From NCBI GenBank assembly GCA_012965045.1, contig DTSZ01000001.1, forward strand, positions 876,024 to 909,550: 33,527 bases of DNA. Reading direction: 5' to 3'. Below are positions 1 through 33,527 of the stretch, piece by piece. Source of the DNA: Candidatus Saccharibacteria bacterium (GTDB lineage: Bacteria > Patescibacteriota > Saccharimonadia > Saccharimonadales > DTSZ01). The position numbers were made by a program, and so were the translations under genes. How positions within the stretch are numbered: the stretch's first letter is position 1; each line of letters starts with the position of its first letter. The notes beneath the pieces are model-generated. The model ran no database searches. It was not told where the DNA came from and saw only the letters and a list, made by a program, of their open reading frames with translations.

Positions 1-315
1 CATCAACAGCAACAAATTCGGACCCAACTTGCTGGCATCCTCCAAGGGGTAGTCTCTCAGCGTCTCATACCGATGGTTGGTGGCGGGCGTATGGCTGCTG
101 CCGAGATATTGGTGGCAACCTCTGCTGTTCGCAATATTATTCGAGAAGGAAAGTCACACCAACTTGAGTCAGTTATTCAAACAGGTGCAGAATATGGCAT
201 GCAATCAATGGACAAAACACTTGTTAAGTTAATTCATTCAGGAAAAATAACTTACGAAGAAGCAGTAAATTACGCAGTAGACATTGAAGAACTTGATCGA
301 CTTATGCGATCCTAG
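1..315 (+). CDS. pilT: PilT, type IV pilus retraction ATPase (C-terminal part)
   Basis: The reading frame is open from base 1 and runs to TAG at 313-315, so only about the last 104 residues of an ATPase of some 350 residues are present. The piece contains the typical PilT C-terminal sequence: QRLIPMVGGGRMAAAEIL, then AVRNIIREGK, then a GMQSMDKTLVKLIHSGKIT segment before the acidic end. In this family the hexameric ATPase sits at the inner face of the membrane and depolymerises type IV pili, powering twitching and DNA uptake. The Walker motifs would lie upstream of the window. The next gene is the prepilin peptidase, 5 bp downstream, so the two probably form the end of a pilus operon. PilT rather than PilB is chosen from the C-terminal helix sequence. 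Confidence 0.9.
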   Translation, partial: HQQQQIRTQLAGILQGVVSQRLIPMVGGGRMAAAEILVATSAVRNIIREGKSHQLESVIQTGAEYGMQSMDKTLVKLIHSGKITYEEAVNYAVDIEELDRLMRS

Positions 316-320
316 TAGTA

Positions 321-1127
321 ATGCTTCCACATTGGCTCGTTCTTGGTTTTGTTTTTATTTACGGTCTTATCGCTGGTAGTTTTGCTACTGCCTGGCTATG
401 GAGAATAAAAACAAAAGGTTCGGTTCTGCATGGCCGTTCAGTTTGTCCGAACTGTAAAATCCAGCTTAAGTGGCATAACTTAGTACCTGTTTTTAGTTAT
501 TTAGTTCAAAGGGGAAAGTGTCGAGTATGTAGTAATCGCATATCAATTCGTTACCCAATAATTGAACTTACAACTGCCGTATTATTTATTTTTGTGTTCA
601 ATAAATTTTTATTCAACCAGCCGTTTTCGTTTGAGCTAGGATTAGTGGCGATTGGCTTACTGCTGCTAGCTGTAAGTAGTATAGTTATGTTTTTTTACGA
701 CTTATTTTGGATGATTTTACCCAATCAGGCCATGGTGATTTTCGGAATCGGCGCAGGTTTATTTACACTGAGTGACTCAGTTTTTATACAAAATGATGTA
801 AATTCGTTGTTTTTACGACTACTATGCATGGTGGTGGTTTTTGCGTTATTTTATGGGCTCTACCAAGTAAAAAACGGTAAGTACATTGGAGGCGGTGACG
901 TTAAATTGCTTCCGTTACTGGGGTTGGTATTAGGATTTGAAAAATTCCTGTTTATGTTGTTCGCGGCTTCGCTCGCAGGCAGTGTAGTCGGGATTACAGC
1001 ATTATTCGTTACTAAATCGTCCAAACCTTTTCCGTTTGGGCCATTTTTGTTGAGTAGTTTTTTTACGCTATTAATCTATGGCGACCAGATCATTCATGCC
1101 TACAACTCGTTTTTAATAGGCTATTAA
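321..1127 (+). CDS. pilD: Prepilin peptidase PilD (A24 aspartyl protease family)
   Basis: A 268-residue multi-pass membrane protein that cleaves, and in most relatives N-methylates, type IV prepilins at the cytoplasmic membrane face. The N-terminal zinc-binding domain is intact: CPNC at residues 42-45 and CRVC at 67-70. The two catalytic aspartates of the family are visible, one in FYDLFWMILP (D127) and one in GGGDVK (D193). Length matches a standard PilD of 250-290 residues. The ATG lies 5 bp after the pilT stop with no obvious Shine-Dalgarno, so translation is probably coupled to pilT. No pilin genes are in the window; substrates must be encoded elsewhere. Confidence 0.93.
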   Translation: MLPHWLVLGFVFIYGLIAGSFATAWLWRIKTKGSVLHGRSVCPNCKIQLKWHNLVPVFSYLVQRGKCRVCSNRISIRYPIIELTTAVLFIFVFNKFLFNQPFSFELGLVAIGLLLLAVSSIVMFFYDLFWMILPNQAMVIFGIGAGLFTLSDSVFIQNDVNSLFLRLLCMVVVFALFYGLYQVKNGKYIGGGDVKLLPLLGLVLGFEKFLFMLFAASLAGSVVGITALFVTKSSKPFPFGPFLLSSFFTLLIYGDQIIHAYNSFLIGY

Positions 1128-1143
1128 AAACCGAATAATTAAT

Positions 1144-2052
1144 TTACCGAGGTTGATAGTTTTCGTAAGCTTTTTCTAATCCCCTATCTGTTACGTGAGT
1201 GTATATTTGGGTTGTCGATATATCGCTATGGCCAAGCAGGGTCTGAACGCTTCGTATGTCAGCACCGTTTTCTAGTAGCGTAGTTGCGTAGCTATGACGC
1301 AGAGTATGTGTAGTCACATGTTTTTTAATGCCAGCTAGCGATGAGTATTTTTTTATCATTCGTTGAATGCTGCGGGGGGTCAAGCGCCTAAAGTCTCCAT
1401 CCCGTGTCACTGACGCATAATTTGAGTGCTGAAGAAATGCTGGCTCTAAATTGTCTGTTCGCTGATCGTAGTAGCGCGTTACGGCATTAACTGCTCGATC
1501 ATTTATAAACACCAGCCTATCTTTGCTGCCTTTTCCTCGAACGCTAAATTTTTTTGAATCAATGTCTAAGCTATCTTTATTTAAGCCTACGAGTTCGGAT
1601 ACTCTAAGGCCGCTTGAATATAAAACACACAATATTGCATAATCGCGTGCACCGCTAATAGTTGACTGGTCCGGCATGCTAAGAATTTTTTCAATTTCAT
1701 CAGAACTTAAAAATTCAATACTTGGTCGCTTAGTTTTTCCAAGATCAATCTTGTCGCTACTAATAACCTTGACATCGATTGAGCTTAGGTAACGCAAAAA
1801 ATTCCGCAGGGCTATCAAATGGTACTTTTGGGTGGATTTAGCAATATTGTCGCCAGTTTGGGTTTCGATTCGGTTCAACCACATCCGCCACTTTCGTATT
1901 GTTTTTTCATCTAGGTCCGCAACCGGTATGTCGCCAGCAAACTCATACAAACGATTTAGGTAATGTTGATAATTTTCAATCGTTTTTAAAGAAAGGTTGC
2001 GTTCAATCTCTGAATACTCCAGAAATTTATCGATAGCTTCAGACAAGTACAT
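1144..2052 (-). CDS. Tyrosine site-specific recombinase, XerC/XerD type
   Basis: A 302-residue protein with an N-terminal SAM-like core-binding domain (about 1-95) and a C-terminal catalytic domain. The active-site set is complete: R150 in SSGLRVSEL, K174 in RGKGSKDR, H249 and R252 in HTLRHSYAT, H275 in LLGHSD and the nucleophile Y284 in QIYTH. This is the size and form of XerC/XerD/XerA, which resolve chromosome dimers at dif, rather than a phage integrase with an arm-binding domain. It cannot be split into XerC or XerD by eye. Its -10 box (minus strand, 2059-2064) ends 6 nt before the ATG, so the mRNA is probably leaderless. The gene diverges from uppP. If the small tRNA-linked elements nearby are mobile, this enzyme is the only recombinase in the window that could act on them, which is speculation. 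Confidence 0.93.
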   Translation of the reverse strand: MYLSEAIDKFLEYSEIERNLSLKTIENYQHYLNRLYEFAGDIPVADLDEKTIRKWRMWLNRIETQTGDNIAKSTQKYHLIALRNFLRYLSSIDVKVISSDKIDLGKTKRPSIEFLSSDEIEKILSMPDQSTISGARDYAILCVLYSSGLRVSELVGLNKDSLDIDSKKFSVRGKGSKDRLVFINDRAVNAVTRYYDQRTDNLEPAFLQHSNYASVTRDGDFRRLTPRSIQRMIKKYSSLAGIKKHVTTHTLRHSYATTLLENGADIRSVQTLLGHSDISTTQIYTHVTDRGLEKAYENYQPR

Positions 2053-2058
2053 AGTGTA

Positions 2059-2111
2059 AGTATAGCTTATGTTAACCTACACTAGTCATCGTTCTGTCGC
2101 CTGAGTATAAT
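2059..2111. promoter_or_regulatory. Divergent promoters for the recombinase (minus) and uppP (plus)
   Basis: On the minus strand a TGACTA -35 (2083-2088) lies 18 bp from a TATACT -10 (2059-2064), which ends 6 nt before the recombinase ATG. On the plus strand a TATAAT (2106-2111) ends 9 nt before the uppP GTG at 2121. Neither gene has a Shine-Dalgarno. Both transcripts should begin at or within a few bases of the start codon. Confidence 0.55.
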
Positions 2112-2120
2112 AAGCTAGTA

Positions 2121-2885
2121 GTGAATATTCTTGATGCATTCATATTAGGACTCGTCCAAGGACTGGCGGAATTTATTCCAGTATCAAGTTCTGGGCACTT
2201 AATCTTATTTAATGAATTATTTAATTTGCACAGCTCGTTCCATTTTGACCTTATTCTAAATATCGGCACTTTGCTGGCTGGTTTCTTATATTTTCGTCAT
2301 GATATTTATGAAATTATAACCAAATATAAAACAAATTCGATGTATAAATTACTCATGATCGCCACAATACCCGCAGTTTTATTTGGTGCCATTTTCAAAG
2401 CTACTCTCAGTGGTGACGGGGTCCGCTCTGTAGCAGTAGTTACAACAATGTTGCTTATTATAGGTGTCCTATTTATAGCAGAATCTGCATTACAAAATGG
2501 TTCAAAAAAGATCAATAGCTTAAACTCTTCGGGTGCCCTCGGCATTGGGTTTGCCCAAGCTCTTGCGCTTATTCCAGGAACCTCCCGGTCTGGCTCAACC
2601 ATACTGGCGGGGCGCTTTTTAGGGCTTAGTCGTGAAGACGCCGCACGATTTAGTTTTTTACTTTCTCTGCCAATAATTGGTGGCGCGGTATTGTTTTCAC
2701 TGCTCACTGATCCTATTAATCTACAGTCTATCGGTACATCAAATATTGCTATTGGCATACTGACGTCATTTACAAGCTCGCTGCTTGCAATTCACTTTAT
2801 GCTGCGGTTTTTAAAAAAACACGGGCTTCGGGTGTTTGGCATCTATCGAGTTGTGCTGGCTGGCGTGTTACTATTTGTACTGTAA
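2121..2885 (+). CDS. uppP: Undecaprenyl-diphosphate phosphatase UppP (BacA family)
   Basis: A 254-residue integral membrane protein that dephosphorylates undecaprenyl diphosphate, recycling the lipid carrier for peptidoglycan and surface polymers. Both family signatures are present: GLAEFIPVSSSGHL near residues 14-27, with E17, and PGTSRSGST at 152-160 with catalytic R156. The position four residues before E17, where E. coli BacA has a second glutamate, is Q13 here. Seven or eight hydrophobic segments follow the usual topology. The start is GTG at 2121, with TATAAT ending 9 nt upstream and no Shine-Dalgarno. Ndk follows 24 bp downstream with its own ribosome-binding site, so the two may be co-transcribed. 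Confidence 0.95.
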   Translation: MNILDAFILGLVQGLAEFIPVSSSGHLILFNELFNLHSSFHFDLILNIGTLLAGFLYFRHDIYEIITKYKTNSMYKLLMIATIPAVLFGAIFKATLSGDGVRSVAVVTTMLLIIGVLFIAESALQNGSKKINSLNSSGALGIGFAQALALIPGTSRSGSTILAGRFLGLSREDAARFSFLLSLPIIGGAVLFSLLTDPINLQSIGTSNIAIGILTSFTSSLLAIHFMLRFLKKHGLRVFGIYRVVLAGVLLFVL

Positions 2886-2909
2886 ATTGAATATTGAGGA
2901 GCGACTACT

Positions 2910-3431
2910 GTGGAAAAAACATTAATATTGTTAAAACCTGACGCACTACAACGAGGTATTGTTGGTGAGATTTTATCCCGTTTTGAGCGTGCGGGCCTAA
3001 AAATTGTGGCGTGCAAAATGCTAGAACCAGATGTCGACCACTATCATGAGCATTACGAAACAATCGGCAAAGTTATTAGCCGCCGCGGGCAGCAAGTTTT
3101 TGATGACAATCTTGAATTCATGAAATCGGGTCCAGTTATCGCTGTAGTACTAGAAGGAGTAGAGGCTGTTAGTTTAGTTCGGAAAATGGTTGGCGGTACT
3201 GAGCCAAAGTCTGCAGAGCCAGGCACTATCCGTGGTGACTATGCCCACATGAGCTACGACCACGCAAACAAGAATAATGTTGGTATCCCTAACCTTATTC
3301 ATGCATCTGGAGATTCTGACGAGGCAAAACTAGAGATAGCTCTATGGTTTAGTATTGATGAGCTGCACGAGTACAACACTCTTCACGAAGCTTTCACAAA
3401 TGCGCAGCTAATGAAAAAAAAGAATAAATAG
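2910..3431 (+). CDS. ndk: Nucleoside diphosphate kinase
   Basis: A 173-residue enzyme that transfers the gamma-phosphate of ATP to nucleoside diphosphates through a phosphohistidine. The N-terminus KTLILLKPDALQRG is the standard Ndk opening and the active-site histidine is H131 in the NLIHASGDSDEA signature. It is longer than the usual 135-150 residues; the additions lie in the middle (around residues 45-75) and at the lysine-rich end. The start is GTG at 2910, supported by GAGGAG at 2896-2901, 8 nt upstream. A perfect 15-bp hairpin terminator follows 29 bp after the stop. For an organism with few biosynthetic genes this enzyme would matter for nucleotide salvage, an inference from context. 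Confidence 0.95.
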   Translation: MEKTLILLKPDALQRGIVGEILSRFERAGLKIVACKMLEPDVDHYHEHYETIGKVISRRGQQVFDDNLEFMKSGPVIAVVLEGVEAVSLVRKMVGGTEPKSAEPGTIRGDYAHMSYDHANKNNVGIPNLIHASGDSDEAKLEIALWFSIDELHEYNTLHEAFTNAQLMKKKNK

Positions 3432-3460
3432 CCACACACCAAGCGTAGTTAGAGCACTTC

Positions 3461-3496
3461 AAAAGTAAAGCCACCGTAACTGGTGGCTTTACTTTT
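3461..3496 (+). terminator. Intrinsic terminator of ndk
   Basis: A perfect 15-bp inverted repeat (3461-3475 against 3482-3496) with a 6-nt loop. The stem ends in a T run on the plus strand (ACTTTT) and in AAAA at its left foot, so it could stop transcription in both directions. It abuts the duplicated tRNA 3' end at 3495-3516. Confidence 0.85.
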
Positions 3497-3693
3497 GGTA
3501 CACCCGGTAGGATTCGGCCACTTCCAGCTGCCCCAAAATTTCATCTTTGAAAGCGTAGCTTTCAAGAGAAAGTTTCCTTGCGCCATGCTCCCAGCATGGC
3601 TCACCTACGAGTCGTAGGTTCGAACTAGAAGATCAACCAAGCAAAAAGCCGACACTGGGCCGGCATTTTGCTTGGTACACCCGGTAGGATTCG
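3495..3693 (-). mobile_element. Putative small element bounded by a duplicated tRNA-Arg 3' end
   Basis: The 22 bases at 3672-3693 (encoded CCA, acceptor 3' strand and half of the T-arm of tRNA-Arg) are repeated exactly at 3495-3516 in the same orientation, 177 bp away. The unit between them holds the tRNA terminator (3637-3675), an 8-bp-arm palindrome at 3603-3619 that repeats part of the T-arm sequence in inverted orientation (GTCGTAGGTTCGAA, 3611-3624), a hairpin with 8-bp arms at 3582-3600 and another at 3547-3565. This is the layout left when an element integrates at a tRNA 3' end and restores it, with the original end displaced to the far junction. There is no recombinase inside. A similar arrangement flanks tRNA-Asp. 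Alternatives are a local duplication or a regulatory tRNA-mimic RNA. Confidence 0.5.
3637..3675 (-). terminator. Terminator of tRNA-Arg, overlapping its CCA end
   Basis: On the minus strand CCAAGCAAAA pairs with TTTTGCTTGG, and a further GCCG/CGGC pair follows one mismatch. The first three bases of the stem are the encoded CCA of the tRNA, so terminator folding and the mature 3' end use the same nucleotides. Confidence 0.75.
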
Positions 3694-3748
3694 AACCTAC
3701 GACGCCCACCTTAGGACGGTGGCGCTCTATCCACTGAGCTACGGGTGC
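3673..3748 (-). tRNA. tRNA-Arg (anticodon CCU), CCA encoded
   Basis: A full cloverleaf on the minus strand. The acceptor GCACCCG pairs with CGGGTGT (one G-U at the end), the D-arm has GCTC/GAGC, the anticodon stem is CCACC/GGTGG with loop GTCCTAA, which gives anticodon CCU, and the T-arm is GTAGG-TTCGAAT-CCTAC. Discriminator A is followed by an encoded CCA (3673-3675). It decodes AGG. The 3' end is duplicated 177 bp downstream of the gene. Confidence 0.97.
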
Positions 3749-3810
3749 TTAATTCACAATAGTCTCGTTTATCCTACCATCTGTTTTTCGAATTAGTCCA
3801 CATAAACGTA

Positions 3811-3816
3811 TATACT
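3811..3816 (+). promoter_or_regulatory. -10 box of the PH-domain gene (probably leaderless)
   Basis: TATACT lies 9 nt before the ATG at 3826. There is no Shine-Dalgarno in between, so transcription should begin about at the start codon. No clear -35 is visible. Confidence 0.45.
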
Positions 3817-3825
3817 AAAGAGCAT

Positions 3826-4335
3826 ATGGAATTTGCAGGGCAATTTGATGACGAAGAAGTTTTGTTCTTCTTTAGGCAGCACCCTGTCGTTTTAAGACGA
3901 CCACTATTGGCTTTTTTACTGATATTTACCGTTACTTTAAGCCCCTTAAGCTTCGACCCATTTAATAAAATTTACCAATACATAGCCGGAGCGGGGTTTA
4001 TTATTAGTGTTTTGATATTTTTTTATTATTGGGTCAGCTGGTACTACAGTTTTTATATCGTTACCAATATTCGAATCATTCAAGATTTGCAAAAAGGGCT
4101 TTTCGGTAAACAACTTGTTGAAGTCGATTTAAGTAAAATTCAAAACATTAATTATGAAATTGCTGGTTTTCAGGCTAGTCTATTTAGGTTTGGCACGATT
4201 GTCATTCAGACGTTCGTGGGAGATTTGGTGATTGAGAAAGTACACGAACCTGCTAAAATTCAAAAACGTATTTCGAGTATCTTAAGAGAATATGGCGGAC
4301 GACCAGGAGATTATGTAGATGAAATCAATGCTTAA
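3826..4335 (+). CDS. Membrane protein with a bacterial PH domain
   Basis: A 169-residue protein of unknown exact function. After a short acidic start (DDEEVLFFFRQHP, typical of this group) come two hydrophobic segments, about residues 25-42 and 48-72. A PH-like domain follows (about 75-160), recognised from YIVTNIRIIQDLQKGLFGK and the segment VEVDLSKIQNINYE. Such bPH2/YdbS-like proteins are found at the inner face of the membrane in many bacteria, but their ligands are mostly unknown. It overlaps the next gene by 17 bp, so the two are translated as a unit. A -10 box 9 nt before the ATG suggests a leaderless message. Confidence 0.8.
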   Translation: MEFAGQFDDEEVLFFFRQHPVVLRRPLLAFLLIFTVTLSPLSFDPFNKIYQYIAGAGFIISVLIFFYYWVSWYYSFYIVTNIRIIQDLQKGLFGKQLVEVDLSKIQNINYEIAGFQASLFRFGTIVIQTFVGDLVIEKVHEPAKIQKRISSILREYGGRPGDYVDEINA

Positions 4336-5323
4336 AAAATTTAAAAAGAAACAATCAGACAAGGGCAAAATAGAGAATTCATTGCCAACAAATGACACGC
4401 TTGAGGATCATCGACGGCATATATTAAAAACTGGGAAAAAACATTCCCGACCCCTTACCGACACTCAACAAAAGATTGTAATTACGTCAACGATTATTGC
4501 TATTCTTACGCTGTTCTTTACTATTTGGCTTTATTTAAATGCCGTATATTCTCAAGTAAACACATCGGGCTTAGTGCAGTCAGTCTCTCAAATTATTCCA
4601 ACGCCGGTTCTTAAAGTAAATGATTCATATGTCTATTACGACGAATTGCTCTTTCAGTTCAACACCGCTCAAAATGTCGCCCAAAATGAAAATAGGGAGC
4701 TAGAGGAGGAGCTAGCTCTAAGCTCGGCTTCAAATAAAGTTATTGAAGCCCAAGTAATTGAGCAAATCGCAAACGAGCAGGAGCTAACTGTTAGCGACGC
4801 CGAGATAGAAGAGGGAATTGCTGAACCAATTATACTTGCCGGTGGCGATGAAACCTTCGATGCAACCATACTCGATATCTACGGCTGGTCCAGAGATGAC
4901 TTTAAGCGGGAATTTAAGCTACAGCTTTTAAAAAGTAGGGTCGTAACCAATGAACTGTATGAGTTTTCTCAGCAAGTCGATTCTTCTAACTTTGCTACGC
5001 TTGCAAATAATCTCGGCCTTACACCAAGTAGTGTTGCCGACATCGAATCTGACGACACATCCGCAGAGTTAGTTGCTGTCACTCAAAGCCTAACCCCAGA
5101 CAACAGTGTTGATACTATTATCTATGGTGAGACCGGTGTGTATATTGTCATGCAGGAATCTGAAGCGTCGTATCAATATGTATACCAAACCTATGAAGAA
5201 ATTGAGGCCTTTATTCAAGAGCGAACCAGCCAGGCAGAGCTACAGAGTTGTATCAACCATAATAAACTACCGCTTGAAGGCGTTAATAAAAAGTCAGTTC
5301 TAAGCTGTATTTTTTCTCGTTAG
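4319..5323 (+). CDS. Membrane-anchored SurA-like protein (possible peptidyl-prolyl isomerase)
   Basis: 334 residues: a basic cytoplasmic N-terminus (about 1-50), one membrane segment (about 53-75) and an extracytoplasmic part. The sequence after the membrane, PVLKVNDSYVYYDELLFQF, followed by an acidic helical region and EQIANEQELTVSDAEIEEGI, resembles the SurA/PrsA N-terminal chaperone domain. The C-terminal part (from about 245) is weakly parvulin-like and ends in a YQTYEEIEAFIQERTSQAEL helix. I do not see a convincing set of parvulin catalytic residues, so a chaperone without isomerase activity is equally possible. GGAGA lies 8 nt upstream of the ATG at 4319, inside the preceding gene. It probably acts on secreted proteins outside the membrane. 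Confidence 0.7.
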   Translation: MKSMLKKFKKKQSDKGKIENSLPTNDTLEDHRRHILKTGKKHSRPLTDTQQKIVITSTIIAILTLFFTIWLYLNAVYSQVNTSGLVQSVSQIIPTPVLKVNDSYVYYDELLFQFNTAQNVAQNENRELEEELALSSASNKVIEAQVIEQIANEQELTVSDAEIEEGIAEPIILAGGDETFDATILDIYGWSRDDFKREFKLQLLKSRVVTNELYEFSQQVDSSNFATLANNLGLTPSSVADIESDDTSAELVAVTQSLTPDNSVDTIIYGETGVYIVMQESEASYQYVYQTYEEIEAFIQERTSQAELQSCINHNKLPLEGVNKKSVLSCIFSR

Positions 5324-5362
5324 GTATACGTAGAGTGTGAAAGCATCACTATGGGGGTACTG

Positions 5363-5404
5363 TTAATTTTGGTGGGCCCGACCGGATATCGGTCTTGATT
5401 TCAT
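5363..5404 (-). CDS. Possible 13-residue peptide inside the tRNA-Asp-linked element
   Basis: On the minus strand a perfect AAGGAGGT lies 5 nt before ATG at 5402-5404. The frame gives MKSRPISGRAHQN and stops at 5363-5365, so most of its codons are the duplicated tRNA 3' end. Such a strong ribosome-binding site is unusual in this window, where many genes have none. The equivalent ATGAAAT in the tRNA-Arg element (ATG at 3542-3544) has no such site. It may be chance; no function is proposed. Confidence 0.2.
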   Translation of the reverse strand: MKSRPISGRAHQN

Positions 5405-5574
5405 CTGCGACCTCCTTCCTCGCTCCTCGTTAGAAAAAAATGTAAACACTTTTTTCTAACTGCGGGGCTGCGTACGCCTGAACCGGTTTCCGGTTAAGGA
5501 TCCTGCCGGAGCACAACAAATAAAAAACACCTAGGTAAACCAGGTGTTTTTTATTTGGCGGGCCCGACCGGATT
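5369..5574 (-). mobile_element. Putative small element bounded by a duplicated tRNA-Asp 3' end
   Basis: Bases 5555-5573 (the 3' end of tRNA-Asp with CCA) recur at 5369-5387 with a single change, at the discriminator position, 186 bp away and in the same orientation. The unit contains the tRNA terminator (5522-5552), AACCGG/CCGGTT (5481-5495), the palindrome GCGTACGC (5470-5477) and an 11-bp stem (5429-5439 with 5450-5460). On the minus strand AGATGAAAT lies shortly before the duplicated end, and the same nine bases hold the same place in the tRNA-Arg unit. Size, order and orientation match that unit although most of the sequence differs. No gene of ordinary size is present. Confidence 0.5.
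5522..5552 (-). terminator. Intrinsic terminator of tRNA-Asp
   Basis: A perfect 11-bp stem (5522-5532 with 5542-5552) with a 9-nt loop and a T run on the minus strand, starting 3 nt after the encoded CCA of tRNA-Asp. Confidence 0.85.
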
Positions 5575-5632
5575 CGAACCGGCGATCTTCTCCGTGACAG
5601 GGAGACGTGATAGGCCTCTTCACTACGAGCCC
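5556..5632 (-). tRNA. tRNA-Asp (anticodon GUC), CCA encoded
   Basis: Minus-strand cloverleaf: acceptor GGGCTCG with CGGGCCC (one U-G), anticodon stem TCTCC/GGAGA with loop CTGTCAC giving GUC, T-arm GCCGG-TTCGAAT-CCGGT, discriminator G as expected for Asp, then an encoded CCA (5556-5558). Its 3' end is duplicated 186 bp further along the minus strand. Confidence 0.97.
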
Positions 5633-5762
5633 GCATTCGTCATTTAGACTTGATAAATCGTACCAATATTTATCCCTGTAGGCAACCAAAATACCTCTGT
5701 TTGTTACATATCATCACTTGAAGTGGTAAACTAGTGAAGAATAAAATTGTAGGAGCAGGAGA

Positions 5763-6137
5763 TTGTTTAAGGCTATTTCTAATAGTAGAAAGAAGGGGAT
5801 TATTAAAAGTAATCTGAACCTTTTTTTAATTTCCGCTGCGTTGCTAGTGCTAGTTGTTTGTGCGGTATTTATAATTATTTCATATTTACGAGCTGGATCT
5901 CCGCTTAATCTGCGCTATAGCACACTTGAAGGCCCCTACGACAGAGGAGAATGGTATAGGGTGTTCCTTGTTCCAGTTTTTATGATTTTTTCTTTTCTGG
6001 CGTCCTTAAAGATTAGTTCTAAATTACTTAGCATCGATAAGCCGAATTTTGTGTCAGCGCTGCTTACAACTCAACTCTTTATTTTCTTGCTATTTTTAGT
6101 AAGTTGTCTTCAGTTTTTGAATTACTCACAGATCTAG
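5763..6137 (+). CDS. Small membrane protein, three membrane segments
   Basis: 124 residues that I do not recognise. A basic N-terminus is followed by a hydrophobic segment (about 18-40), a polar outer stretch with RYSTLEGPYDRGEWYR (about 52-68), and two more hydrophobic segments (about 69-85 and 98-119). Both the order and the charge distribution suggest the N-terminus is inside. The start is TTG at 5763, chosen because AGGAG at 5751-5755 is well placed. A possible extended -10 (TGGTAAACT, 5724-5732) lies upstream. It has no operon partner: tRNA-Asp is on the other strand and rplY has its own promoter. Confidence 0.6.
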   Translation: MFKAISNSRKKGIIKSNLNLFLISAALLVLVVCAVFIIISYLRAGSPLNLRYSTLEGPYDRGEWYRVFLVPVFMIFSFLASLKISSKLLSIDKPNFVSALLTTQLFIFLLFLVSCLQFLNYSQI

Positions 6138-6167
6138 CCACAAACCCTTTTTTATCTGTTATTCATC

Positions 6168-6176
6168 TGTTACAAT
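6168..6176 (+). promoter_or_regulatory. Extended -10 promoter of rplY
   Basis: TGTTACAAT, an extended -10 (TGN plus TACAAT), about 30 bp before the ATG. The same form precedes tRNA-Val and the HTH regulator gene at 10904. Confidence 0.55.
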
Positions 6177-6206
6177 AACGTGGATTCAAAATACAGGAGA
6201 AAATAG

Positions 6207-6860
6207 ATGGATGACGTGACATTAAGTGTGTCTGCTCGCTCAACCAAAGGGAGTAAATTCAGACAAACCAGCCAGGACGTTCCAGGTGTAGTTTACGGAA
6301 AAGACCAAGAACCACTAACCGTGAGTGTGCCAGTTAACGTTTTGAAAAAAACATTCAACTTAGTTGGTGGTAGTAAAGTAATTGACTTAAAAATAGAAGA
6401 ACAAGAGCCAATTAAGGTGTTGTTTCAAGATGTTCAGCATGACCCAGTTAGCGGTGAACCAATCCACTTTGATATGTACGCGGTGACCCTTGGTCAAAAA
6501 ATGCGAACAGAAGTGCCGCTTCACTTTGAGGGTGAGCCTGCTCCTGTTGCTACCGGCGAGGCAGTGCTTGTTACTATTAAGGATATGATTGAAGTTGAGG
6601 CAAACCCACTTGATCTACCTGAAAACATTACTGTAAATCTAGAAAGCTTAACTGAAATTGGTCAAACCATATCTGTTGGCGATCTTTCTGTTGCTGGAGA
6701 TGTAGAGATTATCTCTGACGCCGACGAAGCTGTTGCTAAGTTAGACGTTCCTCGAGCTGAAGAAGAGCCTGAAGAGACCGATGGCGAAGAAGAGGCTGGT
6801 GATGAGTCTGAAGAAGGTGAGTCTTCTTCAGAGGACGAGTCTACCGACAGTAGCGACTAG
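6207..6860 (+). CDS. rplY: 50S ribosomal protein L25, long CTC type
   Basis: 217 residues. The N-terminal L25 domain (about 1-90) binds 5S rRNA and has GVVYGKDQEPLTVSV and the HFDMYAVT segment. The C-terminal TL5/CTC domain (about 92-185) includes VPLHFEGEPAP and DLPENITVNLESL. The last 35 residues are almost all Glu, Asp and Ser, a common form of tail in long L25 proteins. A well-placed AGGAG (6194-6198) precedes the ATG. The gene has its own promoter and nothing follows in the same direction; nrdR is convergent, 9 bp away. Confidence 0.93.
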   Translation: MDDVTLSVSARSTKGSKFRQTSQDVPGVVYGKDQEPLTVSVPVNVLKKTFNLVGGSKVIDLKIEEQEPIKVLFQDVQHDPVSGEPIHFDMYAVTLGQKMRTEVPLHFEGEPAPVATGEAVLVTIKDMIEVEANPLDLPENITVNLESLTEIGQTISVGDLSVAGDVEIISDADEAVAKLDVPRAEEEPEETDGEEEAGDESEEGESSSEDESTDSSD

Positions 6861-6869
6861 GTTATTTAT

Positions 6870-7262
6870 TTAGAAACTATCAAAACGTAGCGCGGCTTTT
6901 TTGTCGTAGTTACGCAGTGATTCAGCAACCACTTTATGTAGCTGGCTTGAATATATAGTTGACTTAGGGGTGACACTAATATGTGCAACTATATTTTGGC
7001 CGAGCATATCTATTTCATCCCCCTGAAGGGTAGCCGCGGCAAGGGCTTTGTCGATGCTCCGTAGTAGTTTGTAGTAAGAAAAGTGCTCTTGTTTCCCAGA
7101 GCGCTTAATAACACGCACTTGACTAAGGTCGGGTGCTTCTTTAGTTGTAAACAGTTGCTTACACTGAGCACACGACCTTCTGCGCCATATATGGTTAAAA
7201 GTTTTTGGTTTTCGCGAATTAACAACGTTGGTCTGGTTGTGAGAGCAGTATAAGCAGTTCAT
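6870..7262 (-). CDS. nrdR: NrdR-like repressor (zinc ribbon and ATP-cone)
   Basis: 130 residues. NrdR represses ribonucleotide reductase genes in response to ATP and dATP. The zinc ribbon is complete: C3 and C6 in CLYC, C31 and C34 in CAQC, with the usual RRR before the second pair (27-29). The ATP-cone starts at about residue 47 with VRVIKRSGKQEHFSYYKL. The protein is shorter than the usual 145-155 residues and ends in ALRFDSF where relatives continue with a tail of the type ASVYRQF, so the C-terminal helix is reduced. No ribonucleotide reductase gene or NrdR box was found in the window, so the target lies elsewhere. Confidence 0.85.
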   Translation of the reverse strand: MNCLYCSHNQTNVVNSRKPKTFNHIWRRRSCAQCKQLFTTKEAPDLSQVRVIKRSGKQEHFSYYKLLRSIDKALAAATLQGDEIDMLGQNIVAHISVTPKSTIYSSQLHKVVAESLRNYDKKAALRFDSF

Positions 7263-7337
7263 GACAACATATTGACATCATACTATTATTTTTACCAGTG
7301 GAAATGTGTGGATTACTCGTGGGATAAGTGGGATCTA

Positions 7338-7460
7338 CTACTGTTGTTTCTTGGATTTTCGGTTTAGTCGAGTCTTAATAGACGCGCTTTTGTTGCTCGT
7401 AAGTTCCTCGTAAAAAAGAGGAAAGTTAAGTAGCTTGCTGGATTTCTTTATATCATTCAT
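7338..7460 (-). CDS. Possible 40-residue basic protein
   Basis: In the 336-bp gap between nrdR and tRNA-Val, the minus strand has an ATG (7458-7460) and an open frame to TAG at 7338-7340. The product begins MNDIKKSSKLLNFPLF and ends KTRLNRKSKKQQ, lysine and serine rich. There is no Shine-Dalgarno, but many genes here lack one. I do not recognise it, and it could be a chance frame. The rest of the gap holds nothing I can name beyond the tRNA-Val promoter. Confidence 0.3.
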   Translation of the reverse strand: MNDIKKSSKLLNFPLFYEELTSNKSASIKTRLNRKSKKQQ

Positions 7461-7577
7461 AGGATAATAAATTAACATAAAAACAAATAAAACACAAGCA
7501 GAACATACATAACTAGCACAGCTGTACTAGTATGACAATGCTAGTAATAAAATCATCGTTTGTTCTTTTTTATTTCC

Positions 7578-7586
7578 TGCTACAAT
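7578..7586 (+). promoter_or_regulatory. Extended -10 promoter of tRNA-Val
   Basis: TGCTACAAT, ending 12 nt before the first base of the tRNA. A weak -35 (TTTGTT, 7559-7564) stands 16 bp upstream of the TACAAT. The leader and thrS downstream may be read from this promoter too, since no terminator follows the tRNA. Confidence 0.55.
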
Positions 7587-7598
7587 TATCCAGATACA

Positions 7599-7675
7599 GG
7601 ATCCGTAGCTCAGTTGGCTAGAGCGCTTCATTGACGTTGAAGAGGCCAGAGGTTCAAGTCCTCTCGGATCCACCA
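7599..7675 (+). tRNA. tRNA-Val (anticodon GAC), CCA encoded
   Basis: Acceptor GGATCCG pairs fully with CGGATCC; anticodon stem CTTCA/TGAAG with loop TTGACGT gives GAC; T-arm AGAGG-TTCAAGT-CCTCT; discriminator A and encoded CCA (7673-7675). Unlike the Arg and Asp genes it has neither a terminator right after it nor a second copy of its 3' end. Confidence 0.97.
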
Positions 7676-7753
7676 AGCTACGACATAGATTAACCACCTA
7701 TTGAGCTCGCTTATAGCTAGACTGAGCGTTATCAGATGCACAATGAGTATAAT

Positions 7754-7850
7754 GTCCGGTGGAACCTCCTTGAAGTAGTACGACAAGGACCGAGACACGC
7801 GAAAACAGCACGTAATGGATAGTGGCTGAATAGCGTGTTATTTTTATATA
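7754..7850 (+). promoter_or_regulatory. T-box-like antiterminator and terminator-like hairpin before thrS
   Basis: GTC-CGG (7754-7759), the 7-nt TGGAACC (7760-7766) and TCCTTG (7767-7772) face CAAGGA (7784-7789), CCG (7790-7792) and GAC (7794-7796). That is two helices flanking a UGGNACC bulge, the form of a T-box antiterminator, where the UGGN pairs with the free NCCA of an uncharged tRNA. A second hairpin, ACACGC (7795-7800) with GCGTGT (7833-7838) and an inner CAGCAC/GTGGCTG, shares two bases with the first and is followed by a T-rich run. In addition ACCTCCTT (7764-7771) could pair with the thrS ribosome-binding site AAAGGGG. I could not recognise a stem I or specifier loop in the 78 bp after the tRNA, so the call is tentative. 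A TATAAT at 7748-7753 could also be a promoter that excludes any upstream aptamer. Confidence 0.35.
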
Positions 7851-7873
7851 AGACAGCAGTAAAGGGGAAAACA

Positions 7874-9694
7874 ATGGGCGATAGTAGTAAAAACCTAGAA
7901 GCAATGCGACACAGTCTGGCGCATATCACGGCTGCTGCAGTTCAGAAACTATGGCCTGACGCAAAATTTGGCGTCGGACCGGTGGTAGACAATGGCTATT
8001 ATTACGACATAGACCTCGGTGATATACAGATTTCCGAAGACGATTTTAAAAAAATCACCAAAGAAATGAAAAAAATTATTTCAGAAGATCAAACATTCGA
8101 AAAATTAACTATGCCAATTGACGAGGCGATTAACTGGGCGAAAGAAACAAAGCAAGACTATAAGCTAGAGTTGCTACATGATTTACAGCGAGACGGCACA
8201 ACATCCGCTAAAGACATAGACAAGGAACAGCTTGGAATAGGTTCAGAAAGCAGTAAAGTTGACAACGTTTCTTTTTATAAGAATGGTGATTTTACCGACC
8301 TTTGTAGGGGGCCTCATGTTGAGTCTACTGGCATGGTTGGGGCGTTTAAACTTACTAAAGTTGCTGGAGCATATTGGCGAGGCGATGAAACCAAGTCGCA
8401 AATGCAGCGGCTGTACGGGATTGCTTTTGAAACTAAAGAGGACTTAGCTAATTTTCAAAAAGCACAAGAAGAGGCAAAGAAACGCGACCATAGAAAACTC
8501 GGTAAGGAGCTCGACTTGTTTACCTTCAGCGATCTTGTTGGGTCCGGCCTACCTCTGTTTACTCCGCGTGGAACTGTAGTTAAGAATCTACTGTCCCGCT
8601 TAAGCACTCAGCTTCGTTCGCAAATTGGCTTTAAGGAAGTATCGATCCCACACATCACTAAGCAAGACTTGTACGAAACTTCTGGCCACTGGAGTAAATT
8701 CGGCGACGAACTATTTCTTGTAAAAAGTCAGGAAACGTCCGATCAAATGGCCTTGAAGCCAATGAACTGTCCACATCATACTCAGATTTACGCCAGTAAA
8801 CCGCGGAGCTATAAAGACCTGCCGATCATGTACCAGGAAAATACTGTGCAGTATAGAGACGAAAAATCAGGCGAATTACACGGTTTGTCGAGAGTGCGTT
8901 CTATTTCAATCGACGACAACCATGCGTTTGTACGCCCAGATCAGATTGAAGGTATTGCTGAAAAAATTATTACGGCTGCAGTTGAATTATATGAAGTAAT
9001 AGGAATGGATCTTCGTTTCAGACTTTCCTTTAGGGATGATGCAGAGGGATATTTGGGTGATATAGAGAACTGGGAGCAGGCACAGGATCGTTTAGTTCAG
9101 CTTGCTAAGGCTAATAATCTTGACTATTTCATTGAGGAGGGCGAAGCAGCCTTTTATGGTCCAAAAATTGATTTTATTGTTTCGGATGCGCTTGGGCGGG
9201 ATTGGCAAGTTGCGACTCTACAACTTGATTTCGTTCAACCGGAGCGGTTTGGTCTAGAGTATGTTGACGAAGATGGGCAAAAACAAACCCCAGTGATGAT
9301 TCATACAGCACTACTTGGTTCAGCCGAGCGATTTTTGAGCGTGTATATTGAGCACACCAATGGTAAGTTCCCATTTTGGCTTGCGCCGGAACAAATACGA
9401 ATCTTGACTATAAACGATGAAGTAGCAGATTATGTAGATAAAATAACATCGATACTTGACTCGGTAGCACTTATGAAGCCGCTTAAATACAATGAACTAC
9501 GTTATGAAGTTGATAATCGAAGTGAGTCGCTTGGCAAGAAAATACGTGAAGCAAGAAAGCAGCGTGTGCCAATGCTATTTATCGTTGGACCGAAAGACAA
9601 AGACTCTGATGTGGTGAGTGTTCGGGTCGGCGAGAACGAAGAAGTTGTACCTCTGGCTGAGCTACGGTCATTTGTAGAAAAAGGACATGTTTAA
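7874..9694 (+). CDS. thrS: Threonyl-tRNA synthetase lacking the TGS domain
   Basis: 606 residues from ATG at 7874, chosen over an in-frame GTG at 7835 because AAAGGGG is 7 nt upstream. It charges tRNA-Thr in the cytoplasm. The usual N-terminal TGS domain is absent: the protein starts at the N2 editing domain, with HSLAH at 13-17 and CRGPH at 144-148, the editing-site residues. The catalytic core has the zinc ligands C299 (MNCPHH), H350 and H477, motif 2 arginine R328 and motif 3 around LLGSAERF. The anticodon-binding domain spans about 502-606. IHTALLGS replaces the common IHRAILGS. The gene overlaps the next one by 8 bp. Confidence 0.95.
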   Translation: MGDSSKNLEAMRHSLAHITAAAVQKLWPDAKFGVGPVVDNGYYYDIDLGDIQISEDDFKKITKEMKKIISEDQTFEKLTMPIDEAINWAKETKQDYKLELLHDLQRDGTTSAKDIDKEQLGIGSESSKVDNVSFYKNGDFTDLCRGPHVESTGMVGAFKLTKVAGAYWRGDETKSQMQRLYGIAFETKEDLANFQKAQEEAKKRDHRKLGKELDLFTFSDLVGSGLPLFTPRGTVVKNLLSRLSTQLRSQIGFKEVSIPHITKQDLYETSGHWSKFGDELFLVKSQETSDQMALKPMNCPHHTQIYASKPRSYKDLPIMYQENTVQYRDEKSGELHGLSRVRSISIDDNHAFVRPDQIEGIAEKIITAAVELYEVIGMDLRFRLSFRDDAEGYLGDIENWEQAQDRLVQLAKANNLDYFIEEGEAAFYGPKIDFIVSDALGRDWQVATLQLDFVQPERFGLEYVDEDGQKQTPVMIHTALLGSAERFLSVYIEHTNGKFPFWLAPEQIRILTINDEVADYVDKITSILDSVALMKPLKYNELRYEVDNRSESLGKKIREARKQRVPMLFIVGPKDKDSDVVSVRVGENEEVVPLAELRSFVEKGHV

Positions 9695-9989
9695 GCAGAA
9701 GGTAATTAGTGTAGTCAATCAGATACCGTATGGTGCGGTCGCAGCGTATAGTGATGTTGCTGCGCTAGCGGGCAGCCCTGGCGCGGCGCGGGTTGTTGGG
9801 CAGATAGCCAAATATAGCTCTTCAGATGCTCCGTGGCACCGAGTCGTACGGTCAGATGGAACGTTAGCCGAGGGTTTTGCCTGGGGTGGCGCTAAAGCAC
9901 AGCAACGCCTACTGGAAAGCGAAGGCGTAGCATTTTCACCCACAGGTGCAATAGTTGGCTTTGAGTCATTGAGGGGAGTGGCTACATGA
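9687..9989 (+). CDS. Alkyltransferase-like protein (ATL), Trp in place of the active Cys
   Basis: 100 residues, the DNA-binding domain of the O6-alkylguanine-DNA alkyltransferase family. The PCHRVV motif reads PWHRVV (49-54), with W50 for the alkyl-accepting cysteine. The recognition helix is kept (AARVVGQIAKY), as is YGAVAAYSDVA near the start. Known ATL proteins bind O6-alkylguanine without repairing it and hand the lesion to nucleotide excision repair; that role is inferred here. It overlaps thrS by 8 bp and miaA by 4 bp, so all three are translated together, though no functional link to tRNA is obvious. Confidence 0.88.
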   Translation: MFKQKVISVVNQIPYGAVAAYSDVAALAGSPGAARVVGQIAKYSSSDAPWHRVVRSDGTLAEGFAWGGAKAQQRLLESEGVAFSPTGAIVGFESLRGVAT

Positions 9990-10858
9990 AAAACAGCCAC
10001 CCTTTAATCGTTATTGTTGGCGAAACCGCATCTGGAAAGTCGGGTCTTGCTCTTGAGTTAGCGGGTTTGTTTGACGGTGAAATAGTAAACGCTGATGCCT
10101 GGAATGTGTACACTGAAATGAATATAGGCACCGCTAAGCCTAGTGATGTCGAAAGATCAACAATTAAACATCATATAATAGATATAAAAAATCCCAACGA
10201 CGATTATACAGTGGCAGAATTTAAAACAGATGCTCTTGAATCTATTAAGGACATTAGTAGCAGAGGTAAATTGCCGATAATGGTGGGCGGCAATGGCCTA
10301 TACGTAGACAGTGTGTTGTTTGATTACAGTTTTCTACCACCAGGTGAGCCAGGTGAAAGAGAACGACTTAATAAAATGTCCATTGAAGAACTATTACAAA
10401 TAATAGAGTTAAAAAAATATAGCCTCGTCGGCATTGACATAAGAAACAAGCGACGCTTGGTGCGTCTAATTGAAAATAAGGGCAAGCTTCCAGAAAAAAA
10501 AGACATGCGTAAAGACACTTTAGTTATAGGACTAAGAATTTCAAGAACAAAATTGCGCAACAATATTGAAAATAGGGTTGAGGAGATGTTTCGACGGGGT
10601 CTTAGAAAAGAAGTGGACGCGCTTGTAGCAAAATATGGGTGGGAGCCGGAGGCCATGAAAGGTATTGGCTACTATGAGTTTAAGCAGTACTACCAAGGTG
10701 AGCAAAGCATGACTAAGACTAAACAGAGAATCGTTAGTTCGACATTAAAGCTCGCGAAACGACAACGAACATGGTTCAAGAAAAACCAAAATATAGAGTG
10801 GATTGAACACAAAGAACAAGCTTTTGAGAAGGTGCGTAGTTTTTTGAACACACATTAG
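9986..10858 (+). CDS. miaA: tRNA dimethylallyltransferase MiaA
   Basis: 290 residues, close to the usual 300. It adds a dimethylallyl group to A37 of tRNAs reading UNN codons. The P-loop is GETASGKS (12-19) and the next conserved block is NADAWNVYTEMNIGTAKP (from about 34), in which the normal DSxQ is DAWN, a departure at a substrate-binding site. KHHIIDIKNP, the GGNGLYVDSVL segment and a basic C-terminal helix with RQRTWFKKN (RTWF/RQ.TWFR signature) are present. The start overlaps the ATL stop in ATGA. The isoprenoid donor must come from elsewhere; no pathway gene is in the window. Confidence 0.92.
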   Translation: MKNSHPLIVIVGETASGKSGLALELAGLFDGEIVNADAWNVYTEMNIGTAKPSDVERSTIKHHIIDIKNPNDDYTVAEFKTDALESIKDISSRGKLPIMVGGNGLYVDSVLFDYSFLPPGEPGERERLNKMSIEELLQIIELKKYSLVGIDIRNKRRLVRLIENKGKLPEKKDMRKDTLVIGLRISRTKLRNNIENRVEEMFRRGLRKEVDALVAKYGWEPEAMKGIGYYEFKQYYQGEQSMTKTKQRIVSSTLKLAKRQRTWFKKNQNIEWIEHKEQAFEKVRSFLNTH

Positions 10859-10868
10859 AAAACTTTTC

Positions 10869-10877
10869 TGCTACAAT
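10869..10877 (+). promoter_or_regulatory. Extended -10 promoter of the HTH regulator gene
   Basis: TGCTACAAT, identical to the tRNA-Val promoter core, 26 nt before the ATG at 10904, which also has a purine-rich AGGGAAGG ribosome-binding site. Confidence 0.55.
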
Positions 10878-10903
10878 ACTATACGTATAACAGGGAAGGT
10901 AGA

Positions 10904-11512
10904 ATGATTGAGCAGTTGTTTGGTTCAAAGACACGCGTAAAGTTGCTTCATTTGTTCTTTTCAAATCCGAATCGGTCGTTTTACGTGCGGGAAATTACTC
11001 GGAAAATCGACGAACAAATCAATTCGGTTAGAAGAGAATTAGCAAACCTGCTATCTATTGGCCTTATTTCATCAGAGAACACCGACAACAAGCTATATTA
11101 TGAAGTTGACCAGAACTATCAACACTACGCGCCGCTTAGACAGATCTTTACACACATAACTGATTCTGAACATGTTGATGATTCCGATAACTCAAAGCGG
11201 TTCCGAGAGATTGGTTCCGTTAAAAAAGTTTTCTTGCTGGGGTTTTTTGTACGAGACGACAGCGCACTAGTTGATCTTTTTATTGTAGGGGATGTTAATC
11301 AAGTTAAGCTTGATAAACTAGTTAAAGAACTAGAAAAAGAAGAAGGCAAAGAGGTACGATATACTGTCTTGGACCCTGATGATTATGAGTACAGAAAGAA
11401 GATTGGGGACAGGTTTGTTACCCAGATTCTGGAGAGCAAGAAGTCGATCATTATCGATGTAAAAAAATCATCGCCAAAAAAGACTAAACAGGTAAAACAG
11501 GAGAAAAAATAG
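10904..11512 (+). CDS. Winged-helix transcriptional regulator
   Basis: 202 residues. The N-terminal 80 form a winged helix: RVKLLHLFFSNPNRSFYVRE, then ITRKIDEQINSVRRELANL as the recognition region and a wing with a short hairpin. The middle (about 100-165) reads like the degenerate nucleotidyltransferase-like domain found behind such helices (VKKVFLLGFFVRDDSALVDL, FIVGDV). The end is lysine rich, as in a nucleic-acid-binding tail. Target and ligand are unknown. It ends 2 bp before the next gene, so the pair is probably one functional unit. Confidence 0.75.
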   Translation: MIEQLFGSKTRVKLLHLFFSNPNRSFYVREITRKIDEQINSVRRELANLLSIGLISSENTDNKLYYEVDQNYQHYAPLRQIFTHITDSEHVDDSDNSKRFREIGSVKKVFLLGFFVRDDSALVDLFIVGDVNQVKLDKLVKELEKEEGKEVRYTVLDPDDYEYRKKIGDRFVTQILESKKSIIIDVKKSSPKKTKQVKQEKK

Positions 11513-11514
11513 GT

Positions 11515-12150
11515 ATGGATTTTCAATATTTAGGCGCAAACTGTATTAAGGCAGAAATCGCAAAAGCTACTTTCATAATCGATCCTTCGCAAAATGCACA
11601 AGGTGTGACAAAAAAGCTTGTAGAAAAGTCTCACATTTTAGTTTCTGGGATGTATCCAGTTGAAAAACCAGCAGTTGACGAGACTCTGTTCTTAGATTTT
11701 CCTGGTGAGTATGAAATTGATGGGGTAGCATTAAAGGGCATTCAGACAAAGAGTCATACCGATGTTCATGAGAGCGACGCAGATAGCAATGTTATCTACA
11801 CACTGCGCACTAATAGTTTGAGTCTGTGCGTAATGGGGAATCCGACCAGCGATTTAAGCGAAGAGGTTTTTGAGCAAATAGGCACTGTTGATATATTGGT
11901 CGTACCTGTTGGAGGTGGTGGATTTACCCTCGATGCTAAGGCCGCTAACAAAATAGTGAAACAAATCGAACCTTCTGCCTGTATTGTGACTCACTTTGAC
12001 GAATCAAAATCATCATATGACATGCCCCAATTGAGCTATAAAGATTTCTTTGACGAAGTAGGTAGTGGCGAGCTGGTGTCTGATCAGAAACTAAAAATTA
12101 AAGCAAAAGACTTGCAGGATGGCCTACAAGTCTTTGCTTTGAAAGTATAA
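11515..12150 (+). CDS. Metallo-beta-lactamase-fold protein without the metal motif
   Basis: 211 residues with the strand order of UlaG-like proteins: MDFQYLGANCIKAEIAKATF, then FIIDPS, SHILVSG, the FPGEYEIDGVAL segment and VDILVVPVGGGGFTLDAKAA, ending with CIVTHFDES. The HxHxDH metal-binding motif that should follow the second block is replaced by SGMYPVEKP, so hydrolase activity is unlikely. It may be a binding or regulatory protein working with the winged-helix gene just upstream. It is convergent with rpmB, 13 bp apart, without a visible terminator. Confidence 0.75.
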   Translation: MDFQYLGANCIKAEIAKATFIIDPSQNAQGVTKKLVEKSHILVSGMYPVEKPAVDETLFLDFPGEYEIDGVALKGIQTKSHTDVHESDADSNVIYTLRTNSLSLCVMGNPTSDLSEEVFEQIGTVDILVVPVGGGGFTLDAKAANKIVKQIEPSACIVTHFDESKSSYDMPQLSYKDFFDEVGSGELVSDQKLKIKAKDLQDGLQVFALKV

Positions 12151-12163
12151 TTTTACAGTTCGT

Positions 12164-12355
12164 TTAAAGAATGCCTTTTTTCTTTAAGGTTCTTATACCT
12201 TTTGCACTTACTTTTAACGTTGTCTTTTTACCATCAATAACCACCCTCTTAGTTTGAAGGTTGGGTTTCCAGATTTTTTGGGTTTTTCGCTGGGAGTTAC
12301 TAACATTGTGACCAAATTGTTTGGTCTTCCCAGTTACTTCACATTTGTATGCCAT
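12164..12355 (-). CDS. rpmB: 50S ribosomal protein L28
   Basis: 63 residues: MAYKCEVTGKTKQFGHNVS followed by RKTQKIWKPNLQTKRV and a basic C-terminus, the whole L28 length and pattern. The two-cysteine zinc-binding form is not seen; there is one cysteine, at residue 5. The ATG (12353-12355) touches a 32-bp palindrome that covers the promoter -10 and the AGGTG ribosome-binding site, which points to control at this gene. It is a single-gene unit. Confidence 0.95.
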   Translation of the reverse strand: MAYKCEVTGKTKQFGHNVSNSQRKTQKIWKPNLQTKRVVIDGKKTTLKVSAKGIRTLKKKGIL

Positions 12356-12412
12356 AGTATTTCACCTGTTACAAGGTGAAATACTACAGTAAAAGTGGTT
12401 AAATAGTCAATG
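12355..12412 (-). promoter_or_regulatory. rpmB promoter covered by a 13-bp-arm palindrome
   Basis: On the minus strand a TTGACT -35 stands 18 bp before TAGTAT (-10, 12381-12386). TAGTATTTCACCT (12355-12367, plus strand) and AGGTGAAATACTA (12374-12386) form a perfect inverted repeat with a 6-bp centre. It spans from the -10 to the A of the start codon and includes the AGGTG ribosome-binding site. If transcription starts about 7 nt after the -10, only the inner part would be in the RNA, so a DNA operator is at least as likely as an RNA hairpin. Confidence 0.55.
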
Positions 12413-12433
12413 CAATATCTAATTTGAGGCAAA

Positions 12434-13072
12434 ATGGATTCTACATTTTTATTGATAATTATCGGTTTAGGAACAATTTTATTTTCTTCGATCGTTCATG
12501 AGATTACTCACGCATTTGTTAGCGATAGGCTCGGTGATGATACGGCTCGTCATTTAGGCAGGCTTAGCTTCAACCCATTGGTCCATATTGATCCCTTTGG
12601 CTCAATTCTTTTACCATCTTTTTTATTGTTTATTAACATCATTGGAGGAGTGCCGGTACCTATATTTGGAGCGGCCAAACCAGTACCATTCAATCCGTAT
12701 AGGCTTAAGTTTGGCGAATATGGGCCAGCAATAGTTGCTGTAGCCGGACCGCTTAGTAATCTACTCATGGCATTCTTAGTTGGCTTCGGCATAAGCCTTG
12801 CGGGTGTTGACGCTTCATCAATGCTGTTTGAGCTGTCTAGCTTATTTATACTCATTAACCTTGGCTTCTTTGTGTTTAACATGATTCCGTTTCCACCTCT
12901 TGACGGCTCACGGTTGCTGTATTCGTTTGCACCAGAGAGTGTTAGGCGGCTTATGGAGTCGATCGAACGCCAAGGGTTGTTTGCTATCGCGTTATTGTTA
13001 GTCTTCTTTCAAGGTCCGCTATCTCAGTTTATGAGTGAATCAATCTTTTTTCTGTATAGGCTAATGCTATAA
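12434..13072 (+). CDS. Site-2-protease family intramembrane metalloprotease (M50)
   Basis: 212 residues with five or so membrane segments. The zinc site is complete: HEITH at 22-26 and the third ligand in NMIPFPPLDGS (D157). The segment RLSFNPLVHIDPFGSILLP after the HExxH is typical of the small rhomboid-sized M50 group without a PDZ domain. Such proteases cleave membrane-embedded regulators, but the substrate is unknown. GAGG at 12425-12428 serves the ATG. It is divergent from rpmB and a promoter for the next gene follows its stop. Confidence 0.88.
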   Translation: MDSTFLLIIIGLGTILFSSIVHEITHAFVSDRLGDDTARHLGRLSFNPLVHIDPFGSILLPSFLLFINIIGGVPVPIFGAAKPVPFNPYRLKFGEYGPAIVAVAGPLSNLLMAFLVGFGISLAGVDASSMLFELSSLFILINLGFFVFNMIPFPPLDGSRLLYSFAPESVRRLMESIERQGLFAIALLLVFFQGPLSQFMSESIFFLYRLML

Positions 13073-13080
13073 AGCTTGGT

Positions 13081-13300
13081 TATAATGGAGTAGTCATCAC
13101 TCCTAGCTATGTGTATATTTTCCTGAATATTCATATGTAGGGAGTTCAATATTTTGGGCAGCCGTGGTTGCCCAGTGAGAACACCCACCTGGTTCGCGCC
13201 AGGAAAAAACCGGTTGGGGGTGATGGCGTAATGCCATAGCAGCCTATAGTAGGTCTGGGGCAGCAGTCACCACATACAGTTAGCGCAAAGAGGAGCCAAC
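13081..13300 (+). promoter_or_regulatory. Promoter and long structured leader of the Nudix-RNase HI gene
   Basis: TATAAT at 13081-13086 begins a leader of about 208 nt without a gene. Its 5' part is a long hairpin (ACTCC 13099-13103 with GGAGT 13141-13145, with further pairing inside). The remainder can fold as a branched domain: closing helix TGCCCAG (13169-13175) with CTGGGGCA (13255-13262); arms CACCC/GGGTG (13182-13186 with 13218-13222) topped by CCTGG/CCAGG (13188-13203), ATGGC/GCCAT (13223-13237) and CCTA/TAGG (13243-13253). TGCCC can instead pair with GGGCA at 13156-13160. CTCCT (13100-13104) is complementary to the AGGAG ribosome-binding site at 13291-13295. It looks like a cis-regulatory RNA; I match it to no known class. 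Confidence 0.45.
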
Positions 13301-14137
13301 ATGCCGGAATCACAACATAAGCAGCCAACCATAATTGTGCGAGCTGAAATACTCCTAGAGCAGTCGCTCTTGGTAGTTAAGCGTAGTGCGGGTAAAACTC
13401 GGCCGGAAGAATGGGAGCTGCCTGGCGGAAAAATAGATGCTGGAGAGACACTAGAAGAGGCTTTGATGCGTGAACTGCGCGAAGAAGTGAACTGTTCTGT
13501 ATTGCATGCTCAGTATCGGGGTAGTTTTAATTCTCTACAAGACCACGCATTAATTATTGTTTTTTCAGTAACCATCGATAGCGCGGATGACATCAAACTC
13601 AGCGAAGAACACAGTGAGTTTGCCTGGATATCGAAAGATACAGTGAGTGACTATGAATTAACTTCAGATTTTAAGACGTATATCCAAAACAGATTAAACA
13701 CGAAATTTAATGATGACAATAAGTCAACGAAAGAGTCCAAAACACTCCATATTTATACCGACGGGGGATCACGTGGAAATCCTGGCCCTTCGGCGACTGG
13801 CTATGTTGTATATGACGACAACGGTACGTTGATTGATTCAGGTGGAAGCTATCTAGGCGTCACTACAAACAATCAAGCCGAGTATCAAGCCCTGCTTGAG
13901 GCAGCAAAAAAGAGCCATGAATTCTCACCAGAAAAAATTATTTTTAGCCTAGACAGCCAATTGGTTGTTAACCAAATGACCGGTAAGTATAAGATAAAAA
14001 ATAAAGATCTATGGCCAGTGCATGAAGCTATTGTCGAAACGCTGCGTGGTATCGATGTTAATTACACCTATGTTCCGCGAGAGAAGAATAAAGAAGCTGA
14101 CGCAATGGTAAATCAGGTTCTTGACGCAAGAAAATAG
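13301..14137 (+). CDS. Nudix hydrolase - ribonuclease HI fusion
   Basis: 278 residues in two domains. Residues about 8-130 are a Nudix domain with the box beginning GGKIDAGETLEEALM (from 42) and REL.EE following, so the fold should hydrolyse a nucleoside diphosphate derivative, as MutT-like enzymes do. Residues about 148-278 are RNase HI, with the four acidic residues D154 (TDGGSRGNPG), E194 (NNQAEY), D218 (SLDSQL) and D267 (KEADAM). A short polar linker with NDDNKSTKESK joins them. The order and absence of an RNA-binding extension suggest a housekeeping enzyme combining pool cleaning and RNA-DNA hybrid removal, which is inference. AGAGGAG precedes the ATG. A long structured leader lies upstream and the rnpB promoter lies in its last codons. 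Confidence 0.9.
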   Translation: MPESQHKQPTIIVRAEILLEQSLLVVKRSAGKTRPEEWELPGGKIDAGETLEEALMRELREEVNCSVLHAQYRGSFNSLQDHALIIVFSVTIDSADDIKLSEEHSEFAWISKDTVSDYELTSDFKTYIQNRLNTKFNDDNKSTKESKTLHIYTDGGSRGNPGPSATGYVVYDDNGTLIDSGGSYLGVTTNNQAEYQALLEAAKKSHEFSPEKIIFSLDSQLVVNQMTGKYKIKNKDLWPVHEAIVETLRGIDVNYTYVPREKNKEADAMVNQVLDARK

Positions 14138-14145
14138 GATACAAT
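14121..14145 (+). promoter_or_regulatory. Promoter of rnpB inside the end of the RNase HI gene
   Basis: TACAAT at 14140-14145, 6 nt before the first paired base of the RNase P RNA. A TTGACG at 14121-14126 is only 13 bp away, too close for a standard -35. Confidence 0.45.
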
Positions 14146-14151
14146 AGATTG

Positions 14152-14507
14152 TAAGGCTGTAGTTTTGTCGCCCCTCGTCTTTGTGGTTAATCTCGACCAT
14201 GGAGGCGAGGGGAGGAAAGTCCGGGCAGCGCATGAGCATAACAGTTGTTAACGACAACCAAGAGTAATCTTAGGGAAAGTGCCGCAGAAACAATACATCC
14301 CCTGAATACAGGAGATAAAGGTGAAAAGAGTGAGGTAAGAGCTCACAGCATGGTGTGGTGACATACCATGGTGGTAAACCCTGTTAGCTGCAAGACCAAG
14401 TCAAATGGTTGCTCGCCGCAATGACTGAAGTCGCACCGAGCTAGTTAGCAATAGCTAGCCCAGATAGATGGCAATTAAAACAGAACCCGGCTTACACGCA
14501 GCCTTGC
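14152..14507 (+). ncRNA. rnpB: RNase P RNA, bacterial type A-like
   Basis: The catalytic RNA that trims tRNA 5' leaders. The conserved GAGGAAAGTCCGGGC block (CR I, about 14210) and CAGATAGATGGCAATTAAAA with CAGAACCCGGCTTA (CR V, 14461-14494) are present, as is the GGTAAACCC segment in between. The ends pair as P1: AAGGCTG (14153-14159) with CAGCCTT (14499-14505). Ends are placed from this helix and may be off by a few bases. It is convergent with rplT, whose stop is 11 bp away; no terminator is visible. Confidence 0.95.
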
Positions 14508-14517
14508 TTTGAAACTA

Positions 14518-14862
14518 TTATTTAGAAGTTTGTTTTACTAATTCGCTAAAAGCTTTTGGATGTGAAAAAGCAATTTGACTCAGAACTTTTCTATCAAGTT
14601 CGATGTTGCTTTGCTTAAATGCGGCCATAAGCTTTGAGTAGGTTGTGCCGTTTTCACGTGCTGCAGCGTTGATTCGTTGAATCCATAGTCGCCTAAAGTC
14701 ACGTTTGCGGTTTCGTCGGTCTCGATAAGAATACTGCAATGACCGTGTGATTGCTTGTTTTGCTAATTTATACGAACGTCGTCGAGCTTTTTGCATTCCT
14801 TTTGCAGAAGCTTTTACTGATCTGTGTCGTGCTTGTTTAGTTACACCTCGTTTTATTCGCAT
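14518..14862 (-). CDS. rplT: 50S ribosomal protein L20
   Basis: 114 residues, the normal length. The basic N-terminal extension MRIKRGVTKQARHRSVKAS leads into KGMQKARRRSYKLAKQAIT and the globular end with RDFRRLWIQRINAAAREN. In the assembling 50S subunit it binds 23S rRNA and in many bacteria represses its own operon. It is the last gene of infC-rpmI-rplT, 2 bp after rpmI. Confidence 0.97.
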   Translation of the reverse strand: MRIKRGVTKQARHRSVKASAKGMQKARRRSYKLAKQAITRSLQYSYRDRRNRKRDFRRLWIQRINAAARENGTTYSKLMAAFKQSNIELDRKVLSQIAFSHPKAFSELVKQTSK

Positions 14863-14864
14863 GA

Positions 14865-15059
14865 TTATTCTCCTAAGGCTCTCTTTATATGCTTTTCTCT
14901 AGTTGCATGAATAGGGTGTTTCTTGCCATAGGCACGTTTACGGGCTGAGCTCTTTTTGTGCAAAAAGTGGCTCTTATAAGAGTGTTCGCGAAGCAATTTA
15001 CCAGTAGACGTCTTTTTAACGCGCTTCTGAGTTGATTTGTGGGTCTTAATTTTAGGCAT
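14865..15059 (-). CDS. rpmI: 50S ribosomal protein L35
   Basis: 64 residues, beginning [20 protein letters not shown], the conserved L35 start, and ending in a Lys/Arg/His-rich helix with KSSARKR. Its ATG overlaps the infC stop codon by one base (TAATG on the minus strand), so translation is coupled to infC. Confidence 0.97.
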
Positions 15060-15565
15060 TATTTACTCCTGATAACCATGGTCATATAGCGGCCTTGCAT
15101 TGCAGGCTTCTGGTCTACATTAACCTCTGTGTCTAACTTATTAATAGCTTTTTCTAGAAGAACTTCACCAAGTTCTTTGTGAGCCATTTCACGTCCTCGA
15201 AAGAATACACTGAGTTTTACCTTGTGTCCACTCTTGAGGAAATCGTTAACTTTTCGCAATTTAACGTCTAGGTCGTGTTCACCTATTTTTAATCCAAACC
15301 GAATCTGTTTTACTTCAGAGTTTCGTTGGTTTTTTCGATTCTTTTGTTGCTCTTTGGTTTTGCGATAATTGTATTTGCCCCAATCTACAATCTTGCAAAC
15401 TGGTGGCTTCGCGTTGGGGGATACCTCTACAAGGTCAAGCCCAGCGTCTTTTGCTCGTTGGAGCGCTTCTGACGTATCAATAATGCCGACTTGCGATCCA
15501 TCATCAGATATAAGTCTAACTTTGTCGACTCGAATCTGCTGATTAATACGTGTTTTTTGGCTAAT
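15059..15565 (-). CDS. infC: Translation initiation factor IF-3, with an AUU start
   Basis: 168 residues when read from ATT at 15563-15565. The first ordinary start codon in frame is a TTG at 15259, which would remove the whole N-terminal domain. The frame upstream of that encodes [20 protein letters not shown] and [20 protein letters not shown], the standard IF3 N-domain, up to an in-frame TGA just before AAGGTATTAATAATT. AAAGG lies 8 nt before the ATT and 5 nt before an ATA, so ATT is preferred. E. coli infC also starts with AUU, the basis of autoregulation, because IF3 discriminates against it. First gene of infC-rpmI-rplT. Confidence 0.92.
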
Positions 15566-15569
15566 TATT

Positions 15570-15633
15570 AATACCTTTCAATTATCAGTTGAAATACTAG
15601 CAAAGAAAACAACAGGGGTCAACAGATTAGATC
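15570..15633 (-). promoter_or_regulatory. infC promoter with inverted repeat
   Basis: On the minus strand TTGACC is followed after 17 bp by TAGTAT and TTCA, the same -10 region as rpmB. The inverted repeat TTTCAA/TTGAAA lies across the start of transcription, its right arm running into the AAAGG ribosome-binding site. The 68 bp between infC and the DUF4446 stop hold only this promoter. Confidence 0.55.
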
Positions 15634-16089
15634 CTATACCAGGGCTTTCTTTAGGGCTTCTGATTCTTCTGAGGATAAGTCGTACTCTGATTTACCACTA
15701 GTAATTGGCTTTGCGTATACCCGTGTTCCTTCTCTGCCGTGGATCGTGGTTAAGATAAATCCATTGTGTTCGCTGTTTAAAATGCATAACGAAAAACTTT
15801 GGTCGCCACCTGTGTCGCGGTACGGATTGAAACGAACAAGACCAACCCGTTTGAGCGATTCGTCTAAAAGGTTTTGATTTGCCTTTTGTATTGCGGTTAA
15901 GGTGTCGGTTCGTTTTTTTAGGTCTTTCTGGCGAAGTTGATGTAATTCAAGTTTGCGAAGTAGCTTTTCAGTGTCGATATCTTCGCCAACAACACGTTGC
16001 AAACGACTATAGATAGTCGATGTTCTATAGAGTGCAGCAGCACTTACTCCTAAGCTAATCAGACAGACAATTAATAGAACAATCATCAT
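15634..16089 (-). CDS. DUF4446 family membrane-anchored protein
   Basis: 151 residues: an N-terminal membrane segment (about 2-22), a coiled-coil-like stretch (about 38-80, rich in Leu, Lys and Gln), and the C-terminal DUF4446 block, VGLVRFNPYRDTGGDQSF followed by HGREGTRVYAKPI. The family is widespread and its function is not known. In other Gram-positive genomes it often sits near chromosome partition genes; here it overlaps comM by 4 bp (ATGA) and is translated with it. Confidence 0.88.
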   Translation of the reverse strand: MMIVLLIVCLISLGVSAAALYRTSTIYSRLQRVVGEDIDTEKLLRKLELHQLRQKDLKKRTDTLTAIQKANQNLLDESLKRVGLVRFNPYRDTGGDQSFSLCILNSEHNGFILTTIHGREGTRVYAKPITSGKSEYDLSSEESEALKKALV

Positions 16090-17591
16090 TCAACCTCTTT
16101 AAATCGATATTGCAGGGCTTCAGCGATGTGGTTTTTGCTTATGGTACGGATATCGTCGAGATCTGCGATCGTCTGCGAGACCTTGAGTGTACGCATATAA
16201 CCGCGCGCCGATAGTTTAAGTGTATCAGCTGCAGAATCTAAAAACTCTTTTGCCTCAGTATCTATAGATAGGTGTGTCTTAAGGTCTTTATTGTTCATAT
16301 GGCTATTGAGTTTGGTGGTGCTATTGAACCGTTTTGATTGAATATCCCGAGCCTTTTTAACATTCGACTGCATAGTCTTTGATTCGTCAGGGCCGGATTT
16401 TCGCAATATTTTTTTGCTTGGAATGCGACCGACTTCAAGCAGAAGGTCGAATCTATCAAGTAATGGCCCTGATAACCGCGATTTATACCGCTCTATTTGG
16501 GCAGCACTACACTTACAGGCTATGTCGGGGTCTGTCAGGTATCCGCATGGACACGGGTTTTTAGTCGCAATAAGCGTAAATCGAGCGGGGAATTGTGTAG
16601 AGCCTTTAGCCCGCGATATTGTTACATGCCCATCTTCAAGCGGTTGGCGGAGTGACTCAACTACGTTCCTGCTAAATTCTGGCAATTCGTCTAAGAACAG
16701 CACCCCATGATTACTCAAGCTAACTTCACCTGGTTTTGGATCGCTGCCGCCGCCAATTAAGGAAATAGCGCTGGCAGTATGATGCGGTGCCCGAAACGGA
16801 CGAGTTCGTACAACTTCGAAGTTGTTTTGAGCAGACATGCTGTGAATCATTGTAGTCTCAACTATTTCTTGTTTGTTCATAGGTGGCAGTATGCCCCCGA
16901 AGGCTCGTGCCAACATGGTTTTCCCGCTACCCGGCGGCCCATTCATTAGTACGTTGTGTCCACCGGCAGCAGCGATTTGCAAGGCGCGTTTTGCTTGGTC
17001 TTGATCGGATATTTCGCCCATGTCCAAAATTGAGGGGTCATTTAATTGCGATGAAGGCACAGATTGATTGGTTCGGAGCTTTTCTTCACCGATCAAGACT
17101 CGATAGAGTTGTTTGAGGTTTGTTGGAGCGTAAATTGAGGCATCTTTGATAAGTTGAGCTTCGGCAAGGTTTTTTGGACTTACAACAACCGTATAGCCAA
17201 GCGCATGCAGGCGCTTAACGTGGCTAAGCACCCCAAAGATCGGCCGTAGACTACCATCAAGCCCCAGTTCGCTGCAGAAAGCTAGCTTAGCGGCTGCAGA
17301 CTGAGTTACTTGCCCAGAGGATATGAGAAGCGCCACTGCAATCGCTAAATCATAGCCTGTGCCGCTTTTTGGCAAGTTGGCTGGAGCAAGATTTATAGTG
17401 AATTTTTTCGCCGGTAAGTTTAAGCCACTGTTTTTTATAGCACTTCTGACTCGATCTTTCGCCTCATCAACAGATTTACTCGCTAAACCAACTATAACTA
17501 TCGAGGGCAGGGAGTTTGCAGCGTCACACTCTACTTCTACTAATTCACTAGAGAATCCATAAATTGAAGCGGAGTGCACTTTGGACAACAT
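16086..17591 (-). CDS. comM: ComM / YifB family AAA+ ATPase (Mg-chelatase-like)
   Basis: 501 residues, the full family length. An N-terminal Lon-like domain (about 1-165) begins MLSKVHSASIYGF. The AAA+ module has Walker A GPPGSGKT (218-225), Walker B GVLFLDELPEF (D301, E302) and RAPHHTASAISLIGGG in between. A cysteine cluster NPCPCGY with CKCS follows, and the C-terminal Mg-chelatase domain ends YRFKE. ComM of Vibrio is a branch-migration helicase that aids integration of transformed DNA, which would fit the pilus genes at the window start. A TGTTATTCT extended -10 ends 10 nt before the ATG, so the mRNA should be almost leaderless. Confidence 0.95.
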   Translation of the reverse strand: MLSKVHSASIYGFSSELVEVECDAANSLPSIVIVGLASKSVDEAKDRVRSAIKNSGLNLPAKKFTINLAPANLPKSGTGYDLAIAVALLISSGQVTQSAAAKLAFCSELGLDGSLRPIFGVLSHVKRLHALGYTVVVSPKNLAEAQLIKDASIYAPTNLKQLYRVLIGEEKLRTNQSVPSSQLNDPSILDMGEISDQDQAKRALQIAAAGGHNVLMNGPPGSGKTMLARAFGGILPPMNKQEIVETTMIHSMSAQNNFEVVRTRPFRAPHHTASAISLIGGGSDPKPGEVSLSNHGVLFLDELPEFSRNVVESLRQPLEDGHVTISRAKGSTQFPARFTLIATKNPCPCGYLTDPDIACKCSAAQIERYKSRLSGPLLDRFDLLLEVGRIPSKKILRKSGPDESKTMQSNVKKARDIQSKRFNSTTKLNSHMNNKDLKTHLSIDTEAKEFLDSAADTLKLSARGYMRTLKVSQTIADLDDIRTISKNHIAEALQYRFKEVE

Positions 17592-17601
17592 GATAGTACA
17601 T

Positions 17602-17610
17602 AGAATAACA
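17602..17610 (-). promoter_or_regulatory. Extended -10 promoter of comM (near leaderless)
   Basis: TGTTATTCT on the minus strand, ending 10 nt before the ATG at 17589-17591, with no Shine-Dalgarno in between. Confidence 0.45.
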
Positions 17611-17717
17611 GATGGTTGCCCTTATGTTTTTTAGCAGCAATAAAGATATGGCAAACAAGTCGCTATTTCGACCTATCTATACATGGTCTACCACTACAGG
17701 CATATATTGACATTTTA

Positions 17718-17726
17718 TGATATAAT
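17718..17726 (+). promoter_or_regulatory. Extended -10 promoter of the tmRNA
   Basis: TGATATAAT, ending 9 nt before the first acceptor base of the tmRNA. TTGACA at 17707-17712 is only 8 bp upstream of the TATAAT and cannot be its -35. Confidence 0.6.
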
Positions 17727-17735
17727 TATGTTAAC

Positions 17736-18124
17736 GGGGCTGTATTGCTTTGACGTTGAAAGTTAACATTCTAATTGGCAAGTCGTCTGATTTGGCGTTA
17801 CCGAATCAACCTATAACTGCAAACACATTTGCAAGCAAGGTGCGAGCTTTTGTTGGATCATTCCAACTTAATGCTTCACCTTCATTCGCTTAAGTAAACT
17901 AAGCGACGCTGGGTTTTAAGACACCGATACAAAAATCCGGTGCTATATTTTTCGGTTAAGATTGTTTGTTCTGACAATGCAAATAATTCGAAAATCGTAT
18001 GTCTAGACGAGTCGGCATTTTGGTTTTTTTAAAGCCGATCGTTGAAGGTATTAAAGAGCCTAAGCTTGTAGAGGATTAGAATGTTTTTCAAACGGACCGG
18101 GGCTCATACCCCGCAGCTCCACCA
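17736..18124 (+). ncRNA. ssrA: Transfer-messenger RNA (tmRNA)
   Basis: The RNA that rescues stalled ribosomes and tags their products. GGGGCTG (17736-17742) pairs with CAGCTCC (18114-18120, one G-U) as acceptor stem, followed by discriminator A and encoded CCA (18122-18124). The T-arm loop region is CGGGG-CTCATAC-CCCG. The tag frame starts with GCA at 17819 after CTATAACT and runs 24 codons to TAA at 17891; the peptide begins ANTFASKVRA and ends ASPSFA. It is longer than the 10-residue E. coli tag and does not end in the usual ALAA. Several pseudoknot-like inverted repeats follow. smpB lies 221 bp downstream on the other strand. Confidence 0.95.
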
Positions 18125-18151
18125 CGTTGATTTCGTATTTTAAATGAATGT

Positions 18152-18181
18152 AAAAAGAGCGCTTCGCTGAGCGCTCTTTTT
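18152..18181 (+). terminator. Intrinsic terminator of the tmRNA
   Basis: AAAAAGAGCGC pairs with GCGCTCTTTTT around an 8-nt loop, 27 nt after the CCA. The long T and A runs on both sides could stop both strands. The following 164 bp up to smpB hold nothing else I recognise. Confidence 0.88.
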
Positions 18182-18345
18182 GTTCGTAAATTAAAACAAC
18201 GGCTCACGAGTAGCCGTTGTTAGGTGGTATGTAACCGTTTTTGTTTTTGAGCACTATTTTTATTCAAGTGCTATATACATCTTAAATAAGCATAAGCCCC
18301 TCTGTCAATAAACATTGAACACAAAAATTATGTACATGTGGATAA

Positions 18346-18792
18346 CTATTGTCGGCCGGAGCGTTTTATAGCTTGGTTTTTTCGACGAGCATCATCTTTT
18401 TTTTGTAGGCTTTGTCGTTTGTCATATTGTTTTTTTGGCTTGCCGATGCCGATTAATAATTTAATAAAATTGCCTTTGGTTTGGATTTTTATCGGCACGA
18501 TCGAATTGCCATTTTGTTTTTTCGCTTGCAGGTTTTTTAACTCCCGGGCTTGCAATAAAAGTTTTCTATTGCGGTCTGGATCATGGTTATTTTGGGCGTT
18601 TGAAAACTCAGGAATGAACGCGCCGACCAACCATAGCTCGCCTTTATTGAAGTTGCAGTATGTGCCTTTTATAGAAGCTCGTCCGCCGCGTATTGACTTC
18701 ACTTCAGTGCCAGTCAAGGCAAGACCGGCTAGCACGGTTTCTTCAATCGCGTAGTCATAATTTGCTCGTGGGTTTTTTGATAAAACTGACAT
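18346..18792 (-). CDS. smpB: SsrA-binding protein SmpB
   Basis: 148 residues, the usual size. The OB-fold core includes NYDYAIEETVLAGLALTGTE, VKSIRGGRASIKGTYC and GELWLVGAFIPEF; the C-terminus is basic (KKQYDKRQSLQKKDDARRKN), the tail that enters the mRNA channel. It binds tmRNA and brings it to stalled ribosomes; the tmRNA gene is adjacent, in convergent orientation. A TATACT -10 (18803-18808, minus strand) ends 10 nt before the ATG and there is no Shine-Dalgarno. Confidence 0.96.
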   Translation of the reverse strand: MSVLSKNPRANYDYAIEETVLAGLALTGTEVKSIRGGRASIKGTYCNFNKGELWLVGAFIPEFSNAQNNHDPDRNRKLLLQARELKNLQAKKQNGNSIVPIKIQTKGNFIKLLIGIGKPKKQYDKRQSLQKKDDARRKNQAIKRSGRQ

Positions 18793-18802
18793 AATAATAA
18801 GT

Positions 18803-18826
18803 AGTATAACGTTGTTGAGGTATAAT
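18803..18826. promoter_or_regulatory. Divergent, nearly overlapping promoters of smpB and argS
   Basis: Minus strand: TATACT (18803-18808), 10 nt before the smpB ATG. Plus strand: TATAAT (18821-18826), 7 nt before the argS ATG at 18834. Only 12 bp separate the two -10 boxes and the start codons are 41 bp apart, so polymerases on the two promoters should exclude each other. Both mRNAs should have little or no 5' leader. Confidence 0.6.
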
Positions 18827-18833
18827 TGCCTGC

Positions 18834-20564
18834 ATGATACGACAAGATCTACAAAACATTCTCCGGGATGCGCTTAATCAGCTGGAATACACACCAGATG
18901 AAATAGAGGTGGAACTGACTGACCCTAAATTTGGGGACGCATCTACTAATGTGGCAATGAGATTGGCAGGAACAGTCGATATGCCACCGCGCGTAGTAGC
19001 TGAACAGATTGTAGATGTACTTAATTCCAATAAACCTCCATATTTGAGTGCCATCAGTGTGGCTGGCCCGGGGTTTATTAATTTTTACCTTACAGACAAA
19101 AGTTTGTTTGATAGGGCAGATGTAGGCGCTGTCTTGCAAGACCACAAGCCGTATACCGGTAAAACCTTCGTTGTTGAGTATTCTGACCCAAATCCATTCA
19201 AAGCACTTCATGCCGGTCATCTGTACACGACGCTGGTCGGTAATGCCATCGGTAACCTATATGAAACAGCAGGAGCTAAGGTCTACAGAGTGAATTTTGG
19301 CGGTGATGTGGGCTTGCACGTAGCCCGTGCGATGTGGGGAATTGTGCATCACGGGTCAGAGGGTTCAATGGATGAGGCGGCTGGCTTACAGTATTCAAAG
19401 CAATGCGTAGATTTAAGTGAGGCGGAGCGGGCTCAGATTGTGGCTGGGCACTACGTAGCGGCAACCGCAGCCTACGAAACGAACGATGTGGCTAAGAATC
19501 AGATAATTAGCTTCAATAAACGTGTGTATAAACTGCACGAAGATCAGGATAAAACCAGCGACTTCGCACAAATATACTGGATGTGGCGAGAATGGAGCTA
19601 TGATTACTTTAAAACATTCTATGAAGCAATTAATGTAGCACCATTCGATAAGTACTATCCAGAAAGTGACACAACTCAATTAGGGCTTAAAACAGTCAAA
19701 GAACAATTGAAAAAAGGGGTCTACGAAGACAGCGACGGTGCTGTTGTTTTTAGAGGTGAAGATTATGGTCTGCATACACGGGTTTTCATTAACTCAGAAG
19801 GCCTACCGACATATGAAACTAAAGATGTAGGACTCTCACTCCACAAGTGGCAGGACTATAAATTTGATACTTCGGTAATTATTACTGGGAATGACATTGT
19901 TGAGTACATGAAGGTAGTTCTAAAGAGTATTGAACAGTTTAATCCCAGCCTAAGTTCACGAACTGTTCATTTAACGCACGGTCAGGTAAAGCTTGTGGGT
20001 GGTAAAAAAATGAGTTCACGGACTGGAAACGTCTTGTTAGCGCACGACGTTCTCGAAGCAGCCACAGTAGCTGCTGGCGTGAACTCTAAGAATAAAGTAG
20101 CGGCCGATGTAAAAAAAATAGCGTACAACGCTGTTAAATACGCTTTTTTAAAGCAAGCAATTGGCGGAGATATAGCCTATAGCCCGACAGAATCACTTGC
20201 CTTGACGGGTAATTCATCTGTGTATCTTCAGTACACATATGCTCGGGCACTAAGTGTGCTAGAAAAAGTGACTACCGTGGAAGATACTCCATTTGACGTT
20301 GATTTAGAACAAGCTGAGAGAAACCTCCTGCGCGTCATTAGCCAATATGGTGACACAGTTGAGGATGCAGTGAATAACGTCGCTCCGCAAGTCGTTTGTC
20401 AGTACGCATTTACACTATGTCAAACATTCAATGTTTTTTATGAAAAAAATAAAGTTGTTGGTTCAGACCGGGAAGCATTACGCGCTGAAATACTTAAAAA
20501 ATTTACTCAAACAATGGACCATATATTTACTATTTTAGGACTTGAAAAACTTCGTAAACTGTAA
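18834..20564 (+). CDS. argS: Arginyl-tRNA synthetase
   Basis: 576 residues, full length. The class I signatures are HAGH (126-129, the HIGH motif) after SDPNPFKAL, and KMSSR (392-396, the KMSKS loop). The N-terminal add-1 domain (about 1-110) contacts the tRNA D-loop and the helical anticodon-binding domain occupies about 440-576, with SVYLQYTYARALSVL. It charges the tRNA-Arg, among others, found at 3.7 kb. The ATG lies 7 nt after TATAAT, so the message is expected to be leaderless. Confidence 0.96.
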   Translation: MIRQDLQNILRDALNQLEYTPDEIEVELTDPKFGDASTNVAMRLAGTVDMPPRVVAEQIVDVLNSNKPPYLSAISVAGPGFINFYLTDKSLFDRADVGAVLQDHKPYTGKTFVVEYSDPNPFKALHAGHLYTTLVGNAIGNLYETAGAKVYRVNFGGDVGLHVARAMWGIVHHGSEGSMDEAAGLQYSKQCVDLSEAERAQIVAGHYVAATAAYETNDVAKNQIISFNKRVYKLHEDQDKTSDFAQIYWMWREWSYDYFKTFYEAINVAPFDKYYPESDTTQLGLKTVKEQLKKGVYEDSDGAVVFRGEDYGLHTRVFINSEGLPTYETKDVGLSLHKWQDYKFDTSVIITGNDIVEYMKVVLKSIEQFNPSLSSRTVHLTHGQVKLVGGKKMSSRTGNVLLAHDVLEAATVAAGVNSKNKVAADVKKIAYNAVKYAFLKQAIGGDIAYSPTESLALTGNSSVYLQYTYARALSVLEKVTTVEDTPFDVDLEQAERNLLRVISQYGDTVEDAVNNVAPQVVCQYAFTLCQTFNVFYEKNKVVGSDREALRAEILKKFTQTMDHIFTILGLEKLRKL

Positions 20565-20665
20565 CAAAACGAAATTTTTGTACTTTTAAGGTATAAATAA
20601 CAACATAGATTAGCCACAAATAACACCTCAAAAAGTATTAACAACAACAAAAATTTATAAAATTA

Positions 20666-20694
20666 TTGACATAAGCTATATATAGTGCTAAAGT
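20666..20694 (+). promoter_or_regulatory. Strong promoter of a candidate small RNA
   Basis: A perfect TTGACA (20666-20671), a 17-bp spacer and TAAAGT (20689-20694) with TGC before it. It is the only perfect -35 at ideal spacing that I noticed in the window. Confidence 0.65.
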
Positions 20695-20700
20695 TTATTC

Positions 20701-20830
20701 ACGATCAAATAACAAAAAAGATCGAAACAAAAAACGCTCTGAAAAGCTAATAGCTTCAAAGAGCGGTCAGTCAAAAGGGTAACAAGCGCTATGATGGGCA
20801 TGAGCGGATTTGTTGCCCTTTATTTATTTA
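20701..20830 (+). ncRNA. Candidate small RNA with own promoter and terminator
   Basis: The roughly 130 nt after the promoter hold three hairpins separated by A-rich single strands. They are CGATC/GATCG (20702-20706 with 20720-20724), CGCTCT/AGAGCG enclosing AAGCT/AGCTT (20735-20765), and a 12-bp stem (20774-20785 with 20810-20821) followed by ATTTATTT. No gene of ordinary size fits. A 15-codon frame (20791-20838) runs through the terminator and is probably chance. Family unknown. It could instead be a leader with attenuator for the membrane protein gene at 20854, 16 bp after the small frame. Confidence 0.55.
20774..20829 (+). terminator. Terminator of the candidate small RNA
   Basis: AAAGGGTAACAA pairs with TTGTTGCCCTTT (one U-G), with an inner CGCT/AGCG, and the stem leads into TTTATTTATTT. 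Confidence 0.7.
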
Positions 20831-20853
20831 CGACCTAAACTCAGAGTGTACCT

Positions 20854-21180
20854 ATGAAACTAATCTATCTAGAACTATGTTGCGCCGCATTCTTGGCTGT
20901 GCTTATTAACACTACCGACCCTGCCGAGCAGTCTCCCTTGGTGGTATTATTCGCATTTGCTCTATTAGTGCCCGTTATTGCGTTAATTGTACGCTTGATA
21001 TACCGGTTTATTGGTAGACCGATCACTGTAACGTCACGGTATTTGCGAGCAGTATGTGCAGTTGTTTTCTTGGCGTATCTTTCTCTGCAAGGGATTACAT
21101 TCATTGAAGCGATAATATTCAGCACATTGTTTTTGCTAATTTGGTTTGTTAAAAAAAGAAATACCAACAGTAGTTATTGA
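20854..21180 (+). CDS. Small membrane protein, about four membrane segments
   Basis: 108 residues, unrecognised. Hydrophobic stretches at about 4-20, 27-50, 62-78 and 80-100, with a basic loop RLIYRFIGRPITVTSRYLRA and a basic end KKRNTNSS, which puts both ends inside if there are four segments. It lies between the candidate small RNA and the ATPase genes, in the same direction, 27 bp before the next start codon. That next gene has its own -10 box, so co-transcription is not certain. Confidence 0.55.
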   Translation: MKLIYLELCCAAFLAVLINTTDPAEQSPLVVLFAFALLVPVIALIVRLIYRFIGRPITVTSRYLRAVCAVVFLAYLSLQGITFIEAIIFSTLFLLIWFVKKRNTNSSY

Positions 21181-21190
21181 TCTATCACTT

Positions 21191-21199
21191 TGTTATACT
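21191..21199 (+). promoter_or_regulatory. Extended -10 promoter of the 21208 gene (leaderless)
   Basis: TGTTATACT, ending 8 nt before the ATG at 21208, with no Shine-Dalgarno. Confidence 0.45.
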
Positions 21200-21207
21200 T
21201 GTAGCCA

Positions 21208-21642
21208 ATGAATCCACTACAAGAAACAAACCCGCAGCAGTTTGAAAACCAGCCCCAAAGTAGCCCCGACTCTAGTAGTCAGGAGTTAACGCCAGCGCAG
21301 CTTGGAGCTGAGCAGCAAGAGTCTACGCAAAATCCAACCCAGAATGAAAAAAAGCTCAGAACTACAAGTAATAATTCAGCGCAACCACTTAACTTGCCAG
21401 CCGTTGACGTCAGCACTGTGCAGTCGGCGACCCAAACGACGTCTGACGGCACAGGTGCTTCGGCCTCACCGTTAATCGCTGATGATGTGGATGTAATTGA
21501 GAAAGAGTGGGTCGACAGAGCCAAGGCGGTCATTAAAGCATATGAGAATGATCCTCAACTTCAAGAGAAAGAAATAAATAAACTCCAACAAAATTACCTA
21601 GAGAAACGCTATAACAAAAAAGTAACAAAACTAGATGGTTAG
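21208..21642 (+). CDS. Disordered small protein preceding the VirB4/TraG-like ATPase
   Basis: 144 residues. The first 95 are low-complexity, rich in Gln, Ser, Thr, Asn and Pro, with no membrane segment or signal peptide. The last 48 (DVDVIEKEWVDRAKAVIKAY to the end) look like a folded helical unit with many charged residues. It ends 4 bp before the ATPase gene, so it is most likely a cytoplasmic partner or adaptor of that membrane protein. I do not know a named family. Confidence 0.6.
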   Translation: MNPLQETNPQQFENQPQSSPDSSSQELTPAQLGAEQQESTQNPTQNEKKLRTTSNNSAQPLNLPAVDVSTVQSATQTTSDGTGASASPLIADDVDVIEKEWVDRAKAVIKAYENDPQLQEKEINKLQQNYLEKRYNKKVTKLDG

Positions 21643-21646
21643 ATAG

Positions 21647-24600
21647 ATGCAGGGAATATTGATAGCAGTAATAGTGCTTATAGCCTTAGGCGGTTTTGCT
21701 TTTTTTGCATACAGAATTTATAGATCAACCCTCCGTGAGGCGAAGGGATTTGAGCGGCGGCTGAAAATGGTGCCTCTTCTCATCCACCTACCGCCAGCCA
21801 GCGACGACACAGAAATTGGGAGCCGTGACGTTCGTGATGTTATTGATGAGAAAATATCTCAAGCTGAAACACTTTATAATGTTATAGCTAGTACTGCTAA
21901 GAAAGGCTTTAAAAGTAATTTCTACGGCCAGCGCCATATTGCTTTTGAGGTGGTGGCTGTGAAAGGTGTTGTAAATTATTACGTTTCGGTGCCAGTCGCT
22001 ATGGAGGCGGTGGTTAGGCAGGCGGTATTAAGCGCATATCCAACCGCCCACCTCGAGGAAGCGTTCGTGCACAGTGTTTTTAATAACGTTGGTAAAATAA
22101 CATCAACAGTTGGAGGTGAGCTTAATTTAATTAAAGAGTACGCCTATCCGATCGCCACATTTAAAGAACTCAAACGCGATGCCATGCAGTCACTCCTTAA
22201 TGCTATGGGTTCGCTCGGGGAAGAAGATGGCGCGGCCGTACAAATACTTATTCGACCGGCAAAAGCTGGCTGGGATAAAACCGTCAAAGCTAAAGCCGAT
22301 AGCATCAAAAAGAATAAAGGGTCAAAGTCTGGGCTGAAGTCATTACTATCTATAAAAGACCTAACCCAAGCCTTGTGGAAGCCGCCAGAAGCAGGGGATG
22401 CAAAACCAGAAGATAAACAATTATCCTCACTCGAGCAGAGCACTGTAGAGGCTATTGAGAATAAAACTCGATCAGCAGGCTATGAAGTCTTAATCAGGGT
22501 CGTCTGTTCATCTAACACCGTTCATAGTTCGACTAATATTCTGAACAATATAATTGCAACCTTTTCGCTGTTTAATTCACAGGGATTAAACGGCTTTAAA
22601 TTCACAGAAACAAAGAATATCCAGAAATTTGTAACAGCGTATATTTTACGGCTGTTCCCGCCTGAACTTAATATGAACATATTGAATGCAACAGAGTTGG
22701 CGACAATATTTCATTTACCAGATGCTCAATTTACGCCGACGTCACAATTACAACGTCAATCGTCGAAACAGGTTGATGGACCACATAATATACCTAAAGA
22801 AGGTCTGCTTATGGGCTATAACGTCTATCGCTCACTTAAGAAAGAAATACGGCTTTCTGATGATGACAGACGAAGACATATGTACATTGTTGGACAAACC
22901 GGCACGGGTAAATCGGTCTTTTTAGAAAACCTAGCACTTCAAGACATGATTAATGGCAAGGGGTTTGCATTTATCGATCCACACGGAGATTCGGTGGAAG
23001 CTTTGATCTCTATGGTGCCAAAAGAACGCACCGAAGATGTTATCTACTTTAACCCTGGTGATATGGAGTTCCCGCTTGGCTTTAACTTATTTGAGTATCA
23101 ATCCGAAGAACAAAAAGACTTTTTGGTGCAAGAAACAATTAACATGCTAGAGAAGCTATATGACCCAAACAATCAAGGAATTGTTGGTCCGCGCTATCAT
23201 CATATGTTTAGAAATGCCGCTCTAACTATAATGTCTGATCCCAACGGAGGGACATTCATTGATTTACCGAAACTATTTAGCGATAAGCAGTTTTTAAATA
23301 AAAAGCTCAAACACGTCAAAGACCAAACACTAATAGATTTTTGGACGAAGGAAATTCCTGGATCCGAACGATCAAATGAGTTCGGTGAGGTTAAGAGTTG
23401 GTTTGTGAGTAAGTTTGGGGCGTTTCTTTCAAATACAATGATGCGGAACATCATTGGGCAAAACAAAAGTTCATTTGATTTACGGCAAGTGATGGATGAG
23501 GGCAAGATACTGCTCGTCAACCTGTCTAAGGGCCGCGTAGGAGAGCTTAATTCCAAACTTCTTGGCATGATGTTTGTAATGAAATTTCAGGCTGCAGCAA
23601 TGAGCAGGGCAGAGATCCCGCAGGAGATGCGCCGAGATTTCAGCCTTTATGTGGACGAGTTCCAAAATTTTTCAACAGAGTCGTTTGCAACCATTTTGTC
23701 TGAGGCTCGAAAGTATCGATTAAACCTTATTGTGGCCAACCAGTTTATAGGCCAACTTACGGAAGAGATTCGTGATGCTGTATTCGGAAACGTTGGTACA
23801 ATTGCAACATTACGGTGTGGTGCAACAGATGCAGATTACCTGGTAAAACAATTCTCACCAGTTTTTGATAATCAAGATTTGATAAAATTACCAAACTACA
23901 ATGCTGTTGTTCGCCTCATGATTTCTGGAATTCCTTCCACTCCTTTTAGCATGGAGACAATTCCGCCGCTTGGAGCACCGAATAAGGAGCTTGGAACGGC
24001 CTTAAAGCAGCTGAGCGCTGCTAAGTATGGTAAGCCTCGCGCAGTAGTTGAAAAGAGTATTTTTTCTCGGTTAGACAGTGGCCCACCAGCAGGTCGTCGG
24101 CCAATGGCTGGTTCTGGCATGCCGCCGGCTCGTCCTGATTCTAACCCAGCGCTTTCGGGCAAGCCTGCTCCAAAACCACTCGGAAAATCTAGTTTTCTTG
24201 ATGAATGGCTGGCAAAGAAAAAGGCAACTCAGTCAAGCGGCGCTAGCACAGGAGGTCAGGCTACCCCAAGTGCACGTCCGCAACAACTACGACCCAACCA
24301 GGGGAGCACACCAGCAGCGTCAAAGCCACTTCAAGCAACCAACAGTATTCCAGCGGCACAGCCGTTGGCGCCAGCCCCCGAGCTCACCCCGCAAACCAAA
24401 CCAGCGAGTCCAATGCCACCACCTTCGGCTTCACCAGTGCAAACATCTACATCGGGTAATTCTCAGGCTGATCCTCAAGCACAGCCCGCAGTAGAGCAGA
24501 TGCACGAGCCGGTCCAAGAGGATACTACCTTAAAGATTCCTCGAGAGGCGTCCACGAGCCTGTCGAGCGATATTAAGCCTACAAACAGCCCTGACACCAA

Positions 24601-24715
24601 TAATGAAGTTGAATCGTTGCTTGAGCGGTCTCAGAATACCAGTGAAGCATCTGGTGCTGTTGCGCCGACTAACGAAATTAGTTTCGACGAAGATGGTAAC
24701 CCGATTCTTAGCTAG
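21647..24715 (+). CDS. Membrane-bound VirB4/TraG-like P-loop ATPase
   Basis: 1022 residues. One membrane segment (about 3-24) is followed by a large domain (about 40-390), then a HerA/FtsK-type ATPase core with Walker A GQTGTGKS (416-423), FAFIDPHGDSVEAL just after it and Walker B LYVDEFQNF (D670, E671). A conserved NLSKGRVGELNSKLLG stretch and ANQFIGQLTEEIRDAVFGNV surround the latter. The final 220 residues are a Pro/Ala/Ser/Gln-rich, probably disordered tail. The core matches type IV secretion coupling or VirB4-type proteins. No other secretion genes are visible, so its substrate could be DNA or protein. Codon use in the tail looks like the rest. Confidence 0.8.
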   Translation: MQGILIAVIVLIALGGFAFFAYRIYRSTLREAKGFERRLKMVPLLIHLPPASDDTEIGSRDVRDVIDEKISQAETLYNVIASTAKKGFKSNFYGQRHIAFEVVAVKGVVNYYVSVPVAMEAVVRQAVLSAYPTAHLEEAFVHSVFNNVGKITSTVGGELNLIKEYAYPIATFKELKRDAMQSLLNAMGSLGEEDGAAVQILIRPAKAGWDKTVKAKADSIKKNKGSKSGLKSLLSIKDLTQALWKPPEAGDAKPEDKQLSSLEQSTVEAIENKTRSAGYEVLIRVVCSSNTVHSSTNILNNIIATFSLFNSQGLNGFKFTETKNIQKFVTAYILRLFPPELNMNILNATELATIFHLPDAQFTPTSQLQRQSSKQVDGPHNIPKEGLLMGYNVYRSLKKEIRLSDDDRRRHMYIVGQTGTGKSVFLENLALQDMINGKGFAFIDPHGDSVEALISMVPKERTEDVIYFNPGDMEFPLGFNLFEYQSEEQKDFLVQETINMLEKLYDPNNQGIVGPRYHHMFRNAALTIMSDPNGGTFIDLPKLFSDKQFLNKKLKHVKDQTLIDFWTKEIPGSERSNEFGEVKSWFVSKFGAFLSNTMMRNIIGQNKSSFDLRQVMDEGKILLVNLSKGRVGELNSKLLGMMFVMKFQAAAMSRAEIPQEMRRDFSLYVDEFQNFSTESFATILSEARKYRLNLIVANQFIGQLTEEIRDAVFGNVGTIATLRCGATDADYLVKQFSPVFDNQDLIKLPNYNAVVRLMISGIPSTPFSMETIPPLGAPNKELGTALKQLSAAKYGKPRAVVEKSIFSRLDSGPPAGRRPMAGSGMPPARPDSNPALSGKPAPKPLGKSSFLDEWLAKKKATQSSGASTGGQATPSARPQQLRPNQGSTPAASKPLQATNSIPAAQPLAPAPELTPQTKPASPMPPPSASPVQTSTSGNSQADPQAQPAVEQMHEPVQEDTTLKIPREASTSLSSDIKPTNSPDTNNEVESLLERSQNTSEASGAVAPTNEISFDEDGNPILS

Positions 24716-25268
24716 TTTTTCGTATATATTTATTAACCAAAAATCGCAACAAATCGATAAGAAGACCAGCTGTTGCCCCAATAGCTAGTAAGACATAAAT
24801 GTAGTAATAGCTATCAATTAAGTAGCCATTTTTTCGAGAAATAATATAGATAAGGACACTGCCAACTGCTGAAAAACTAAATGCTCCAAGGAGAGCGGAT
24901 GGTCGAGCAACAGTGGTGCCGATAATTTCTGATGTTCTTTCAATAGCTTTAGTGTGCACTACGTTACTGAACAGTCTCTGTGATTGCGTAAGTTGTTTGC
25001 GGGTGCTTTGCATAGTCTGAGCGAAATACTCATTTTTCTGTTTTTGTAGGTTAACCGGTTGAGAGGTTCGTTCTTTTGGAGGTGTATATTCGTTTGATTG
25101 TTTAGCAAGCTCGTGTGCCCGTGATGAGTAATCATTTTCACGGTTTGCTACTTTTTCTGCTTTCGAAGATTCAGTCTCTAGCGATCGACGAATTTTCTCT
25201 AAATTTTTCTCTGCTTCAGCTTGAGAAATTTCGAGAGCTTCTTGATTGCGAGATAATTTTTCAGACAT
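24708..25268 (-). CDS. Coiled-coil membrane protein
   Basis: 186 residues. The first 115 are charged and helical, with heptad-like runs such as EALEISQAEAEKNLEKIRRS and QKQKNEYFAQTMQSTRKQL. Two membrane segments follow (about 120-140 and 152-172), with a short loop NGYLIDSYY, then a basic end. I do not recognise it. It starts 2 bp after the surface protein gene, with GGAG 7 nt upstream of the ATG, so the two are one unit. Its 3' end overlaps the ATPase gene on the other strand by 8 bp. Confidence 0.65.
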   Translation of the reverse strand: MSEKLSRNQEALEISQAEAEKNLEKIRRSLETESSKAEKVANRENDYSSRAHELAKQSNEYTPPKERTSQPVNLQKQKNEYFAQTMQSTRKQLTQSQRLFSNVVHTKAIERTSEIIGTTVARPSALLGAFSFSAVGSVLIYIISRKNGYLIDSYYYIYVLLAIGATAGLLIDLLRFLVNKYIRKTS

Positions 25269-25270
25269 CG

Positions 25271-27364
25271 TTATACTCCGTTTATTTCATGTTGTTTAAT
25301 GATCGATAACTCAGTGCTAAGCAGTTTGTTGCGCTGGTACAAGAACACAGATACACCAACGACCAAGACTAACAGGCTAAATGATTGGCCGGCTCCGGTA
25401 TTTGGTAAGCCTTGAATAGTTTGTTCGACTTGTTTTTCAACAGGGCAGTCAATTTTTATAGAGATGGTATTACTATAAGTGTTGTCGATCTGACAATCAT
25501 ACCGCAACGGATTAGATGCCACTTGATTTGTCTCAGGAATTGGATTTTTTATTTGTACGAAGAATAATTTTTCTATGGTTTCACCAGGTTCAAGTTTATC
25601 TTCTGAGGACCATGTAATCACACCGTCATTCAACTTACCCCCACCAAGAAGGCTTATTTCACTATTGTAGGCTTCTGGTTCACTGACTCGCTCACCGCTA
25701 CCGCTAATGACATCGGCATACTCCAAGACGTCACTGACATACTCGTTCGGTAGTGTGTAGTCTTCGTATTCTACGTTTCCACTATTTTGCACAGTTAGTC
25801 GGTATTCGATAATTTCATCTGCACCGACAGTTTGCTGGTGCAAGCTGTCTGAGCGTGGGTCACCCGCTACAGTTCGAATAGGGTTAAAGCTGGCGAGTAG
25901 GCGAGCAGACTTCGATTGATCAATGCGTTCGTTGGGTGCTTCGATTGTTGTAATTTCTAATGAACAATCACTCTTGTTCGTTACAGTCCCATCGGAAAAC
26001 CGGATCTGTACTGCAACTTGGTATGTATCGACGTCTTCGAATGACCACGTAAGATTTTGGTCAGGGCTATCTTGCACCACTTCATTGTCGACAAAATATT
26101 TAAAACGAACTGGTGTTAGAGAGTACTCCTCGAATGTCGGCTTGAATGTTATAGATACAGGTATAGTAAATTCCGAACTAGCAGATTGAGCAGCAAGGTA
26201 GAGGCAAATAGGCTCCGGTTCTGGTTCAGATTCGGGTACATTTTCTGGTTCTGGTTGTTGCGGTTCAGGCTCAGGGTCGGGTTCACGTTCTGGCCTGTGA
26301 ATAGGAGTTGATGTTACTACCTCTGGAGGTATCTCCAGATCAACACAAGCCACTGGCTCGGAGTGCTCTGTATCGGAAGCGCCAGCCTGATCAATATAGT
26401 GTGCGTCCGACCTATTGCAAATAATCTCACCCTCAGCGTCTTCGATGACGTAGACTCGCAAATTACGAATAGCTTGTTCATTTGGCCCTAACGTACCAAT
26501 AATCCACTCAACCTTAACTTGGTCTTGGTTGTGTTCTAAAGGGGTGCCACCTTCTGTGATGGGTGTTAATGGTCGGAGATTAGGGTTGAGTCGGTCTACG
26601 AGCTTTACATTGTAGGCAGGGCTATTGCCATTGTTAGCTACAGACAATTGAAAATTCAAAATATCGCCAGGTTCCACTGGGCCAGAAGGTGACACAATGC
26701 GCTTATCAGTTGTAATGTTGGTTTCTGGTGGTTCTCGAAAGACAATGTTTCCGCACGAATATAAAACATAGATACGACCACCGTCGATCGACAGAGCTTT
26801 GTATTTGCTTGCTTGTGTTGAGCTACTATCCCAAATATGAAGCGGTCGATGGTAGTACGATTCAGATCTTCCAGGTACCGTGAATCTTACATCGGCGCTT
26901 GGGTCTCTTGTGTTTCTGTCTCGGCCAATTGATCGGAGGTTGCGGTCATCGGGGTTATTGCAGCCTCTTGTGGCGCTTGGCTCTTCTTTAGAGCAAATAT
27001 AGGTTTCTCGTGAGCTTGCGATGTCTTCTCGACTGATTCCGTAGAATTCGAAGAGTTCTTGTAGGCCTGGAGTTGCATTAGCTCCATATACTGCCGAAGT
27101 CAGGGCATCTTTTGCAGCCGATTCAGACAGGTCTTGACCCCCAGCAGTTCTTAGCCCACCGCGAATCAGGTCATTCGCATCACTGGCAATACTTGGGACA
27201 GGTGAAACCACAACAACTAAAAACTGAACCACTAGTGTTAGACCAGCAAAAATTAAACCAAGTTTTCGAGTTATATTTTCTTTTTTTAACCGTTGAATAT
27301 AGAAGCCAACCTGCGACAGCAAGCTGGGGCTATATGGTAAATTGGAAACGATTTTTTTAAACAT
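25271..27364 (-). CDS. LPXTG-type surface protein with DUF11 repeats
   Basis: 697 residues. An N-terminal membrane segment or signal anchor (about 35-55) follows a basic start. A DUF11-like domain (about 225-320) begins DKRIVSPSGPVEPGDILNFQ and has SVANNGNSPAYNVKLVDRL. A Pro/Glu-rich spacer (about 355-390) and a PKD-like domain with TWSFEDVDTYQVAVQIRF follow, then a second DUF11-like domain (about 490-620) with YRLTVQNSGNVEYEDYTL. Near the end are LPNTGAGQ (653-660), a hydrophobic stretch and YQRNK, which is the order of a sortase signal; the tail after it is longer than usual. No sortase is in the window. It probably extends from the cell surface and may take part in host contact, which is inference. 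Confidence 0.8.
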   Translation of the reverse strand: MFKKIVSNLPYSPSLLSQVGFYIQRLKKENITRKLGLIFAGLTLVVQFLVVVVSPVPSIASDANDLIRGGLRTAGGQDLSESAAKDALTSAVYGANATPGLQELFEFYGISREDIASSRETYICSKEEPSATRGCNNPDDRNLRSIGRDRNTRDPSADVRFTVPGRSESYYHRPLHIWDSSSTQASKYKALSIDGGRIYVLYSCGNIVFREPPETNITTDKRIVSPSGPVEPGDILNFQLSVANNGNSPAYNVKLVDRLNPNLRPLTPITEGGTPLEHNQDQVKVEWIIGTLGPNEQAIRNLRVYVIEDAEGEIICNRSDAHYIDQAGASDTEHSEPVACVDLEIPPEVVTSTPIHRPEREPDPEPEPQQPEPENVPESEPEPEPICLYLAAQSASSEFTIPVSITFKPTFEEYSLTPVRFKYFVDNEVVQDSPDQNLTWSFEDVDTYQVAVQIRFSDGTVTNKSDCSLEITTIEAPNERIDQSKSARLLASFNPIRTVAGDPRSDSLHQQTVGADEIIEYRLTVQNSGNVEYEDYTLPNEYVSDVLEYADVISGSGERVSEPEAYNSEISLLGGGKLNDGVITWSSEDKLEPGETIEKLFFVQIKNPIPETNQVASNPLRYDCQIDNTYSNTISIKIDCPVEKQVEQTIQGLPNTGAGQSFSLLVLVVGVSVFLYQRNKLLSTELSIIKQHEINGV

Positions 27365-27438
27365 TTTTGGATGTTTTTGTATAAGTTATGTATACAGTTA
27401 AGCATAAGTAGAACTTCTTAGCAAAGAAGATACTAACT

Positions 27439-27467
27439 TGTTGAATCCAAAAAAAATAGGGTATAAT
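27439..27467 (+). promoter_or_regulatory. gyrB promoter
   Basis: TTGTTG (27439-27444), 17-bp spacer, TATAAT (27462-27467). The leader of about 36 nt contains a GAGGG ribosome-binding site, unlike the leaderless genes of the window. Confidence 0.6.
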
Positions 27468-27503
27468 ATTCACTAATCAACCAAACAGCAACAACTTGAG
27501 TGA

Positions 27504-29489
<1,986 letters not shown>

Positions 29490-29492
29490 AGT

Positions 29493-32135
29493 ATGGCAGA
29501 CGAACTACAGCAACCAGACAACGATAATCTAAGCAATCAACAACCGATCGAAGGAAGTATTGTTGAGGGCAGTACAGAGAAAACCAAATTTGGTTTGATT
29601 AAAACGAGGACGCTCGAAAATGAAATGGAAGAGAGCTACTTGCAGTATTCCATGAGTGTCATAGTTGCTCGTGCATTGCCTGACGTGCGCGATGGAATGA
29701 AGCCTGTCCACAGAAGAATTTTGTATTCGATGGGACAAAACGGCAACCGGCACAACGCAAAATATACTAAGAGCGCTAGGATCATCGGTGATGTCATGGG
29801 TAAATACCACCCGCACGGTGACAGTGCTATCTATGACTCAATGGTCCGATTAGCTCAACCATGGGCTATGCGCTACATGATGGTTGACGGTCAGGGTAAC
29901 TTTGGCTCAATGGACGGTGATCCGCCAGCCGCCATGAGGTACACCGAAGCTCGAATGATGCGACCTGCTGAGGAAATGCTTGCAGATATCGATAAAGACA
30001 CCGTTGATTTTAGAGATAACTTTGATGGGTCTGAGCAAGAACCAAGTGTGCTACCAGCACGACTGCCTAATTTATTGCTCAATGGCCAAATTGGTATTGC
30101 TGTTGGTATGGCAACGAACATCCCACCGCACAACCTCGGTGAGATTGTTGACGCGACGGTTGAAATTATTGATAACCCCGAAGCAAACACCGAAGATCTT
30201 TTAAAGCACGTGCAGGGACCAGACTTTCCAACAGGTGGCGTTGTGTATGGCGGCGATCCATTGCGAGCGGCCTATGCAACTGGTAAAGGTGGTATAACTA
30301 TTCGTGCTGTTGCTGATATTGTTGAGCATAAATCTAAAAAAGATCGCTTTTCGATTATTGTTTCCGAAATACCGTTTGCGGTGAACAAAGCGAGTTTAAT
30401 CGAAAAAATAGCCGACCTCGTTAAGGATAAAAAGATTCAAGGCATTAGTGATCTTCGAGATGAAAGCTCTCGAGGTGATGTTCGAATTGTTGTCGATCTT
30501 AAGAAAGATTCGTATCCTAAGAAAATTTTGAATCAACTCTACAAATTCACCCCTTTGCAGACGAGCTTCCATTACAATATGTTGGCATTAATCGACGGCA
30601 TACAGCCACGAGTGCTTGGCTTAAAAGATATGCTGACGGAGTTCATTAAACACCGTCAAAACGTAGTGAGACGGCGTACAGAATTTGAACTCAAAAAGGC
30701 TGAAGCGCGGGCTCATGTACTCGACGGATTAAAGATAGCTCTCGATAATATCGATGAAATTATTGCAACGATTAGGGGCTCTCAAACTACTGAAGAAGCT
30801 CAAAAGAATTTGATTAAGAAATTCAAATTATCCGAAATTCAAGCCCGAGCAATTTTGGCTATGCAGCTTCGCGCCTTAGCAGGTTTGGAGCGTCAAAAGA
30901 TCGAGGATGAACTTGCAGAGCTCAAGAAGCTTATTGCCGAACTTAAGAAAATACTTGGCGATGAAAAGGAAATTCTCGCCATAATTAAAGCAGAACTACT
31001 AGAAGTTAAAGAAAAATACGGTGATGAGCGACGAACTAAGATTGAAAGTTATGAGCTTGGTAAATTCAGCGAAGAACAATTAATCCCGAATGAACGAGTA
31101 GTAATTGTCGTCACTAAAGGTAACTATATTAAGCGAACGCCACTTGATGCATACAAAAAACAGAATCGTGGAGGAAAAGGTAAGCGCGGCATGACCACTA
31201 AAGAAGAAGATGTCATTGAACATCTCGTAATGGCCAACACGCACAACTACCTATTGTTCTTTACAAATAAGGGGCGAGTCTTTAGGCAAAAAGCCTATGA
31301 AGTTCCACAGGCAGGGCCAAATGCTAAGGGTCAAGCCATGGTTAATATGTTGCAGTTACATCCTGATGAGATCGTTACCGCTGTAATTAATTTAGATGCC
31401 ACGGTTAAAGATTCTGGATTCTTGTTTATGACTACCGATCACGGCACAGTTAAAAAGACACCACTCTCGGCTTATGAGAACGTGCGGCAGTCTGGTCTTA
31501 TTGCCATCAACTTGGTTGATGGAGATGAGCTACGCTGGATACGAGTAAGTACCGGTGAAAACGATATAATAATTACAACAAAGGATGGTCAAGCAATTCG
31601 CTTCAATGAGAAAGACGTACGACCAATGGGCCGTACCGCCCGAGGAGTTCGCGGTATCAAGTTGCGCAAGGACGACAAGGTAATTTCTATGGACATCGTG
31701 CAGGAAGAAGCTAATATCTTCATGATCAGCGAGAATGGCTATGGTAAACGAACCAAGGTAGATCACTTTACTCGTCATAGACGTGGCGGTGTTGGTATTA
31801 AAGCAGCTGTATTGAATTCTAAAACAGGTAAATTAGTATCTGTTAAATCACTCCGTCAAGCTGGAGCTAAGAATAAAGCTGATGAGGTAATTATTATTTC
31901 GAAAAACGGTCAAACAATCCGTCTTGGAATTAGTGACATATCTGAACTTGGTCGGACCACTCAAGGCGTCAGGATTATGAAGCTTAATAATGATGATAAA
32001 GTGGCTTCTACCGCCCTTGTCCGTATCGAGGACGAAGAAGACGATGAAAGCTCTGAGCAGCAGACTGACGACAAAGAAGCCGAGAAGACCCCTAAAAAAA
32101 GTTCAAACAAGACAAAAAACGCTAAAAAGGAGTAG
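29493..32135 (+). CDS. gyrA: DNA gyrase subunit A
   Basis: 880 residues. The breakage-reunion domain contains the catalytic tyrosine Y150 in AMRYTEARM. The quinolone pocket [17 protein letters not shown] keeps serine (S111) and aspartate (D115) at the two positions where resistance changes usually occur. The C-terminal beta-pinwheel has the GyrA box QNRGGKG from residue 557, needed for DNA wrapping, and further repeats such as [12 protein letters not shown] and [12 protein letters not shown]. The last 35 residues are acidic, then lysine rich. Start ATG at 29493, 3 bp after gyrB, so both are made together. Confidence 0.97.
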
Positions 32136-32141
32136 TTAGAT

Positions 32142-32960
32142 ATGTATCAGTTTCTTGCCGCGCCAATAACAGGGTGGTTTTTAGCTCAGTTAATTAAGTT
32201 TGCTGCGGCAGCACTGCGGGGCGACGTAGATTTTGCATGGTTTTGGCGGTCTGGTGGAATGCCAAGCGCACATAGCACCACAGTTGTGGCTCTTGTTAGC
32301 ACCGTAGGCTTCCTGTCAGGCTTTAGCAGCGCTGTATTTGCCGTTACCGCAACCTTTGCCGCTATTGTTATATACGACTCTGTAGGAGTGCGTCAGGCAG
32401 TCGGCAATCATTCCAAGCTGCTTGAGAAATTACGAATTAAGTCTCAGATTGATCACCGCATAAAGCAAACACTTGGCCACACCTTGCCCGAAGTTCTCGG
32501 AGGTATTGTTTTAGGAGCTGTAATCGGAATCGCCTATGCAGCAACTGCAAACAAGGTCGGAGGGTTAACAGACTTTATCTCAACACCGTTAAGCGGCGCT
32601 GAGTTTAGAATAGCTTGGGTGCTAGTCTTACTACTATTGGTAGGTGCTGCGTCATACAACGCTTTTGCTCTTCGCAACCGAAAGACCCCAACTTTTAAGC
32701 GTCTAAGAAAAACAGTTTTTTATTCAGTTATCTTACCGACAATGTTTGCCGGATTATTTATCGTACTAGCCCAACAACAGGTTAGTGCCTTTGAGTGGCG
32801 GATGTGGGTCTGGTCTACCTTGGTGTTGGTTATTGTGTTGCAAATAAGCTATTCAATACGGTTTTATTCGAAGATACCTCTGTTAGTAAAAGAAGAAAAT
32901 GCACGTTTGATTAATAAAGTAAAACCAAAACGTAATAGTAAAAAACGCAAGCGTAAATAG
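32142..32960 (+). CDS. DUF212 family membrane protein (acid phosphatase / haloperoxidase-related)
   Basis: 272 residues. The N-terminal 140 are the DUF212/YuiD domain with GGMPSAHSTTVVAL and DSVGVRQAVG, then QTLGHTLPEVLGGIVLG; these resemble PAP2 phosphatase motifs. In other bacteria the family ends near residue 160. Here an extension of about 110 residues adds four hydrophobic segments and a very basic tail. It probably acts on a lipid phosphate at the membrane, but the substrate is unknown. It begins 6 bp after gyrA and may be co-transcribed with it. Confidence 0.82.
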   Translation: MYQFLAAPITGWFLAQLIKFAAAALRGDVDFAWFWRSGGMPSAHSTTVVALVSTVGFLSGFSSAVFAVTATFAAIVIYDSVGVRQAVGNHSKLLEKLRIKSQIDHRIKQTLGHTLPEVLGGIVLGAVIGIAYAATANKVGGLTDFISTPLSGAEFRIAWVLVLLLLVGAASYNAFALRNRKTPTFKRLRKTVFYSVILPTMFAGLFIVLAQQQVSAFEWRMWVWSTLVLVIVLQISYSIRFYSKIPLLVKEENARLINKVKPKRNSKKRKRK

Positions 32961-32986
32961 CGTATATTCGTTGTTGTAATTACATG

Positions 32987-33060
32987 TTGACACACTACTG
33001 TTGAAGCTGGTAGGCTACTACTTGTCGCTTAAATTGTGTGTGAGCACGTAGAGTTTAAGC
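32987..33060 (+). promoter_or_regulatory. Probable rRNA operon promoter and leader hairpin
   Basis: TTGACA (32987-32992) with a possible -10 at TAGGCT (33011-33016) after 18 bp, a weak match. GCTTAAA (33027-33033) pairs with TTTAAGC (33054-33060). Before the 16S start there is also AAGTAG/CTACTT (33149-33166), possibly for processing. Confidence 0.45.
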
Positions 33061-33165
33061 AGAATGTACGTTAAGAATTTAGTTGTGCAGCGTCTTTGTA
33101 AAAAGATAAATTATGTTAATTCAAAAGTTTTAGGAAAAAGCTTTTTATAAGTAGTTAATTCTACT

Positions 33166-33527
<362 letters not shown>

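Follow-up and report, generated by a model that had tools for sequence, protein, structure and literature searches.

The 3′ end of a tRNA-Arg(CCU) gene occurs twice, 177 nt apart, in the genome of a Candidatus Saccharibacteria bacterium, and the question raised by this locus is what placed the second copy there, together with the hairpins enclosed between the two. In the window, which is the whole stretch of 33,527 nucleotides analyzed here, ARAGORN and Rfam (RF00005) locate the intact gene at 3673-3748 on the minus strand, so that the 22-nt sequence TTGGTACACCCGGTAGGATTCG, present at 3672-3693 and again, in direct orientation and with 22/22 identity, at 3495-3516, corresponds to the tRNA segment from C56 of the T-loop to the CCA, plus one base. 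With uniform bases, we estimate that a 22-mer would recur by chance somewhere in 33.5 kb about 3e-5 times, and the repeat found here falls on a tRNA end. A preliminary description of this DNA had reported the exact direct recurrence, an inverted copy of part of the T-arm, and a terminator with strong hairpins, and all three are found in the unit.

Along the minus strand, on which all its parts are read, the unit begins with the intact tRNA, followed by a terminator-like hairpin directly 3′ of it (3636-3676, inverted repeat I2) that holds the complement of the CCA within its stem. Then comes S′ (3611-3624, inverted repeat I3), which repeats the uninterrupted T-arm in antisense (minus-strand sequence TTCGAACCTACGAC) and matches 3690-3703 in 14/14 nt; pieces of this kind are enriched across the arrangement called layout A below. 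It is followed by E5 (3604-3610, TCGTAGG), a sense copy of the 5′ strand of the T-stem and its upstream bases, which forms the left flank of the core and is recognized by its sequence and by its equal position in other copies. The core itself (3510-3605) is matched by the covariance model R1 with 100.9 bits, takes in the flanking GG and CGAATCC, and contains three hairpins supported by consensus and covariation: H1 (3579-3603, TGAG-hairpin-CGCA), which also folds as DNA on both strands; the long H2 (3535-3576), with single-base bulges, likewise recovered by DNA folding; and H3 (3516-3532), with a nearly invariant G.T pair and a covarying pair that closes the loop. The unit ends with the T-loop-to-CCA copy and, beyond it, a second terminator-like hairpin (3460-3497, 16/16 bp, inverted repeat I1), which on the opposite strand also follows the 3′ end of ndk. 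The neighbors are ndk (PF00334) on one side and, on the other, a protein whose PH-domain match is marginal and falls slightly under the cut-off. Elsewhere in the window (5368-5573), tRNA-Asp(GUC) has a second 3′-end copy 186 bp downstream (20 nt, 95%), in a unit of the same layout whose interior consists of different, unrelated hairpins.

The interior of the tRNA-Arg(CCU) unit (3510-3605) is one member of a multi-copy family. When the unit was searched against its own genome (G000, a single contig of 909,550 bp), over 10 partial relatives were recovered, most of them beside different tRNA genes, and eight aligned cores yielded a three-hairpin consensus with compensatory change at 23 of 35 pairs. 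With R1, the covariance model of the core used for the genome searches, 16 copies of the ~95-nt core are found at about 11 tRNA genes of G000, and matches appear in 31 of 60 sampled Saccharimonadales genomes, with up to 17 per genome. In a phylum-wide draw, 4 of the 192 genomes searched match, all of them Saccharimonadales, and a pattern scan of named genomes gave matches almost only in Candidatus Saccharibacteria/Saccharimonadales or MAGs. A match in Rothia (L114) was judged accidental: it falls within a coding gene, with neither a tRNA nor an R1 hit. The collection comprises 198 distinct core copies, associated with tRNAs of 32 anticodons and 17 amino acids; the same interior, for which the preliminary description had suggested looking at other tRNA genes, is thus present at many of them. 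The family is, as far as our searches reach, previously unnamed: nothing in Rfam matches the core, for the window and five loci, and no description of it was found among open-licence papers.

In most cases, the core fills the T-loop, between G53/T54 and C56, of an incomplete copy of the neighboring tRNA, the intact gene being kept. In layout A (97/198 cores), the core lies downstream of an intact same-strand tRNA, typically 66 to 98 nt past the CCA, and is followed by a tRNA 3′ tail. Layout B, to which about a quarter of the cores belong (47/198), is the mirror arrangement, in which a 5′ partial tRNA copy and the core precede the intact tRNA with its promoter region. In layout A, the tail is identical to the local tRNA in at least 19 of 21 positions for 48 of the 97 copies, as against 3/457 for swapped tails, the tail of the remaining copies being decayed or different. 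The recognizable copied half of the tRNA comes, then, from the local tRNA. A smaller set of cores follows the D-arm of a 5′ tRNA copy, with the left flank AGAG in 22 copies; one tRNA-Gln copy of genome G041 carries cores in the D-loop and the T-loop alike, and nested core copies are seen at two loci (L015 and L017).

Other occupants of these sites were also observed. The T-loop slot is also occupied by a second core family (GAGGACACGCGCAGGAGTTTnnTCCGAGCATGCCGCAGCGGATAAAGGAC...) in L227 and L241, which lie downstream of tRNA-Leu(CAG) and tRNA-Val(UAC). A third core type, which starts near a GGGATTCGAACGGGA-hairpin, ends in GGCGAGTCCC and is closed by antisense and sense T-arm pieces, is found at tRNA-Arg(UCU) in L222 and also downstream of cores or tRNA in L053, L055, and L058. 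In L069 (1448-1620), a nearly complete tRNA-Gln-like gene with an apparent CUA anticodon carries a core in its T-loop, and no intact tRNA is found within 1.5 kb of it.

These arrangements bear on the reading of the preliminary description, which had taken the repeat as the usual mark left when a tyrosine recombinase integrates DNA at a tRNA gene. In this explanation, the two copies would be the attL/attR pair of a tyrosine-recombinase passenger or of a tRNA-targeting island since deleted, and a T-loop-to-CCA direct repeat next to an intact tRNA is what would be expected; moreover, integrations are commonly marked by tRNA fragments (PMC9897764). However, a single core family is found with dozens of tRNAs, at each of them beside a copy of that tRNA, and 32 anticodons together with local tails recognizable in 48/97 copies argue that there is no single fixed att core. 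The mirror layout and the D-arm copies also speak against it. Moreover, the repeat was described as reaching from the T-loop to the CCA, whereas in six layout A copies (five from Saccharibacteria or MAGs and one, L096, from a Burkholderiales MAG) it is 56 to 71 nt long and runs through the terminator, so that limit does not hold for recent copies. Phage and viral collections gave no core match, and the only recombinase of the relevant family in the genome, treated below, is Xer-like. Integration at an att site is, in consequence, considered very improbable.

Regarding mobility, the most similar core is found in the same genome for 43 of 174 copies, as compared with 5.7 expected (maximum 17 in 2000 shuffles), and 41 of these 43 nearest cores are not at the same tRNA. 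A nearest core at the same tRNA gives a weaker signal (14 vs 4.0 expected), which points to some vertical inheritance, and gene conversion could also account for similarity within a genome. A comparison of two genomes of the same genus with matching flanks reveals a core upstream of tRNA-Gln(CUG), tRNA-Leu(CAG), and tRNA-Glu(UUC) in G041 and none at the orthologous loci in G011. The clearest case is tRNA-Gln(CUG), where the match extends over 1.2 kb in the upstream gene and the two intact tRNAs are identical; for Leu(CAG) and Glu(UUC), the orthology is based on short or one-sided flank matches. Empty sites, which the preliminary description had called for at tRNA-Arg(CCU), are present at these three tRNAs. 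On the other hand, cores at tRNA-Met(CAU) and tRNA-Gly(GCC) are common to both genomes, indicating that the distribution is partly vertical, and tRNA-Arg(CCU) has no core in either of them (compared by tRNA, not as orthologues of the window locus). Judged from these alignments, the differences between G041 and G011 are gains or losses, in either direction, and the family looks mobile. No transposition event was seen, and neither an autonomous relative nor a dedicated enzyme was found. The proposal that the unit behaves like a small passenger is supported, given the interior at many tRNA genes, the orthologous loci without a core, and the lack of an encoded recombinase, whereas the att-site integration that went with it is not supported.

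A different origin would not involve mobility at all. Foldback replication, template switching, and gene conversion at the palindromes formed by tRNAs and terminators would generate sense-antisense-sense zigzags and homogenized hairpins. The order of sense, antisense, and sense T-arm pieces in layout A corresponds to such a zigzag, terminators often pair with the CCA, perfect repeats of 56 to 71 nt stand alongside a diverged antisense copy, and palindrome correction would give strict Watson-Crick hairpins. Nonetheless, the presence of one 95-bp core at 32 anticodons requires a source and a transport, and the D-arm cores, the nested copies, and the 54 of 198 cores for which no tRNA is detected within 400 nt (some of them truncated by contig ends) are not readily accommodated. 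We regard this origin as improbable, although less so than an att pair.

G000 encodes one protein of the Phage_integrase family (PF00589), at 1144-2052 of the window, and this protein is found in nearly all relatives, whether the core is present or absent. This protein is called Xer-like because of its domain make-up and its single-copy, near-universal distribution, and it is retained as a candidate mover only, being the sole protein of its family found in the complete G000; a phage integrase was discarded as mover, since this near-universal protein is all that the genome has. The second candidate, a RAYT/Y1 transposase, is found in genomes of which 14/17 carry cores, as compared with 17/43 of the negative genomes. 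This candidate was also rejected, because the most core-rich genomes are without the gene (at the thresholds used, no RAYT was detected in G000, G006, G007, G016, or G038, which have many cores each) and because the RAYT genes have private palindromes. In fact, RAYT-like Y1 transposase genes occur in many Saccharimonadales (L253-L270), each flanked by its own short palindrome, for example AAGGACnnGTCCTT, and R1 matched none of the 18 loci with RAYT genes, nor the surroundings of the reverse transcriptase gene of G000. Reverse transcriptase was rejected as a correlate, being found in 10/60 genomes and not tracking core presence.

Whether the hairpins are kept as DNA or as RNA is a separate matter. 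Another explanation for the unit is a structured RNA: terminator read-through would yield an RtT-like trailer or leader, retained because it serves a function as RNA and duplicated on occasion. The minus-strand stretch 3672-3450, which runs from the tRNA end across the second terminator, folds as RNA with a z of -7.0 relative to shuffles, and covariation in the core is strong (97% of cells paired; score 0.455 vs 0.130 shuffled, 0/500), in alignments that had been fitted to the model. The core is nearly always on the strand of the tRNA (in an earlier set of 147 copies, 130 same-strand vs 3 opposite-strand tRNAs within 400 nt), and a unit of like layout, the E. coli RtT, is annotated as ncRNA. 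The G.T pair of H3 is nearly invariant (167/184), and the four pairs with systematic G-T would be tolerable to RNA. A simpler hairpin finder applied to the core ends gave 11 G-T to 1 A-C, with the qualification that it barely admits mismatches, and an early count of 108:20 owed most of its G-T excess to two columns with systematic G-T.

However, once those four pairs are left out, the ratio of G-T to A-C in the core stems is 72:70, whereas the acceptor and T stems of the tRNAs at the same loci give 96:1 and the terminator stems 101:6; in the same comparison, G-T makes up about 1.2% of core cells vs about 7% in the controls. Counting isolated mismatches more strictly in the better rows gave 40:39, and if the A-C-rich pairs 9 and 19 are dropped as well, about 37 G-T to 16 A-C remain (per-pair counts), still far from 96:1. 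As G-T outside those four pairs is as rare as A-C, we favor hairpins kept as DNA over an RNA; the argument, which depends on the pairs excluded, is strong but not final, and the core does fold as DNA on either strand. In addition, many copies stand behind a terminator with no evident promoter, half of the genomes have no core, and cores are found in D-arms too, as well as nested. A structured RNA or tRNA intron was dropped as the leading view after these controls, and a structured RNA now seems rather unlikely.

On balance, we favor with modest confidence the explanation that the unit is a copy of a dispersed, miniature, non-autonomous family of hairpin-rich DNA that colonizes tRNA genes in Saccharimonadales. 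The core would move as folded DNA, probably single-stranded, and an enzyme provided in trans would recognize its hairpins together with the GGTTCRA motif conserved in the T-loop. With each insertion, one half of the tRNA would be duplicated in tandem, and the insertions that survive would be only those that leave a working tRNA. S′, which in layout A often lies between the intact gene and the core, may act as a target guide or, alternatively, be a by-product. In layout A, it matches the antisense of its own T-stem flank at a mean of 6.91/10, as compared with 6.06 for the flanks of other elements, a permutation maximum of 6.31, and 5.31 for shuffled sequences. In layout B, there is no tRNA-specific signal (5.74 vs 5.66), although an antisense T-arm match of at least 8/11 spans the junction in 10/23 copies vs about 4% in shuffles.

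The picture that emerges is of a ~95-bp family of hairpin DNA at dozens of tRNA genes in very small genomes, the gene being spared by a half-copy each time, and it offers a testable system for a DNA mover still to be found. tRNA genes are classic docking sites for large integrative elements, and in islands, phages, and satellites that integrate there, a partial tRNA copy stands beside an intact tRNA, as here. However, the core family differs from them in having no dedicated integrase and no fixed att core, and in that both tRNA ends are used. For annotation, this is a warning that a tRNA fragment close to a tRNA gene may be something other than the scar of an island. The core also resembles integron attC sites, which are imperfect DNA hairpins with bulges, but the RYYYAAC/GTTRRRY box pair of attC was found in 0/197 core copies.

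REP/REPIN elements, too, are palindromes of non-coding DNA that occur dispersed and show compensatory changes (PMC2817692, PMC3116915). REPs differ from the core in their head, which is of the GTAG type, in their position on the flanks of their RAYT genes, and in their length of 20 to 40 bp (PMC3733652), as compared with ~95 bp for the core, which is further distinguished by three hairpins and a preference for the tRNA T-loop.

Outside Saccharimonadales, related H3-type elements occur directly 3′ of tRNA-Leu, tRNA-Ser, and tRNA-Sec in two proteobacterial MAGs (labeled Rhizobacter and Betaproteobacteria). Those of L094, L096, and L169 have the form GGGGTCGC-NGAAN-GTGACC, with an antisense tRNA piece, and L096 shows a perfect 69-nt direct repeat around an insert of ~80 bp. 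They may reflect horizontal transfer, convergence, or contamination; the contigs are long.

The closest likeness in layout is the RtT (rttR, RF00391) of E. coli tyrT/tyrV, for which no paper explaining the origin was found. Its core is unrelated to that of Saccharimonadales (R1 scores 7.6 bits at best, in MG1655, for this locus only), and RF00391 gave no hit on the window or five loci. In the same E. coli locus (L177, 1000-1701), a partial tRNA-Tyr 3′ tail is also seen upstream of tyrV (GAGGAGCGAAGCGACGAATAATCCTTCCCCCACCACCA). Nonetheless, RtT repeats in tandem with a unit of 178 bp, and in every unit 19 nt from the 3′ end of the tRNA (AATCC...CCA) are found together with a piece in antisense (GGGGAAGGAT), a T-arm piece in sense, and, in the T-loop slot, a hairpin core; this layout was read by eye. 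A bolder and more doubtful extension of the proposal would be a new class of mobile DNA that folds as a single strand and inserts into T-loops whatever the tRNA gene, half of the tRNA being copied every time and the antisense T-arm serving as a guide, with the E. coli RtT and the Burkholderiales elements as distant products of a like process; this would suggest a possible origin for puzzling tRNA-linked repeats, RtT among them.

Follow-up and report, generated by a model that had tools for sequence, protein, structure and literature searches.

Gene-less units with a structured core beside tRNA genes of Saccharibacteria, a probable family of miniature tRNA-targeted mobile elements

tRNA genes are classic landing sites of mobile DNA, and the known users carry an integrase and usually kilobases of cargo. 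A tRNA-integrated island splits a tRNA gene and restores it; the displaced fragments are 3' parts in 3760 islands and, less often, 5' parts (159), and the crossovers fall in the anticodon loop, the T loop or the T/acceptor junction (PMC4383910). The units described here resemble such islands and prophages of the tyrosine integrase type (Islander, PMC4383910) in that a restored tRNA stands beside a displaced, mostly 3', fragment and the crossover falls in the T- or anticodon loop. They differ in being shorter than 200 bp and gene-less, in having a structured core and an antisense arm, and in that one core serves many tRNAs. Whereas the restored tRNA and the displaced fragment are present, and filled and empty orthologous sites are seen at tRNA-Leu(TAA), no integrase lies within the element.

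REP elements with their RAYT (Y1) transposases offer another likeness, being short non-coding hairpins that occur in many copies per genome and are presumably mobilised in trans. REPs, however, are intergenic palindromes beside RAYT genes, whereas the present units sit in tRNA loops and the palindromes at RAYT genes of relatives differ from them. Neither hairpins of the same type flanking a transposase gene nor a RAYT gene in the window genome was found. Integron attC sites are alike in the proposed single-strand fold, a duplex copy of the target with protruding hairpins, a likeness that is a structural analogy; unlike them, the units have no cassette gene. MITEs are also short, gene-less and dispersed, but the core ends seen here (TGAG...GTGAC) are not terminal inverted repeats and no related autonomous element was found. 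tRNA introns (archaeal bulge-helix-bulge and group I) likewise interrupt a tRNA in its anticodon, D or T region. In contrast, the units are confined to additional tRNA copies that adjoin an intact tRNA, and those of the window have no known intron fold or Rfam match. No published description of these units was found in the literature outside subscription papers.

Two units in the window

The window is the whole stretch of 33,527 nucleotides analysed here, the final 33.5 kb of a 909,550-bp single-contig genome (G000). The features of its two units are as follows, in window positions.

5556..5632, minus: intact tRNA-Asp(GTC) (ARAGORN and Rfam)
5517..5557, minus: terminator palindrome directly 3' of tRNA-Asp (CCA...TGG), a perfect 16-bp inverted repeat with a T-run
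5490..5516, minus: segment antisense to the tRNA-Asp 3' end and T-arm (sequence reading; family-wide antisense-specificity test)
5480..5486, minus: copy of the T-stem 5' strand (CCGGTTC) in the Asp unit (sequence)
5388..5479, minus: class B core within the T-loop of a partial tRNA-Asp copy (match to model R2 at 5382-5485, the window sequence itself having been used in building R2; class B relatives at many tRNAs)
5370..5387, minus: displaced tRNA-Asp 3' end, discriminator G to A (repeat search)
3673..3748, minus: intact tRNA-Arg(CCT) (tRNA gene search)
3636..3676, minus: terminator directly 3' of tRNA-Arg (inverted repeat I5)
3611..3635, minus: segment antisense to the tRNA-Arg T-arm (inverted repeat I8, 14 nt, 100% complementary)
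3514..3606, minus: class A core of the Arg unit (match to model R1 at G000:C1:879537-879629, 96 bits, the sequence being part of the seed alignment; covariation)
3496..3516, minus: displaced tRNA-Arg 3' end, exact (repeat search)
3460..3497, minus: second terminator beyond the displaced Arg end (inverted repeat I2, 16 bp, 100%), probably the native one

The last 18 nt of tRNA-Asp (plus strand TGGCGGGCCCGACCGGAT, 5556-5573) are repeated at 5370-5387 as TGGTGGGCCCGACCGGAT, at an offset of 186. The single mismatch is the discriminator, G73 to A, and 100 shuffles put the expected number of such matches at 0. Between the two ends lie a perfect 16-bp palindrome (arms 5517-5532/5542-5557) and a 15-bp hairpin (arms 5429-5443/5446-5460), and the interval folds about 6 SD better than its shuffles. 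These results bear out a preliminary description of this DNA, which had reported two Asp 3' ends 186 bp apart, a terminator beside the tRNA with hairpins in between, and a far copy altered from G to A at the discriminator. Its view that the far copy had drifted for want of selection is plausible, although the displaced end is still perfect in many units. The second 3' end claimed for tRNA-Arg(CCT), at an offset of 177, was likewise recovered, with no such match in shuffled windows. No unit accompanies the one other tRNA of the window, Val-GAC (7599-7675).

Two further claims needed amendment. The layout common to the Asp and Arg units is strongly supported, but their cores belong to different families, class B in Asp and class A in Arg. 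The 3' end is indeed displaced, but what is seen is really a T-arm split in its loop by the core, and mirror units with a 5' copy exist too. The core is placed within the T-loop of the partial copy because the T-stem 5' strand precedes it and the part from T-loop to CCA succeeds it. The T-stem copy, the antisense copy of the tRNA end and the nesting of the core in the T-loop had been absent from the preliminary description. At 177-186 bp, the window units have no room for a gene, integrase included.

Anatomy of the units and association with tRNA genes

The downstream sequence was read for 30 of the 34 tRNA genes of G000. Clear second 3' ends were seen at Lys-TTT (offset 186), Val-TAC (174), Pro-TGG (189), Arg-CCT (177), Leu-TAG (179), Phe-GAA (183), Asp-GTC (186) and Gln-CTG (284), and degenerate units, judged by eye, after Lys-CTT, Gly-GCC, Glu-CTC, Glu-TTC, Asn, Arg-TCT and one Met. 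Beyond the displaced end there is an additional terminator at Arg, Lys, Leu and Glu, and a second, partly decayed unit at Leu and Glu. The comparison of downstream regions proposed earlier, for tRNA-specific ends round interiors of similar size, has thus disclosed a family that reaches about 15 of the 30 tRNA genes read, roughly half, and extends across the order. Units this widespread in genome and order exclude the alternative of two independent local duplications.

Some arrangements stand apart. At about 1100-1500 of locus L028 (G000:C1:217581-220652), an upstream duplicate of tRNA-Gln(TTG) with cores in its D-loop and T-loop lies directly before the intact gene, and one of its cores is nested within another. 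In locus L010 (G000:C1:436194-439267), no tRNA gene stands in front of the class A unit at 2569-2661, minus strand, although the unit is complete and has a terminator, an antisense arm and a Leu-like 3' end. At L063 and L054 a second tRNA-Thr 3' end lies just 80 nt downstream of tRNA-Thr(CGT), behind a perfect hairpin, and this arrangement has no class A or B core.

The units come in two mirror forms, which have an identical circular order of parts. On the tRNA strand, the D form reads intact tRNA, terminator, antisense segment, short turn, T-stem 5' strand, core, and the part from T-loop to CCA. In the U form the upstream copy is the interrupted one, and the order is native 5' part, core, antisense segment, new leader and intact tRNA. 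The structured core is about 85-100 nt long and splits the T-loop or, less often, the anticodon loop or the D-arm. Class A cores run TGAG...GTGAC and replace about 1-3 nt of the loop; class B cores are preceded by GGTTCG, with RTCC next; a class C core type occurs at Arg-TCT and after Leu-TAG.

A terminator hairpin follows directly after the CCA in 53 of 60 D units, and the distance from tRNA end to core has a median of 76 (interquartile range 71-78) among units admitted solely if that distance was 50-110 nt. This spacing bears on the idea that the units are collapsed tRNA-integrated islands, attL and attR being what remained after independent large deletions. The regenerated tRNA and displaced fragment are the island signature (PMC4383910), and one tRNA-Arg(TCG) copy does lie far off, 3.3 kb away. 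Independent deletions, however, cannot give so tight a spacing between tRNA and core, or conserved cores. Moreover, no larger version with an integrase was seen, and the genes of the 3.3-kb interval look like ordinary host genes. We regard such a collapse as very improbable.

The antisense segment is specific to its own tRNA. In the 60 D units, admitted under the same limit of 50-110 nt, its alignment to the reverse complement of its own tRNA end scored 12.0 on average, whereas other isotypes gave a mean of 7.3 and shuffled segments one of 5.3; 92% of the segments beat 95% of their own shuffles, and the sense-orientation control gave little signal. The effect was weaker in 27 U units (7.6 own, 5.2 other isotypes, 4.8 shuffled; 63% above shuffles). 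Under a strict test, an exact 6-nt T-stem hairpin was found in just 8 of 60 units. By eye, the class B segment often reads GGAT-GA-GAACC, complementary to the flanks on either side of the core, and the linker opposite the core is not complementary to the intact loop.

The units might instead be by-products of snap-back or template-switch synthesis at tRNA quasi-palindromes, as forward-inverse-forward duplications. The succession of tRNA end, antisense copy and second copy has that very order, and tRNA arms and terminators are natural quasi-palindromes. If the hairpins had been acquired incidentally in this way, the conserved cores common to several tRNAs and genomes would be left unexplained, as would the constant core boundaries, the class B linker and the clean insertions of core into core. 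A core-less unit was seen once only, a remnant in genome G526. This origin is distinctly unlikely in our judgement.

The association of the cores with tRNA genes is close. About 45 genomes yielded 143 distinct class A cores. An intact same-strand tRNA lies no more than 420 bp from 119 of them (72 in D form, 47 in U form), and no core has solely an opposite-strand tRNA, bar the unplaced case L178, close to which there is a tRNA on the other strand. Of the other 24, several finish in a tRNA 3' end, are found at contig edges or belong to tandem units. Well-placed class A cores number 108: 86 are in the T-loop, and the others are in the anticodon loop, in the D-loop or close to position 26-29. Cores also occur inside the third hairpin of another core, for example at L111, L112, L022, L026 and L225. 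Of 30 class B loci (model R2) that were read, 27 adjoin a same-strand tRNA, and about a dozen isotypes are represented. The choice of loci to read was not random but made among the matches with the best scores.

Core structure and the choice between DNA and RNA

The fold of the class A core is conserved by compensatory change, which is seen at 26 of 35 consensus pairs among 21 cores. When R1 aligned 131 class A matches, 97.6% of the cells were paired, against 75.6% in shuffled alignments and at most 49% in slid structures, figures that lean towards the model to which the alignment was fitted. In this alignment 33 of 35 pairs had changes on both sides, and the covariation score was 0.56 against 0.16, the shuffles leaving relatedness in place. 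Model fit or relatedness is unlikely to explain the covariation because the effect is so large. The third hairpin has the form GC-N-GAA-N'-GU, in which N and N' covary. Class B cores are too divergent for one model, and R2 was built from an Asp-like subset.

Is such a core kept as RNA or as DNA? With two wobble positions left out, the class A pair cells contained G-U in 54 of 4089 cases (1.3%) and A-C in 29 (0.7%). The acceptor and T stems of 334 tRNAs from the loci read gave 6.7% G-U and 0.1% A-C. Since RNA should tolerate G-U far more than A-C, as the tRNA stems do, the rarity of G-U in the core and its slight excess over A-C favour maintenance as DNA hairpins. On this pairing evidence we favour a core kept as a DNA-hairpin substrate and not as a functional RNA, although such a reading does not explain the two conserved wobble positions of the class A core.

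The same data weigh on the possibility that the units encode a functional non-coding RNA, either a structured RNA whose antisense arm acts on the folding, processing or charging of the neighbouring tRNA, or a tRNA-like decoy. The strong covariation of the class A core, the tRNA-specific antisense arms, the location of units on the same strand as the tRNA and the conserved G-U position in the third hairpin all speak for an RNA. The G-U and A-C frequencies are nevertheless unlike those of RNA. The presence of class A is patchy (82 of 247 genomes) and empty orthologous sites exist; a terminator usually stands between tRNA and unit (53 of the 60 D units), and transcripts of the D form would be very unlike those of the U form. 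Taken with these points, a functional RNA appears unlikely. Rfam 15 covariance models, at gathering and relaxed thresholds, gave no match to the window units.

In a spread at the RNA level, reverse splicing or ligation would carry the core into tRNA loops, and reverse transcription would then lead to recombination beside the tRNA gene. Its targets, exposed tRNA loops and the loop-bearing hairpin of other cores, are reminiscent of intron positions. On the other hand, the G-U-poor pairing argues for DNA, no known intron fold was found in the window units with Rfam, and reverse transcriptases are rare (10 of 61 genomes), the local one lying beside an HsdS-like gene. We hold this route to be quite improbable.

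Mobility, candidate enzymes and proposed mechanism

Class A was found by R1 in 82 of 247 genomes of the order and class B by R2 in 35 of 247; with 15-17 candidates scored per genome, the core counts per genome are lower bounds. In a phylum-wide sample every class A match fell within the same order. A degenerate class A pattern, which detects part of the family only, was found in 27 stretches among 84,980 species genomes, in records titled Saccharibacteria or Saccharimonadia or in MAGs of unnamed bacteria. Two class A patterns had no match in viral contigs.

The nearest neighbour of a core lies in the same genome in 21% of cases, against 3.6% when permuted, and 17 of 23 such same-genome neighbours are in another isotype. 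In genome G088, the cores at tRNA-Arg and tRNA-Gly are 98.8% identical and their flanks are unrelated outside the tRNA parts. Near-identical cores in different tRNAs of one genome, with unrelated flanks, indicate that the cores move. The nearest relatives of the window genome among those compared belong to other families of the order. Filled and empty sites were compared at tRNA-Leu(TAA) within one genus, whose members have a similar region downstream of this tRNA. In G518 the empty site reads tRNA, terminator, gene start. In G112, G529 and G530 the filled site reads tRNA, terminator, unit, displaced end, second terminator, gene start. G526 has a remnant without a core. At tRNA-Gly(GCC), the promoter of G515 is followed by a single tRNA. 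G531 has a closely similar promoter in front of the interrupted copy, whereas its intact tRNA is preceded by another leader, in which a promoter-like TTGAAA...TATAAT occurs.

Searches for recombinases, RAYT and reverse transcriptases identified no mobilising enzyme. Extra tyrosine integrases were rejected, there being one XerC/D-like recombinase per genome regardless of units, with no association. The sole XerC/D-like tyrosine recombinase detected in G000 lies in the window at 1144-2052, minus strand, about 1.4 kb from the tRNA-Arg unit. RAYT-type Y1 genes were found in 14 of 31 core-bearing genomes versus 3 of 30 others (p=0.004, a statistic that ignores relatedness). In spite of this association a RAYT transposase was rejected as the mobiliser, since RAYT loci have other palindromes and the gene is absent from G000, where PF01797 had no match at E 0.001. 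The RAYT-like Y1 transposase genes of relatives (L151-L170) encode about 205-250 aa, and many are flanked by palindromes of the ACAAGGAC...GTCCTTGT type. Reverse transcriptase was set aside as well, being rare (the 10 of 61 genomes above) and locally adjoining an HsdS-like gene. The local reverse transcriptase-like ORF, at 759-3544, minus strand, of L319 (G000:C1:226600-230200), directly follows this HsdS-like (restriction specificity) ORF and is possibly a defence reverse transcriptase. In L318 (G000:C1:561400-565700) the intact tRNA-Arg(TCG) gene has a second copy 3.3 kb downstream, which is degenerate and has nested cores and a similar terminator. The 3.3-kb interval was rejected as an autonomous element, since it encloses two ordinary-looking genes.

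We consider it probable that the units are a family of miniature mobile elements of Saccharibacteria that have no genes and target tRNA. Such an element would integrate within the hairpin loop of a tRNA and, like a genomic island, would make good what it displaces, both the tRNA part and the terminator or promoter, leaving the host with a functional tRNA. In single-stranded form, the antisense segment would pair with both flanks of the core, and the core would bulge from the resulting duplex copy of its target. An enzyme acting in trans may take this folded DNA as its substrate, in analogy to integron attC sites and REP/IS200 hairpins. Classical att-site exchange fails to account for a matching arm in each unit, because copies at different tRNAs share the core alone. 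A bolder proposal is a new kind of mobile DNA, in which a gene-less hairpin core of about 85 nt enters tRNA hairpin loops generally and each insertion builds a target-matched arm, including the new terminator or promoter, the tRNA staying functional; this we offer tentatively, as possible but not probable. The units may be placed with tRNA-targeted non-autonomous mobile DNA, a known kind, and may become a kind of their own once the enzyme is known.

With the two covariance models, R1 and R2, the family is searchable. If confirmed, the units would rank with the smallest known integrative elements and would offer a putative recombinase a natural set of structured sites, besides being a source of mis-annotated tRNA fragments. 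For the much-reduced genomes of Saccharibacteria, they mean up to at least 17 gene-less copies each, with the promoters and terminators of tRNA genes changed.
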